From the NCBI GenBank assembly GCA_013824115.1, contig PNNG01000010.1, positions 122,461 through 186,460 on the forward strand: a stretch of 64,000 nucleotides of DNA. The letters run 5' to 3'. The notes beneath the pieces are model-generated. The model ran no database searches, was not told the DNA's origin, and worked only from the letters and a program-made list of their open reading frames with translations. Numbering within the stretch: the first letter of the stretch is position 1; the number at the start of each line of letters is the position of its first letter. Source of the DNA: Sphingobacteriaceae bacterium (lineage in GTDB: Bacteria > Bacteroidota > Bacteroidia > UBA7662). This document shows positions 1 to 64,000 of this stretch, one piece after another. The translations under genes and the position numbers were made by a program.

Positions 1-2
1 TG

Positions 3-1913
3 TACGTGGGCATCAATAGTCTGCATAAAATTGCCAAATACAGTGGTAAAGAAGGGGTTCCGCCCCGAATCAACAAACTAGGCAGCGATGCTTGGGAAAA
101 GCTTAAAACCAAGACCAAGAGCAAGGTTAAAGACATTGCCAAGGACCTCATAGCACTGTATGCGAAACGCAAGGGCACCAAGGGCTTTGCCTTCTCACCC
201 GACAGCTACCTGCAGAACGAGCTTGAAGCCAGCTTCATTTATGAAGACACTCCCGACCAATACAAAGCAACCGAAGCCACCAAGGCCGACATGCAAAAGG
301 CCTATCCGATGGACCGGCTGGTGTGCGGCGATGTAGGCTTCGGTAAAACCGAAATTGCCATCCGTGCGGCTTTCAAAGCAGCTACCGACGGCAAGCAAGT
401 GGCAGTGCTGGTACCCACAACTATATTGGCCTTGCAGCATTTTAAAACTTTCAGCAAGCGTTTGGCCGAATTCCCGGTAACGGTTGATTATCTCAACCGC
501 TTTCGTTCAGCCAAAGAGCAAAAAGAAGTGCTCGAGAAGCTCGAGCAAGGCAAAATCGACATCCTCATTGGCACCCATAAGCTGGTTGGCAAGAGCGTGA
601 AGTTCAAAGACATTGGCCTGCTTGTGATTGACGAGGAGCAGAAATTTGGGGTAGGTGTAAAAGAAAAACTGCGTCAGCTGCGGGTGAATGTAGATACGTT
701 AACGCTCACCGCCACACCCATTCCGCGCACCTTGCAGTTTTCGCTGATGGGTGCCCGTGACTTAAGCGTCATCAGCACACCGCCGCCGAACAGGCAGCCT
801 GTACATACCGAGTTGATTGTGCTCGACGAGGAAAAAATTCAGGATGCCATCAATTACGAAGTCGACCGCGGGGGTCAGGTATTTTTTGTGCACAACCGCG
901 TGGGCAACATCCAGGATGTGGCACAGATGATACGAAAACTCTGTCCACGCATGAGCATTTGCGTGGGCCACGGCCAAATGGACGGCGACGAGCTCGAAGA
1001 CGTGCTGCTCGACTTTATCGACGGCAGGTACGATGTGCTGGTAGCCACAAACATCATTGAATCGGGTCTCGATATTCCCAATGCCAACACCATCATTATC
1101 AACCAAGCGCAGAATTTCGGCCTCAGCGATTTGCACCAGATGCGGGGTCGTGTGGGCCGGTCAAACATCAAGGCCTTTTGCTACCTGGTAACACCCCCTT
1201 TGAGCACACTTACCACCGAAGCTCGCAAGCGACTCAAAGCCCTAGAAGAATATAGCGATTTGGGAAGCGGCTTTCAAATTGCCATGCGCGACCTCGACAT
1301 TCGCGGGGCTGGCAATATGCTGGGAGCCGAGCAAAGTGGTTTCATCACTGAAATCGGCTTTGATATGTATCAGAAAATTTTGGATGAAGCCCTGCGTGAG
1401 TTACGCGATACCGAGTTTGCCGGCTTATTCGACGAGCCCCAGCAGCAGGAATTTGTGCGCGATGTGCAACTGGATACCGACTTAGCTGCTTTGCTTCCCG
1501 ATTCCTATGTTCGCAGCACCAGCGAACGCTTGAGCTTGTATATGCAGCTCGACAATACTGAAACCGAAGAAGGCTTGGAGCGCTTCAAAAACGAGCTGAT
1601 TGACCGTTTTGGTCAGCTACCTACCCAAGCCGAAACGCTATTGAGCCTCATTCGATTGCGTTGGGAGGCCAAAGCCTTGGGTATGGAAAGAGTCCTGCTA
1701 AAAAGCGGCAAAATGAAGTGCTTTTTTGTGCCAGGCAATAACGAACGCTTTTACCAGAGCGAGGTATTCGGGCAAATTCTTGCCTATGTGCAACAGCATC
1801 CCCATTTGGTGAACTTGAAACAAGTAAAAGCCACCGTACTGCTGGAGTTTGAAGGAGTACGCGAGGCGGAGGTGGCGTTGCTTCGTTTGCAGGCCTTGCG
1901 CGCCAATAACTAA
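3..1913 (+). CDS. mfd: Transcription-repair coupling factor Mfd, C-terminal part (5' end outside window)
   Basis: Superfamily 2 helicase motifs (DRLVCGDVGFGKTEIAIRAAF, DEEQKFGVGVKEKLR, LTATPIPRTLQFSLMGARDLS, QMRGRVGRS); reading frame open to the window start. Confidence 0.95.
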   Translation, partial: YVGINSLHKIAKYSGKEGVPPRINKLGSDAWEKLKTKTKSKVKDIAKDLIALYAKRKGTKGFAFSPDSYLQNELEASFIYEDTPDQYKATEATKADMQKAYPMDRLVCGDVGFGKTEIAIRAAFKAATDGKQVAVLVPTTILALQHFKTFSKRLAEFPVTVDYLNRFRSAKEQKEVLEKLEQGKIDILIGTHKLVGKSVKFKDIGLLVIDEEQKFGVGVKEKLRQLRVNVDTLTLTATPIPRTLQFSLMGARDLSVISTPPPNRQPVHTELIVLDEEKIQDAINYEVDRGGQVFFVHNRVGNIQDVAQMIRKLCPRMSICVGHGQMDGDELEDVLLDFIDGRYDVLVATNIIESGLDIPNANTIIINQAQNFGLSDLHQMRGRVGRSNIKAFCYLVTPPLSTLTTEARKRLKALEEYSDLGSGFQIAMRDLDIRGAGNMLGAEQSGFITEIGFDMYQKILDEALRELRDTEFAGLFDEPQQQEFVRDVQLDTDLAALLPDSYVRSTSERLSLYMQLDNTETEEGLERFKNELIDRFGQLPTQAETLLSLIRLRWEAKALGMERVLLKSGKMKCFFVPGNNERFYQSEVFGQILAYVQQHPHLVNLKQVKATVLLEFEGVREAEVALLRLQALRANN

Positions 1914-1914
1914 A

Positions 1915-1946
1915 AAACCGCAGCCACTTTTGAGCGACTGCGGTTT
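1915..1946. terminator. Bidirectional hairpin terminator between convergent mfd and usp genes
   Basis: Inverted repeat AAACCGCAG ... CTGCGGTTT between convergent genes. Confidence 0.7.
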
Positions 1947-1967
1947 AACGATTCTGCCAATTGGACT

Positions 1968-2816
1968 TTAGCCAGATATAGGGAATACCAAGACCGGAAT
2001 TTCGGCTTTGTACACCATATCGTCGATCACATCTGAGCCGAACAAAGCGTCGAGGAAGGAACGGTGCTCGCGCGATAGAATGATTAAACCGGCATTCATG
2101 GCTTTGATGGCTGCTTCAATACCATCGTCTACATCGCTATCCACAAATTGGTGGAAAGCCATATCGTTATATGCCACGCTGCTATTGGCCAATGATGCAA
2201 AGCCAGCCATTTTAAGCTCCTCTTCGAAGCTCTTCTTTTTGCAAACATGCACCACGTTGATGTGGCTTTTAAGCTCGCGAGCCAATCTACTGATGCGCAA
2301 TAAGATGTTCAAATCGCCTTCCCGAAAATCGGTACCAAACACCATGCTTTTGAGATTCACTTCCTTCACCTTGTTGGTGGTTGCCAAAACCGGACATGGT
2401 GCCAAATCGATGACGCCATTGGTGATGCTATCAAAAACAAATCGGCGCAAACCCGAACTGATGCGGTTGCCCATACATATGAGGTCGTACCGGCCTTCCG
2501 CAGCTTCTTTTACAATGGCTTGAATGGGATTTCCAATGACCAATCGGCTTTCGATTCGCACTTTTAAGCGGGCCAACTCTGCTTTGGCCAATTTAACTTG
2601 TTCTTTCAGCGCAGGTCTGGCTGATTTTTCGAGTTCATTGCGCAATTTATCCTTCCGCAACTCGGTGCTATAAGGCAAATCGAGCGCATGAAACACTGTG
2701 ATTTCCGCTCTCGTCACTCTGGCCAGCTCGCAAGCAATTTTGAGGGCCTGTACCGATTTTTCAGTGAAGTCGGTAGGCACGAGTATTTTCTGAACTACAG
2801 AAGATCTTTTAGCCAT
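1968..2816 (-). CDS. Universal stress protein (tandem Usp domains)
   Basis: KILVPTDFTEKSVQALKIACELA; IQAIVKEAAEGRYDLICMGNR; ~280 aa two-domain Usp typical of Bacteroidota. Confidence 0.85.
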   Translation of the reverse strand: MAKRSSVVQKILVPTDFTEKSVQALKIACELARVTRAEITVFHALDLPYSTELRKDKLRNELEKSARPALKEQVKLAKAELARLKVRIESRLVIGNPIQAIVKEAAEGRYDLICMGNRISSGLRRFVFDSITNGVIDLAPCPVLATTNKVKEVNLKSMVFGTDFREGDLNILLRISRLARELKSHINVVHVCKKKSFEEELKMAGFASLANSSVAYNDMAFHQFVDSDVDDGIEAAIKAMNAGLIILSREHRSFLDALFGSDVIDDMVYKAEIPVLVFPISG

Positions 2817-2817
2817 T

Positions 2818-3651
2818 TCAATGGGTAATATACGTTAACTGGGTGCCAGTGCGCAAAATATGGTCGGCAGTGCTTCCACTGAAGAAACGAGCGATACCGC
2901 TGCCTCCATAGGCCCCCATCACCACCAGCAAATTGCCCTTTTGTGCAGCAAAATAGGGGATTTCGTCTTTGGGTTTGCCAATGAGATCCATGACTTGAAG
3001 ATTTTTGAATCGTAAATTGAGCAATTCTAAAAGCGAGTCCTCAACAGGTTCAATCAGATCGGCCTTTTCGAAAACCCGCAAGAAGTACACAGGCCACTCT
3101 TTACAGTTGGGGCGGAAATTGTGGTAAAAGGCTTCAATGGCGCGTAAGCTGCTGTCGGAACCGTCGTAACAGAGCGCCACCCCATCGGGATTATAACCTC
3201 TTTCGGGCAGTAGCAGCATCGGACAGCGTGATTTGCTAAGCATGTCTTTCACCAATTGCTGATCGCCTTCCATGCTCAAAGTGTTGTAGGCATGGTAACC
3301 CATAAGCATGAGGTCGGCATAACGGCTCTCGCTCACCAGCTCCGATACAGGATCACCCTTCTGGAAATGCACGCGAAATCGAATGCCTGCCTTTTTGCAT
3401 TCCTCCACAAAGTAATTGATGTTTTGTACCGTCTTCTTCTCGCTTTCGTTCATGCTCTCTTTGATCACTTCGAAAGTGTGCTCATAATAAACGGGTTCAC
3501 CGCCTAAAACGGTGTAGTAATCCACCAAAGTAAGGTCTTGCACAAATACCCCGGTTAAAACAGCATGGTGTTCGCGGGCAAGGCGAAAGGCCTGATCGAG
3601 TTGGTCGCCGGCATTGATGCTCTGGTCAACCACAAGCAAAATCTTATCCAT
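2818..3651 (-). CDS. Universal stress protein
   Basis: Usp-like: MDKILLVVDQSINAGDQLDQAFRLA, ADLMLMGYHAYNT, LLVVMGAYGGSGIARFFSGSTADHIL; 1-nt gap to next usp. Confidence 0.8.
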   Translation of the reverse strand: MDKILLVVDQSINAGDQLDQAFRLAREHHAVLTGVFVQDLTLVDYYTVLGGEPVYYEHTFEVIKESMNESEKKTVQNINYFVEECKKAGIRFRVHFQKGDPVSELVSESRYADLMLMGYHAYNTLSMEGDQQLVKDMLSKSRCPMLLLPERGYNPDGVALCYDGSDSSLRAIEAFYHNFRPNCKEWPVYFLRVFEKADLIEPVEDSLLELLNLRFKNLQVMDLIGKPKDEIPYFAAQKGNLLVVMGAYGGSGIARFFSGSTADHILRTGTQLTYITH

Positions 3652-3773
3652 AGGCTAGCGTTTTGGCGCTTGCATAAAGTTACGGCCTTTTTGAACAGGA
3701 TGAAAGAGGAACGAAAGATATAATCTTGCCTTAACAACAGAATTTCCTGTCACTTCGATGGGTTTGGGAAACA

Positions 3774-4667
3774 CTACATAAGCGCAATGCTCGCCACGCC
3801 CGACAAAATGAGCAATTTCAACAAGTTGTTTATTCTTGTATAATCAGTAGGCTGTTTTGCTTGAAAAATAAGCCATCCACAGCCTAAGAGCGCCATGCCG
3901 CAGCCAACAAAATAATAAAGAAGTTGGTTAAGTGGCACCAGGTAATACAGTCCAACAAAGGGAACTATTGCACTCAACATAAGGGCGTAAAGCCAATTTT
4001 TCGTATGCGCAACCCCCTTTACCACGGGCAAGGTTTGGTAACCAAACACCAAATCGCCTTTCATTCCTTCGAGGTCTTTTACCAATTCACGGATTAGGGT
4101 GATGAGTACAATAAAAATGGCATAAATGAGAATGACCTTGTTCACAAAGCCGTAATACACACATACAGCGAAAAAGGCTGCTACCGTGAGAATGGCCGCT
4201 GTGATGTCGCCTAACAACGGCTTTTTGCTGAGCTTGTGCGAGTAAAACCAAAGTGCACCTCCAAAAAGCACGTTGAACAACAGAAGTTCTTTTTTTAAAA
4301 GTGCACTTACAAATAAGCCAACAGCATTGATTAGCACCCAGGCACGTAAAGCCTGCGCCTTGGAAATCACCCGGCCCATGATTACTTCACCGGGCCGATT
4401 GGCAAGGTCTTTCTCTATATCGTAAAACGCATTGATGATGTAACCACCAGCGATAAACAAGGATGTTGATGCAGCTACTCCCAACAGTTTCCAGTCGAGG
4501 AATACCGCATGCCAAGGAGGATCTTGGTGCAAAATAAAATAAGCAGCTAGGTACTGGGCTACTGCCACTACCAGCAGGTTGTACCAGCGGATGAGCGACA
4601 AAAAAGCCAGGAAGCGAATCAGGGTGATGCGCTGTTCCTGGCTGAGTATTTGTATGCGACGGGCCAC
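3774..4667 (-). CDS. UbiA-family prenyltransferase (geranylgeranylglycerol-phosphate geranylgeranyltransferase-like)
   Basis: Polytopic membrane protein with NAFYDIEKDLANRPGEVIMGRVIS (NxxxDxxxD-type motif) and RELVKDLEGMKGD. Confidence 0.85.
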   Translation of the reverse strand: MARRIQILSQEQRITLIRFLAFLSLIRWYNLLVVAVAQYLAAYFILHQDPPWHAVFLDWKLLGVAASTSLFIAGGYIINAFYDIEKDLANRPGEVIMGRVISKAQALRAWVLINAVGLFVSALLKKELLLFNVLFGGALWFYSHKLSKKPLLGDITAAILTVAAFFAVCVYYGFVNKVILIYAIFIVLITLIRELVKDLEGMKGDLVFGYQTLPVVKGVAHTKNWLYALMLSAIVPFVGLYYLVPLNQLLYYFVGCGMALLGCGWLIFQAKQPTDYTRINNLLKLLILSGVASIALM

Positions 4668-4668
4668 G

Positions 4669-5607
4669 TCAGAAGCGATAAATCACCTCGAGCTGGTAGT
4701 CCTTGAGCATTTTACTGGCCTTCTCGTAATCCTGGGTAAAGCCCAAAATGTAGCCACCACCACCTGATCCGCATAATTTGAGGTAATAGGCACGCGAATC
4801 GATGCCCTGCTTCCACAAACCGTGAAACAAATCAGGAATCATAGGTTTAAAATTATCGAATGCCAATTGAGAGAGCTTTCGCAGATTACTGAACAAGGGC
4901 TTCACATCGCCTTTGAGGAAGGCATGAATACACTCATCGTTGTATTTTTTGAATTCAGTGCGAATCATATTGCGGAAACCCTCCTGCTTCAAACGCTCCA
5001 AAAAGAGGTTGACCAAAGGTTGGGTTTCGCCAGGTTCACCAGTATTGAGCAAGAAGATGGCACCATTGCCGGCCTTTTCAGCAGGCAAACTTACTGTACC
5101 CAATTCGGTCTTGCTATTAATGAGAATGGGGATTTTCAAATAACAAATCAGCGGGTCCATGCCCGAAGAGCGGCCGTGGAAATAGCTTTCCAACTGTCCA
5201 AGCACTTGCTTCAAGCTGGCAATCTGCTCACCCGTGAGCTGTTCACTGGGCTCGATTTTTCCAATGGCATAACGGTCGTACACAGCCGCCACGAGGGCTC
5301 CTGAACTGCCGATGCCAAAACCTTGGGGAATGCTTGAATCGAAATACATGCCCGTTGCAATGTCTTTATCGAATGCATCAAGTTGAAGAGCCACTGGCAA
5401 GGTACCTGCGGCTTCGAGACCACGGAGGTACTGCAAATAGCTTTGCAAGTGACCATTGCTGGTACGTGCAGTTTCGCTGTCGATTCCTTCAAATGAAAAT
5501 TGTGCCTGGTATTGGCTGTAAGGAATGCTCAAGCCTTTGGCATCTTCAATGATTCCGTACTCTCCAAAAAGGAGGATTTTGGCGTAATAAAGCGATTCTT
5601 TTATCAT
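4669..5607 (-). CDS. Mevalonate kinase (GHMP family)
   Basis: MIKESLYYAKILLFGEYGII; GFGIGSSGALVAAVYDRY; ESYFHGRSSGMDPLICYL; start at MIKES overlaps the upstream stop as ATGA (ORF track start 5673 is likely too long). Confidence 0.8.
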   Translation of the reverse strand: MIKESLYYAKILLFGEYGIIEDAKGLSIPYSQYQAQFSFEGIDSETARTSNGHLQSYLQYLRGLEAAGTLPVALQLDAFDKDIATGMYFDSSIPQGFGIGSSGALVAAVYDRYAIGKIEPSEQLTGEQIASLKQVLGQLESYFHGRSSGMDPLICYLKIPILINSKTELGTVSLPAEKAGNGAIFLLNTGEPGETQPLVNLFLERLKQEGFRNMIRTEFKKYNDECIHAFLKGDVKPLFSNLRKLSQLAFDNFKPMIPDLFHGLWKQGIDSRAYYLKLCGSGGGGYILGFTQDYEKASKMLKDYQLEVIYRF

Positions 5608-6692
5608 AATCCGGTTTCTAGCAACACGGGACCTTTGCCTACTGCGTCGCAAATATACGCATTCTGTTCGCAATGTTGGGCTAACTCGTTGTCGATGAAA
5701 GCTTTGACGGTTGCAGCGTGCATTTGAGGGTACAGTAGGTGCACATTAGCACCAGCGTCAAGTGTAAAATGCACAGGGACAGCGTTTTGTTTTCTAAAAT
5801 CCCAGATTTTCTCAATAATTGCCACCGTACCGGGTTTCATGAGCAAGAAGTAAGGTTCCGAAGCCATCATCAAGGCATGCAACATCAGGGCTTCTGTTTC
5901 TACCAATGCACCAAATGCGTCCAAATCGCCGCTGGCTAAAATGGCACCCAAGCGAGTGATGCGCTTTTGGGCTTCCTCGAAACGCTGGCTGGCAAATGGA
6001 TGGCCGTGCATGAGTCCATGCCCCACGCTGCTGCTTACCGATTTTTGTCCGGCATGCACCAACAAAATGGTATCTTGATAGGTATTGAACACCTCATCAA
6101 CCTGTCCCGGCCATACCACACCATAGTCTTGACTGCCAGCTGCTACTTCGGGATGGGCACCCCACATCACCAAACCACCGTACACCGATCGGCAAGCAGA
6201 ACCCGAGCCGATGCGCGCAAAATAGCTGGCAGCCTGCATGAAGTCTTCGTCGGGCTGCACGCGCAGCCCGTTGCCCAGCAACTGGTCGATGCCCATGAGG
6301 TTCAAGGCCAGGGCACTCATGCCTGAAGCCGAGGACGCTATGCCGCTGCTGTGGGGAAAAGTATTGCCGGTCTCAATGGTGAGCTGGAAATGCTTGAGCC
6401 AAGGGAAAAAGACACCAATCTTGTCGAAAAAGGCCTGAACCTTGGGCTCAAAAGCCTGGTTTCGTTGACCGTCGAGCCACACTTCCATGCCTCCTCCAGC
6501 CCTGGGCTCAAAGCGAACCCGGGTATCGGTTTTGCAGGCATCAAGGGTGAAACTCACCGAGGCATTGGCGGGTTGCTGGAGTCCGGTTTTGCCCCAGTAT
6601 TTTACCAAGGCGATGTTAGAGGGACTGGTCCAGCGTACGGCGCCGCTCATGGGCTCCCACTGTTCAAGAGGCGTAAAAAAGGGCAGGTTCAT
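5604..6692 (-). CDS. mvaD: Diphosphomevalonate decarboxylase
   Basis: WTSPSNIALVKYWGKTG; NTFPHSSGIASSASGMSALALNL; GSACRSVYGGLVMWG. Confidence 0.93.
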   Translation of the reverse strand: MNLPFFTPLEQWEPMSGAVRWTSPSNIALVKYWGKTGLQQPANASVSFTLDACKTDTRVRFEPRAGGGMEVWLDGQRNQAFEPKVQAFFDKIGVFFPWLKHFQLTIETGNTFPHSSGIASSASGMSALALNLMGIDQLLGNGLRVQPDEDFMQAASYFARIGSGSACRSVYGGLVMWGAHPEVAAGSQDYGVVWPGQVDEVFNTYQDTILLVHAGQKSVSSSVGHGLMHGHPFASQRFEEAQKRITRLGAILASGDLDAFGALVETEALMLHALMMASEPYFLLMKPGTVAIIEKIWDFRKQNAVPVHFTLDAGANVHLLYPQMHAATVKAFIDNELAQHCEQNAYICDAVGKGPVLLETGL

Positions 6693-7603
6693 ACAAGGGT
6701 ATCGTAAGAAAGAACGGTTTCAAAATGGTTGTTGGCCAGCCACTGAAGGCAGGCTTCGGGTTCGGGTAGGCAGAGCAGTACAAAATCGCCACCCCAAGCT
6801 CCCAGCGATTTGGCTTGACCGGGATAACCCGCAAACTGTGTTTCACCCACCGTTTTGCGGCCTAAGGCTTGACCAATGAGGTTTTCGTGCTCAGCTAAGA
6901 GGCTGCTGAATCCTTCCAAATCGGTGACAGTCAAAATAGAACGAGTGAGATCACTTACTTCGCGCAACAGCCCGTCATCGGACTTGCCCGAGCGCAGGTA
7001 AGATTTCACCTCGCGCAGGGAGTTTTGCTTCTGTCCTAAGTACACCCAACGCAATTGATGAGCGAAAGGGGGATTGAATCGCACTGATTGCACCCTAGGT
7101 TGAGGGGATTCACGGGTGTATAAAACAGGCCCGGTTGCCGTGGCACAGGCCAGGTCGTATCCGCTACCGGTTTGGGTAGCAAAGTAAAAGGCAAAGGCAT
7201 CGAGCTGCAGCCATTGGGCCAGAAGTGATACCAGGCTGCTGCTGCTGCCCAAACCCCAATGTCGGTTGAACTCAAGGCGGGTTTGCACCAACCAGCCGGC
7301 TGCCTGCCGCACGCAACCAGGCTTGTGCCTTTCGGCGGCTTGTAGCAGTTGCTGTAAGCGCAAGGCGGCTTCAGCGTCGGTGCTTTGGAGGATGTGCAAG
7401 TCAGGTAGGCGCAATCTTACTTCAAGCCAACGTTGGTCGTGTTCATCGAAAGCCTGCCACCAGAGCTCGCCATTTTCAGTAGGACGTGCTTCCAACCATT
7501 GTCCCTGTCGCGTTGGCAAGGCCAAGGCAGTGGCACCATGCAGCACCAGGTATTCGGCGGTTAAAAGGAGTTTGCCGTGGGCGTAAAAGCGTTCAGCCTG
7601 CAA
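6689..7603 (-). CDS. GHMP kinase; candidate phosphomevalonate kinase-like enzyme
   Basis: FYAHGKLLLTAEYLVLHGATALALPT; HWGLGSSSSLVSLL; TGSGYDLACATATGPVLY; TTG at 7603-7601 abuts the upstream HMGR stop (the only ATG, 7675, lies inside HMGR). Confidence 0.75.
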   Translation of the reverse strand: MQAERFYAHGKLLLTAEYLVLHGATALALPTRQGQWLEARPTENGELWWQAFDEHDQRWLEVRLRLPDLHILQSTDAEAALRLQQLLQAAERHKPGCVRQAAGWLVQTRLEFNRHWGLGSSSSLVSLLAQWLQLDAFAFYFATQTGSGYDLACATATGPVLYTRESPQPRVQSVRFNPPFAHQLRWVYLGQKQNSLREVKSYLRSGKSDDGLLREVSDLTRSILTVTDLEGFSSLLAEHENLIGQALGRKTVGETQFAGYPGQAKSLGAWGGDFVLLCLPEPEACLQWLANNHFETVLSYDTLV

Positions 7604-7604
7604 T

Positions 7605-8957
7605 TTATGCCTGCTTTTTGCCGGGCAGGATTTGCACGGCCGGTTCGCCCCGCAGTTTTTTGAGGAATTCGGCAACGGCCTGGAAGCTCACCACCTTATC
7701 GCTGAAATAGGTCTTGGTGCGCTCCTTTTCCATATCGGTAGCCTCCAACTGGTTGAGGATATTGAGCAGGTGCATTTTCATATGCCCCTTTTGGATGCCT
7801 GTGGTTACCAGCGATTTTACGGCAGCAAAGTTCTGAGCAAGGCCCACCGCAGCGGTGATCATCATCAGCTCTTCGGCATTGGGGTGACCCAACAGCTCGT
7901 GGCTGAATTTCACCATGGGGTGCAGGGTAGTGAGTCCGCCCACTGTACCCATAGCCAATGGAATATCAATCCAGAAGCGGAAAATGCCGTTCTCTACCGA
8001 TACCTTGGTGAGACTGCGGTATTGTCCGTCGCGGGCAGCGTAGGAATGAGCGCAGGCTTCTACAGCGCGGAAGTCGTTGCCAGTAGCCAAAACCACCGAG
8101 TCGATGCCGTTCATAATGCCCTTATTGTGGGTGGTAGCCCGGTAAGGTTCGATGGTAGCAATGCGGATGGCACGGGTGAATTTTTCGATGAATTCTTCGT
8201 TGGTGTAATCGTCACCGTCGGCCAGTTGGTCAACCGCGCAGCTCACCTCGCAACGCACCAAACACTCGGGGGTGTAGTTGCTGAGGATGCACATCACGAT
8301 GGTCACTTCTTTTTCGGCTTCCGCAAAGCGGTCGTCGGTAGCCAAAGCGCGACGCAGGATGCGGGCAAACTCCTCCAGGTTGGAATTGATGAAATTAGCC
8401 CCCATGGCATCCTTGGTTTCAAAAGTGGCATGGAGCTGGAAATAACCGGGCTCTAGATCGCTTTTATTCACCAATTCGATGCTGCTGATGCCACCGCCAC
8501 GTGCTCGCATGTTAGCGGTAATGTCGGCCGTGCCTTCGAGCAATTGCTTACGAAGCTCTGGCATAAAAGCAGCCAGTTTTTCGGCGTCGCCATTCCAGAT
8601 GAAGTGTACCTGACCAATTTTTTTGGTGGAGATTACCTCGGCCTTAAATCCGCCGCGGTTCAACCAGAAAGCCGCACTTTTAGAGGCGGCTGCCACTACC
8701 GAACTTTCTTCTATCACCATGGGAATGGTGTACAACTTGTCGTTGAGTAGGAAGTTGGGGGCCACACCGTAAGGCATGTAGAAGTTAGTGAGGGTGTTTT
8801 CGATGAATTCATCGTGCAGCTTTTGCACTTGTTCGTCGGTATGCCAATAATGGCTCAGCAGTTCGTAGGCCGCTTCGGGGTCTTTGAAATACTGGTTGCT
8901 GATCCACTCTATTTTGGCTGCTTTAGAAAGCTTCGAAAATCCTTTGATGGGCTGCAT
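7605..8957 (-). CDS. Hydroxymethylglutaryl-CoA reductase (class II-like)
   Basis: VIEESSVVAAASKSAAFWLNRGGF; MGTVGGLTTLHPMVKFSHELLGHPNAEELMMITAAVGLAQNFAAVKSLVTTGIQKGHMKMHL; likely start MQPIKGF. Confidence 0.92.
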   Translation of the reverse strand: MQPIKGFSKLSKAAKIEWISNQYFKDPEAAYELLSHYWHTDEQVQKLHDEFIENTLTNFYMPYGVAPNFLLNDKLYTIPMVIEESSVVAAASKSAAFWLNRGGFKAEVISTKKIGQVHFIWNGDAEKLAAFMPELRKQLLEGTADITANMRARGGGISSIELVNKSDLEPGYFQLHATFETKDAMGANFINSNLEEFARILRRALATDDRFAEAEKEVTIVMCILSNYTPECLVRCEVSCAVDQLADGDDYTNEEFIEKFTRAIRIATIEPYRATTHNKGIMNGIDSVVLATGNDFRAVEACAHSYAARDGQYRSLTKVSVENGIFRFWIDIPLAMGTVGGLTTLHPMVKFSHELLGHPNAEELMMITAAVGLAQNFAAVKSLVTTGIQKGHMKMHLLNILNQLEATDMEKERTKTYFSDKVVSFQAVAEFLKKLRGEPAVQILPGKKQA

Positions 8958-9176
8958 GGTAAAAAATTGATGCAAAGTTAGTTAATGCGGGTCGCTTTCA
9001 CACGTAAAGCACCCAAGCATAACCCAACGCATTAAAGATTGTTTTAATGTGTAGGATTTTTAACACTGTGATAGGAATTAGGAGCTACACCTTGTTACAG
9101 CCTAAAAAGTCTTAATTTTCCGAACTTTGAAGCCTCCGATGGCACAAAACAAATTGCTGCAAGCACCCTTCTACCC

Positions 9177-9851
9177 ATGAGCAGTCACCACATCGTACGC
9201 GACAAACAAGAACCGGCCCTCATGGTAGCCAATGGGGCTGCCTGTTCTGAAGAGTTAATAGGCCAGCTGCTCGAGTGGAGCCCGTTCGTTTTGGCCCTCG
9301 ATGGTGCCTTGCCCCGCTTGCATCAATTAGGCATTAAGGTAGATGCCGTTTTAGGCGATTTCGACAGCATGCCCGACAATGCCCGGCATGTGGAGGCTCA
9401 GCAACCCATCAAAGTCATCCATGCGCCCGACCAAAACAAAACCGATTTGGAGAAAGGCCTCGATTATTTGTTGGCAGAAGGCCATCATGCCGTAAATGTA
9501 GTTTGGGCCACCGGTAGGCGTGCCGACCATAATTTGGCTAACCTCAGCAATGTGGTGAAGTATGCAGGAAGGTTGCAAATCAATGTGCTCGACGATTATT
9601 CGCGCATTTACCAATTGCCGTCCTATTTCAAAAAATGGTACCCGGCCGGGAGCATATTGTCGCTCGTTCCCATTGGCCGGGTTGAAGGCATCACCACGCA
9701 TAACCTGCGTTATCCTTTGCTGGGTGAAAGCCTCGAACTGGGCGTGCGCATCGGCACCAGCAATGAAGCCGCCAGCGAAGGTTGGGTTGAGATTACCCAT
9801 AAAAGTGGCCACTTGCTGCTCATGGAATGCTTCGATAGGGACCAGGCCTGA
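9177..9851 (+). CDS. thiN: Thiamine diphosphokinase
   Basis: LALDGALPRLHQLGIKVDAVLGDFDSMP; HAPDQNKTDLEKGLDYLL; GRRADHNLANL. Confidence 0.88.
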   Translation: MSSHHIVRDKQEPALMVANGAACSEELIGQLLEWSPFVLALDGALPRLHQLGIKVDAVLGDFDSMPDNARHVEAQQPIKVIHAPDQNKTDLEKGLDYLLAEGHHAVNVVWATGRRADHNLANLSNVVKYAGRLQINVLDDYSRIYQLPSYFKKWYPAGSILSLVPIGRVEGITTHNLRYPLLGESLELGVRIGTSNEAASEGWVEITHKSGHLLLMECFDRDQA

Positions 9852-9852
9852 G

Positions 9853-10392
9853 TCAGCCGTGCTGGTAACCCTTTATGGTTACCCGTTTCCCTTGATCGAA
9901 GAACTGCTCCAATTGCAGCGAAAGGGCCAAAATCATTTCTTCGCGGCTCATATCCCGGCCGTACAAATCCTCAATGCTCTTTTCGAGTTGCTGTAGTTTA
10001 TCGAGCACTTCGCGGTGGCTCAGGTAGGTAGCGCGCATGCGTTGGAATGCCCGCATGATGTAGATGTGTATGTCGATGGCCACATCGCTGTTCAGTACGC
10101 CAGACAGCATGCCAATGCCCAATTCGGTAAAAACCAAAGGGGCTTTGCGCCAACCCATGAGGTCAGCATTGGAAATCACAGAATGTGATTTCCAATTGGC
10201 AAACTCCTCTGGGGTGAGTTGAAACATAAAATCATCGGGGAAACGCCGTATTTGCCGACGAACTGCTTGGTTGAGAACGCGGGTTTCAACCCCGTAAAGC
10301 TTTGCCAAATCGCGGTCGAACATCACATGACGTCCTCTGATGAGGTGAATTTGCTTGGCAATTTCTCCCTCGCTGTAAATGCCTGGTAACAT
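9853..10392 (-). CDS. ORF6N domain-containing protein
   Basis: IHLIRGRHVMFDRDLAKLYGVETRVLNQAVRRQIRRFPDDFMFQLTPEE; VFTELGIGMLSGVLNSDVAI. Confidence 0.88.
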   Translation of the reverse strand: MLPGIYSEGEIAKQIHLIRGRHVMFDRDLAKLYGVETRVLNQAVRRQIRRFPDDFMFQLTPEEFANWKSHSVISNADLMGWRKAPLVFTELGIGMLSGVLNSDVAIDIHIYIMRAFQRMRATYLSHREVLDKLQQLEKSIEDLYGRDMSREEMILALSLQLEQFFDQGKRVTIKGYQHG

Positions 10393-10506
10393 GCGTTTTT
10401 GATGGCAATTTAACAGGCATCATTTTTAGTAATTCAGCGATTTGTTTAGCTTTTAAAGCAACAAAACCGGCGCTATGGCCGGTTTTGTCGTTAAGTAAAC
10501 TTCTGC

Positions 10507-11646
10507 TTATTTCAATACTTCGCGTGCAATTACAATCTTCTGCACCTCCGAAGTTCCTTCGTAAATCTGCGTGATTTTGGCATCGCGCATCATGCGCTCA
10601 ACGTGATACTCTTTTACGTAACCGTAACCACCATGTACCTGTACCGCTTCGGTAGCAATACGCATGGCAATGGTAGAAGCAAAAAGTTTGGCTTGAGCGC
10701 TTGCCATGGCATAATCGCCATCGGTATCTTTCAACCAGGCCGCTTTGAGGCACAATAAGCGCGCAGCCTCCACTTCGGTAGCCATGTCGGCCAATTTGAA
10801 CTGAATGGCTTGGTGGTTCATGATTTCGGTGCCAAAAGCCTTGCGCTCTTTCGAATACTTCACCGAAAGCTCCAGGGCGCCACTGGCTATGCCCAAGGCC
10901 TGGGCGGCAATGCCAATACGTCCGCCAGAGAGCACTTTCATGGCAAACTTAAATCCGAATCCATCTTCTCCAATGCGGTTTTCCTTGGGAACCTTCACAT
11001 TGGTGAACATGATGCTGTGGGTGTCGCTACCGCGGATACCCATTTTATCTTCTTTTTTGCCTACTTGGAACCCCTCTGACTCACGCTCAACGAGGAAAGC
11101 ATTGATGCCTTTGTGGCCCTTGTCCACATCGGTTTGTGCAATGACAATGTAGGTGCTGGCGCTGTTGCCGTTGGTAATCCAGTTTTTGGTGCCATTGAGC
11201 AAATAATGATCGCCCATGTCGATGGCTGTGGTGCGTTGTGAAGTGGCGTCAGAACCGGCTTCGGGCTCCGACAAACAGAAAGCACCGATTTTGCGTCCTG
11301 TTGCCAAATCGGGCAAATATTTCTTCTTCTGCTCCTCACTGCCAAAAGTTTCGATGCCCCAGCAAACCAAGGAGTTATTTACCGACATGCAAACGGAAGC
11401 CGAAGCATCTACTTTCGAAATTTCTTCCATGGCCAACACATACGAAATGGTATCCATGCCGCCGCCGCCATACTCCGGACTCACCATCATGCCCATAAAT
11501 CCCAGCTCACCCATTTTGCGGATTTGCTCGGCAGGGAATTTCTGCTCGTTGTCGCGTTCAATAACGCCTGGAAGTAGTTCAGTTTGTGCGAAATCGCGTG
11601 CAGCCTGACGAATCATCAAGTGCTCTTCGGTAAGATTAAATTCCAT
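10507..11646 (-). CDS. Acyl-CoA dehydrogenase
   Basis: EAGSDATSQRTTA; HGGYGYVKEYHVERMMRDAKITQIYEGTSEVQKIVIAREVLK. Confidence 0.95.
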   Translation of the reverse strand: MEFNLTEEHLMIRQAARDFAQTELLPGVIERDNEQKFPAEQIRKMGELGFMGMMVSPEYGGGGMDTISYVLAMEEISKVDASASVCMSVNNSLVCWGIETFGSEEQKKKYLPDLATGRKIGAFCLSEPEAGSDATSQRTTAIDMGDHYLLNGTKNWITNGNSASTYIVIAQTDVDKGHKGINAFLVERESEGFQVGKKEDKMGIRGSDTHSIMFTNVKVPKENRIGEDGFGFKFAMKVLSGGRIGIAAQALGIASGALELSVKYSKERKAFGTEIMNHQAIQFKLADMATEVEAARLLCLKAAWLKDTDGDYAMASAQAKLFASTIAMRIATEAVQVHGGYGYVKEYHVERMMRDAKITQIYEGTSEVQKIVIAREVLK

Positions 11647-11749
11647 TGCCAGTAATTAGTACGATGATGCTTTAACAAGCTGCTGCGGCGCAGGTTTTAA
11701 AGCAGTGCAAATATAGCTTTTACACAGCAAGAATTTGCTGCTCAGCGGT

Positions 11750-12892
11750 TCAATTCGCGATAATCGACCAGATTTCGCGTCTGATTCCGGCATTTACCGC
11801 AATGGCCAAAATCATCGACACAATCAAGCCCACGCTCACATAAACTATGTCCTTGCCAATAAGGGTCCATGTTTTACGCCATTTGCCCGTAGAAGCACCA
11901 TATTTGGCCGCTTTCATGCCCACTTCCCTACCAGCCAACAGGCCAATAAATACCCAGGTGGTACTCATGGGAATGGTATTCACTTGCGTAAACCAAAATA
12001 AAATGAAGGCGTATACCAGATCGATGAGGGTGGCGGAACGCACATCGGCCACATCTGACTTTTCATTGACAATGCCTTGAATTTTATCGCCTTTCAGGTA
12101 GAATAACAAGCCCAAACCACCAAAAATAAATGCAAGGAAGAACAGAAGCTCAGCCACATTCAGCGAACGCGGCAAATAAACCGCTATGTTGGCTGCATCT
12201 TGAGCAATCCACAAATACCACAAAGTTCCACTGGTGAGCCATTGAAACCACACCCATGCTTGGTGGGCCTCCCCTTTAACCAACCGCTGGAAAGGTTTAG
12301 CAAAAATCAGCCAAATAAGAACCGAACAAGAAAAGGCAATAAAATAGCCTGAAGTACTCTTTTGAAGCATGCCGGTTACCGTACTCAAACTACCTGAAAA
12401 GGAAGTAAGCAACATGAAAGTAGTACTTACCGGGATTTTCATGCGTGTAAGTACCAACAATATGACCGGTGCTGCCAGTTGTAAAAATGCAAATTCGGTG
12501 GGTGCTTGCTCCAAACCTTTGCTTTGCAAACGTAAAAAAGAAACGTCACCATCGTACAAGAACCAACTCGTTAAAATAGCAAATACAAAGATGAGCCCGA
12601 TGTATAACCACAACCAATACCACTTGCGATTGCTATTAGAGGCAATGAAAGTCCCAATCGTTTGGATGCTGTCGTTGGCCACTGCACTGTAGCCGGCAAA
12701 CATGAAGCCCAGCCACATGGCAATTCTGGGATAAGGGTAAAACACGGCTGAAACCAGCATCGCTAAGCCAATCAACAAAAAGAATTTACGCTCTCTGCGT
12801 GCGTAAACCATGAACAAGTTCATCCGCGTTGATCCGGCTTTTCCCGGTGTCGGTGCTTTAAAGTGCTTCCCCATACGATAGTGGCAAGACAA
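11750..12892 (-). CDS. PiT-family inorganic phosphate transporter-like membrane protein
   Basis: Polytopic; MFAGYSAVANDSIQTIGTFIASN (PiT-like AND signature) and a second repeat-like half; true start possibly MNLFMVYARR. Confidence 0.65.
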   Translation of the reverse strand: MSCHYRMGKHFKAPTPGKAGSTRMNLFMVYARRERKFFLLIGLAMLVSAVFYPYPRIAMWLGFMFAGYSAVANDSIQTIGTFIASNSNRKWYWLWLYIGLIFVFAILTSWFLYDGDVSFLRLQSKGLEQAPTEFAFLQLAAPVILLVLTRMKIPVSTTFMLLTSFSGSLSTVTGMLQKSTSGYFIAFSCSVLIWLIFAKPFQRLVKGEAHQAWVWFQWLTSGTLWYLWIAQDAANIAVYLPRSLNVAELLFFLAFIFGGLGLLFYLKGDKIQGIVNEKSDVADVRSATLIDLVYAFILFWFTQVNTIPMSTTWVFIGLLAGREVGMKAAKYGASTGKWRKTWTLIGKDIVYVSVGLIVSMILAIAVNAGIRREIWSIIAN

Positions 12893-12963
12893 AGGTCATA
12901 TTTCTCTCCGAATGCGCCACCATTCACAGGTTATCTTTCTGTTAACAATTCCGTAACATGACC

Positions 12964-13350
12964 TCAGTTAAGCAAATGGGGAGCCAAGAGGGTAAATGCG
13001 GGCACTTCCAATTGAAGCTCCTCCCCATCTGCTTTCCTAACCGCAAAAAAACGGCCCGCCATGCGGCCAAAGGAGGATTTCAAATTACAATAGGAAACAT
13101 ACTCGTGCGTATGACCAGGGGCAATGTGTGGCTGTTTGCCCACCAAACCTTCTCCGGCTACCATGCGGCGTTTGGTTACTCCGTCGTGAATGTGCCACTC
13201 GCGCGACAACACCTGTATGGCAACACTGCCATGATTGGTGATGCGGATGTGGTAAGCAAACAGGAATTCGTCGCTGAACGGCACCGAGTACTCAGGCGCA
13301 AAATGCGTTGCTACCTGTATTTCAATGTCGTTCGTAATGGCCGTATACAT
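12964..13350 (-). CDS. apaG: ApaG-family protein
   Basis: MYTAITNDIEIQVATHFAPEYSVPFSDEFLFAYHIRITNHG...VQVLSREWHIHDG...VEGxGLVGKQPHIAPGHTHEYVSYCNLKSSFGRMAG-type sequence. Confidence 0.9.
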   Translation of the reverse strand: MYTAITNDIEIQVATHFAPEYSVPFSDEFLFAYHIRITNHGSVAIQVLSREWHIHDGVTKRRMVAGEGLVGKQPHIAPGHTHEYVSYCNLKSSFGRMAGRFFAVRKADGEELQLEVPAFTLLAPHLLN

Positions 13351-13363
13351 GCCCCTAATATCT

Positions 13364-13858
13364 TTAAATAGGTTTGAATTGCTCAAATGCCTGCAAACAA
13401 TCGTAGCAATAGTGCATCGAGCGGCAGAGGGTAGGCCCAAAAGGCGTCTTCAAAGTGGTATTGGTGCTGTTGCAATACGGACAAGCCGTGTGCTCCAACA
13501 GTTTCATGTCGGGCTCGTCTTTGTATTTAGGTGGAGGAGCCAAACCAAAGTTCTTGATGATTTCGCGGCCTTTTTCGCTGATGCGGTTGCTACTCCAGGT
13601 AACATCAAAATTGGTTTCTACCTGCACTTCAGCAAAACCCAGGCTGGCAACAGCATCGTGTACCTGCTTTTCCATGAGTTTGATGGCCGGACAACCCGAA
13701 AAAGTAGGGGTCATGCGTACTTGCACGGCCCCTTCTTCGGTGATTTGCACATCAGTTATGATGCCTAAATCGACCACCGAAAGCACCGGAATTTCCGGGT
13801 CCATTACGGTAGCGATGGCATCCCAAATGGCTTGGGTATCGGTGGTTGCGTTTACCAT
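13364..13858 (-). CDS. paaD: Phenylacetyl-CoA epoxidase subunit PaaD
   Basis: DUF59-like N-terminus (WDAIATVMDPEIPVLSVVDLGIITDV; TPTFSGCPAIKLME) and C-terminal Cys motif CPYCNSTNT; position after paaC. Confidence 0.9.
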   Translation of the reverse strand: MVNATTDTQAIWDAIATVMDPEIPVLSVVDLGIITDVQITEEGAVQVRMTPTFSGCPAIKLMEKQVHDAVASLGFAEVQVETNFDVTWSSNRISEKGREIIKNFGLAPPPKYKDEPDMKLLEHTACPYCNSTNTTLKTPFGPTLCRSMHYCYDCLQAFEQFKPI

Positions 13859-14622
13859 TCGGCAGCAGGGTCGATGCGGAAAACTTCGGTCATCTCGTCG
13901 AGCAAGGGCTGCAGGTATTCGGTGTGAAAGCCTTTTCGACCTCCATAAATAGGCTCGAGCTTTTCTGCATCCGGCATTTTGAGTCCGGCTTCCTCGACAA
14001 TGGCACCCACTTCACCCAACCAGGCAGTGCGGATGGCTGCTTCGCCTTTGTAAATGCCTTGTTGTACCAGCAATGCTTCTCCCTCAAACGATTCAAACAT
14101 GCCCAAAGCCAAGGCCATGTTTTGGTTGAGGGCTGATTGCATGCGGGCTTTGCTTTCTTCACTTCCTTGTCCGAGCTGCTTTACAAAGGTGCTGGCGTGG
14201 AAAACGTGGTATTTGATTTCGCCTTTCACCTTGCGGGCCAGCTTGGCCAACGGATCGTAAGCGCTATGAGAAGCGTCTTCAAATCGAATCAAAGCAGCCA
14301 CATCGAATAGCAGGTGACGCACCAAGCTGAAATCGTACTCGCCAATGGGGTATTCTACCAGCTGACAAGAAGTGAAATCGGTTTCGTTGCGCATGAAAGC
14401 CAGCGTATCGGGATCGGCTTCGCCCAATTGCTCGTACAAAATGCTGTACAAGCCCAAAGCATGGCCAATTTTGTCTTGCGCAATAGAAGAAAATGCAATG
14501 TCTTCTTCCAGAATAGGGCCCAAGCCGGTCCATTCTGAATTGCGGTGACCTATGATCAAATGGTCGTCGGCCATGGCCAGCAACAAGCGGCGCAAGGCAT
14601 TCAAGGTATCGGTATTAAACAT
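13852..14622 (-). CDS. paaC: Phenylacetyl-CoA epoxidase subunit PaaC
   Basis: LLAMADDHLIIGHRNSEWTGLGPILEEDIAFSSIAQDKIGHALGLY; overlaps paaD and paaB. Confidence 0.92.
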   Translation of the reverse strand: MFNTDTLNALRRLLLAMADDHLIIGHRNSEWTGLGPILEEDIAFSSIAQDKIGHALGLYSILYEQLGEADPDTLAFMRNETDFTSCQLVEYPIGEYDFSLVRHLLFDVAALIRFEDASHSAYDPLAKLARKVKGEIKYHVFHASTFVKQLGQGSEESKARMQSALNQNMALALGMFESFEGEALLVQQGIYKGEAAIRTAWLGEVGAIVEEAGLKMPDAEKLEPIYGGRKGFHTEYLQPLLDEMTEVFRIDPAAEW

Positions 14623-14998
14623 CGAGCTGGGCTTTTTTGTAGGCGGCTATCTTGTCGTTGACTTTGTAACCGGCCGGATCGCGGTACATTTTTTCAGGCG
14701 TGGTGCTGAACACATCGTAATCGTCGTAGTTCATGGCCAAAACATCGCGGGTGTTCACAATCCACAAATTCACGGTTTCGCCACGGCGGGCATATTGCTC
14801 TTTGGCGAACAACAGCGCCATTTCGGCATTGGGGGCATGCACCACGCCCACGCTGCTGTGCTTTTCGCCGCGCTTTTTCTGGTGGAATACTTGGTAAGTT
14901 TCCCAATGCTCTTCGCGCTGCAGGGTTTGATCCGGATTTTTCTCCTCCGCATCAATGCCCAAGCGGGTAATGCGTGGGTCGAGTGATTGAATGTTCAT
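14615..14998 (-). CDS. paaB: Phenylacetyl-CoA epoxidase subunit PaaB
   Basis: WETYQVFHQKKRGEKHSSVGVVHAPNAEMALLFAKEQYARRGETVNLWIVNT; operon context. Confidence 0.9.
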   Translation of the reverse strand: MNIQSLDPRITRLGIDAEEKNPDQTLQREEHWETYQVFHQKKRGEKHSSVGVVHAPNAEMALLFAKEQYARRGETVNLWIVNTRDVLAMNYDDYDVFSTTPEKMYRDPAGYKVNDKIAAYKKAQLDV

Positions 14999-15007
14999 GG
15001 GTTTGGT

Positions 15008-15997
15008 TTAAGCCAATGGCGTTACATAGTGTTGATCGGCACGCTTGAGGGCTGCACGCACCCAGGCACCACGCTCTTCAGAAGCACGACGTACAGCCAG
15101 GCGCTCGGCATTGCACGGGCCGTTACCCTTGATAACTTCATAAAACTCGTTCCAATCGGGTTCGGTGAACTCCCACTGGTTGGTTTCTGGATTTTTCTTG
15201 AGGTTTGGATCAGGCAAGGTCAAACCAATCTCCCAAATCTTGGGCACATACATGGAAAGAAACTGCTGACGCATATCGTCGTTCGAGGCCATCTTCACTT
15301 TCCAGCGCATGAGGGTTTCGGTATGTTGACTCATTTTGTCGCTCGGACCAAAGAAGTGCATGATGGGCTGCCACCAGCGGTTAAGGGCGTCTTGCACCAT
15401 GGCACGTTGCGTTGGAGTTCCTGTGGCGAGGTACACAAATACGCTGTGGCCTTGCTTGAGGTGGAAGCTTTCTTCGTAGCAAATCCGCTCGAGGGCACGA
15501 CAGTAGGGCCCATAAGAGCCCTTGCTGTTGGCTACCTGGTTTACAATGGCAGCGGCATCGATGAGGAAGCCAATAACGGCCACATCGGCCCAGGTTTTGG
15601 CCGGATAGTTAAATACGTTCGAATATTTCGATTTGCCATTGATAAGGTCATTGATCATGTCCTCGCGGCTTTTGCCCAGGGTTTCGGCAGCGCTGTACAA
15701 CAACTGTGCGTGGCCCACTTCGTCCTGCACCTTCGCCATGAGGGCCAATTTGCGGCGGAAACCGGGGGCGCGGGTAATCCATGTGCCTTCGGGCAGCGCG
15801 CCAATGATTTCTGAGTGGGCGTGCTGCTCAATCATGCGAATGAGCTGGCGGCGGTAATCGGCCGGCATCCAATCGCGTGGTTCAATTTTTTCGCCACGGG
15901 CAATGCGGGCTTCAAATTCGGCCAGCAAAACAGGGTCTTCAGCCTGCATTTCGGGCTTCTTCTTCTGATCGTCGTGGATATATCCTCCTCCGTACAT
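15008..15997 (-). CDS. paaA: Phenylacetyl-CoA epoxidase subunit PaaA
   Basis: [67 protein letters not shown]. Confidence 0.95.
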
Positions 15998-16009
15998 GGT
16001 ATGTGGTGT

Positions 16010-16594
16010 TTAAGATTTTTTGATTAATCCGTTTAAAACTTGCTCTGAGAGCTGGGCGGCAATTTCGTGCGGCTGTAGGCGCCCTTCAGGACGGTACCAG
16101 TCGTACAACCAGTTCAGTGCCGAAAGCAGGCTGAGCACTGCCAGTTTTTCGTTTTCAATTTGAAAGTGCCCGGCAGCTTTGCCGCGACTCAAAATATCCA
16201 TGAAATAGGCTTCATATTCACCCCGCATGCTTTTGAAAACGCTGAGGTCGGGCTCGCTCAAGTAGCGCCATTCGTGCTGAAATACTGCCGAAGCATTCAC
16301 ATCGTTGGTGATTACTTCTACATGTTTTTCAATGGCCAGGCGCAATTGAACCGGAGGCGCCAACTGCAGACTTTGTACTTGGTCGCGGGCACGAAAAAAA
16401 GACTCGGCCATTCCAAAACAAATGCGGTTCAGCAGTTCTTCTTTCGAGCGCAGGTGGCTGTAAAGTGAGGCTGCTTCTATGCCGATGGCCGCTGCCAAAT
16501 CGCGCATGCTGGTAGCCGCATAGCCCCGCTCGCGAAACAAGCGGGTGGCTTTTTCGGTGATTTGACTCTTGCGATCGGTAATGATTTCTGCCAT
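16010..16594 (-). CDS. TetR/AcrR-family transcriptional regulator
   Basis: KSQITEKATRLFRERGYAATSMRDLAAAIGIEAASLYSHLRSKEELLNRI HTH; immediately upstream of paaA on the same strand. Confidence 0.92.
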   Translation of the reverse strand: MAEIITDRKSQITEKATRLFRERGYAATSMRDLAAAIGIEAASLYSHLRSKEELLNRICFGMAESFFRARDQVQSLQLAPPVQLRLAIEKHVEVITNDVNASAVFQHEWRYLSEPDLSVFKSMRGEYEAYFMDILSRGKAAGHFQIENEKLAVLSLLSALNWLYDWYRPEGRLQPHEIAAQLSEQVLNGLIKKS

Positions 16595-16721
16595 GGCTAA
16601 CTAACAGTCGTTAGCAAAGATAGTTTGGATGGCGGAGAAAAAAAAGAAAATCTCTCAGCAGCTTGAAATGCAAGGTGTTGCTTTCTACATTGTGGTTTAA
16701 ACAGCTCTACTCACAAGCGTC

Positions 16722-17615
16722 ATGGGCACCACCAAAAAGCCGACAGTTGCAGCCAAAGTAGTTGAAACCTTGGAGCAGCAAGCCTTTCGCTTTCGTTTTG
16801 AATTTTTGGAAGCTGGCAAACGATCAGGCCATGGCATGGACCAGCAACCACACCGACACCAAATTTATGAGCTTTTTTATTTTGCTGAAGGTGGAGGAAT
16901 ACACGAAATCGACTTCCACCAATTGCCTATCGTTCCTGGGGCAATACATTGGGTAAAACCGGGACAAGTTCATTTTTTGCAGCGTGATGTGGGTTGTTGG
17001 GGATTCGTATTGCAGTTCGACCGCACTTTTTTTACTGAAGAAGCCGACCTAATCTGGTTTGATCGGCTTTGGTTACAGGCCGAAATGCCGGCAGGCAATC
17101 AAGCTATTTTATTAGACAATATGGGACTGCAAGAAGCTGAAGCCTGTATGCGCATGTGGCAATCGTTCGAGCCGAATTATACGACCAGCAGCATTGATCA
17201 GACCCGCTTAAAGTTGCTGCTCCAGCACGCCGAACGGAGCGTTTTCGCTCGTCATGGAGCAAGTCTGCATCGTGCTTCACTACCTAACGGCTTGTTCGAT
17301 CGTTTCCAACGTTTGCTGCACAGTCATTTCTACAAGGAACACCGATTGGAGTTTTACACCAACGCATTGGCATGCAGTAAACAAGCGCTTTTGAGGGAGA
17401 CCAAAAGATGCTCCAATAAATCGCCATTGAGTCTGCTTCACAACAGAATAACCATGGAAGCTAAAAGCATGTTGATGTTTACCGAACTAAGCAACAAGGA
17501 AATTGCCTTTGCGCTAGGCTTCGAGGACCCTGCTTATTTTGGTCGATTCATTAAAAAACAGTGTAGTACCACACCAGAAACGCTGCGATACCAATTGCGC
17601 GAGAAGTACCAGTGA
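16722..17615 (+). CDS. AraC-family transcriptional regulator
   Basis: N-terminal cupin-like QPHRHQIYELFYFAEG; C-terminal HTH ...LSNKEIAFALGFEDPAYFGRFIKKQCSTTPETLRYQ. Confidence 0.9.
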   Translation: MGTTKKPTVAAKVVETLEQQAFRFRFEFLEAGKRSGHGMDQQPHRHQIYELFYFAEGGGIHEIDFHQLPIVPGAIHWVKPGQVHFLQRDVGCWGFVLQFDRTFFTEEADLIWFDRLWLQAEMPAGNQAILLDNMGLQEAEACMRMWQSFEPNYTTSSIDQTRLKLLLQHAERSVFARHGASLHRASLPNGLFDRFQRLLHSHFYKEHRLEFYTNALACSKQALLRETKRCSNKSPLSLLHNRITMEAKSMLMFTELSNKEIAFALGFEDPAYFGRFIKKQCSTTPETLRYQLREKYQ

Positions 17616-17676
17616 ATGATGAAAAAGTGCCATGGTTTGCACAACAGATGCGGCCATCTTGCCTAAAAATTGAAGC

Positions 17677-18480
17677 ATGAAAAAAATCATCCTTCCGGCA
17701 TTTTTCGTAGCCATGGCAAGTAGCCTCTTATTCAGCATGCACAACGGTGCCCTCAATATGACTGGTGCTCCCGGCGAGCTCGACTGTACCAGCTGTCACC
17801 ATCCGGGTCCCGCCAACACCGATCCTTTGGGCAGCATGCAAATACTAATGCCTAACAACCAAGGGACTTATATTCCCGGCCAAACCTATCCGATTACCGT
17901 TCAAGTGCAATATCCCGGCCGACAGAAATTTGGTTTTTCGGCCGCGGTGCGGCAAAGAGGTATTCAGTTTGTGCAAAGTGGCAGTTTATCGGCACCAACC
18001 GCCGCAGCGTTGCAAATCAGCGATTTTGCCACGCATACGCTTCCCAGTACTGCGGGAAACGGGCAAAAAAGCTGGACTTTTGATTGGACTGCTCCCACCA
18101 CCGCATCTGGCACATTGGTGGTTTATGCCGCCAGTGTGGCTGCCAATGGCGACAATGACGCTACAGGCGATCAGGTTTACACCGATTCCTTGGTGTTGTC
18201 GGTGGCCAGTAGCTTGTGGGCAAAAGACTGGCTTGCCCCGATTAAGCTTTACCCCAATCCAGCTACTCATCAACTTTTCATCGAAGGCGAATGGACCGGA
18301 GCGGCAGTGGTTGACCTGAAAGTGTACGATGCGGCAGGAAAATGTCAGCTAGAGCAAAAAATAAATCCAGCATCCGCTCTTCCCTTGTCCTTGGGTATCG
18401 CTACGCTCGCGTCGGGAAAGTATTGGGTGCATGTACAACACGGCAATAAACGTACGGTAACGCCCTTTTTCAAACCATGA
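17677..18480 (+). CDS. Secreted choice-of-anchor V/Reelin-like protein with CxxCH motif and T9SS type A sorting signal
   Basis: TGAPGELDCTSCHHPGP near the N-terminus; C-terminal LYPNPATHQLFIEGEWTGAAVVDLKVYDAAGK. Confidence 0.75.
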   Translation: MKKIILPAFFVAMASSLLFSMHNGALNMTGAPGELDCTSCHHPGPANTDPLGSMQILMPNNQGTYIPGQTYPITVQVQYPGRQKFGFSAAVRQRGIQFVQSGSLSAPTAAALQISDFATHTLPSTAGNGQKSWTFDWTAPTTASGTLVVYAASVAANGDNDATGDQVYTDSLVLSVASSLWAKDWLAPIKLYPNPATHQLFIEGEWTGAAVVDLKVYDAAGKCQLEQKINPASALPLSLGIATLASGKYWVHVQHGNKRTVTPFFKP

Positions 18481-18542
18481 TGCCCCATTTGATGTAAATT
18501 ATCGGTACGGCATACCTAAAAAGCAAGTAACTTCGTTCCACT

Positions 18543-19949
18543 TTGTATTGCATGGGAAGATTTCGCTTGCTTTTTGCGCTCATAATGCTGGCCTTTTGGG
18601 CAACGGGCCTCACTTCGTGCCGACAGGATCGTTTTGAGCCAAATGCCAACGTTGAGCTGCGCTTTGAGACCGACACCTTGCTGTTCGATACCGTTTTTGT
18701 AACTGCAGGCTCAATTACCAAGCGCTTCAAAGTTTACAATCCAACCAACCGCAACATCTCCATCGACGAGGTATATCTGGCTGGGCGGCGTTTTGCAGGC
18801 AATTCTCCTTACCGTATCAACATCAATGGTATTCCAACCAATGACCAGGGCGGGGTTGAGCTGCCTGCTGGTGATAGTTTATACATCTTCGTGGAGGTCA
18901 CCATCGACCCCAACAGCAGCGCAACACCTTTTATTGTCACCGATTCGGTGATTTTCCGTTCAGGAAACCGCACCGGCAAGGTGTTGTTGGCAGCATATGG
19001 ACAGAATGCCGTTTTTTACAATGGCGAAGTGCTTCCTTGCAATACGGTATGGACGGCCGACAAACCCATTGTTGTGTACAATTCGGTATTGGTGGATAGT
19101 GCCTGCCGGTTGACCATATTACCTGGTGCCAAAATCTATTTCAATAAAAATTCAACGCTCTTTGTGTTGGGCAGTTTGCGGGTGCTGGGGTTGCCTCAAG
19201 ATCCCGTGATTTTCAGGGGTGATCGTTTGGACCCGTTTTACCGTGATTTGGCGGGTGCTTGGAATGGCATTCACTTTTTGGTGGGCAGCACCAACAATGA
19301 AATACGCAGTGCCGAGATGTACAATGGCAATATTGGTATTCGGGTAGATTCGCTTCCGGCCGATGGTAGCATGGCCCCCAACCTCATCTTGAACCGGGTA
19401 CGCATCGATAATTTTGCTGTGGTTGGTCTGCTGGGATTTACCGCCCGCATTGAGGCCTATAACACCCTGATTAGCAATTGCGGCTTGTATAATTTTTTGG
19501 GTGACTTTGGAGGCGAGTACACCTTCAGGCATGCCACCTTGGTCAATTTCAGCACAGGTTTTTCGCGTGGTTTTCCGCTTTTTGCACTTACCAATCGCGA
19601 TTTAAACGGCAGGCCCAATACAGCACGCCTGGTGATGCAAAACAGCATTGTTTGGGGCTCTCGACAAGAGGAATTTGCCCTCGATACCACCCGTGCTACT
19701 GGATTTACGGCCGAATTAAGCCATACGATTTTGAAAAGTCAACGCACCCAACTTGTTGGCACGGCATTACAATTCAGCGATCCACGCTTTAAAAATGTGT
19801 CGGAAAAGGATTTTGGGATAGATACTTTGAGCGTGGCCTTTAGAGCTGGCGCCAACCTGATACCTTTGTATTCACGATTGCAAACCGATTTGGTGGGCCG
19901 AGTGCGCGCTGTACAGCCCACACTTGGCGCTCTTGAACGGACAGAATAA
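18543..19949 (+). CDS. Lipoprotein, probable right-handed beta-helix protein
   Basis: Lipobox TGLTSC; repetitive GAKIYFNKNSTLFVLGSLRVLGLPQDPVIFRG... typical of Bacteroidota beta-helix lipoproteins. Confidence 0.7.
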   Translation: MYCMGRFRLLFALIMLAFWATGLTSCRQDRFEPNANVELRFETDTLLFDTVFVTAGSITKRFKVYNPTNRNISIDEVYLAGRRFAGNSPYRININGIPTNDQGGVELPAGDSLYIFVEVTIDPNSSATPFIVTDSVIFRSGNRTGKVLLAAYGQNAVFYNGEVLPCNTVWTADKPIVVYNSVLVDSACRLTILPGAKIYFNKNSTLFVLGSLRVLGLPQDPVIFRGDRLDPFYRDLAGAWNGIHFLVGSTNNEIRSAEMYNGNIGIRVDSLPADGSMAPNLILNRVRIDNFAVVGLLGFTARIEAYNTLISNCGLYNFLGDFGGEYTFRHATLVNFSTGFSRGFPLFALTNRDLNGRPNTARLVMQNSIVWGSRQEEFALDTTRATGFTAELSHTILKSQRTQLVGTALQFSDPRFKNVSEKDFGIDTLSVAFRAGANLIPLYSRLQTDLVGRVRAVQPTLGALERTE

Positions 19950-19966
19950 CCACTTAAAACCTACGT

Positions 19967-20830
19967 ATGCTTACCAGCGAAGAAAACCTGATCATGGTGC
20001 CTTATGATTTTACGGCCCCTTCTGATTGTGCCTTACAACATGCCATTGCCATTGCCAAAGCGGCCAACGACCGTGTGATGATTTTGCATGTGCTCAATAG
20101 CGACAGCAAATCTTTTATGAAAAAGGAGCACTTGAGCATCAAGGATTTGAACGATAAGCTTCAAATTTTGGCCAATGACATCCACCGCAAGTCGGGCGTA
20201 AAGGCCACCTACGAAATGGAAGAAGGAAGCATTTTCAGCACCATCCCCGAATATGCCGAAAAATCGAAAGCCCGCTTGGTAGTAATGGGAACCAGCGGTA
20301 TTCAAGGCATGCAGCATATTACCGGTGCGCATGTGCTTAAAATTGCCGAAAACAGTACGGCTCCCGACATCATTGTGCAAACCCGTCCCATCAGGCCACA
20401 TGGTTATAAAACCATTGTCATGCCTTTAGATTCTACCAAGGAGAGCAAACAAAAAACCACCCAGGCAGCTGCCATCGCCCAACTATTTCAAGGCACCATT
20501 CACCTGTTTGTAGCACACGAAAGCGATGAATTTTTGGCCAAAGCCGTTGCTACCAATATAGCATATGCCGAAAAGATGTTGAAGAATCACAACATCAACT
20601 ATGAAATTGCTAAAGAAAACCCCAAAGGGAAAGGCTATGTAAAGCAAATTTTGGCTTACGCCGATAAGGTTGAGGCCGACATGGTGGTTATTATGACAGG
20701 TGAAGACCGTGGTCTTTTGGATATCCTTACGGGCTCTGATGAGGAGAATATTGTGAACAATAAATCGCAAATCCCGGTGCTTTGCATCGACCCCATGAAC
20801 GCCCAATACGGCAGTGTATTTACCTGGTAA
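19967..20830 (+). CDS. Universal stress protein
   Basis: LIMVPYDFTAPSDCALQHAIAIAKA; ARLVVMGTSGIQGMQHITGAHVLKIAENS. Confidence 0.85.
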   Translation: MLTSEENLIMVPYDFTAPSDCALQHAIAIAKAANDRVMILHVLNSDSKSFMKKEHLSIKDLNDKLQILANDIHRKSGVKATYEMEEGSIFSTIPEYAEKSKARLVVMGTSGIQGMQHITGAHVLKIAENSTAPDIIVQTRPIRPHGYKTIVMPLDSTKESKQKTTQAAAIAQLFQGTIHLFVAHESDEFLAKAVATNIAYAEKMLKNHNINYEIAKENPKGKGYVKQILAYADKVEADMVVIMTGEDRGLLDILTGSDEENIVNNKSQIPVLCIDPMNAQYGSVFTW

Positions 20831-20925
20831 GCCAAGCAAGCCCGCTGGCTCGTGAAAGGCCTTGGGGCAATGGTAAGGGGTGTGCATACTTGCTTGGTTG
20901 ACCATTAATTCAAGCCAGATTTCCT

Positions 20926-20933
20926 TACTTTTG
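20926..20933 (+). promoter_or_regulatory. Bacteroidota-type -7 box (TAnnTTTG) upstream of the HAD gene
   Basis: TACTTTTG 23 nt before the ATG at 20956. Confidence 0.5.
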
Positions 20934-20955
20934 CACCGCGCTCAATTCTAACAGC

Positions 20956-21420
20956 ATGATGATCAATGAAAACTCTAAGGTAATTGCAGTCGATTTCGAT
21001 GGAACGATTGTAGAGCATGCCTATCCTGCCATGGGTGAGGAGATGTTGTTTGCATTTGCCACATTGCGTCGTTTGCAGGAAAAGGGGCACAAGCTTTTAT
21101 TATGGACCATCAGGGAGGGCCAAATGCTCAGAGAGGCAGTAGAACTTTGTCGCGCAAACGGCGTAGAGTTTTACGCTGTGAACAAAAATTATCCAGAGGA
21201 AGAGTTTGAATTTGGCGTTACGCCACGAAAGTTGAATGCCGATATATTTATTGACGATCGTAATGTAGGGGGTTTCAGAGGCTGGGGTGAAATTTATCAG
21301 ATGCTGCATCCTGAAGATGGTGATTTCAGACATGACGTAATTGACAAAGCAGCACATAATAACTACAAGGGTAAAAAGCGGAAGAAGAAAGGATTCTTCC
21401 AAAAACTGTTTGGCGGGTGA
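20956..21420 (+). CDS. HAD-superfamily hydrolase, BT0820-like
   Basis: VIAVDFDGTIVEHAYP motif I; LLLWTIREG; DIFIDDRNVGG. Confidence 0.75.
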   Translation: MMINENSKVIAVDFDGTIVEHAYPAMGEEMLFAFATLRRLQEKGHKLLLWTIREGQMLREAVELCRANGVEFYAVNKNYPEEEFEFGVTPRKLNADIFIDDRNVGGFRGWGEIYQMLHPEDGDFRHDVIDKAAHNNYKGKKRKKKGFFQKLFGG

Positions 21421-22199
21421 TCGTTTACAAAACACGCGAGGAAATTGAAATCATGCGCGCCGCTGCACAAGTAGTGAGCCGTGCATTGGGCGTGGTGGCC
21501 GAAGCAATTGGTCCGGGTGTTACTCCGCTCGAACTCGACCGCCTCGCCGAAACTTACATCCGTGATCAAGGCGCTGAACCTGCTTTTAAGGGCTTGTACG
21601 GTTTTCCGAATACCCTTTGTATGTCACGCAATGAACAGGTGGTGCACGGCATCCCCGACAACAAACCATTACGCGAAGGCGACATCATCAGCGTGGATTG
21701 CGGTGCCAAGTTGCATGGCTTTTATGGCGATCACGCTTATACCTTCGCCATCGGCGAAATTGCACCTGCTACCCGTCGTTTATTAGATGTAACTCTCGAA
21801 TGCCTGTATTTGGGCATTGAACAAGCCGTGGCAGGCAACCGCATTGGTGACATCGGTTTTGCGGTTCAACAGCATGCCCAAAAAAATGGGTATGGCGTAG
21901 TTCGCGATTTGGTGGGCCATGGCCTCGGTCGCAAACTCCACGAAAAGCCTGAAGTACCCAATTTCGGCAAGCGCGGATCGGGACCGCTCATTCAGGAAGG
22001 ACTGGTGATTGCCATCGAACCCATGATCAATATGGGCGTAAAAGACATCAAACAGCTGTCGGATGGCTGGACCATCATTACCGCCGACCGCAAACCCTCG
22101 GCCCACTTCGAGCACGATGTGGCCATCATCGACGGAAAACCCGAAATTCTGTCGACCTTTAAATACGTAGAAGAAGCATTAGCCAAGCAAACAGCATAA
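21417..22199 (+). CDS. map: Type I methionyl aminopeptidase
   Basis: MSRNEQVVHGIPDNKPLREGDIISVDCGAKLHGFYGDHAYTFAIG; GHGLGRKLHEKPEVPNFG; GTG start overlapping the upstream stop (GTGA). Confidence 0.94.
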   Translation: MIVYKTREEIEIMRAAAQVVSRALGVVAEAIGPGVTPLELDRLAETYIRDQGAEPAFKGLYGFPNTLCMSRNEQVVHGIPDNKPLREGDIISVDCGAKLHGFYGDHAYTFAIGEIAPATRRLLDVTLECLYLGIEQAVAGNRIGDIGFAVQQHAQKNGYGVVRDLVGHGLGRKLHEKPEVPNFGKRGSGPLIQEGLVIAIEPMINMGVKDIKQLSDGWTIITADRKPSAHFEHDVAIIDGKPEILSTFKYVEEALAKQTA

Positions 22200-22201
22200 T
22201 T

Positions 22202-22909
22202 ATGGGACGCGCATTTGAATACCGCAAAGCCAGAAAATTTGCCCGTTGGGACAAGATGTCGCGCATTTTTCCGCGCATCGGCAAAGAAATCACCATGGCC
22301 GTTAAGGCCGGTGGTCCAGACCCTGAAACCAATCCGCGCTTGCGGGTAGCCATGCAAAACGCCAAGGGTGCCAACATGCCCAAGGACCGCGTAGAGGCTG
22401 CCATCAAAAGGGCCACCAACAAGGACGAAAAAGACTACGAAGAAGTAGTGTACGAAGGTTACGGTCCGCATGGCGTGGCAATCGTGGTAGAAACCGCTAC
22501 CGACAATCCTACCCGTACTGTAGCCAATGTGCGTCACCTGTTCAACAAATACGGCGGATCGTTGGGCACATCCGGTTCACTCAGCTTTATGTTCGACCGC
22601 AAAGGCATTTTCCGCTTGCAAGCCGAAGGCGTGAACCTGGAAGACTTGGAGCTCGAACTCATCGATGCCGGTGCCGAAGACATACAGGAGGATGAGGGCG
22701 AAATCATTGTAACCGCAGCCTTTGCCGATTTTGGTGCCATGCAAAAGGCCCTCGAAAAACTCGGTGTGAATGTAATCAGCTCGCAGCTGCAGCGCATTCC
22801 GGCCAGCTATGCCGAAATCAACGAGCAGCAAGAAGAAGAGGTGATGAAGCTCATCGATTTCCTCGAAGAAGACGAAGATGTGCAGAACGTATTTTATAAT
22901 TTGCCGTAA
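22202..22909 (+). CDS. YebC/PmpR-family regulatory protein
   Basis: MGRAFEYRKARKFARWDKMSRIFPRIGKEITMAVKAGGPDPETNPRLR; NMPKDRVEAAIKRA. Confidence 0.93.
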   Translation: MGRAFEYRKARKFARWDKMSRIFPRIGKEITMAVKAGGPDPETNPRLRVAMQNAKGANMPKDRVEAAIKRATNKDEKDYEEVVYEGYGPHGVAIVVETATDNPTRTVANVRHLFNKYGGSLGTSGSLSFMFDRKGIFRLQAEGVNLEDLELELIDAGAEDIQEDEGEIIVTAAFADFGAMQKALEKLGVNVISSQLQRIPASYAEINEQQEEEVMKLIDFLEEDEDVQNVFYNLP

Positions 22910-22928
22910 ACGGCCATCCAAATCATTG

Positions 22929-22955
22929 AAAACCCTGGCTTTGCCGGGGTTTTTT
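22929..22955 (+). terminator. Intrinsic terminator after yebC
   Basis: AAAACCCTGGC TTT GCCGGGGTTTTTT. Confidence 0.8.
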
Positions 22956-23006
22956 ATTTGCAGCGCTAAATTCGAAATGCTACCCGCCACTTTTCATCTC
23001 TAAGGA

Positions 23007-23450
23007 TTAACCCAAGTGTTTTGAGCGTATTTCAAGCATTTCTGAAACATTAAGTGTTGGAAAGGACATTTTCTTAAGATGCAGGTACAGCGGTTTATTG
23101 CCTGTCCAGAGCGTTGCATTTATAAAGATTGTCAAAGCAACAAAATCAATATCGTCCTCATCAATTGAACTCACCATGTTTTCAGCACTTTCCCAAATTT
23201 TCAGGGGTATGATGTCTTCGTTGATGAAATGCAACTTAGAAAGGACTAAGGCGTAAGAAAGCTCGAGCTGCTCTTCTGAAAGTTTGGAAATGGATATTAG
23301 TTTATGCCAGTGCCTTTTAATTTCCTGGCGCATGTAGCTGCAAGCATAAAACTCAAAGCATCAGTCTGAATTGAAGAGGATACCCGCTATGTTGCTATTA
23401 GTATTAAGGAGCGTATTAAAGAAAACATTGGTATCAACAACAATTTTCAC
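23007..23450 (-). pseudogene. PIN-domain toxin interrupted by an in-frame TGA (23363-23361)
   Basis: Frame from GTG at 23450 reads VKIVVDTNVFFNTLLNTNSNIAGILFNSD*CFEFYACSYMRQEIKRHW...DIDFVALTIFINATLWTGNKPLYLHL; the 23007-23333 ORF is only the C-terminal part. Confidence 0.75.
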
Positions 23451-23650
23451 TTCGCAACACGATTTTTATTTGCTTGCCACCAACCTTTTTTGGTATCAGC
23501 AACCATCGTATCCACATCTGCTTGGCTTGCTTTTGATGAAGCAGTTGCTTCCTTGAACATCAGATAGTCAATCAGGCTTTGCAAACCTGCCGTATCAACA
23601 TTTGCAGGTAATCTGATGATGATTTCATCGCTATTTCGCTCAATGGTCAT
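23447..23650 (-). CDS. Putative antitoxin of a type II PIN toxin-antitoxin pair
   Basis: 67 aa, MTIERNSDEIIIRLPANVDTAGLQSLIDYLMFKEATASSK...; its stop overlaps the GTG start of the PIN frame (GTGA). Confidence 0.65.
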   Translation of the reverse strand: MTIERNSDEIIIRLPANVDTAGLQSLIDYLMFKEATASSKASQADVDTMVADTKKGWWQANKNRVAK

Positions 23651-23780
23651 GGCATTAGGCTTTTAGTAAAATTAACGATAAATAATGGAAGATTTGTTCA
23701 TGAACAGCTGCTCATTTTGGTGGTAAAATAAAAACCCCCGCCAGCAACAGCCAACGGGAGTTTTCTTTTATGCGGCTTGC

Positions 23781-25805
23781 TTACCAAATAAGAACCTGCT
23801 TGCTCTCCTCGGCGACCATGGCTTGACCGGGCTGACAACCCCATGCCTCGCGGAATTCGGGCATATTGGCCAATGGACCACGCACGCGGTATTCACCGGG
23901 TGAATGTGAATCGGTAATGATGCGTTTACGTAGCTCCTTTTCGGAAATATTTTGTGACCAAACCGTAGCCCAGCCCAGGAAAAAGCGCTGCTGCCAGGTA
24001 AATCCATCGATGGTGCCACTCAGGTCCTTTCCTTCGTTGGCGTGCTTGTAGGCGTAATAAGCCATGGTAAGACCCGCCAAATCGGCGATATTTTCGCCCT
24101 GGGTGAGGCTGCCATTGATGAAGATGCCATCCAACACTTCGTAGCCATTGAATTGGGCCACCATGCGACCCGTCCGCTCTTCAAAAAGCTTGCGGTCTTG
24201 TTCGGTCCACCAGTTGCTGAGGTTGCCCTTGGCGTCGTATTTACTGCCCTTATCATCGAAACCGTGTGAAAATTCGTGGCCAATCACTGCGCCTATGCCC
24301 CCGTAATTCACCGCATCTTCGGCATTCGGGTCGTAAAATGGAGGCTGCAAAATGCCGGCAGGGAACACAATTTCATTGCGGCTGGGCGAATAGTAGGCAT
24401 TTACGGTTTGCGGCGTCATGCCCCACTCGGTTTTGTCGATGGGCTGGCCAATTTTACCAATCATTTCGCGGTATCCGAACAGGCGCACTTGCATTACATT
24501 TTCGAAGAGGGTTTCAGCGCTGATTTTTACACTGCTGTAATCTTTCCATTTGTCGGGATAGCCAATTTTGTATTCAAAAGCAGCCAGTTTCACCAAAGCC
24601 TGGGCCTTGGTTTCGGCACTCATCCATGAGAGGGCTTCGATGCGGGCTTTGAAAGCATGGCGAAGGTGCTCTACCATCTCGCCTACTTTTTTCTTGGCTT
24701 CGGCACTAAAATGCTCTTTCACGAATAATTGTCCTACTACTTCACCCAAGCTGCCATTGGTAAGGTTAATAGCGCGCTCCCATCGGGGCTTCATCACCGT
24801 GGTACCGCTGAGGGTGGTAGAATAGAAACCGAACTGGGCCTTTTCAAATCGGCTGTCGAGGATACCGGCTGAACCATTGAGTACCGACCACTTGAGGTAG
24901 TTGCGCAAATCGGCCAGAGGTGTATTAGTGACAATCGTTTGCATGCCCTTGAGAAAATCGGGTTGAGAAACCACCAAATCTTCAAATTTTGGTACGCCTG
25001 CAGCTTTGAAGAAATCGGCCCAAGGGGTAGCGCCAAACTGCGGATGATCTGTAAAAGCCTGGTAGCTGAATTTGTTGTAAGTCTTGTCGGGATCGCGGCG
25101 CTCCACACGGGTCATGCTGATTTCGGCCAGGGCCTTTTCGAGCTTGTAAACCCGCTCAGCTGCCTTGTCGGGATTCACGATTCCGCCCATCTTGAACAAA
25201 TCGGTCATATAAGCCACATAGGCCTTTTGGATGGCCAATGAGGCTTCGTCGGTTTTGGTGTAATAATCACGATCGGGCAAGGCAATGCCGCCTTGTCCGA
25301 GGTATAGGATATTGGCTTCACTGTTTTTAGCATCGATGCCCACATAAAAGCTGAAGAAGCCCCCAAAACCTTCGCTGCGCATTTCGCCAAGGAAGCTCAT
25401 GAGCTGCTTTTTGTCTTTAAGCCCGTCAATTTTGGCCAAATAAGGCTGAATGGGCGTGAAGCCCCGCTTGTTCAACAGCGCTTCGTTCATGGCCGATTTG
25501 TAGAAATCGCCCACCAATTGCTCGGCACTGCCTGCCGCAAAACCGTTTTTATCGCGCAGGAGACGATCGAGGATGGCGCGGATTTTCTCGTCGTTTTGCT
25601 TTGCCAATTTATTAAAGGTACCCCAGCGGCTTTCGGTTGCGGGCATGGGGTTGTTTTTCATCCAGCCGCCCGCTGCAAAGGCATAAAAATTGTCGCATGC
25701 GCTGGCGGTAATGTCGAGGTTGCTGCTATCGACCCCAGAGCGCAACTGCTGTGCGGGAGACTGCAAGCTGGCCACTGCCAAAAGGCTGGTAAGTAAATGC
25801 TTCAT
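23781..25805 (-). CDS. M13-family (neprilysin-like) metallopeptidase
   Basis: GGIGAVIGHEFSHGFDDKGSKYDAKGNLSNWW; ENIADLAGLTMAYYAY; GPLANMPEFREAWGCQPGQAM. Confidence 0.95.
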   Translation of the reverse strand: MKHLLTSLLAVASLQSPAQQLRSGVDSSNLDITASACDNFYAFAAGGWMKNNPMPATESRWGTFNKLAKQNDEKIRAILDRLLRDKNGFAAGSAEQLVGDFYKSAMNEALLNKRGFTPIQPYLAKIDGLKDKKQLMSFLGEMRSEGFGGFFSFYVGIDAKNSEANILYLGQGGIALPDRDYYTKTDEASLAIQKAYVAYMTDLFKMGGIVNPDKAAERVYKLEKALAEISMTRVERRDPDKTYNKFSYQAFTDHPQFGATPWADFFKAAGVPKFEDLVVSQPDFLKGMQTIVTNTPLADLRNYLKWSVLNGSAGILDSRFEKAQFGFYSTTLSGTTVMKPRWERAINLTNGSLGEVVGQLFVKEHFSAEAKKKVGEMVEHLRHAFKARIEALSWMSAETKAQALVKLAAFEYKIGYPDKWKDYSSVKISAETLFENVMQVRLFGYREMIGKIGQPIDKTEWGMTPQTVNAYYSPSRNEIVFPAGILQPPFYDPNAEDAVNYGGIGAVIGHEFSHGFDDKGSKYDAKGNLSNWWTEQDRKLFEERTGRMVAQFNGYEVLDGIFINGSLTQGENIADLAGLTMAYYAYKHANEGKDLSGTIDGFTWQQRFFLGWATVWSQNISEKELRKRIITDSHSPGEYRVRGPLANMPEFREAWGCQPGQAMVAEESKQVLIW

Positions 25806-25929
25806 AGGTAAAAATTTACCGGAAATATAGGGAAAGGCCGCAAAATGGAGGGCATGATACTGCAGCCAAAGCGATTTTTAGTAATCATTCACGTCGAATG
25901 ACTATTTTAGCGATTCTAAAAAACCTAAT

Positions 25930-26328
25930 ATGACAAAAAGAATTTTAGGATGGATGTTGGTAGGCGGATTGGCATTGGCTGCTTGTAAAAAAGAACCAGT
26001 ACCCATTCCTGAGCCCATTCCCACCAAGACTGAGATGCTTACCAAATCATGGAAGCCCGACAGTTTGTTTGTTGATGGCAACAATGTAACTGCCCTGTTT
26101 GCATCGGCTCGTTGGGCATTCCGCACCGACAACAAATATGTAATTAGCACCTTTCTTGGCGCCGATAGTGGCTCATGGGCTTTCGCTAATAATGAAACCC
26201 AAATTGTCCTTGACCCAGGTCCCGACCAAGAAGTTTGGAACATAGAAACCCTTACCACTTCTTTATTGCGTGTAAATGCATCGGACGTAGATGGTACTTT
26301 GCGTGCCCAGTTTAGTCCTGCTCCTTGA
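25930..26328 (+). CDS. Small lipoprotein of unknown function (possibly lipocalin-like)
   Basis: MTKRILGWMLVGGLALAACKKEP lipobox. Confidence 0.65.
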   Translation: MTKRILGWMLVGGLALAACKKEPVPIPEPIPTKTEMLTKSWKPDSLFVDGNNVTALFASARWAFRTDNKYVISTFLGADSGSWAFANNETQIVLDPGPDQEVWNIETLTTSLLRVNASDVDGTLRAQFSPAP

Positions 26329-26349
26329 TTGAAAGCACTGAGATTAACC

Positions 26350-26374
26350 AAAAGCCGGATTCGTCCGGCTTTTT
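26350..26374. terminator. Bidirectional terminator with TTCG tetraloop
   Basis: AAAAGCCGGA TTCG TCCGGCTTTTT between convergent genes. Confidence 0.85.
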
Positions 26375-26377
26375 CGT

Positions 26378-28879
26378 TTAAAAGCGAACCCCAAAGCGCA
26401 CGCCCCCTTGCACGGGCAAGATGTTGTTGGCAGAAATGAAAAAATCAACCCCAACGAGGCGGAATGGGCCACTGATGTTGTAGCCCAATTCGGCATGCCG
26501 CACCAGCGGCGTGTAGAGCGCTGATGCGAAAAAGGCCTCATCGATGCCCAAAGTGCGGAAGTAATGCCACTGGGTAAGTGCCAATCGGCCAAAACGATAA
26601 ACGCCAAAGGCTTTCAAATAACTGGCATTGGTGCTGAATTGGTAAACGGGCAAGTTGCGGAAATAGGGCGATTCGCTGCTTTGCAGGAGCGATTGGAAAG
26701 CATTGAAGTGGGTAAAATCGAGGAAATATTGGGGAGGACTGAGGAAAAGTCCGGCATTGGCAGCAAAAGTGAGGCTATTGCCCTTTTGCAAGCTTTTATA
26801 CTGGCTGATGCCCATATCGGCCTTCCAAAAGGTGCTACCCGTATGTCCACCTACCAACTGAAAAGTAAGGATTGGCTTATTCCGATTGGCCACCCGCTCT
26901 TCGCCGTTAATGATGGCCTGTTTTGCCCAAGGGCGCCACTCTATTTCGCCATGCCATCCAATAAAATGATGGGCGTTGAAGGCCGTCACCGGCAGGTGCA
27001 AATTGCTTGGCGCATTTTTCGACCAACGATTGGGCGCGGTGAAAAAAGCGAATTGAGCCTGGTTTTGCAAGGGCGAGCGGAACTCGTATTCTAGACCTCC
27101 TTTGAGTTGCCATTGTGGACTCAAATTGCGGCCTGCTTGTAGTTCTACAAAGGATTTTTCATAGAGCTTGAGGATATTATCGTTGTAAAGCAGGGTTTGA
27201 ACCAGGTTTACGGCCGGACTGATGGGATTTTCTCTATTGTACTGCGAAATATCGGTACCAGCGGCAATGCGCCATTGGTAATGGGCGCGGTTGTGTTCAT
27301 GGTAAGCATTGACGAGGAGACGGTCGCGGGCAAAAGAATAGCGGGCATTGAGGCCCCATTGTTCGTTGCTGGTGCGTGACTTGCGAATGGTATAGCGCAG
27401 ATGTGATCCCAGCACTACGCCCTCAACGGTATTGTAGAAATCGACGCGCTGCAAGAAATCGAAAGCCAAACCTCGGTAGGTGAGTTGTTTGCTGTATCCC
27501 ACCCGTTCGATGAATGGCCCCAACCGATAGGTATGACCTGTGATGGGGTGATACCATCGAAATCGGTTGTTTCTGCCGGCAGTATCGGCTTTTAAATTTT
27601 TGACAACATAAATCGAATCAGCCTCTCGGTAGCCTATTATTTCATTTTCTTCGAGGGGCATTTGGCGCAATTCGCTCCACATGGAGTCGGGAGTGACCCG
27701 GGCCAGCGTATCCACTTCGTAGTTGTAGCGAATCACATCGAGTGAATCGGGAATTTGTTCGGTTTGTTTTTTCAGCTTTTTAGCTTCTTCGCGTGCGGCG
27801 CGGTTGCCTTTGGTTCCTTCTTCAAAACGCGGGCGTTCGGCTGGGCGAAGCGTCATCAAGGCGGCGGCATCGGTAGTAATGCGGTAATTGCGTACCGAGG
27901 TAACATAGCGGACATCGGCAGTTGCACCTAAATAATTGGCCCGCAGCTTAACATCTTGTTTCACGGGCATCCACACCTCCCCAAAGGCTTGGTATTCTTG
28001 CTGAAGGTGGTATTCTACCCCATTGTCGTCGCGGTAGCGTACATCAAGCGCATGAATCGACATACTTGGCTCGAGCAGATACAGATCGCCACTAAGCAAG
28101 TAAGGCCCCTTGGTACGGGCTTCAACGCCTATGCGCACCAATTTGAGGTCGCCCTCCTGCTTTTCGCCCCGGTAGGCAAAGCGGTAATTGGCAAATGCTC
28201 TTCCAGACAGCGGAGAAATGATTTCGCCCACATTGGGTCGGTAGAAGTTGAAGTTGGCGAAATTGATGGTGGGACTACTTCCTGGGGGCAGATTGGAGCG
28301 GATGCTGACCACTTTTTCGCTGAAAGTAGATGGAAAGCGGTATTTGATTTCACTCACCGATTCGAGCAAATAGGTGGTGCCCAATTTGATGTTTTCGCTT
28401 TCCATCAGTTTTCGGACGGCCCAGGGGGCTTTGATAACGGTTAAAGTGCCTTTCACATAGCTTTTGGCCTCGTAGCTGCTCACGGCTGCCAAGTGCAGGG
28501 GCGCGTTGCGGATGGCGCGGCGCATGATGCTGTAGGCCGGGTCTTCGGCACGCGCATTCACTTTGATTTCGCCCAACTCAAATACTTGGCGGGTAAGGGC
28601 AAACTCGCGGCTAAGTCCATTGCTACCTAATTCCACATATACCTTTTGGGCATTGTAGCCGAGATAGTGCAGTTGTAAGGTATAGCCACCAGCGGGTAAA
28701 TAAATTTCGAACCGTCCGCTTTCGTTGCTGATGGTGCTGTGGCTGCCTGGCGTGAGTGAAAGTGAAGCATAGGGTAATCCCTGTCCTTTTTCGTCAGTTA
28801 CACGGCCACGAAAAGCCACATTTTGGGCATTTGCCGCCAGCACGATGAAACAGAAAAGACAGAGGAGCCAAAAGCGCAT
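26378..28879 (-). CDS. DUF5686 outer-membrane protein with N-terminal carboxypeptidase-regulatory-like domain
   Basis: Signal peptide MRFWLLCLFCFIVLAANAQ; FRGRVTDEKGQGLPYASLSLTPGSHSTISNESGRFEIYLPAGGYTLQLHYLGY; long beta-barrel-like C-terminus. Confidence 0.85.
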   Translation of the reverse strand: MRFWLLCLFCFIVLAANAQNVAFRGRVTDEKGQGLPYASLSLTPGSHSTISNESGRFEIYLPAGGYTLQLHYLGYNAQKVYVELGSNGLSREFALTRQVFELGEIKVNARAEDPAYSIMRRAIRNAPLHLAAVSSYEAKSYVKGTLTVIKAPWAVRKLMESENIKLGTTYLLESVSEIKYRFPSTFSEKVVSIRSNLPPGSSPTINFANFNFYRPNVGEIISPLSGRAFANYRFAYRGEKQEGDLKLVRIGVEARTKGPYLLSGDLYLLEPSMSIHALDVRYRDDNGVEYHLQQEYQAFGEVWMPVKQDVKLRANYLGATADVRYVTSVRNYRITTDAAALMTLRPAERPRFEEGTKGNRAAREEAKKLKKQTEQIPDSLDVIRYNYEVDTLARVTPDSMWSELRQMPLEENEIIGYREADSIYVVKNLKADTAGRNNRFRWYHPITGHTYRLGPFIERVGYSKQLTYRGLAFDFLQRVDFYNTVEGVVLGSHLRYTIRKSRTSNEQWGLNARYSFARDRLLVNAYHEHNRAHYQWRIAAGTDISQYNRENPISPAVNLVQTLLYNDNILKLYEKSFVELQAGRNLSPQWQLKGGLEYEFRSPLQNQAQFAFFTAPNRWSKNAPSNLHLPVTAFNAHHFIGWHGEIEWRPWAKQAIINGEERVANRNKPILTFQLVGGHTGSTFWKADMGISQYKSLQKGNSLTFAANAGLFLSPPQYFLDFTHFNAFQSLLQSSESPYFRNLPVYQFSTNASYLKAFGVYRFGRLALTQWHYFRTLGIDEAFFASALYTPLVRHAELGYNISGPFRLVGVDFFISANNILPVQGGVRFGVRF

Positions 28880-29118
28880 ACGACCTCTAAGATGCAGCAG
28901 AAACGCGAAGATTAAAAATTTAGAAAGCCTGTTGTTTGTTTTTTGTTTAATTCGGGCTAAAGTGTGGGGCTGATTGCCAAAACAGCCTCGCTGCGCAAGG
29001 GTCGGATTTGGCCACCAAAAACGATTTCCGTTTATTTCGACGAAACCAAAAGGTGTATTCATCGAAAAGTTGAAAACAACGCCAACAGAAAGCTTATTTT
29101 CGTTGCCCCATTGAAAGT

Positions 29119-29670
29119 ATGAAACACAGACGCTTTAACCCTTGGCACCATGGTGCCACCGATTACGATCCCAAAGGACTCATCAACGGCATTATCGAAA
29201 TTCCGAAAGGAAGCCGTGCCAAATACGAACTCGACAAAGAAAGCGGCATGCTGCGTCTCGACCGCGTGCTGTATTCATCTGTTTATTATCCGGCCAATTA
29301 CGGCTTCATTCCGCAGACCTATTGCGATGACCATGATCCGCTCGACATCCTCATCCTCTCGCAGATTGATGTGCAGCCGCTTTGCATGGTGCCTGCCAAA
29401 GTCATTGGCGTGATGCGGATGTTAGACCAGGGCGAGGCCGACGATAAACTCATTGCCGTGGCTGCTGGTGATCCCAGCGTAAACCACTACAACGACATCA
29501 AGGAGTTGCCGCGCCACTTCATCAGCGAGATGCGCAACTTTTTTGAAGACTACAAAAAGCTGGAGCATAAAGAAGTAATCGTAGAAGATTTCCTCGACCG
29601 CAATATGGCCATCCAAATTCTGGAGGATGCCCTGGATTTGTATAAGGAGAAATTTGGGCAAGAAGGCTGA
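29119..29670 (+). CDS. ppa: Inorganic pyrophosphatase
   Basis: [56 protein letters not shown]. Confidence 0.96.
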
Positions 29671-29837
29671 TGGCATTTTGTCGGCTGCGCCTTCCTTTTG
29701 AAACACAGAGGGCACGCTGCAAGCCCCGGCCATCCGGGGGAAGACACGGAGATTGAAAATTCCACTGAATCAAAAGCCTGTAAAGCCGGATTTATACTTT
29801 AGGTGCAGCTACCGGCCCTTTAATCTGTCCGACAAAC

Positions 29838-30490
29838 GGATACGGAACACGTTGATTGGGCGGATGATCACTGATGAAGTGGCAATTCATCCAAAATCCG
29901 CAATAATCAGCCTCATCCGCGTCATCTGCGGTCCATGATGGAACACGGAAAACACTGATTGGGCGGATGATCGCTGATGAAGTGGTGCATCATCCAAAAT
30001 CTGCTAAAATCAGCCTCATCTGCGTCATCTGCGGTCCATTTTGGAACACGGAATACGCTGATTGGGCGGATGATCGCTGATGAAGTGGTGCATCATCCAA
30101 AATCCGCTAAAATCAGCCTCATCTGCGTCATCTGCGGTCCATGATGGAACACGGAACACGCTGATTGGGCGGATGATCGCTGATGAAGTGGCAATTCATC
30201 CAAAATCCGCTAAAATCAGCCTCATCCGCGTCATCTGCGGTCCATTTTGGAACACGGAACACGCTGATTGGGCGGATGATCGCTGATAAAAAGGTGCAGC
30301 ATCCAAAATCCGCTAAAATCAGCCTCATCTGCGTCATCTGCGGTCCATCATGGAACACGGAACACGCTGATTGGGCGGATGATCACTGATGAAGTGGCAA
30401 TTCATCCAAAATCCGCAATAATCAGCCTCATCCGCGTCATCTGCGGTCCATCATAGAACACGGAAAACACTGATTGTACGGATAGTCACG
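29838..30490. repeat. 103-bp tandem repeat array (about 6 units)
   Basis: Anchor GAACACGG (or variant) recurs at 29838, 29941, 30044, 30147, 30250, 30353 and 30456: exactly 103-bp spacing each time. Confidence 0.97.
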
Positions 30491-30537
30491 GATAAACTCG
30501 TTGGTTTGCCTTGTAGCAAGTATACAAGGCCGTTTCT

Positions 30538-32082
30538 TCACAGTTCATCCAGGTTCGCCAAGTAGGCGGCTGCCTGCTTTTGCAAGGCCGCCTGCTGCCC
30601 GGCATCCATCTTGTCCCAAGTACGGTACACCATGCCAATGCGCGGATTTTTCTCGAGGAGCGCACGGTGGCGAGCGTGGAAATCCCAGTACAAACTATTG
30701 AATGGACAAGCCTTCGGGCCTGTCTTCTGCTTTTTATCGTAATAGCAACCGCTGCAGTAGTCGCTCATTTTGTCGATGTAGTTGGCACTGCTCACATAGG
30801 GCTTGCTGCCCACAATGCCGCCATCGGCAAACTGGCTCATGCCGCGGGTATTGGTAATTTCTACCCACTCAATGGCATCCACATAAATGCCGAGGTACCA
30901 TCGATCCACCTCATCAGGGTGAATACCAGCCAACAAGGCAAAATTGCCCGTAATCATCAGCCGCTGGATGTGGTGGGCATAACCCTCTTCCAAACTCTGC
31001 CCGATAGCGTGCTGCAGACAAGCCATGCGGGTTTTACCGGTCCAGTACCAGGACGGTAGTGGCCGCTCGTGCCCAAAGTAATTCATGTGGTAGTAGCCAG
31101 GCACGTGCCCCCAGTAAATGCCGCGCATGAACTCACGCCAACCCAAAATTTGGCGGATGAAGCCTTCCACTGCCGATAGCGGATAGCGCTCGGGAGATTG
31201 TCTCCACGCACTTTCGGCGGCACGTACCACTTCATCGGGACCAATCAACTTCATGTTCAACGCAAAACTCAGGCGCGAGTGGAACAAGAAACGGTGACGT
31301 CGGGTCATGGCATCCTGGTAATCGCCAAAAGCCGGCAGCATTTCGGCCACAAAAAAAGCCAGCAAGCTGCGTGCCTCCTCTGGGGTGATGGGCCAGCGCA
31401 GCATGCCATCGACTGGCAGCTTGCCCAGCCATTGTACACCTTGAGCACGCAACCAATCGGCCAATTCGGCTACCGGATGGGCAGGCAGCGGCGGCTCGGG
31501 GAAGAAGATGCCTGCGGGTACGGCTTTGCGGTTTTCTGCATCAAAGTTCCAGCGCTCGCCCACAGGCTCTTCACCCGCCATGAGCACCTGGTGGCGTTTG
31601 CGCATGTGGCGGTAGAAGCTTTCCATGAGCCAGGTCTTTTTGCCCTTGAACAAAAAGGCCGCTTCGTCGCGGGTGGTGTAAAAATGTTCGGTATCGTATA
31701 TGCCGTACGAAATGCCTGCTTCGGCGGTGAAATGGCGGAGTTCTTTGTCGAGCCGGTACTCATCGGGCAGTTGGTATTCTAAGCGACGAGCGCCAGTTGC
31801 TTCGCGTAACAACTGTAAATTAGCAGTGATGCTGTGCTGGTTGCCGGGTTCATCAAGTTGGATGTAATAAACCTCATGCCCCTGCTGCTTCAACCAGGCC
31901 GCAAAACTGCGCATGGCCATGAAAAAGCCGGCGATTTTTTGGATGTGGTGGGTCACATAATCGGTCTCGCTGCGGCACTCCATGAGCACGTACAGCGTAC
32001 TGCTATTTTGCTCGCGGTACCAGCTGTGTTCGCGGTTGAGTTGATCGCCCAAAACCAGGCGCAGGGTTTGGTAGGTTTTCAT
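30538..32082 (-). CDS. Cryptochrome/(6-4)-photolyase-related protein, FeS-BCP (PhrB-like) class
   Basis: LVLGDQLNREHSWYRE; FIRQILGWREFMRGIYW; C-terminal Cys cluster YCSGCYYDKKQKTGPKACPFNSLYWDFHARH. Confidence 0.93.
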   Translation of the reverse strand: MKTYQTLRLVLGDQLNREHSWYREQNSSTLYVLMECRSETDYVTHHIQKIAGFFMAMRSFAAWLKQQGHEVYYIQLDEPGNQHSITANLQLLREATGARRLEYQLPDEYRLDKELRHFTAEAGISYGIYDTEHFYTTRDEAAFLFKGKKTWLMESFYRHMRKRHQVLMAGEEPVGERWNFDAENRKAVPAGIFFPEPPLPAHPVAELADWLRAQGVQWLGKLPVDGMLRWPITPEEARSLLAFFVAEMLPAFGDYQDAMTRRHRFLFHSRLSFALNMKLIGPDEVVRAAESAWRQSPERYPLSAVEGFIRQILGWREFMRGIYWGHVPGYYHMNYFGHERPLPSWYWTGKTRMACLQHAIGQSLEEGYAHHIQRLMITGNFALLAGIHPDEVDRWYLGIYVDAIEWVEITNTRGMSQFADGGIVGSKPYVSSANYIDKMSDYCSGCYYDKKQKTGPKACPFNSLYWDFHARHRALLEKNPRIGMVYRTWDKMDAGQQAALQKQAAAYLANLDEL

Positions 32083-32148
32083 GCCCTATCGATTTTTAAT
32101 ACCATACTCCTTCAAAAATAGCATCTATTACGATGCCTCATGGGGGTT

Positions 32149-32440
32149 TCCCGCAGACTTCGCAGACCAACGCAGACTGGTGCAAATTGCTTTGCCCTAG
32201 TGGCTGGCGTAACCTCCGGGAGGGGTCCCGCAGACCTCGCAGACTGTCGCAGACCTTGGTAAAAACACCCTACCACACGCTCGTCAAGCTCCTGCTTCGT
32301 AAGTGTTCCCGCAGACCTCGCAGACTGTCGCAGACCTTCGTAAAAACGCCCTACCACACGCACATCAAGCTCCTGCTTCGTAAGTGTTCCCGCAGACCTC
32401 GCAGACTGTCGCAGACCTTCGCAAAAATTAGCTCCCTGCA
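32149..32440. repeat. 81-bp direct repeat array with CGCAGAC heptamers
   Basis: CCCGCAGACYTCGCAGAC...CGCAGAC starts at 32149, 32227, 32308 and 32389 (spacings 78, 81, 81). Confidence 0.92.
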
Positions 32441-32489
32441 CTCCTTGTCCACCGTGGTAAAAACCCAATGCCGCAGGCAACCTACAACC

Positions 32490-33059
32490 TCAAACGTAAA
32501 TTCTCCCCTCCTGTGCCTCGCCATAAGCCTTCGCCAAGCTTTGTTGATACCGCCAGCCAGTGCTTAACGCCAACAGCGCATCAAATTGATGCCAGTTTGT
32601 TGGTGCGGGCAAGTCCACGGGCCAGTGCTTTTGCAAAAGCGCCAAGCAATCCGTCAAATGGGACGTGTCTTTTTTGTAAGCCAGCTTTTTATCGCCTATT
32701 TCCTTCCACAGCGCGCCGGGATAGGCCTCATATACTTCCACCCCCGCCTTCCGCCAGCCAGCAGCCAAACGCATGGCCCGGGCGGTGAGTCCGCCTAAAA
32801 AGAGCGGCGACATAGCCCCCAGCCCGCGGTCACCAGCCCGGTAAAAATAGTCGTTGCCCTCGCCGGTGTACACGCCCGGTAAGCTCAACGGCGCATCCAT
32901 AAAAATTTGCTGGATAGATTTTTCGGCCACCCATTGTTCGAGCAGGGCGTCGGCATCTTGCCCTTTGGCTGTTTGCTCCAATTGCAGCTGCTGCCCATCA
33001 AACCAGGCCAAAACCGTGGTTCCGGCCAGTTTGCTGCCAAAGTCGATGCCTGCTATCAT
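32490..33059 (-). CDS. DUF429-family (RNase H-like fold) protein
   Basis: MIAGIDFGSKLAGTTVLAWFDG; FMDAPLSLPGVY; FLGGLTARAMRLA; EAYPGALWKEIG. Confidence 0.75.
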   Translation of the reverse strand: MIAGIDFGSKLAGTTVLAWFDGQQLQLEQTAKGQDADALLEQWVAEKSIQQIFMDAPLSLPGVYTGEGNDYFYRAGDRGLGAMSPLFLGGLTARAMRLAAGWRKAGVEVYEAYPGALWKEIGDKKLAYKKDTSHLTDCLALLQKHWPVDLPAPTNWHQFDALLALSTGWRYQQSLAKAYGEAQEGRIYV

Positions 33060-33099
33060 GCCGAAATGAACATACGTGCCGCCATTTTGTTGCTACCTC

Positions 33100-33651
33100 A
33101 TGCAAAAATGGGGATGGCTTTGGATTTTGCTCGCTTTGAGCAGCTGCGGCGAACGGAAATTCCCGCGGCCCGATTTTGATTCCGTGACCTTTGAAACCAC
33201 CGAACAAGCCAAGCTTTTCTTCAAAAACGTGCGCTCGTACTACTACGAAGCCGATGCCTACAGCTTTCCCGGCGCCGAAATCTACCGCTGGCGCGCCCGC
33301 GATACCGATACTACCAAATGGTGGGTGCAACCCGTTTTGGTAATTCATTTGAATGCCGGACAAGCCTTTTTGCTGAGCGAGCGCAGTGCAGCCGCCAAAG
33401 CCGAAGCCCTTCCCTGGTTGTATGCCCGCCAAACCAATGGCCAAACCGACAGCATTGCCCTCGAACCCAGCAGCATGGACCAGCATTTGGCCATTCACAT
33501 CCGCGTATACGATGCCATCGACCGCGGCGACAGCCTCTACTTCAAACGACCCAACGGCGAAACCAGCCCCTACCTCAGCACCCGCAAAGCCCGCGACGGC
33601 TACCACAAGCAGGTGAGAGATTTTTTGAGGTTGGTGGGGAATATTCGGTGA
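33100..33651 (+). CDS. Putative lipoprotein of unknown function
   Basis: MQKWGWLWILLALSSCGERKFPRPDF lipobox. Confidence 0.6.
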   Translation: MQKWGWLWILLALSSCGERKFPRPDFDSVTFETTEQAKLFFKNVRSYYYEADAYSFPGAEIYRWRARDTDTTKWWVQPVLVIHLNAGQAFLLSERSAAAKAEALPWLYARQTNGQTDSIALEPSSMDQHLAIHIRVYDAIDRGDSLYFKRPNGETSPYLSTRKARDGYHKQVRDFLRLVGNIR

Positions 33652-33663
33652 GGAGACAAGCTG

Positions 33664-33688
33664 GCTGGCTTCGAGAGCCTCAGCCAGC
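33664..33688. repeat. Isolated REP-like inverted repeat
   Basis: GCTGGCT TCGAGAGCCTC AGCCAGC, intergenic. Confidence 0.45.
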
Positions 33689-33869
33689 GTGCAGCATCTC
33701 TTATAGCTCTGGCAGTCCCAGCCACATTGAATCGCTTAAAATCTGGCTTTTCCATTCCGGCATCTGAGGTCCCATCCGTGCTTCGCCGCTTACGCACAAG
33801 CTTTTTTTCAGCGCCCTGCACCGCTTTTGCCCACAATTGATTTTATTTGGAACACACTAGCACCGATTT

Positions 33870-36488
33870 ATGAAAATCCTGAAAATACAAGCCCTTCGCG
33901 GTCCCAATATTTGGAGCGTAACCCGCAAAAAGCTCATCCAAATGCGGCTCGATTTGGAAGAGCTCGAACAGCGCCCCACCAACCTCATCCCCGGCTTCCG
34001 CGAGCGCATTGAAGCGCTTTTCCCTACCATGTACGACCACCGTTGTTCGGAGGGAAAACCGGGCGGCTTCTTCTACCGCATTGAAAAAGGCACCTGGATG
34101 GGCCATGTGATTGAGCACATCGCCCTTGAAATACAAACCCTGGCCGGCATGGAAACCGGCTTTGGTCGCACACGCGAAACCAAAACCCCCGGCATTTACA
34201 ATGTGGTTTTCAGCTATGTGGAAGAACAAGTAGGCATGTATGCCGCCGAAGCTTCGGTGCGCATTGCCGAAGCATTGATTGAAGGTGTGGAATACGACCT
34301 CGAAAAAGACCTCCGCAAAATGCGCGAAATCCGCGAAGACGTGCGCCTGGGTCCGAGTACCGGCAGCTTGGTAGACGAAGCCGTGGCCCGCGATATCCCC
34401 TGGATCCGCATTGGCCGCAACTCACTCATCCAGCTGGGTTATGGCGTCAACCAAGTGCGCTTTCAGGCCACCATCACCCAGTACACCAGCAGCATTGCCG
34501 TCGACATCGCATGCAATAAAGAGCTCACCAAAAAGATGCTCGACGATGCCAACATCCCCGTGCCCAAAGGCGATATCTGCGTAGATGAGGAAGACCTCGA
34601 CGCCTCTATCGCCCGCATCGGCTACCCACTTGTGCTCAAGCCGCTCGATGGCAACCACGGCAAAGGCGCCAGCATCAACGTAAAAGACCGCGAAACGGCC
34701 GTTGCCGGACTGGCACACGCCCAAAAATATTCGCGCAAGGTGATTGTTGAGAAGTTCATCACCGGCTACGACTTCCGGGTGCTTGTAATCAACAACCAGG
34801 TGGTGGCAGCCGCCCAGCGCGTACCTGCTCATGTGAAAGCCGATGGCAAACACAGCATCCAGGAACTGATTGATAAAGAAAACCAGGACCCTCGCCGCGG
34901 TTATGGACACGAGAATGTGCTCACCGAAATCAACGTAGACCGCGATACGCTCGACCTGCTCGAAAAACGTGGCTATACCCTCGAAACCGTTCCTACCAAA
35001 GGAGAAATCGTTTACCTCAAATCTACCGCCAACCTCAGCACCGGCGGAACCAGCATCGATGTGACCGAGATGATGCACCCCGAAAACGTGTTTTTGTGCG
35101 AAAGGGTAGCCCGCATCATCGGTTTGGATGTGTGCGGCATCGACATCATGGCGCGCAACCTCACCCAGCCGCTCAAAGAAAACGGCGGCGCCATCCTCGA
35201 AGTGAATGCAGCGCCAGGCTTCCGCATGCACCTGGCACCTGCCGAAGGTTTGCCCCGCAATGTGGCCGCCCCGGTAATCGATATGCTATATCCGCCCGGC
35301 AAGCCTTCGCGCATTCCGATCATCGCCGTAACGGGTACCAACGGCAAAACCACCACCACCCGCCTCATCGCCCACATGGTGAAAAATGCAGGCTTCCGCG
35401 TGGGCTTTACCACATCGGATGGCATTTACGTGCAAAACCACATGCTCGACAAAGGCGATACCACCGGTCCGCTCAGCGCCGAGTTCATCCTCAAAGACCC
35501 CACGGTGGAGTTTGCCGTATTGGAAACAGCACGTGGCGGTATTCTGCGCTCGGGATTGGGCTTTAGCCGCTGCGACATTGGCGTAATCACCAACATTGCC
35601 GAAGACCACCTCGGTCTCAACGACATCAATTCGCTCGACGACCTCGCCCGTGTAAAATCGGTAGTGGCCCAAAGCATCAAACGCGATGGCTGGGCGGTAT
35701 TGAATGCCGACAATCCCTGGTGCGTGAAAATTGGCGAAGATCTCAAATGCAACATCGCTTATTTTTCGATGGACGAGAACAACCCGCTCATCAAAGCCCA
35801 TGGCAAGAAAAACGGCATTGCGGCCGTATTCGAAAACGGCTACATCACCATCAAGAAGGGCGATTGGAAAATCCGCATTGAGCGCGTAACCACCATTCCG
35901 CTTACTATGGGAGGCAAGGCGCGTTTTATGATTGAAAACGTACTGGCGGCGGCACTCGCGGGCTATTTACAGGGCTTCCGTACCGAAAACATCCGTTTGT
36001 CGCTCGAAACCTTCATTCCCTCGGCCGCCCTCACCCCTGGCCGCATGAACATTTTTGAGTTCAAAGACTACCGCGTGATGATCGATTTCGCACACAATGC
36101 TGCTGGTTATTTGGGCATTGAGGAGTTCATGTCGAGCGTAGATTCGCCGCTCAAAATCGGCATCATTGCCGGTACGGGCGATCGTCGCGACGAAGATATC
36201 CAGGAATGCGGCAAAATTGCGGCGCGCATGTTCGACCACATCATCATCCGCCAGGAGAAGCACCTGCGTGGGCGTACCGGACAAGAAATCATCGATTTGT
36301 TGATTGCCGGCATCAAGGAGGTCGACAAAAAAGTGCCTTACGAGGTAGTGCCCAAAGAGGTGGAAGCCCTCAAACACGCCATGGGCATGGCCCAGCCAGG
36401 CACGTTTATCACCGCCCTCAGCGATGTGATTGACAATGCCATTGAAGTGGTGCAAGATTACCAGGCGCGCGAAGCGGGCTTGAAGTAA
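33870..36488 (+). CDS. cphA: Cyanophycin synthetase
   Basis: N-terminal MKILKIQALRGPNIWSV; ATP-grasp region YPLVLKPLDGNHGKGASINVKD; Mur-ligase P-loop IIAVTGTNGKTTTTRLIAHM. Confidence 0.95.
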   Translation: MKILKIQALRGPNIWSVTRKKLIQMRLDLEELEQRPTNLIPGFRERIEALFPTMYDHRCSEGKPGGFFYRIEKGTWMGHVIEHIALEIQTLAGMETGFGRTRETKTPGIYNVVFSYVEEQVGMYAAEASVRIAEALIEGVEYDLEKDLRKMREIREDVRLGPSTGSLVDEAVARDIPWIRIGRNSLIQLGYGVNQVRFQATITQYTSSIAVDIACNKELTKKMLDDANIPVPKGDICVDEEDLDASIARIGYPLVLKPLDGNHGKGASINVKDRETAVAGLAHAQKYSRKVIVEKFITGYDFRVLVINNQVVAAAQRVPAHVKADGKHSIQELIDKENQDPRRGYGHENVLTEINVDRDTLDLLEKRGYTLETVPTKGEIVYLKSTANLSTGGTSIDVTEMMHPENVFLCERVARIIGLDVCGIDIMARNLTQPLKENGGAILEVNAAPGFRMHLAPAEGLPRNVAAPVIDMLYPPGKPSRIPIIAVTGTNGKTTTTRLIAHMVKNAGFRVGFTTSDGIYVQNHMLDKGDTTGPLSAEFILKDPTVEFAVLETARGGILRSGLGFSRCDIGVITNIAEDHLGLNDINSLDDLARVKSVVAQSIKRDGWAVLNADNPWCVKIGEDLKCNIAYFSMDENNPLIKAHGKKNGIAAVFENGYITIKKGDWKIRIERVTTIPLTMGGKARFMIENVLAAALAGYLQGFRTENIRLSLETFIPSAALTPGRMNIFEFKDYRVMIDFAHNAAGYLGIEEFMSSVDSPLKIGIIAGTGDRRDEDIQECGKIAARMFDHIIIRQEKHLRGRTGQEIIDLLIAGIKEVDKKVPYEVVPKEVEALKHAMGMAQPGTFITALSDVIDNAIEVVQDYQAREAGLK

Positions 36489-36504
36489 ATATCACCTTAA
36501 CTTT

Positions 36505-36544
36505 GGCCGGAATTCAGGGAAAACAGCTTGAATTCCGGCCTTTT
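36505..36544 (+). terminator. Intrinsic terminator after cphA
   Basis: GGCCGGAATTCA ... TGAATTCCGGCC TTTT. Confidence 0.85.
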
Positions 36545-36711
36545 ATGCCCTTCGTGCAAAATGGGTGGCCTCGGTAGTGCATATGGGCATGCACCGTTGC
36601 GGGTTGAATACTGCATTGTTGTGGATAAATGGCCTTGAGCTGTAAAGGCTCTAGCCCATGTTCCAGTTCCAAAATAATACATATGCAAAATCGTCGTTTC
36701 AAAACGAGTTC

Positions 36712-37479
36712 ATGAAACGCCGCCTGTTTTTGTTACTTCTGGTTTTGGGCACCTTAAGCGCTTGCACCAAAAAAAATGAATTTGTCGACCAAGCAAAAGC
36801 AATCGGCAATGGCAGTGCTTTGGTGAATCATTCGCTTCTTTACTTTCCGATACACACCATGCTTCCTGGTACCCGAAAAAATCATGAAGCATTGCTCTAC
36901 GCAAGAGAAAGACTATTTCTAAGACCTTTTGGTGCAAACGACACCATCGGTTCTGCAGATGTGTACCAACTGGTAACGTTTAAAAATTTCCAGTTTAGGC
37001 TCAATAACGCACCATGGTCCACTAACCAATCCTCTTTTCAATCATATGCTGGTATCGTACCCGGAAAAGCCAATTACCTGCAAACGCGCTGGGAAAGGGG
37101 CAGTACTTCTAACGCTGTGTACATCCCCAAAGTGCTGAAGGTTGAGGCTTCTCAGGATTTAATGAATAAACCCTACAAAAAAAGTCCGTTTAAGAAACTG
37201 CATTTCACCTGGGAACCCGACTTACAAAACACTGCTGAACAATTGATTGTATCGATACAAATTCGAAAAGAACTCATCAGTAACGACTTTCTGCATTGGA
37301 AATCGTTTCTGGTCCACGACGATGGTTACTTTGAAATCGACTCCATTTTAAATCCCTACCAAAATTGCTTTGTGGTGCTGAACTTTGAACGTTTCCATGT
37401 CAGGATGCTTGACCTAAAATCAGGCTTGATAATGGAAACAAACTCCACAGCGCACTTTTCATTTTTTGTGTTTGATTAA
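36712..37479 (+). CDS. Lipoprotein of unknown function
   Basis: MKRRLFLLLLVLGTLSACTKKNEF lipobox. Confidence 0.6.
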   Translation: MKRRLFLLLLVLGTLSACTKKNEFVDQAKAIGNGSALVNHSLLYFPIHTMLPGTRKNHEALLYARERLFLRPFGANDTIGSADVYQLVTFKNFQFRLNNAPWSTNQSSFQSYAGIVPGKANYLQTRWERGSTSNAVYIPKVLKVEASQDLMNKPYKKSPFKKLHFTWEPDLQNTAEQLIVSIQIRKELISNDFLHWKSFLVHDDGYFEIDSILNPYQNCFVVLNFERFHVRMLDLKSGLIMETNSTAHFSFFVFD

Positions 37480-37536
37480 TTTTCATGGAATGTGCACGCT
37501 TGCCAAACCATGGCTGAGAAACGCTGTTTACATTTC

Positions 37537-37710
37537 ATGTTCGGACTCTTCAAAACCAAATCGCCCCTCGAAAAGCTGCAAGCGCAGCACGCCCAATTGC
37601 TCAAAGAAGCCTTTGAGCTGAGCAAAACCAACCGCAAGGCATCGGATCTAAAAACGGCTGAGGCCGATGAGGTAGCCAAGAAGATTGAAGCGCTGCAGCT
37701 GAAACAGTAA
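37537..37710 (+). CDS. Lacal_2735-family small protein
   Basis: MFGLFKTKSPLEKLQAQHAQLLKEAFELSKTNRKASDLKTAEADEVAKKIEALQ. Confidence 0.75.
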   Translation: MFGLFKTKSPLEKLQAQHAQLLKEAFELSKTNRKASDLKTAEADEVAKKIEALQLKQ

Positions 37711-37930
37711 GCAGGAAACAATCGCTTATAAACAAACTTACCATGAGAAACGCCTTGAAAACGATTCTCTTGCAGGATTTTTAACTAAAATGCTCCAGGT
37801 TAGAATGACTAGGCAATAGTACCATTCGAAAAAATTAATTATGTTTGTTATAGTTAATCATGGATGAGCTTTGCACGTAAGAAAGCGCATTCGAATTGAG
37901 TTGCGCATTGGCAGGATACAATTATAAAAA

Positions 37931-39226
37931 ATGAGCTTGATTTTAGCATTGAAGCGGCGCATGCCAACCATGCCGCCCTACCTAGGCGCTTTATTTAGCC
38001 GCTTGCTTCGTAGCTGCTTGTTCGTGGCAAGTTGTGTGTTTTCAACCAGCCACTTTTCCATTGCCAACCCCTACTTTTCGCTGAGCAAGCACAAAATATC
38101 GGTTGACGAATTGCCCTACTACATCCACGATGTAATAGTAGCCCAGCAAGAAAAGCATTTATGGGGATACGGCGTTCATGCAGCTCACTTGCTCAATGAG
38201 GATAGCATTTCTACTGAACTAAGAGCCTTTTTAGCACCCTTCTTTCCAGTGAGCGAGCAAAAGCAAGGGCTTATAGTGAGGGTGAACAAAGTACTCATAA
38301 TGCCTTGGTGGGGCCGAAATACGGCAGAACTGAGCATCTCTTTTATTTCTAAAAACCAAAATGAATACGAGCATCTCTTTTCAACTTCCTCGCTAAAATC
38401 TTGGGCCATGTCGAGGCCTTGTGATGAAAATGTTTGTTTTTATAGCATGTTGGTGAGTGCCATTGAAGCGTGTTTTCAAACGTTTAGCAAGCAAATAAAA
38501 GAAGATAAGCTACACAAATTTCCTGTCCTTCCCGACCACTTGAATAAAGTGCAAATAAATCGTGAGAGCTGGCCTGTTTTGCGTCCAAAAGAAGGCACAA
38601 TCGGTTGGTATCGCACTTACGACGACTTCTTGCAGCAGCGAATTGATACGAATGTTAGGCTAAGGGCCAAACGTTCGTTCCTTTTCAATAGGCTTACAGT
38701 TCGAGGAGCTTTGGCTTTCAGGATGAGCCATTGGGGTTATACAGATGGAACATTCGATTATTTCAGAGAAGCAGACATTTTACATAAACTTGTATTTGAC
38801 CCCGTTGATAGCATTTTTAGTTACGAAAACGAGTTTTTAACCTATTCCATTGATGCCCTAACAGGTCGTGACTTTGTTAAACGAGAAACGTTCTGTGATT
38901 TAATCATCGAAACGGAATCATCTTTAGGAACAGACAGCATTTGCATAGCGTATTATGGCAGAACCATCGCCTGTCTCAAAAATTCCGAATATGTACGAAT
39001 TGCGGTGCAACCCGAACATGGAATAGCCCAATTTACCTTTTCTACATCAGAACATAGCCGAACCATGTATTACAATCCACTTTGGTCTAACCTAATCAAC
39101 CTCAAAACAACCAAAGGACATGTGATTTACAAATCATGGATACATGATTCGCCCAAACAATTGTCCCGGTACTTAATTAAAAAGCGTTTCGTAACACCAC
39201 TTCACCATCCTGTTTGGATTGATTGA
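37931..39226 (+). CDS. Hypothetical protein with N-terminal hydrophobic segment
   Basis: 431-aa open frame, no family recognised. Confidence 0.5.
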   Translation: MSLILALKRRMPTMPPYLGALFSRLLRSCLFVASCVFSTSHFSIANPYFSLSKHKISVDELPYYIHDVIVAQQEKHLWGYGVHAAHLLNEDSISTELRAFLAPFFPVSEQKQGLIVRVNKVLIMPWWGRNTAELSISFISKNQNEYEHLFSTSSLKSWAMSRPCDENVCFYSMLVSAIEACFQTFSKQIKEDKLHKFPVLPDHLNKVQINRESWPVLRPKEGTIGWYRTYDDFLQQRIDTNVRLRAKRSFLFNRLTVRGALAFRMSHWGYTDGTFDYFREADILHKLVFDPVDSIFSYENEFLTYSIDALTGRDFVKRETFCDLIIETESSLGTDSICIAYYGRTIACLKNSEYVRIAVQPEHGIAQFTFSTSEHSRTMYYNPLWSNLINLKTTKGHVIYKSWIHDSPKQLSRYLIKKRFVTPLHHPVWID

Positions 39227-39321
39227 CTAACTAAAAGGCATGTTTCAAGGTCTTGAGAGGTTATTCTGCGAAGTAGCTGTTTACGGACTTTTATTTTCAT
39301 GCCCTAAAAATTTCGCCTTGT

Positions 39322-39663
39322 TCAGCTTTTCACTTGGTAAATACACTGCCCCACACGCAAAATGTGCGACTTGAGCGTAGCGCTCTCCAAGCTCTGAAAA
39401 TCAACCAAATCAACCCGCATAGGCAAGTGGCTGTCGTCGAAAAGGCTTTGTATTTTGCTTCGCAGAAGCAAATCGGTGGCCGGCTCCATGATGGCCAAAT
39501 CGATATCGCTGCCCGCTTTGTAACTGCCTTTGGCCCTGCTGCCGTACACATACACCAGCTTAACTTCAGGGAATGCCCCCAAAATGCTCCGCACGGTTGT
39601 CAGCTCGCGTTCGCTTAAACCAAAATCAGCAGCTTGCCTAGATAAGGTGGCTGCAACATTCAT
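39322..39663 (-). CDS. MNT-type nucleotidyltransferase (MntA-like antitoxin)
   Basis: VKLVYVYGSRAKGSYKAGSDIDLAIM (GSx10DxD). Confidence 0.9.
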   Translation of the reverse strand: MNVAATLSRQAADFGLSERELTTVRSILGAFPEVKLVYVYGSRAKGSYKAGSDIDLAIMEPATDLLLRSKIQSLFDDSHLPMRVDLVDFQSLESATLKSHILRVGQCIYQVKS

Positions 39664-40065
39664 TTGTGGAGGTCTTGTTTGAGAAAAGCATGCAAAGTAG
39701 CCAATGCCGCATAGGTTTCATCTGAAGAGCTTTTCGGCAAAAAGGAATTTTTCGTCGCTGTAATCGTGCGAAAGTTGGTTCCGCAGGTCATAACCATCCA
39801 GGAGTGCCTGCACGTTTTCTAAATAACCCGCTTCATAAGCTTGTTGAAGGGTTTCTTTAGGCGAGGGTCTGAACGAAAAGCCTTGGTATTCCAGGTAATC
39901 TTTGAGGGTTTTCCAAGCTAGCTCCAAGGTGAATTCGAAACGCTGCATCAAACCATTGCGCTCCAGTTCATTCAACTCAGGCTGTTGCACCGCTTCTTGC
40001 AAGCGCAAAAAAGCCCTGTCGAAATGCTCGAAGCGCTGTTTCCACCTGATGTCTTGGCCGTCCAT
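39660..40065 (-). pseudogene. HepT-like HEPN protein (HI0074 family) with an apparent +1 frame disruption near the C-terminus
   Basis: ORF 39718-40065 carries RNQLSHDY (Rx4-6H) and ends at TGA 39720-39718; the +1 frame continues ETYAALATLHAFLKQDLHK and stops in ATGA overlap with mntA. Confidence 0.7.
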
Positions 40066-40120
40066 GATTCAAAAATAGTGAATTTCCCTGTTGACGATGA
40101 AGACATTGGTGCGATAGCGA

Positions 40121-40194
40121 CACATGCCGCCCTTAACAGGGCTAAAAAACACGCGGCAACGCTGTTGCTACGCACATGTCGCCCCTAAAGGGGC
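40121..40194. repeat. Two related REP-like hairpins near the HepT/MntA module
   Basis: CACATGCCGCCC TTAACA GGGCT and CACATGTCGCCCC TAAA GGGGCT. Confidence 0.6.
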
Positions 40195-40414
40195 TTCGGG
40201 AAGCCATACCTCCGAGCCCTCCGGCCAAGTCGCATTAGCGACGTAGGCCAATTGCTTCCGCCGGTTGTTGAGCAAGGTCGAAACGCGCGGCCTGACTTCA
40301 GTTCGGGACTGCACTGAAAATGCAGCTATTGTGTACTACTGCAGCCCAAATCATCCGCACTTCCGCATATCTATGCTTTGAAATACCCTCTGCGCCTCAG
40401 CGGTTAAAGGCCGC

Positions 40415-42844
40415 TTAAAAATCCACAATAATCCCAATGGTTGGCAAGCGGGTGCCGGCTGTATTCGGGATTTGATCGGCCAGGTAACGGGTAGGGTCGT
40501 TCGGGTCGACGATGGGTGCGCCGGTAGCAGGATCGATTTTGGCCACGATAAATGGATTCAACACCGTTTGTTGGTTCAGCAAATTCTGCACGTCCACATA
40601 GAAGTTGAAAGCCCACTTCTCGAAATTCCACTTTTTGTCGATGCGAATGTCGAGCTGCTGGGTGGGTCCGCCGCGCTGCGTATTGAGGTTGGCAAAATCA
40701 AAAACAGGGCGCTGTTGCACATCCCATACCGAGCGCGTTAAGGTGATGGCGGGGTCGTAAGGCGTGATGGGTGCGCCACCTACATAGCGGTAGCGAACGC
40801 CCAATTCCCAGTTTTTCTTGAAGATTTTGCCACCGGTGAGGGTGAAGATGTTGCGGTTGTCCCAAGCCGAGGGAATGAACTCCCCAGCGGCGTTTTGAAA
40901 CTCTGAACGTACCCAGGTGTAAGAGAAAATGCCATAGAATCCCTTGCTGAGCTTTTGCTGCGCTAAATATTCGATACCATACGACCGGCCACTGTTGGTG
41001 CTGGTTACAGGCGCATTGCCAATGACCCCAAAATCGCTGCCCAAATTCGCCAGGCTAACGCCTTGGTCGAGCAAAAAGGGATATTGGAAGTAGTTTTTGT
41101 AAAAGCCCTCCAACGTACTGCGGAAGTTCTTCTTGCCAAAATACTCAAGGCCTGCAACGTAATGGTCTACCCCAATGTACTTCACCCCATTGTCGCGGTT
41201 CACCAAATTACCCGCATTGTCGCGGAAACCCAAGACGGTGTAGGCTGGCAATTGGTAGTAGCGTCCAACATTGGCATTGAAGCTGAGCTTGGGGGCGAAG
41301 TTGTACGAAAGCGAAAAACGCGGCGAGAACTGGTCGAGCGGATTGCGCATGCTCTCGGCAAAATTGTTTCCGTCAACACGCAAGCCGGCACTCAAAACGA
41401 GGATTTCGCCAAAAAAGCCTTTCGAAACCTGGCCAAAAAAGCCATAACGGGTTAAAAACAGCTCGTTGCTGAAGTTGCGGTTCACGATGGTGCTTCCCAC
41501 CAGGTCGTTGGTGTTGTTCTCTACAAAATAACGGGCGCGGTCGATGTTGACCCCGTAATTGATTTTCCAGCCTTCCTCTGTACGGATGTTGTTCTCGTAG
41601 CGGAAACGGTTTTCGCTTTCCTGGCTCTTGAAATCCTGGAGCTTGAGCTTGCTTTCGTCGTTGTCCTGGTACTTAAAGCTGACGTTGTTGAGCATATTCC
41701 TACTCAATACAAAGGTGTGGTAGCCGTTTTTGCGGTAGCGCTTGTACACCAAACCATTGGTGTAGTTCCACTGCGTATTCACGGGCAAATTGCCCAAAAT
41801 GTAACGCTGCTGCTTCACCAATTGGCTGTCGACATTGGGATTAACGGCCGGGTCGTAGCTCAAATTGAGTCCAGTATTGAGGGCAAATTGATCGATGGCG
41901 CCCAAACCCACAAAGTACACTTCGTTTTGGTTGTCGATTTTGTACTTCACCTTGCCTTGGAAGCCGTTGAAGGTGGGCAAAAAGGGCAAACCAATGGCGT
42001 TGAACAAAAACTGCAGGTAGCTGCGACGGGCCGAAACTACGTACGAAAGCTTTTCGTTGATGGGACCTTCGGCAATCAAACCGATGTCGCTGGCACCTAC
42101 AATACCGCGGAACGCGGCTTTGTCGGTACGTGGATCTTTCTGCTTGAACTCAAACACCGAGCTCAAGGTGTTGCCGCGGTTCGAAGGGAAGGCGCCGGAG
42201 TAAAAGTCCACTTCGCGGATCATGTCGACGTTGATGATGCCCACCGGACCACCCGAACTGCCCTGGGTGGCAAAGTGGTTGATGGTAGGCACCTCCACCC
42301 CATCGAGGTAAAAGCGGTTTTCGTTGGGGGCACCCCCGCGGATAATGATGTCGTTGCGGAAGCTGGCACCGCTCGATACGCCCGGTAAACTCTGAATAGC
42401 ACGCGAAATGTCGCGGTTGCCGCCGGGGTTCCGCTGGATTTCAGCCACGCCGATGGTACGAAGCGAAACCGGACTCTCCTCGGTGCGGGTAAAGGCCGAG
42501 GCCTGTACTTCAACCGCCTGCAAACTGCGGGCGTCTTCTTCGATTTCGATGTTCACAATGGCGGGACGCGAATTCACCACTTGAATTTCGAAAACGGTCT
42601 GTGTTTTGAAACCTAAATAGCTCACCTGCACATTGTAAAAGCCCGGCTTCAGGTTTTTGATGCTGTACTTGCCGTCGATATCGGTGGTGGTACCGATGGT
42701 GGTGTTTTGCAGTACCACGTTGGCAAAGGGAATGGGCTCGTTGGAGTTTTTGTTCTTCACCACCCCGCGTATTTCGCCGGTTTGGGCGCTCGCCAGGAAG
42801 GGAAAAAGCAGGAAGAGCGCGAGAAAAAACTTATTTGCGCGCAT
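40415..42844 (-). CDS. TonB-dependent receptor with CarboxypepD_reg-like N-terminal domain
   Basis: MRANKFFLALFLLFPFLASAQTGEIRGVVKNKNSNEPIPFANVVLQ; plug region RDISRAIQSLPGVSSGASFRNDIIIRGGAPNENRFYLDGVEVPTINHF; C-terminal beta-barrel. Confidence 0.93.
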   Translation of the reverse strand: MRANKFFLALFLLFPFLASAQTGEIRGVVKNKNSNEPIPFANVVLQNTTIGTTTDIDGKYSIKNLKPGFYNVQVSYLGFKTQTVFEIQVVNSRPAIVNIEIEEDARSLQAVEVQASAFTRTEESPVSLRTIGVAEIQRNPGGNRDISRAIQSLPGVSSGASFRNDIIIRGGAPNENRFYLDGVEVPTINHFATQGSSGGPVGIINVDMIREVDFYSGAFPSNRGNTLSSVFEFKQKDPRTDKAAFRGIVGASDIGLIAEGPINEKLSYVVSARRSYLQFLFNAIGLPFLPTFNGFQGKVKYKIDNQNEVYFVGLGAIDQFALNTGLNLSYDPAVNPNVDSQLVKQQRYILGNLPVNTQWNYTNGLVYKRYRKNGYHTFVLSRNMLNNVSFKYQDNDESKLKLQDFKSQESENRFRYENNIRTEEGWKINYGVNIDRARYFVENNTNDLVGSTIVNRNFSNELFLTRYGFFGQVSKGFFGEILVLSAGLRVDGNNFAESMRNPLDQFSPRFSLSYNFAPKLSFNANVGRYYQLPAYTVLGFRDNAGNLVNRDNGVKYIGVDHYVAGLEYFGKKNFRSTLEGFYKNYFQYPFLLDQGVSLANLGSDFGVIGNAPVTSTNSGRSYGIEYLAQQKLSKGFYGIFSYTWVRSEFQNAAGEFIPSAWDNRNIFTLTGGKIFKKNWELGVRYRYVGGAPITPYDPAITLTRSVWDVQQRPVFDFANLNTQRGGPTQQLDIRIDKKWNFEKWAFNFYVDVQNLLNQQTVLNPFIVAKIDPATGAPIVDPNDPTRYLADQIPNTAGTRLPTIGIIVDF

Positions 42845-43544
42845 AAAGGAGCCACCAAGGCGTGCTTGGTGCGTCGTGATGTTCATAATGATAACCGAAA
42901 AAGTAACAACTTATAAAAGCCCAAAGGTGGTTTTTGCTCTGTGAACGGGCACGGTGCCGGTTGTCGGCCGCATGTTCGCCCCGGTGCGGCAAGTAGGTGC
43001 CGAAATAGAACAACTGCAGCATGCTCAAAATGGAGGGCACAATGTAAAACAGCACCAAATTGATTTCGGGAATCCAGATTTTGGCGATGTTGTGGATGAT
43101 GGCCATGCCCACAATCTGGTACCAGCGCACATAGGTTTTCACAAATTTGAAAAACCACAGCCAAAAGGGCGGCGGACCGTAATCGGGATCGTCGGCAGTG
43201 CCGGCATAGCGGTGGTGTTCGTGGTGTTTGGGCAACATGCGTTTCCAGCTGTTCAAAGCAAAGACGGCCAGGCAAATGGCACCAATGAGGTTGTTGACGC
43301 GCTTGTTGGTAGAGATGGTGCCGTGCATGGCATCGTGGGCGGTGATGAACAAGCCCGTAAACAGGTGCGTTTGCAGCAAAATGAGCACTACCACCACCCG
43401 TTCAAAGCCCTTGATCTCGTAATTCAGGTTGAAAGCGAGCAAGGCCGTCCACAACCCCATGATGAGCAGGGCGATGAATACACCTTTGCCACTGGCAATT
43501 TGCTGGCGGATGTAGGAAGAAGTGAGTGTGATCGACTGTGACAT
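42831..43544 (-). CDS. crtW: Fatty-acid desaturase-like beta-carotene ketolase
   Basis: His boxes HDAMHG, HHEHHRYAGT, GYHYEHHDAPSTPWWLL. Confidence 0.85.
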   Translation of the reverse strand: MSQSITLTSSYIRQQIASGKGVFIALLIMGLWTALLAFNLNYEIKGFERVVVVLILLQTHLFTGLFITAHDAMHGTISTNKRVNNLIGAICLAVFALNSWKRMLPKHHEHHRYAGTADDPDYGPPPFWLWFFKFVKTYVRWYQIVGMAIIHNIAKIWIPEINLVLFYIVPSILSMLQLFYFGTYLPHRGEHAADNRHRARSQSKNHLWAFISCYFFGYHYEHHDAPSTPWWLLYARK

Positions 43545-43694
43545 GCGTACAACACCTAAACAACAGCGCGTTTGGGGGAAAGTTTACTAAGCATAGGATT
43601 TTTTTTAATATTTGGTGGTTGCACAAAAATTGGCCTACCTCATCCAGGTACGACCACAGCCGGCTTGTATGGTTAGGGTCGAAATTTGTTGTTT

Positions 43695-43779
43695 TTGCTT
43701 TTTCTACAAATCACTAATGCGCATTTATTGCTTTTTTCATAAAGCATTTTATCCTATTTTTGCTTTTCACAAAAAGCAA
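43695..43779 (+). promoter_or_regulatory. Triple TTGCTTTT-box region with TATTTTTG -7-like element and terminal palindrome
   Basis: TTGCTTTT at 43695, 43728, 43760; palindrome TTGCTTTT CACA AAAAGCAA 43760-43779, 2 nt before the ATG. Confidence 0.5.
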
Positions 43780-43781
43780 TA

Positions 43782-44975
43782 ATGGAGCGCCAGTACGAAT
43801 ACTTCCGCCAACGCATGCGTCGATTGCCGCTAAAGCATACCCGGCCGTTATTGAATGCCCTACCCGAAGGAGAGCGCTTGATAGGCATCAAGGGCGCAAG
43901 AGGTTCAGGAAAAACCACACTGCTGCTGCAGTATGCCCATTTGATGTTGCCCCACAACGAGCAGGTGCTGTACATCACCCTCGATGACCCCTATTTTCAG
44001 CAGCAAAGTCTGGAAGAATTCACCCGGCTGTTTGTGCAAGGGGGTGGAACTGTATTGCTCATTGACGAAGTACACCGCTTGCCCGACTGGGGCCGGAGTC
44101 TCAAATTCATCTACGACCAGTATCCCGAATTAAAAGTGCTCTTCACGGCTTCTTCCGTATTGCAAATCACCGAAAGGGAAGCCGATTTGGGCCGTAGAGG
44201 CATATTCAGAGAGCTGCCAGGCTTGTCGTTTCGCGAATACCTCAACTGGCAACATGGCCAAAACATCAGCAGCCTTGATTTGCCAACTTTGCTTCAAAAA
44301 CACAGTGAGTTGGCCGCCGATTTGAGCAGCCAATTCAAGCCATTGGTACATTTTAAAAGTTATCTCGAACAAGGATACTACCCCTTTCAACTCGAAAATC
44401 CGGCGACCTACCTCGAGAAGTTGCGCGAAAATGTGCGCATCACCATTGAATCCGATATTCGGTCATACATGACCATCAGTGCCGACACCATCAACCTATT
44501 GCTCAAACTCACCGCCATTTTAGCAGATTCAGTACCCTTTACACCCAATATCAGCAAATTGGCCGAGCGCATGGGTACCACCCGCAATACGGTAATTAGC
44601 TTGCTTGAATACCTTGAAAAGGGGCGGATTGTACATCGTTTATTCAGGTCAGGTCACGGCATCGGGCGTATGCAAAAACCCGACAAAATCTACCTTGATA
44701 ACCCCAACCTCATGCACGCACTGAGCTGGAAACAGGCCAATGTAGGCGCGCTTCGCGAAACTTTTGTGGTGAGCCAGCTTCGCCCTGTTCATGAATTGCG
44801 CTTGGGCCATGCAGCCGATTTTATCATCGACCAGCAGTTCGAAATGGAAATTGGCGGCAAGGACAAAAAGCCGGGTCAACTCAGCCAACCGGAGCACAGT
44901 TACCTGATAGTTGACCAAACGGAGATTGGCCATGGAAAAAAAATTCCCGTTTGGCTGCTTGGCTTGGTGCGCTGA
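43782..44975 (+). CDS. AAA-family ATPase with DUF4143-type C-terminus
   Basis: GIKGARGSGKTTLLLQYA; TVLLIDEVHRLPDWGRSLKFIYDQYPELKVLFTASSVLQ; LAERMGTTRNTVISLLEYLEKGRIV. Confidence 0.88.
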   Translation: MERQYEYFRQRMRRLPLKHTRPLLNALPEGERLIGIKGARGSGKTTLLLQYAHLMLPHNEQVLYITLDDPYFQQQSLEEFTRLFVQGGGTVLLIDEVHRLPDWGRSLKFIYDQYPELKVLFTASSVLQITEREADLGRRGIFRELPGLSFREYLNWQHGQNISSLDLPTLLQKHSELAADLSSQFKPLVHFKSYLEQGYYPFQLENPATYLEKLRENVRITIESDIRSYMTISADTINLLLKLTAILADSVPFTPNISKLAERMGTTRNTVISLLEYLEKGRIVHRLFRSGHGIGRMQKPDKIYLDNPNLMHALSWKQANVGALRETFVVSQLRPVHELRLGHAADFIIDQQFEMEIGGKDKKPGQLSQPEHSYLIVDQTEIGHGKKIPVWLLGLVR

Positions 44976-44988
44976 TTTATAAGCCGCA

Positions 44989-45564
44989 TTATTTCAACTG
45001 CTCCAGTATCTTCGGACTATCCGGCTTAGTAATGGGCAAGAAATAATCTACCAATTCTCCCTTTTCGTTCACTAGGTATTTTTGGAAGTTCCACCAAATG
45101 CGGCTCGACTTCTTGCCATTGAGTTGCTTTTCGGTGAGCCATTTGAACACCGGGTGTTTGTCGCTGCCTTTGGTGGTAGCCTTTTCGAGCATCAAAAAGT
45201 CCACACCATAGTTGCGCTGGCAAAAAGCGCCAATATCTTCACCTTCGCGGGGCTCTTGACCGGCAAAGTCATTGGTAGGAATCCCTACTACCACCAGTTG
45301 ATCGCCGTATTGTTGGTGCAATTCCTGCAAACCTTCGAGCTGTGGCGTTAAACCGCAAGCAGTGGCGGTATTTACCAGCAACACCTTCTTGCCTTTGAAA
45401 CTGGAGAAATCAATGGTTTTGCCTTCGAGGGTGCGGGCTTGGAGACTGTAAAAATCAGGATGGGCAGACATAGAATGGGAATGGCTAACGGTATTTTGTT
45501 TACACGCACTGCTCCCTGCCAAGAACAAAAAAAACAAAAGCAGGCGAGCTAATGGATACGACAC
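44989..45564 (-). CDS. Glutathione peroxidase-family lipoprotein
   Basis: LLVNTATACGLTPQLEGLQELHQQYGDQLVVVGIPTNDFAGQEP; RIWWNFQKYLV. Confidence 0.9.
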   Translation of the reverse strand: MSYPLARLLLFFLFLAGSSACKQNTVSHSHSMSAHPDFYSLQARTLEGKTIDFSSFKGKKVLLVNTATACGLTPQLEGLQELHQQYGDQLVVVGIPTNDFAGQEPREGEDIGAFCQRNYGVDFLMLEKATTKGSDKHPVFKWLTEKQLNGKKSSRIWWNFQKYLVNEKGELVDYFLPITKPDSPKILEQLK

Positions 45565-45810
45565 CTCATTACAAGTAGTAGCAGGACTAAAAGGTTTACC
45601 GCTTTAGAAAATTTCACTTTTGTGCTTTGCTTTGACCAGCGTTCACCCACTGACCAAGGCCCCGCGGCTCCAAATGGGTGTACAAATCCGCCTGTGATGC
45701 TTATTGAGTTACAGAGTGCGTCTGCAGCATTACCGATATTTTTGCGCCATTAGACCACGAATACTGCGGCCTAGAAGTTGGCCATTGCCAATTTTTTGTA
45801 GTTTGGTGCT

Positions 45811-48183
45811 ATGAATTACAAACCCTACCTGCTGGGCTTGCTGGTTTTGGCAGCTTGCGGCAAAAAACAAACGCCCTTGAATACCGGCGATGGCATTTTG
45901 GGATTAGCCAATGCTGTGCAGCTGGCCGACGATAGCACACAAATCATGCTGGAGGACTTTTTCCTGAGTCCCGACAGCATCACAGCCCTTACTCCACCCG
46001 AGGGCATGCAAATCCGCACTGCTGAAGGTAACAAATCTGCTTGGCTCATACATACCGGTCAGCACCCTATACTTAGCAACTTGGGCATTGAACATGCAGG
46101 CAAAAAATACGATTTGCTCTTGCGCCGCTCACGCAAACAAACCGTTCTTTTCAGCTACCAAAGCGAAGACCAAGGTACCCAGCAGGTACAGTTGGTGGGC
46201 GACATGAACAACTGGAACCCAAACACCACCCCCTTGACGCTTCAAAATGGCCAGTGGGATGTAAGCCTCCGACTCGAACCAGGCTTCTACCCCTATCAAC
46301 TGGTGGTGGATGGCAATTGGATGCTCGACCCGGGCAATCCCAACACCCGCGACAACGGCATTGGCGGCCGCAATTCGCTGCTTGAGGTGGCCCCGCCTCC
46401 GGCCGACAGCCTGCCACGCCTGCATAGCCTGAGCTTTACCGACAAAGAAGTAGTGCTGGGCAACAGTGGAAATACCGGTGAATTGGTTGCTTTTTGGGAG
46501 AATGTGCGCCTGCCCGACGATTATATCCAAACCACCGACACCGGCTTTGTGGTGCAGCTGCCTGCCGAAGCCAAAAGTCTGGGACGCTCTTTCCTGCGCT
46601 TTTTTGCCCACAACCCCTTGGGTGAAAGCAACGACTTGCTCATCCCCCTCCAAAAAGGCAAGGTCATTACCGAAACCAGCCAACTGGGTACCGACGATTT
46701 CCATGCCCAGCGCATGTATTTTGTGATGGTGGATCGTTTCCACAACGGCAATGCGGCCAACGACAAACCCCTCGACCACCCAGAAATACACCCCAAAGCC
46801 AATTATTGGGGCGGCGATTTGCGCGGCATCACCGAAAAAATCAAAAGCGGCTTTTTCAAGGAGATTGGCATCAACACCTTGTGGATTTCGCCCATCACGC
46901 AAAACCCCGAAGGCCCGTACCGCGAATGGCCGGCACCGCACCGCATGTATTCGGGTTACCACGGCTACTGGCCCATTTCGTCGAGTTTGGTCGACCACCG
47001 ATTTGGTACTTCTGACGAACTCAAGGAATTGCTGCGCGTAGCCAACGACAACGGCATCCGCATTTTGCTCGATTATGTGGCCAACCACGTACACCAAGAA
47101 CACCCACTCATGCAGCAAAAGCCCGAGTGGAAAACCCAGCTCGACCTGCCCGATGGCCGCAAAAACATCCGCATTTGGGAGGAACATCGCCTCACCACCT
47201 GGTTCGATACTTTCATGCCTTCGCTCGATTTGGAAAAGCCCGAAGTGATTGAAGCCATGACCGACAGCGCCCTCTTTTGGATGGAACAATACGGTTTTGC
47301 CGGCTTCCGCCACGATGCTACCAAACACATTCCCGAAGCCTTTTGGCGCCGCCTCACCCAAAAAATCAAAGAACGTGTGGTGCGTGGCCAGGGTCGCTCG
47401 GTATACCAAATCGGCGAAACCTTTGGTTCACGCCAGCTAATTGGCAGCTACATTGGCAGCGGCATGATTGATGGGCAATTCGACTTCAACCTTTACTTCG
47501 ATGCTCGTTCGGCCTTTGCCGATAGCACCACCTCCTTCAAAAGCCTGAGCCAATCGCTCGAAGAAAGCTTCCGCTATTACGGCTACCACCACCTCATGGG
47601 AAATATCAGCGGTAACCACGATTTACCTCGCTTTATCAGCTTTGCCTCGGGAGCTTTGCGTTTCGACGAAGACGACCGTGAGGCCGGCTGGAACCGCCAG
47701 GTAGAAATCAAAGACCCCGTAGGTTACGCCAAACTGCAGCAGCTGCTCACCTTCATCAGCACCATTCCGGGTGTGCCCGTGGTGTATGCCGGCGACGATA
47801 TTGGCATGGTGGGCGCAGGCGACCCTGACAATCGCCGACCCATGAAGTTCGACAACTGGACCGACGACGAGGCCAGCACCCGCTACCGCCTCACCCAGGT
47901 GCTCGAAATGCGCAAAAACAGCATGGCACTGAACTACGGAGAAACCGACATTTTACTTTCTACCCCCACTGAACTCGCCTATCTGCGCAGCTATTTTGGA
48001 GAAGCGGTGCTGGTGTGCTTCAACAAAAGCAAGCGCGAAACCACCCTCAATATCCCCATTCCTGCCCATCTGCGCAAAGGCGAAGTAATGGGCCAAATGG
48101 GTCATCCGGTAGCTATGGACCAAGGCCGCATGATCATTACCACCCTGCCTGCGAATAGCTACGAAATCATCACCTTCCGCTAA
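45811..48183 (+). CDS. GH13 alpha-amylase-family lipoprotein with glycogen-binding-like (CBM48/AMPK-type) domain
   Basis: LVGDMNNWNPNTTPLTLQNGQWDVSLRLEPGFYPYQLVVDG; GINTLWISPI; GFRHDATKHIP; SGNHDLPRF. Confidence 0.93.
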   Translation: MNYKPYLLGLLVLAACGKKQTPLNTGDGILGLANAVQLADDSTQIMLEDFFLSPDSITALTPPEGMQIRTAEGNKSAWLIHTGQHPILSNLGIEHAGKKYDLLLRRSRKQTVLFSYQSEDQGTQQVQLVGDMNNWNPNTTPLTLQNGQWDVSLRLEPGFYPYQLVVDGNWMLDPGNPNTRDNGIGGRNSLLEVAPPPADSLPRLHSLSFTDKEVVLGNSGNTGELVAFWENVRLPDDYIQTTDTGFVVQLPAEAKSLGRSFLRFFAHNPLGESNDLLIPLQKGKVITETSQLGTDDFHAQRMYFVMVDRFHNGNAANDKPLDHPEIHPKANYWGGDLRGITEKIKSGFFKEIGINTLWISPITQNPEGPYREWPAPHRMYSGYHGYWPISSSLVDHRFGTSDELKELLRVANDNGIRILLDYVANHVHQEHPLMQQKPEWKTQLDLPDGRKNIRIWEEHRLTTWFDTFMPSLDLEKPEVIEAMTDSALFWMEQYGFAGFRHDATKHIPEAFWRRLTQKIKERVVRGQGRSVYQIGETFGSRQLIGSYIGSGMIDGQFDFNLYFDARSAFADSTTSFKSLSQSLEESFRYYGYHHLMGNISGNHDLPRFISFASGALRFDEDDREAGWNRQVEIKDPVGYAKLQQLLTFISTIPGVPVVYAGDDIGMVGAGDPDNRRPMKFDNWTDDEASTRYRLTQVLEMRKNSMALNYGETDILLSTPTELAYLRSYFGEAVLVCFNKSKRETTLNIPIPAHLRKGEVMGQMGHPVAMDQGRMIITTLPANSYEIITFR

Positions 48184-49811
48184 TGAAAAAACTCCTGCTC
48201 CTGCTCGCCGTTTGCGGCCTACTGGCTTGCCAATCGCATGAAAAAGCTGATTTGCTGGTTTACAATGGCACCATTTACACCGTTGACTCGGCCTTTTCAA
48301 CCGCCGAAGCCATGGTGATTCGCCATGGCGAGGTGCTGGCCACTGGCAGTTTAGCCGAACTCAAAAAGCTGTACAACTGTGCCGAGGAATATGATTTGAA
48401 AGGAGCCTTTGTGTATCCGGGCTTCATCGATGCCCATTGCCATTTTGTGTATTACGGCCTCAATTTGCAACAGGTGAATTTGCAGGGCACCGCCAGCTGG
48501 GATGAGGTGATTTACCGCTTGTTGGCCTTTGCCCAAAACGATACCAGCGGCTGGCTCGTAGGTCGCGGCTGGGACCAAAACGACTGGCCCATCCAAGCCT
48601 ACCCCGACCGTGCTACACTCGACAGCCTCTTTCCCAACCGCCCGGTGATTTTGAGCCGGGTTGATGGGCATGCCGTTATCGCCAATGCAAGGGCTTTGGA
48701 AGCCGCTGGCATCACCGAAAAAAGCCAAATTGCCGGTGGTGAAATCCTGCTGCGCAAAAACGGCAGCATGACTGGCGTACTCATCGACAATGCGGCCGAC
48801 CGGGCTTTGGCCGCCATACCAGCCACCACCAATGAAAGCTGGCGCGAGGCCATTTTAGATGCCCAAGCCGCCTGCCACAGTGTGGGTCTCACCTCGGTGC
48901 ACGATGCGGGCTTGAGCCGACAGCAGTTGGAAGTGCTGCAAGGCATGGAAAAAGCCGGTGAGCTAAGCATGAGTGTGTATGGCATGATCAGTGCCACGCC
49001 AACGGAGCTGCAATACTACCTTGCCCGCCCACCTTACCGCGGCGATTATGTGCACATCCGCTCCTTTAAGTTTTATGCCGATGGGGCTTTGGGTTCGCGT
49101 GGGGCGCGTTTGAAAGAGCATTACCACGACCGCCACGGTCATTTCGGTCTGTGGGTAACTACACCTGATACCATGGCCTATTATGCGCCTTTATTGGCTG
49201 CTGCTGGCTACCAAATGAATACCCACTGCATTGGCGATGCAGCCAACCAGCAGGTGCCTAATATCTACCTCAACACCGTCGGCCAGCAGCCCGATCATCG
49301 CTGGCGGATTGAACACGCCCAGGTGGTGAGTCCACCCGACCTCAACGTCTTCAAACAAGGCCACATTGTGCCCTCGGTGCAGCCCACGCACGCCACCAGC
49401 GATATGTACTGGGCCGGTGAGCGTTTGGGACCCGAGCGCATTACCCACGCCTATGCTTACCAGCAGCTGCTGCAGCTCAACGGCTGGCTGCCGCTGGGCA
49501 CTGATTTTCCGGTAGAAGACATTTCACCCCTCAAGACCTTTTATGCAGCCGTTTTCAGGGTCGACAGCACGGGTTATCCGGCAGGAGGTTTTCAAGCCAA
49601 AGATGCCCTAACCCGCGAACAAGCCTTGCGCGGCATGACCATATGGGCCGCCCGTGCAGGCTTTGAAGAAGACGTGCGTGGAAGTCTCGAAAAGGGTAAA
49701 CGTGCCGATTTTGTGGTGCTCAACACCGATTTGCTGCAAGCAGAACCGCAAAAGGTGCTTCAAAGTCAGGTAGTGGCGACTTATGTGAAGGGCAAAGCGG
49801 TTTTTAGGTAG
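48183..49811 (+). CDS. YtcJ-like metal-dependent amidohydrolase (lipoprotein)
   Basis: YPGFIDAHCHF; VHDAGLSRQQLE; KFYADGALGSRGARL; TDFPVEDISPLKTFYAAV. Confidence 0.93.
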   Translation: MKKLLLLLAVCGLLACQSHEKADLLVYNGTIYTVDSAFSTAEAMVIRHGEVLATGSLAELKKLYNCAEEYDLKGAFVYPGFIDAHCHFVYYGLNLQQVNLQGTASWDEVIYRLLAFAQNDTSGWLVGRGWDQNDWPIQAYPDRATLDSLFPNRPVILSRVDGHAVIANARALEAAGITEKSQIAGGEILLRKNGSMTGVLIDNAADRALAAIPATTNESWREAILDAQAACHSVGLTSVHDAGLSRQQLEVLQGMEKAGELSMSVYGMISATPTELQYYLARPPYRGDYVHIRSFKFYADGALGSRGARLKEHYHDRHGHFGLWVTTPDTMAYYAPLLAAAGYQMNTHCIGDAANQQVPNIYLNTVGQQPDHRWRIEHAQVVSPPDLNVFKQGHIVPSVQPTHATSDMYWAGERLGPERITHAYAYQQLLQLNGWLPLGTDFPVEDISPLKTFYAAVFRVDSTGYPAGGFQAKDALTREQALRGMTIWAARAGFEEDVRGSLEKGKRADFVVLNTDLLQAEPQKVLQSQVVATYVKGKAVFR

Positions 49812-49856
49812 AAGGTACTTTTAGTTTGGTCGGCTAAAAACTATCATACCACCAAC

Positions 49857-50105
49857 TTACGCATTTCCAAAACGGCTTCCGTGCTTAGCCGTCACTTCGG
49901 CATGCGGTATTTTTTGCCCCGACTCCACCTCGGCTTTAGCAGCCAGTATGCCCAACCGCTGTTCGTCAGATAGCAGATCCCATTCCTCTTCACTTCTCTG
50001 GGCGTTTACATAGTTCAACAACAAACCATAAAAGCCTTCGAGTTTGTCTGACTCGAGCGCATCAATTTGTTTGAGGATTTTGGTCTTGAGCTCAGCGGTA
50101 TTCAT
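49857..50105 (-). CDS. Orphan RelE/ParE-partner-type antitoxin-like protein
   Basis: MNTAELKTKILKQIDALESDKLEGFYGLLLNYVN...WDLLSDEQRLGILAAKAEVESGQKIPHAEVTAKHGSRFGNA. Confidence 0.5.
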   Translation of the reverse strand: MNTAELKTKILKQIDALESDKLEGFYGLLLNYVNAQRSEEEWDLLSDEQRLGILAAKAEVESGQKIPHAEVTAKHGSRFGNA

Positions 50106-50282
50106 GGCCACGGATTTAAATCGAAGATAAGAAACTCTGGAAATTTTGTCTTGCCAGATGGCATTTTCCCATCTGAGAATCACGCAGTAAATAAAATTGA
50201 AGTATGAATACTTGATCTTAGCTAAAAATCTTGACATAAGAGCAGCAGACTTTTTGCTCCAAAAAAATCCGCTACAAACAAG

Positions 50283-51554
50283 TTATACAAACCTTTGAAA
50301 ATCCTTGCTGATACTCTCTACAATTTTCTCAGGCACGCCCATCTCAAGTGCAACTGCCTCCCAAAAATGCGTGCTTGCTTGTACCTCCTCTACGATATCA
50401 AGGTGATTTTTAATGGTGTACTTCTTGGCCATATACTTCAAATCGGCCAGTTGAATATCAACCCTTTTGTTGTTGATAGACAAGGCTCGAGCTGTTTTGG
50501 TGAAATTCACCAGCGGATTTAGGGAATAGGTCAAGTCATACGCAGGTGCCAAGTGCCAGCTATGCTGCTGGCGATTGTACAAAAAGCTGTGGTTTTTAAG
50601 GTGGTCATCGTGGTTGGCGAAAACCACATTGAAGGCCATGCGCCTAAAAAGCTGCTCTATTTCAACATGGGGTACCCTTAAGAAAAGGGCCAAATCGAAT
50701 AGGTTTTCATAACTAGACTTTTGTGTGTCCTTGAAATCCCAGCCGCTAAGGCCTGTTGCAGTAAGGCAATGTACTTTGCCGCCTTCTTGCCGGTCGAACC
50801 GTTTGGTGGCAAAGTGCCGCTGGTCTACCATTTTCGATTCCATCATATGGATGCCTGCTTCTTTTGCTGCCAGGTAGTAGGTGAACTCCACCAATTCACG
50901 GTTGTAACACCACTCATCGCCCAAATTGAGCTTCACCAAATAATGGTCGAAATCATTACTGTGGTGTACATCGCCCGGAAAAATTTGTCCATCCGTTTTA
51001 CGCTCTGAAACCAGAATCTTGGGCCTTGCTCCACCCGCAGAGGTGCCAATTTTGAAGATATTCAGGAGCGATTCGTGGTTCAGCTTTTCTGCCGCCGTTT
51101 GGCTCTTCAGGTCCATCACTTTCTTCACAACGTGCGCCATTTCATCAAGTCGAATGGTGGTAGCAGCGGGTGTTTCCTTGGCTGGCTGGTATTCCAATGC
51201 TCCCATGCCCCTATCGGCAACATAAGCGAGTTGCTCGAGGACTGAAATTTTACCCATATCCTTCTGACTACTTTCCAGCCATGTCTTAAATATCACATTG
51301 CCAAACACATCGGGCAATGAATCGGCGAAAATGGGCGGCAACCCCCTGAAGCTTTCGGAGTTATAGGTTTTGAATAGCTGTACTTCCTTCACTGGCCTGA
51401 TGATGCCCGTCTGTGGAATCAGTTGGGGCAATGGGTTGCTAGCTAAAAAATCAGGATGGTATTGAAAGTAAGACACCAACTTGTTTTCATCCCAACCCAA
51501 CACACCTACTTCTACCCCAAAACAAATGACATGGATAATTTGGTTCTTGGCCAT
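50283..51554 (-). CDS. HipA-family kinase toxin
   Basis: GRGMGALEYQP-like region, GTSAGGARPKILVS, HFATKRFDRQEGGKVHCLTATGLSG, FANHDDHLKNHSFLYN...WHLAPAYDLTYS. Confidence 0.92.
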   Translation of the reverse strand: MAKNQIIHVICFGVEVGVLGWDENKLVSYFQYHPDFLASNPLPQLIPQTGIIRPVKEVQLFKTYNSESFRGLPPIFADSLPDVFGNVIFKTWLESSQKDMGKISVLEQLAYVADRGMGALEYQPAKETPAATTIRLDEMAHVVKKVMDLKSQTAAEKLNHESLLNIFKIGTSAGGARPKILVSERKTDGQIFPGDVHHSNDFDHYLVKLNLGDEWCYNRELVEFTYYLAAKEAGIHMMESKMVDQRHFATKRFDRQEGGKVHCLTATGLSGWDFKDTQKSSYENLFDLALFLRVPHVEIEQLFRRMAFNVVFANHDDHLKNHSFLYNRQQHSWHLAPAYDLTYSLNPLVNFTKTARALSINNKRVDIQLADLKYMAKKYTIKNHLDIVEEVQASTHFWEAVALEMGVPEKIVESISKDFQRFV

Positions 51555-51555
51555 T

Positions 51556-51825
51556 TTAATAGAACGATTTTAGGTTGCTAAAGTCCTCTCCCTTGGCTTG
51601 AATAAAGTCGTACAGCACCTGCATTTCACCAAAATGCTGCAAAACCAACAAAAAGGTTTCGATGGTAAAATTGCCTCCACGTTCCAGATTTTGGATGGTG
51701 ATGCGCGATAGGTTCAGTCGCTTGGCAAGTTCTTCCTGCGTTAATTTCCTATCGGTCCTCATTTGTTTAACGAGTTTCCCCATGGCTTGCTTTACATCAC
51801 TTACGCGAAGGGAAGAAAAACTCAT
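51556..51825 (-). CDS. HipB-like helix-turn-helix antitoxin
   Basis: MRTDRKLTQEELAKRLNLSRITIQNLERGGNFTIETFLLVLQHFG; 1-nt gap to hipA. Confidence 0.9.
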   Translation of the reverse strand: MSFSSLRVSDVKQAMGKLVKQMRTDRKLTQEELAKRLNLSRITIQNLERGGNFTIETFLLVLQHFGEMQVLYDFIQAKGEDFSNLKSFY

Positions 51826-51886
51826 ATGCGCATATTTTAGTATGCAAATATAGATGTTTTACGATACTAAGCATAGTTTACTATGC
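51824..51886 (-). promoter_or_regulatory. Candidate HipB operators
   Basis: Perfect palindromes ATATGCGCATAT (51824-51835) and GCATAGT TT ACTATGC (51871-51886), plus half-site AGTATGC between them. Confidence 0.55.
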
Positions 51887-51998
51887 ATTTTAAAGGATTG
51901 ATACATCCATCAGAAATACAAATTTCGCGTCGAGAACAAGCCTATTTGCGGAGAACTTCCTTCTCTTTTTCGCCTCATTTCCCTATATTCGCAACCCC

Positions 51999-52589
51999 AT
52001 GCGTTTCCGCTTGCTTCTGTTTTTGTTGTTTTTAGGCGCTCAGGCTTGGGCCGGAAATCCCGACACCACTGTAGTGCGTGGTATCGACAGCCTGTGCAAC
52101 GAAAATTACGTGCTTTCGAAAGCAGCGCAATACGGCTTATTTCCAGGCGAAATCAACCGGCCCGAAATTCTCTACGTATACGAGCAATGGCGCCACACCC
52201 CCTACCGTTACGGTGGTCGGGGCGAAAAGGGCATCGACTGCTCGGGTTTTGTGAACGTGATTTTGCGCGAGGTGTACAACCAGCAAATGCCCGGTGGTTC
52301 GGCCAGCATGTACAACAAGGTGCAGCGCATCAAAAAAGAAGAGTTGCAAGAGGGCGATTTGGTGTTCTTCCGCATTTATCGTGGTCGCATTTCGCATGTG
52401 GGCATGTATTTGTCGAACAACAAATTTGTACATGCCACTACACGCGGCGGCATCATGATCAGCGACCTCAACGAGCCCTACTATCGCCGCTACTGGGCCG
52501 GTGCGGGCCGCATGCCTACTGGCTACGACTTGCCGGCGGCACCTTCCGACAGCACCATCGCCGAAACCAGCGGAACTGAAGGCGAATAA
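51999..52589 (+). CDS. C40-family (NlpC/P60) peptidase
   Basis: YRYGGRGEKGIDCSGFVNVILREVY; EGDLVFFRIYRGRISHVGMYLSNNKFVHATTRGG. Confidence 0.93.
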   Translation: MRFRLLLFLLFLGAQAWAGNPDTTVVRGIDSLCNENYVLSKAAQYGLFPGEINRPEILYVYEQWRHTPYRYGGRGEKGIDCSGFVNVILREVYNQQMPGGSASMYNKVQRIKKEELQEGDLVFFRIYRGRISHVGMYLSNNKFVHATTRGGIMISDLNEPYYRRYWAGAGRMPTGYDLPAAPSDSTIAETSGTEGE

Positions 52590-53786
52590 TCAGCGCTCAC
52601 ATACCACGCACACTGCCTCTCCCTGCTGGTTTTTGGTAAAAAACAAGCGTGCGTCTTCGCCCATGGGCAGTTTCAAGGCTTTGCGAATGGCCTCGGTTTC
52701 GAGGAAAAAATCGCGCTTGCTCACATGAGCCTTCTGAATGCCATTTTCCTTCAGCCAAATCATAAGTTGTTTGGGCTTGTAAGGCAAAACAGCACGAATA
52801 CGGAATTGTCGGCCTGGAAAATCCGTCACCGCCTCCTTGCCCACATAAAAATCTGCGGCACCGATGGCCGATAACGCATGTTGAGCAGCCAAATGTCGGC
52901 CTAATCGCAGCTTGATGATGCCAGCATGTGGCTCGAAGAGGTAGTCGCCAGGCGCTATTTGGGCAGGCTTCAAAACGGGCTGGATATCGGTTTTTGCGGC
53001 TGACGTGCGAAGGCTGCGACCATCCGGCAATAACTGAAAGGCCTCCAATGCAATTGCATCTTCCGCATTCAAAGGTTGCAGTTCAAACAACAGCTCCTTT
53101 AACTCATCGCCCAGGCAAAGGGCATATACCGACCGGCAATGCGGCGTCAATTGGTTCAAGCAGGCTGTCAAATCCAACATGGGTGAAGTTTTAAGCCAAA
53201 CCTTGTCGAATTTTTGGACAAGTTGGGGCAACAGGGTGAGCACATCGGGCCTAGAGTCGTTGAAATCGTATACGCGGCGACCCGCAGGACGGCGATCGGG
53301 ATCGAGGTAGGCCACCCCACCTCCTTCCAATAGCGGTAATGCTTCTTCTGCCGTGCCTACCCAGATGCGGTGCGGGCGCTCGGCAAAATTGGCCGACAAA
53401 TAAGCTGCATGCAAGGGGTCGGCTTCCACCAATTGTAGTCTGCTCGCCCTCTCACCCACAAACCAGGCATCAACTCCTGCACCAGCAGTAAGGTCGGTGA
53501 ACGACTGTCCATCTACTTGAAGCAGCTTTGCCTTGAAACGAGCTACTGCTTCTGCGGTACACTGTTCGTAGCTCTTGGTACTAAAAAGCCAGTGGCGCGC
53601 TGCCAGACTGGGTGTTTTTTCGGCGGCTTTTTCGGCTAGATGCAACTGCTCCAATACCCGGGCGGCATCGCTTCCAAAAGCCTTGCGGGCAGCATTCAGT
53701 AGCTGAGATGCGGGTTTTCCGGCATTCTCCTCCCTGAAAGCACGCATTTTTGTACCCAGCAGCACCGATAGCCTAAAATCATCCAT
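52590..53786 (-). CDS. Class I SAM-dependent methyltransferase with THUMP-like C-terminal domain
   Basis: FTDLTAGAGVDAWFVGERASRLQLVEADPLHAAYL; VAYLDPDRRPAGRRVYDF. Confidence 0.8.
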   Translation of the reverse strand: MDDFRLSVLLGTKMRAFREENAGKPASQLLNAARKAFGSDAARVLEQLHLAEKAAEKTPSLAARHWLFSTKSYEQCTAEAVARFKAKLLQVDGQSFTDLTAGAGVDAWFVGERASRLQLVEADPLHAAYLSANFAERPHRIWVGTAEEALPLLEGGGVAYLDPDRRPAGRRVYDFNDSRPDVLTLLPQLVQKFDKVWLKTSPMLDLTACLNQLTPHCRSVYALCLGDELKELLFELQPLNAEDAIALEAFQLLPDGRSLRTSAAKTDIQPVLKPAQIAPGDYLFEPHAGIIKLRLGRHLAAQHALSAIGAADFYVGKEAVTDFPGRQFRIRAVLPYKPKQLMIWLKENGIQKAHVSKRDFFLETEAIRKALKLPMGEDARLFFTKNQQGEAVCVVCER

Positions 53787-53821
53787 GAATACTTAACAAA
53801 AATTTTCTCGTTATTTGTAGG

Positions 53822-54007
53822 ATGCGATTCGCCCAAAAACGATTTTTGTGCTTCGCTTTACTTTGTTTCCTCTTGGCAGGGGCTTGTAAAAGTCCCACGG
53901 CCTGTCCGGCTTTCGAACAACAAACCGAAAACCGGAAGCCGCGAAAAGCCAAAAAGAAGAAACATTTGTATGCGAAAGATCGCGACCTATTTGGAAATAA
54001 ACGCTAA
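53822..54007 (+). CDS. Small lipoprotein with CPAF motif
   Basis: MRFAQKRFLCFALLCFLLAGACKSPTACPAFEQQTENRKPRKAKKKKHLYAKDRDLFGNKR. Confidence 0.6.
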   Translation: MRFAQKRFLCFALLCFLLAGACKSPTACPAFEQQTENRKPRKAKKKKHLYAKDRDLFGNKR

Positions 54008-54011
54008 GGAT

Positions 54012-54128
54012 ATGAAAAAGCTGATGATTATCGCAGTAGTATTGGCCGGTTTGGCATTGAGCTCATGCAACCGCAATGCTTGCCCTGCTTTCAGTGCGGC
54101 TCCCGCCCCTGCTGGCCACAACGCCTGA
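54012..54128 (+). CDS. Very small (38 aa) lipoprotein with CPAF motif, not in ORF track
   Basis: MKKLMIIAVVLAGLALSSCNRNACPAFSAAPAPAGHNA*, lipobox plus shared ACPAF. Confidence 0.6.
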   Translation: MKKLMIIAVVLAGLALSSCNRNACPAFSAAPAPAGHNA

Positions 54129-54131
54129 GTG

Positions 54132-54464
54132 ATGGGCTGGATAGCCCTCAACAACGATGCCCAGCTCGATGAGCTGCTGGCAGCTTCATATCAACACCCC
54201 ATCCTTTTTTTCAAACACAGTACCCGCTGCAGCATCAGCGCAGCAGCCGAAGGTCGACTCCTCAGAGCGGAAGCCCAGTTGGAATCGAAATTTACTTTGG
54301 TATACCTCGATTTGCTGCGCTTCCGAAGCCTCAGCAATCGCTTGGCTGATGTGCTGCAGGTGGAACACGCTTCACCCCAGGTTTTGCTGGTTCAAAACGG
54401 CAAATGCACCTACTATGAAAGCCACTTTGGCATTCAGGCCAGCGAATTGATGCAACTCGCCTAG
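54132..54464 (+). CDS. ytxJ: YtxJ-like bacillithiol-system thioredoxin-like protein
   Basis: PILFFKHSTRCSISAAAEGRLL; YLDLLRFRSLSNRLADVLQVEHASPQVLLVQNGKCTYYESHFGI. Confidence 0.85.
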   Translation: MGWIALNNDAQLDELLAASYQHPILFFKHSTRCSISAAAEGRLLRAEAQLESKFTLVYLDLLRFRSLSNRLADVLQVEHASPQVLLVQNGKCTYYESHFGIQASELMQLA

Positions 54465-54469
54465 CAAAC

Positions 54470-54493
54470 ACCGGCCCCCGAGCCGGTTTTTTT
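54470..54493 (+). terminator. Intrinsic terminator between ytxJ and adk
   Basis: ACCGGC CCCCGA GCCGGTTTTTTT. Confidence 0.8.
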
Positions 54494-54495
54494 GT

Positions 54496-54503
54496 TACCT
54501 TTG
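54496..54503 (+). promoter_or_regulatory. Bacteroidota-type -7 box upstream of adk
   Basis: TACCTTTG, 19 nt before the ATG at 54522. Confidence 0.6.
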
Positions 54504-54521
54504 CACTTTAATTCTTTACGC

Positions 54522-55091
54522 ATGCTAAACCTCGTTCTTTTTGGTCCTCCCGGCGCTGGCAAAGGCACCCAATCTGCAAAACTTATCGAAAAATACGGCC
54601 TGGTGCACCTTTCTACAGGTGACCTCCTCCGTTCGGAAATTGCAGCAGGTACCGCGCTCGGACTCGAAGCCAAAAAGTTGATGGACCAAGGCATGCTCGT
54701 TCCCGATGCCGTAGTGATTGGCATGATCGACAGCAAGTTGAACGCCAACAAAAATGCAGGTGGCTTTATTTTCGATGGCTTTCCCCGCACCATTGCCCAG
54801 GCCGAAGCGCTCGACCAATTATTAGCTGGCCACAACGAGGGCATTCAATGCATGCTTTCGCTGCGCGTAACCGAAGAAGAGCTTACCCGCCGCTTGTTGC
54901 TGCGTGGCAAAGATTCGGGCCGTGCCGACGATCAGGACGAAAGCATTATCCGCAAACGCATCCAAGAATACGAAAACAAAACCGCCCAAGTGGCTGGCTA
55001 CTATGCCGCCCAGGGCAAACTCCGCGAAATTGAAGGCATAGGCGAAATTGAAGTGATTTTCAACGCCCTTTGTGCCGAAATTGAAGCATAA
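54522..55091 (+). CDS. adk: Adenylate kinase
   Basis: [51 protein letters not shown]. Confidence 0.97.
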
Positions 55092-55102
55092 ACAACCCCA
55101 TT

Positions 55103-56098
55103 TTGGCCGAAAGTAATTTTGTTGACTATGTAAAAATCTGCTGTCGCTCTGGTGCGGGCGGAGCAGGTTCGATGCACTTTCATCGCGACAAACACACGGC
55201 CAAGGGTGGTCCCGATGGGGGCGATGGCGGCCGCGGTGGTCACATCATCCTGCGTGGCAATGCCCAACTGTGGACGCTGCTGCACCTCAAATTCCGCAAG
55301 CACGTGATTGCAGCGGCCGGCATTGCTGGTAGCAGCGGCCTCAAAAGTGGCGCGAACGGACCCGACGAATATTTGGAAGTCCCTATTGGCACCGTGGCCC
55401 GCGATGCCGAAACCGGTGAACAGATTTGCGAAATCACCGAAGACGGGCAGGAAATTGTTTTGTTGCCGGGCGGTCGCGGTGGACAAGGCAACCACCATTA
55501 CAAAAGCCCCACCAACCAAACCCCGCGTTATGCCCAGCCCGGCGAGCCCGGACAAGAAGTGTGGAACATCTTAGAGCTCAAATTGCTGGCCGATGTGGGC
55601 CTCGTAGGTTTCCCCAACGCTGGCAAAAGCACCTTGCTGGCCAGCATCACCGCTGCCAAACCCGAAATTGCTGATTATCCCTTTACCACATTGGTTCCCA
55701 ATTTAGGCATTGTGCCTTACCGCGATTTCCGATCGTTTGTAATGGCCGACATTCCGGGTATCATTGAAGGAGCGCATGAAGGAAAAGGTTTGGGTCACCG
55801 TTTTTTGCGCCACATCGAACGCAACAGCTTGTTGTTGTTTATGGTTCCGGCCGATGCGCGTGATTTGCGGGCTGAGTACAAAATCCTGGAAAACGAGCTG
55901 GCCCAATACAATCCCGAATTGATGCACAAAAAGCGGGTTTTGGCCATTACCAAAAGCGATTTGCTCGACGAAGAGCTCATGGCCGAACTGCGTTTGGAAT
56001 TCCCCGCCGATGTGCCTGCCATTTTCATCAGCAGCGTTACCAATTACAACCTACAGCAGTTGAAAGATTTGCTGTGGATGGAATTGAATAGGGATTAG
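55103..56098 (+). CDS. obgE: GTPase Obg
   Basis: [60 protein letters not shown]; likely TTG start. Confidence 0.97.
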
Positions 56099-56220
56099 CA
56101 AATTCGTAGTTACACGTTAGGCGAAATGAGCAATCAATCATTCGTTCGCGCTAAGCCATTCTCAATACATTCATTTTGCTTGCGTCTTGCATGGGAATCG
56201 TTGTTCCATTGGGCCGGCAT

Positions 56221-56571
56221 TTCGTTGGTGCGACCCCCTCGGGGTCGATTTGATTTTCGGTATCATTTCATCTACCCACATGGCACCCCCTCGGGGTGCT
56301 TTGCGATGATTCAAACCACATAATCAGGTTCAAACAGAAAGATTACAGCGTCATGGTAGCTTAAAATGACCCCGAGGGGGTCAAATGTAGGTAGTAATTC
56401 AACATACCAACCCATCTCGACCCCGAGGGGGTCGCACCACGACGAATCAATGATTCGACCGCCATCATGCCTTATGCAACCCTAAAATTAATGACATTGC
56501 CCGAGGGGTTCATAAATGGGTAGCATTTTCATTTCACCAACCATTTCGACCCCGAGGGGGTCGCACCACGA
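56221..56571. repeat. Cluster of REP-like palindromes forming three composite two-hairpin units
   Basis: 17-bp hairpins at 56231-56247, 56283-56299, 56367-56383, 56418-56434, 56547-56563 and a degenerate one at ~56495-56511; core RCCCC CTC/GAG GGGGY. Confidence 0.92.
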
Positions 56572-56648
56572 AATCACCTTTCCACCAATATTTCATTTGA
56601 GCAAATCCCAATTGCAATTAGTGAGATTGCCTCAATCCTGAATTATTA

Positions 56649-57122
56649 TTACTTGTAGTCGGCTAAAATCCATTCAAACAAAAATTCATCCTTATACTCA
56701 ATTTGAAACTCCCGCAACAAGGCTTTATACTCATCCCGAAAGTTCTGTTTCCGATGATGAGCCTTTTGGTTTCTAATGTATTCAATCACCCTATCTACAT
56801 CGTTCTGACTGTATGAAAAGGATCCAAAACCCTCCTGCCATTGAAATTTGAATGGCGTAAAATGACTATCGTTGATAAATTGGTCAGATGACTTCTTTAT
56901 TTCGCGCACCAAATCAGACAAACAGCAACTTGGTCGCATGCCAATCAGTATGTGGATGTGGTCAGGCATACCATTTATAGCAAGCAACTTTTGCTCTTTA
57001 TTGCTAATTATCCCTGAAATGTACTTGTATAATTGGTCTTCCCACTGAGGTTGAATAAGAGCCGCGCGGGCCTTCACGGCAAAAACTACCTGAATGTGAA
57101 TTTTGGAAAAATTCCCCGGCAT
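56649..57122 (-). mobile_element. REP-associated tyrosine transposase (RAYT; Y1/TnpA_IS200-like)
   Basis: IQVVFAVKAR; HUH motif GMPDHIHILIGM; catalytic-Tyr-type VIEYIRNQKAHHRKQNF. Confidence 0.92.
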
Positions 57123-57290
57123 AATCGTGTTTACTTAAGTTACCTTAAATATAACAAACGACTATTCGAAATGCAATGGATTCACCCATCCATAAAGCTT
57201 ACAATTATCCCATGTTTCAGCCCTATCTCGCAATACGAATGCAAAAACAAAAAGTTTCGCCAGCTAAACGGCATAATCACACGAATGTCC

Positions 57291-58481
57291 TTATGCACCC
57301 AATTCATTCACCGCGAGCCAGGCCATCAGGCCACAACCGGTTTCGAGGGCGGTTTCGTCGATATCGAAGGTGGGGGTGTGCACGGCAGAGGTAATGCCGC
57401 GGGCTTCGTTCCGAGTGCCCAGTCGGTAAAAACAGGCATCGGTTACCTGGCTGTAATAGGCAAAATCCTCGGCGGCCATCCACAAATCAAGCTCCACCAC
57501 ATTTTCGGCACCCATGTAGGCTTCGGCAGCCCCTCTTGCCCTTTCGGTGAGTTTCGGTTCGTTCACCAAGAAAGGATAGCCTACGTTGATACTAAAATCG
57601 CAGCTCGCACCCATCGACTGGGCCATTTCTTCGGCTATTTTTTTCATGCGGATGTGCGCTTCTTTCCGCCATTTTTCATCCATGGTACGGAAGGTGCCCA
57701 GTACCACTACCTCGTTGGGAATGATGTTAAATGCGCCATTGGCGGTGATTTTACCAAACGACAAAACCGAGGGTGTGGTGGGATTGCAATACCTGCTCAC
57801 AATCTGCTGCAGGGCCACCAAAATTTGCGCGGTTACCATCACCGTGTCTGTATTCAGATGCGGCATGGCAGCATGTCCGCCTTTGCCACGCACTGTCATG
57901 GTGATTTCGTCGGCAGAGGCCATGTACATGCCGCTTCTAAAACCCACCTTTCCTGCGGGCAATAGCGGCATTACGTGTTGACCAATGATGCTGGCAGCTT
58001 TTGGATTTTCGAGTACACCCGCTTTGATCATCAATGAAGCTCCACCAGGCAAACGCTCTTCGGCAGGTTGAAAAACCAATTTGATACTTCCCTCAAACTG
58101 ATCGCGCACCGATTGCAAAATGGCCGCCGCTCCTAGCAAACTGGCTGTGTGGGCATCGTGACCACAGGCATGCATGGTGCCTGGTTTGGTTGATTTGTAG
58201 GGAACGTCGTTGGCCTCCACAATGGGCAAGGCGTCCATATCGGCACGCAGGGCAACTACTTTTTTATGTGGATTTTTACCTTCAATGATACCCACTACAC
58301 CGTGACCGGCCACATCGGCTTCGAAGCGAATGTTCATTGCCTTCAACTGCGACTGCACATAGGCCGCCGTTTCGGCTTCTTCAAACGATAATTCGGGATG
58401 CATATGCAAATGCCGACGGTGAGCAATCACCTGTGGTACCTGCTGGGCAGCCTGCTTACGGATCTCGTCTATCAGCTTCAT
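57291..58481 (-). CDS. M20-family amidohydrolase (aminoacylase-like)
   Basis: AHRRHLHMHPELSFEE; ALRADMDALPI; MHACGHDAHTASLLGAA; GKGGHAAMPHLNTD. Confidence 0.95.
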   Translation of the reverse strand: MKLIDEIRKQAAQQVPQVIAHRRHLHMHPELSFEEAETAAYVQSQLKAMNIRFEADVAGHGVVGIIEGKNPHKKVVALRADMDALPIVEANDVPYKSTKPGTMHACGHDAHTASLLGAAAILQSVRDQFEGSIKLVFQPAEERLPGGASLMIKAGVLENPKAASIIGQHVMPLLPAGKVGFRSGMYMASADEITMTVRGKGGHAAMPHLNTDTVMVTAQILVALQQIVSRYCNPTTPSVLSFGKITANGAFNIIPNEVVVLGTFRTMDEKWRKEAHIRMKKIAEEMAQSMGASCDFSINVGYPFLVNEPKLTERARGAAEAYMGAENVVELDLWMAAEDFAYYSQVTDACFYRLGTRNEARGITSAVHTPTFDIDETALETGCGLMAWLAVNELGA

Positions 58482-58902
58482 CGTCTAACGGTTCTACGGG
58501 TTCTTTGGGCGCTAAAACAGGGTTTTCGAGCACTTCATCGGGCACTATAAAACTCACCGGATACAGTGGTTTGAGCTCGCGCAGCAACTCTTGGGCTGCG
58601 GCGCGCGAACGAAAATCGCCCACGCGCACCCTGAAAGTAGGCTGCTTGTAAATGAGGTAAGCCGCATACTCGGGGTACTTTTCTAATACCTCGGTACGTA
58701 TTTGGATGGCCTGTGCGCGGTTATTGCCGCTATACACTTGCACCCGAAATCCAGAAACAGTAGCTGGTTTTGGGTGGACGCGCTGCTCTGAACGGACTGA
58801 ATCTCGCTTCGCGCCGCTGCTGTCGCCACCCGACGCAGGCTGCTGAGCCATAACCGACAATGCCAGTAACCAACCCAAAATCATCATCAAAAGCTGCTTC
58901 AT
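58456..58902 (-). CDS. SPOR-domain-like secreted protein
   Basis: Signal peptide; GFRVQVYSGNNRAQAIQIRTEVLEKYPEYAAYLIYKQPTFRVRVGDFRSRAAAQELLREL. Confidence 0.85.
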   Translation of the reverse strand: MKQLLMMILGWLLALSVMAQQPASGGDSSGAKRDSVRSEQRVHPKPATVSGFRVQVYSGNNRAQAIQIRTEVLEKYPEYAAYLIYKQPTFRVRVGDFRSRAAAQELLRELKPLYPVSFIVPDEVLENPVLAPKEPVEPLDDEADRRDP

Positions 58903-59548
58903 TCGTTAATCATTTTAACGCCCGAGGAGGTGCCAATGCGGTCGGCACCCGCCACCAACAAGGCCAGGGCAAAGGCCCGGTCGCGTATACCCCCCGAGGC
59001 TTTGATGTGCACTTGTTCGGGCAATATACGACGCATCCGCTCCACCACCTCAATATTCGCGCCTTCTTTGCCAAAACCGGTACTTGTTTTCACATAATCA
59101 ACACCCGACTCGGCACATAACTCACACAAAGCGGTGAGGTGGTGCTCATCGAGGTAACCTGTTTCAATGATCACCTTGATACGCGCCTGGTGTGCATGGG
59201 TGACGGCGGTAATGGCACTTATTTCATCGGCCACCAATTTGCGGTCGCCCGAAAACCAAGCCGCCAAATTCACCACCAGGTCGATTTCCTTGGCACCCGA
59301 ACGCAAGGCGGTTTCGGCCTCGTGCTTTTTCACCAAAGGAGGATGATATCCAAATGGGAAACCTATCACCGTGCAAGGCTGCACCTGGCTGCCCGCGAGG
59401 GCTTCGGCCATATCGCGCACAAAATAGCTGGGGGCACAAACCGCGGCAAATTCATAAGTCATAGCCTCTTCACACAAACGCAAAACGTCGGAACGCTGCA
59501 TCTGCATCGAAAGCATGGTGTGGTCGATTCGCCGGGCCAGTACGTCCA

Positions 59549-59549
<1 letters not shown>
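58899..59549 (-). CDS. deoC: Deoxyribose-phosphate aldolase
   Basis: IDHTMLSMQMQRSDVLRLCEEAMTYEFAAVCAPSYF; VIETGYLDEHHLTALCELCAESGVDYVKTSTGFG; IKASGGIRD; ATG overlaps secA stop (TAATG). Confidence 0.95.
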
Positions 59550-62875
<3,326 letters not shown>

Positions 62876-63097
62876 GGAGTGCTGGGTATAATATCTATGC
62901 TTAAACCTGCCAAAGTTAGCAAAATAGGCGGCAGCATTGGAAAAAAGGCTGCTGCTTTTGTTAACCGGCACCGGGCGTAGTCAAGAATGAAGCCAAAAGT
63001 TGATGCGGACTATTTGGCTAGCATTTGCCAAGCGGGCGTGACAGATTGGCCGAATCTTTTAACATCAACTTAATGTTGCAGTGTTTAGATTTGTTTT

Positions 63098-63733
63098 ATG
63101 AGCAAACACATTCTATACCTGGCGCTGTTGTTAAGCACTTCTTGTGGCAATATATTTCAGCCAAGCCCGCTTACATTGCCCGAAGCAACCCAAACAGGCG
63201 CCAATACGGCCGGCTTTCGCATTGGGGAAGAAGTGGTAGTTCCCATCGAACGCGCATTTTCCAAATATACTTCACATACGGGCAACGCTCAGACTTGGGA
63301 GTTAAGCATGTTTATAGATTGTGTTTCTGATTACCGAAAAATGCATTATGAATTTGACCTGATTTTACGTGATAGTTTGATTTTGAATACAACTTATTTG
63401 GCCAATGCGGCTTGTGGAGAATTCTACACCAGGCCTTCTTTTTGTGTTACCCTGGAAGACAAGCGGCGAAATATCACCTATGCTGCCGACCCCAACCACG
63501 CCTTTTCATTAACCATTAACCATTATGCGCCCGGGCCCTTGGTGTTTGCACCCAGTATTTCGTTTGCTGGCGATACCATGTATACGCACCGCCGCTCAGT
63601 GATTTGCTCGGGTACCTTCAAGGGCGTGCTCCGCAGCAGCAATGGCCGTTTGATCAATCTGGAAGACGGGCGTTTCGATTTTCAGGATGTGCAATGGCTT
63701 CGGTTGGAGTCGTACGAAATACCTACAGAATGA
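63098..63733 (+). CDS. Lipoprotein with LPEATxTGANTxGF motif
   Basis: LALLLSTSCGN lipobox; LTLPEATQTGANTAGFRIGEEVVVP. Confidence 0.65.
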   Translation: MSKHILYLALLLSTSCGNIFQPSPLTLPEATQTGANTAGFRIGEEVVVPIERAFSKYTSHTGNAQTWELSMFIDCVSDYRKMHYEFDLILRDSLILNTTYLANAACGEFYTRPSFCVTLEDKRRNITYAADPNHAFSLTINHYAPGPLVFAPSISFAGDTMYTHRRSVICSGTFKGVLRSSNGRLINLEDGRFDFQDVQWLRLESYEIPTE

Positions 63734-64000
63734 GCCTGTACCCCACAGCTTTGTTTTGCGCGAAGCCTAGCCTTCGGAAGGGCTTTTTTGTTTTGCTCTT
63801 GCTGTTGGGCAGCCTGACGGCCTGCCTCAAAGACACTTCCTGGGGCAATTACCAATTGCCTGAGGCCACCCGTACAGGCGCCAATACCGTGGGCTTTAAG
63901 TTGGGGGAAACGGTGATTGTACCTGCCGGCTGGACCCGTGCGAATAATTTAAGCTCCGATGCCAGCAGTACACGAATTTATATCCATCTGCGCTGCAAAA
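63730..64000 (+). CDS. Paralogous lipoprotein, 3' end outside window
   Basis: MSLYPTALFCAKPSLRKGFFVLLLLLGSLTACLKDTSWGNYQLPEATRTGANTVGFKLGETVIVPAG...; ATGA overlap with upstream gene. Confidence 0.7.
   Translation, partial: MSLYPTALFCAKPSLRKGFFVLLLLLGSLTACLKDTSWGNYQLPEATRTGANTVGFKLGETVIVPAGWTRANNLSSDASSTRIYIHLRCK

Follow-up and report, generated by a model that had tools for sequence, protein, structure and literature searches.

A bipartite hairpin repeat beside a subclass 1.2 Y1 transposase gene, probably spread as an inverted module inside an IS4-type MITE

RAYT genes are flanked by multi-copy cognate palindromes in which the REP hairpin bears GT[AG]G at its 5' foot, and elements of the IS200/IS605 type are present in numerous nearly identical copies, each with its gene enclosed by hairpins at the ends. 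TnpA-Y1 enzymes of subclass 1.2 have been catalogued without REPs (Quentin et al. 2018, PMC6006769). A search of the open-access literature revealed neither an earlier report of REPs for subclass 1.2 nor a MITE/REP paper for Flavobacteria. The window analysed here, a stretch of 64,000 nucleotides from a Sphingobacteriaceae bacterium (GCA_013824115.1, contig PNNG01000010.1, positions 122,461 to 186,460), carries a Y1 gene beside repeated hairpins. The favoured reading, to which a probability of about 0.7 is given, is that the hairpins form a bipartite REP of subclass 1.2 Y1 enzymes, the inverted module of which has been spread in this genome inside an IS4-type MITE.

The window Y1 protein passed the IS200/IS605 profile NF033573 (63.6 bits, cut-off 55) and failed the RAYT profile NF047646 (NCBIfam REP_Tyr_transpos; 31.8 bits, cut-off 80). 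Its nearest solved chains were transposases, including 2fyx and 2xm3, and its motifs fit the TnpA-Y1 subclass 1.2 signature (DH[IV]H, WQ, Y...Q..HH, about 150 aa), Y...Q..HH being present in 55 of 60 relatives. Based on these profiles and motifs the enzyme is closest to IS200/IS605 TnpA, bears the subclass 1.2 signature and is no canonical RAYT, so that the RAYT identity proposed in an earlier note on this DNA was given up; sequence alone is considered to separate IS200 from REP types in this case. The genome encodes three divergent Y1 genes with 49-53% identity to the window protein. The IS200/IS605 pattern of near-identical copies and a gene enclosed by end hairpins was not found, while flanking by multi-copy cognate palindromes, as with RAYT genes, was found in the window and at related Y1 loci. 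GT[AG]G was not present at the 5' foot of the hairpin, hairpin B having TAG 8-9 nt on its 3' side. Enclosure of the Y1 gene itself by a pair of terminal inverted repeats (TIRs) was considered and dropped, no TIR being seen beyond 57122.

Direct reading of the window (Table 1) revealed five perfect hairpins and a truncated sixth, a remnant of hairpin B of element 2 at about 56500-56513, with A-to-B offsets of 52, 51 and about 50 bp. The features listed in the earlier note (hairpins, tags, offsets of 51-52 bp) were recovered in place. The loose core CCCCNNCGGGG, allowing one mismatch, was not rare (18 window matches, 15.3 expected); the perfect cores, five in number, all fell within one 330-bp stretch. 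That note had arranged the hairpins as three separate A-B units. The A-B pairs are real, but units 1 and 2 are the facing halves (X and Y) of one inverted element, element 1, with unit 3 representing a second, incomplete copy, element 2. Two tags had been proposed as well: CTACC, which on the other strand is the TAG 8-9 nt 3' of hairpin B, is kept over genera, whereas GGTG at the foot of hairpin A is present in most own-genome copies, which are MITE copies, and only patchily elsewhere; it resembles GTGG/GTAG without being identical. The left TIR of element 1 is decayed, near 56162, and the right end of element 2 sits 17 bp from the Y1 stop codon. Element 1 appears to have been inserted into hairpin B of element 2.

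Table 1. Features of the two elements and of the adjoining Y1 gene, in window coordinates.
Feature	Position	Strand	Sequence or description	Evidence
Element 1	56162..56501	+	~340-bp TIR-bounded MITE-like element, A-tag'-B'-(~84)-B-tag-A'	Alignment with 10 other copies; left end decayed, approximate
Hairpin A of half X	56231..56247	+	CGACCCC-CTC-GGGGTCG	Direct read, genome motif search, copy alignment
Tag of half X	56272..56281	-	CTACCCACAT on +; ATGTGGGTAG on the strand placing the tag 3' of hairpin B	
Hairpin B of half X	56283..56299	+	GCACCCC-CTC-GGGGTGC	Direct read, genome motif search, copy alignment
Hairpin B of half Y	56367..56383	-	TGACCCC-CTC-GGGGTCA	Direct read, genome motif search, copy alignment
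Tag of half Y	56384..56394	+	AATGTAGGTAG	Copy alignment, tag comparison
Hairpin A of half Y	56418..56434	-	CGACCCC-CTC-GGGGTCG	Direct read, genome motif search, copy alignment
Right TIR of element 1	56485..56501	-	AAATTAATGACATTGCC	Recurs at other copy sites
Element 2	56500..56631	-	Partial older copy (half Y)	Hairpin B truncated where element 1 abuts
Tag of element 2	56519..56523	+	GGTAG	Direct read
Hairpin A of element 2 (unit 3 of the earlier note)	56547..56563	-	CGACCCC-CTC-GGGGTCG	Direct read, genome motif search
Decayed right TIR of element 2	56617..56631	-	ATTAGTGAGATTGCC	Compared with aligned copies
Y1 (HUH) transposase-like gene	56649..57122	-	157 aa; DHIH / WQ / YIRNQKAHH	PF01797 match, profiles, motifs, structure neighbours

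A search of the 2.84-Mb assembly with RCCCCNTCGGGGY yielded 35 matches as opposed to 1 for a reversed-pattern control, nearly all of them clustered at offsets of 51-53 bp, and the hairpin pairs are therefore not due to chance. The A-B units, for which a genome-wide search had been proposed, do recur, and the Y1/HUH gene adjoins multi-copy tagged two-hairpin units at a fixed offset of about 51 bp, as had been claimed. Matches at C5, C16 and C24 were rejected as family copies, being isolated or part of other repeats. In well-preserved copies the order is A, B', B, A', two facing A-B pairs that together span about 190 bp, and this module is enclosed by GGCAATGTCATTAAGTTAA and its inverse. Eleven genome copies align over ~337 bp, including TIRs of ~19 bp; similarity ends at the TIRs and the flanks are unrelated. 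With so little variation in their stems, the hairpins of the 11 copies show only weak covariation, and tag-to-tag pairs covary in only two to three lineages. The latter bears on a function as RNA, in which the units would serve to terminate transcription or to stabilise mRNA: they form GC-rich hairpins between genes, and the tag halves are capable of long-range pairing in which both sides have changed. Paired changes of this kind can, however, reflect two lineages, an Rfam search of these loci gave no match, and both the tandem arrays and the linkage to Y1 genes described below are unexpected for terminators, which makes an RNA role very unlikely.

The TIR also bounds own-genome elements devoid of these hairpins (C22:665-942 and C26:16930-17206) and is present in at least 117 stretches from other genomes, which belong to Bacteroidota and Firmicutes. 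In one of these (L128) both TIR ends flank a gene for a 455-aa DDE_Tnp_1 protein, giving a 1.8-kb element, and in four others (L101, L180, L183 and L194) a DDE_Tnp_1 gene lies beside one TIR end. Elsewhere, short TIR elements occupy palindromes of the CCnnnGG type and are accompanied by duplications of roughly 7-10 bp. The target-site duplication is clear in L102, L107, L111, L128 and others; among the own copies it is clear in C1 only (CCTTGGG on both sides) and decayed or absent in the rest. A search for one consistent target duplication throughout the own copies gave none. By these likenesses the window-family elements are classed as MITEs of an IS4-type DDE transposon, where "IS4-type" denotes Pfam family, repeat and duplications and not an ISfinder comparison. 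Neither a DDE_Tnp_1 (PF01609) gene nor an autonomous IS4 element was matched in the own assembly (completeness 85%).

Since the genome copies of the window family lie in a TIR-bounded IS4-type MITE, their number is no evidence of movement by the Y1 enzyme; the MITE would thus explain most of the dispersal in this genome, and the Y1 enzyme need not. This weighs on a canonical REPtron, in which a RAYT excises and disperses A-B REP units into BIME-like clusters. Such a system would agree with a Y1 gene adjoining tagged hairpins, with units that are multi-copy and correlate in presence with the enzyme, and with some pairs in two other genomes (G253 and G145) that lie outside any visible TIR. It is nevertheless quite improbable, the enzyme being below the NCBIfam RAYT cut-off and having subclass 1.2 motifs, the own-genome copies being TIR-bounded, and the tag lying 3' of the hairpin and not as GTAG directly at its 5' foot.

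Several other repeats were observed in the course of these searches. The C22 and C26 elements (L077 and L078) constitute a second MITE family with the same terminal repeats and an unrelated interior (GAGCCCTCCCGCGTAGCGGTGC..., ACCCCGG...CCGGGGT). MITEs of ~136 bp with the same TIR were found in several Bacteroidota (L123, L165, L190 and L199) and have in common a long palindromic interior (TCCTTCCGAGGTACGAGGAATC...). At C20:20900-21540 (L080) of the own genome an array of GCCCTGTCGGGGCGGCATATGGGTAG repeats is broken by one TIR-element end. The PINSR repeat of Prevotella differs from the present ones, being without TIRs.

The surroundings of 60 related Y1 genes from the same bacterial class were surveyed, comparing intergenic DNA within 1.5 kb with distal intergenic DNA as control; a whole-sequence version was also carried out. 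Hairpin density was 4.0 per kb intergenic near the Y1 genes versus 1.0 in the control. Neighbouring hairpins 48-56 bp apart amounted to 49 pairs (16 loci) near Y1 genes versus 2 in the control, the genomes being related and the counts not independent, and in these pairs a TAG 9 nt on the 3' side of a hairpin was counted 27 times, 2.3 being expected after shuffling. By the criteria used, about a third of the 60 loci have no proximal intergenic hairpin. The unit of a typical relative reads B hairpin-ACATGTTTATAGA-about 25 nt-A hairpin CGACCCCnnnGGGGTCG. Hairpin A was identified in 46 of 295 genomes, and the enzyme is encoded by 40 of these 46 versus 95 of the 249 others (Fisher p = 4e-10, kinship ignored), in agreement with the link between repeat and enzyme that the earlier note had proposed to test in relatives. 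In seven genomes (G084, G092, G119, G184, G191, G262 and G285) it stands beside the Y1 gene. The B stems vary between genomes (GAACCC, CAAACCC, GATGCC, TGAGCC) with palindromy kept, supporting selection on the fold.

Based on these comparisons, the bipartite REP is described as two GC-rich hairpins ~51 bp apart, B being followed 8-9 nt downstream by a TAG-containing tag, and the survey is taken to show that this design is conserved beside subclass 1.2 genes across the class, stems being replaced while palindromy, offset and tag are kept. The repeats beside subclass 1.2 genes contradict the published table entry; membership of the window enzyme in subclass 1.2 stands. Most own-genome copies of the window hairpin family have no Y1 gene nearby, which would suit an explanation by mere internal MITE structure with the Y1 gene as a chance neighbour. 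That explanation is extremely improbable, as Y1 genes of other genera are flanked by such bipartite units where the TIR is missing, and significantly more often than intergenic controls; in three relatives (L255, L257 and L264) the units form arrays at the Y1 locus and the TIR is not visible there. Since the hairpins of most relatives are grouped around the Y1 gene, any mobilisation by Y1 is regarded as putative.

All three own-genome Y1 genes are in or beside hairpin arrays of their own, which differ from one another. At the C35 locus the two-hairpin design is built from different stems, and further copies of its hairpin are present on several contigs besides C35. The array at C35:1-1400 (L045) is of the type GCGCCC... 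and that on C40 (L044) of the type GCCCCGTCAGGGGCGGCATATGGGTA, the C40 array ending in the same GGGTAG tag. A subclass 1.2-like Y1 gene in L272 has upstream of it an extended array of direct repeats of ~50 bp, every one of which contains a CGACCCTGAAGGGGTCG hairpin. In G253, which has another hairpin family, the same TIR encloses B-A-B' (L341, L338 and L336) beside free pairs (L329 and L334), and two further Bacteroidetes loci (L126 and L189) look similar to this arrangement.

Hairpin B, a possible cleavage tag, ~22-25 nt and then hairpin A resemble the right-end/left-end junction of IS608. The fixed B-tag-A geometry recalls the joined ends of an IS200-type circle and serves as a lead only. 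Taken literally, B-tag-A would be where the two ends of a minimal, PATE-like IS200 relative meet, right end to left end, with its head-to-tail copies making up the arrays, for which this resemblance and the constant period of the tandem arrays in L264, L255 and L257 speak. Against it, inverted B' hairpins are likewise common (window, L255 and L257), A and B do not regularly enclose the Y1 gene in the manner of an IS, and a by-eye look for IS608-type guide/cleavage-site complementarity gave no support; a junction of this kind is considered unlikely.

Under the favoured reading of a bipartite REP carried by a MITE, the Y1 enzyme would recognise hairpin B and the tag, and probably A, in single-stranded DNA, and would cut and rejoin near the tag. 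The inverted module A-B'-B-A' would have come to lie inside a MITE whose terminal repeats are of the IS4 type, and this MITE may have been spread to about 11 sites by an IS4-type DDE transposase acting in trans, with a preference for hairpin-like targets. In the window, element 1 would then have entered hairpin B of element 2, 17 bp from the Y1 gene. Hairpin-inserting MITEs may repeatedly have come to carry modules, perhaps through two ends landing either side of one. It is tentatively proposed, at somewhat less than even odds, that subclass 1.2 has a distinct bipartite REP system, with B, tag and A like an IS200 right-end/left-end junction, and that hairpin-seeking IS4-type MITEs took up its modules more than once. 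If true, this would be a second, unrelated dispersal route for REPs. REP systems and transposition of the IS200 type would be connected by a domesticated class 1 enzyme that has bipartite repeats of its own, and such an enzyme and its repeats are a concrete substrate for tests. The MITE finding is also a warning that the copy number of REP-like sequences in a genome need not reflect the activity of a neighbouring Y1 enzyme.

Among known systems, REP/BIME sequences with TnpA-REP (RAYT; REPtrons, class 2; PMC6006769, PMC8266576) likewise consist of a Y1/HUH gene with cognate palindromes on its flanks that are tagged, multi-copy and arranged as inverted pairs. The present locus differs in its class 1.2 enzyme, in its two different hairpins with short perfect stems at a fixed ~51 bp offset, and in the position of the tag, TAG 8-9 nt 3' of the hairpin as opposed to GT[AG]G at the 5' foot. 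TnpA-Y1 of subclass 1.2 (PMC6006769) agrees in length, in DH[IV]H, WQ and Y...Q..HH, in occurrence in Bacteroidetes and in low copy number; unlike that entry, which lists no REP, many members are here flanked by repeated hairpins. TIRtrons (TIRYT; PMC3733652) are similar in that inverted repeats of partial self-complementarity, also present at other sites, lie on both sides of Y1 genes, but there the TIRs flank the Y1 gene, whereas here TIRs of the IS4 type enclose a hairpin module devoid of genes. IS4-family MITEs have in common with the present elements TIRs shared with DDE_Tnp_1 elements, a lack of coding capacity and duplications of 7-10 bp, the last being clear among the own copies in C1 only, and differ from them in that the interior here is a bipartite REP module and the target a hairpin-like site. 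Insertion into REP sequences is a property of ISPpu9 too (PMC8450116), which is another kind of IS, whereas the MITE described here also carries REP-like units itself.
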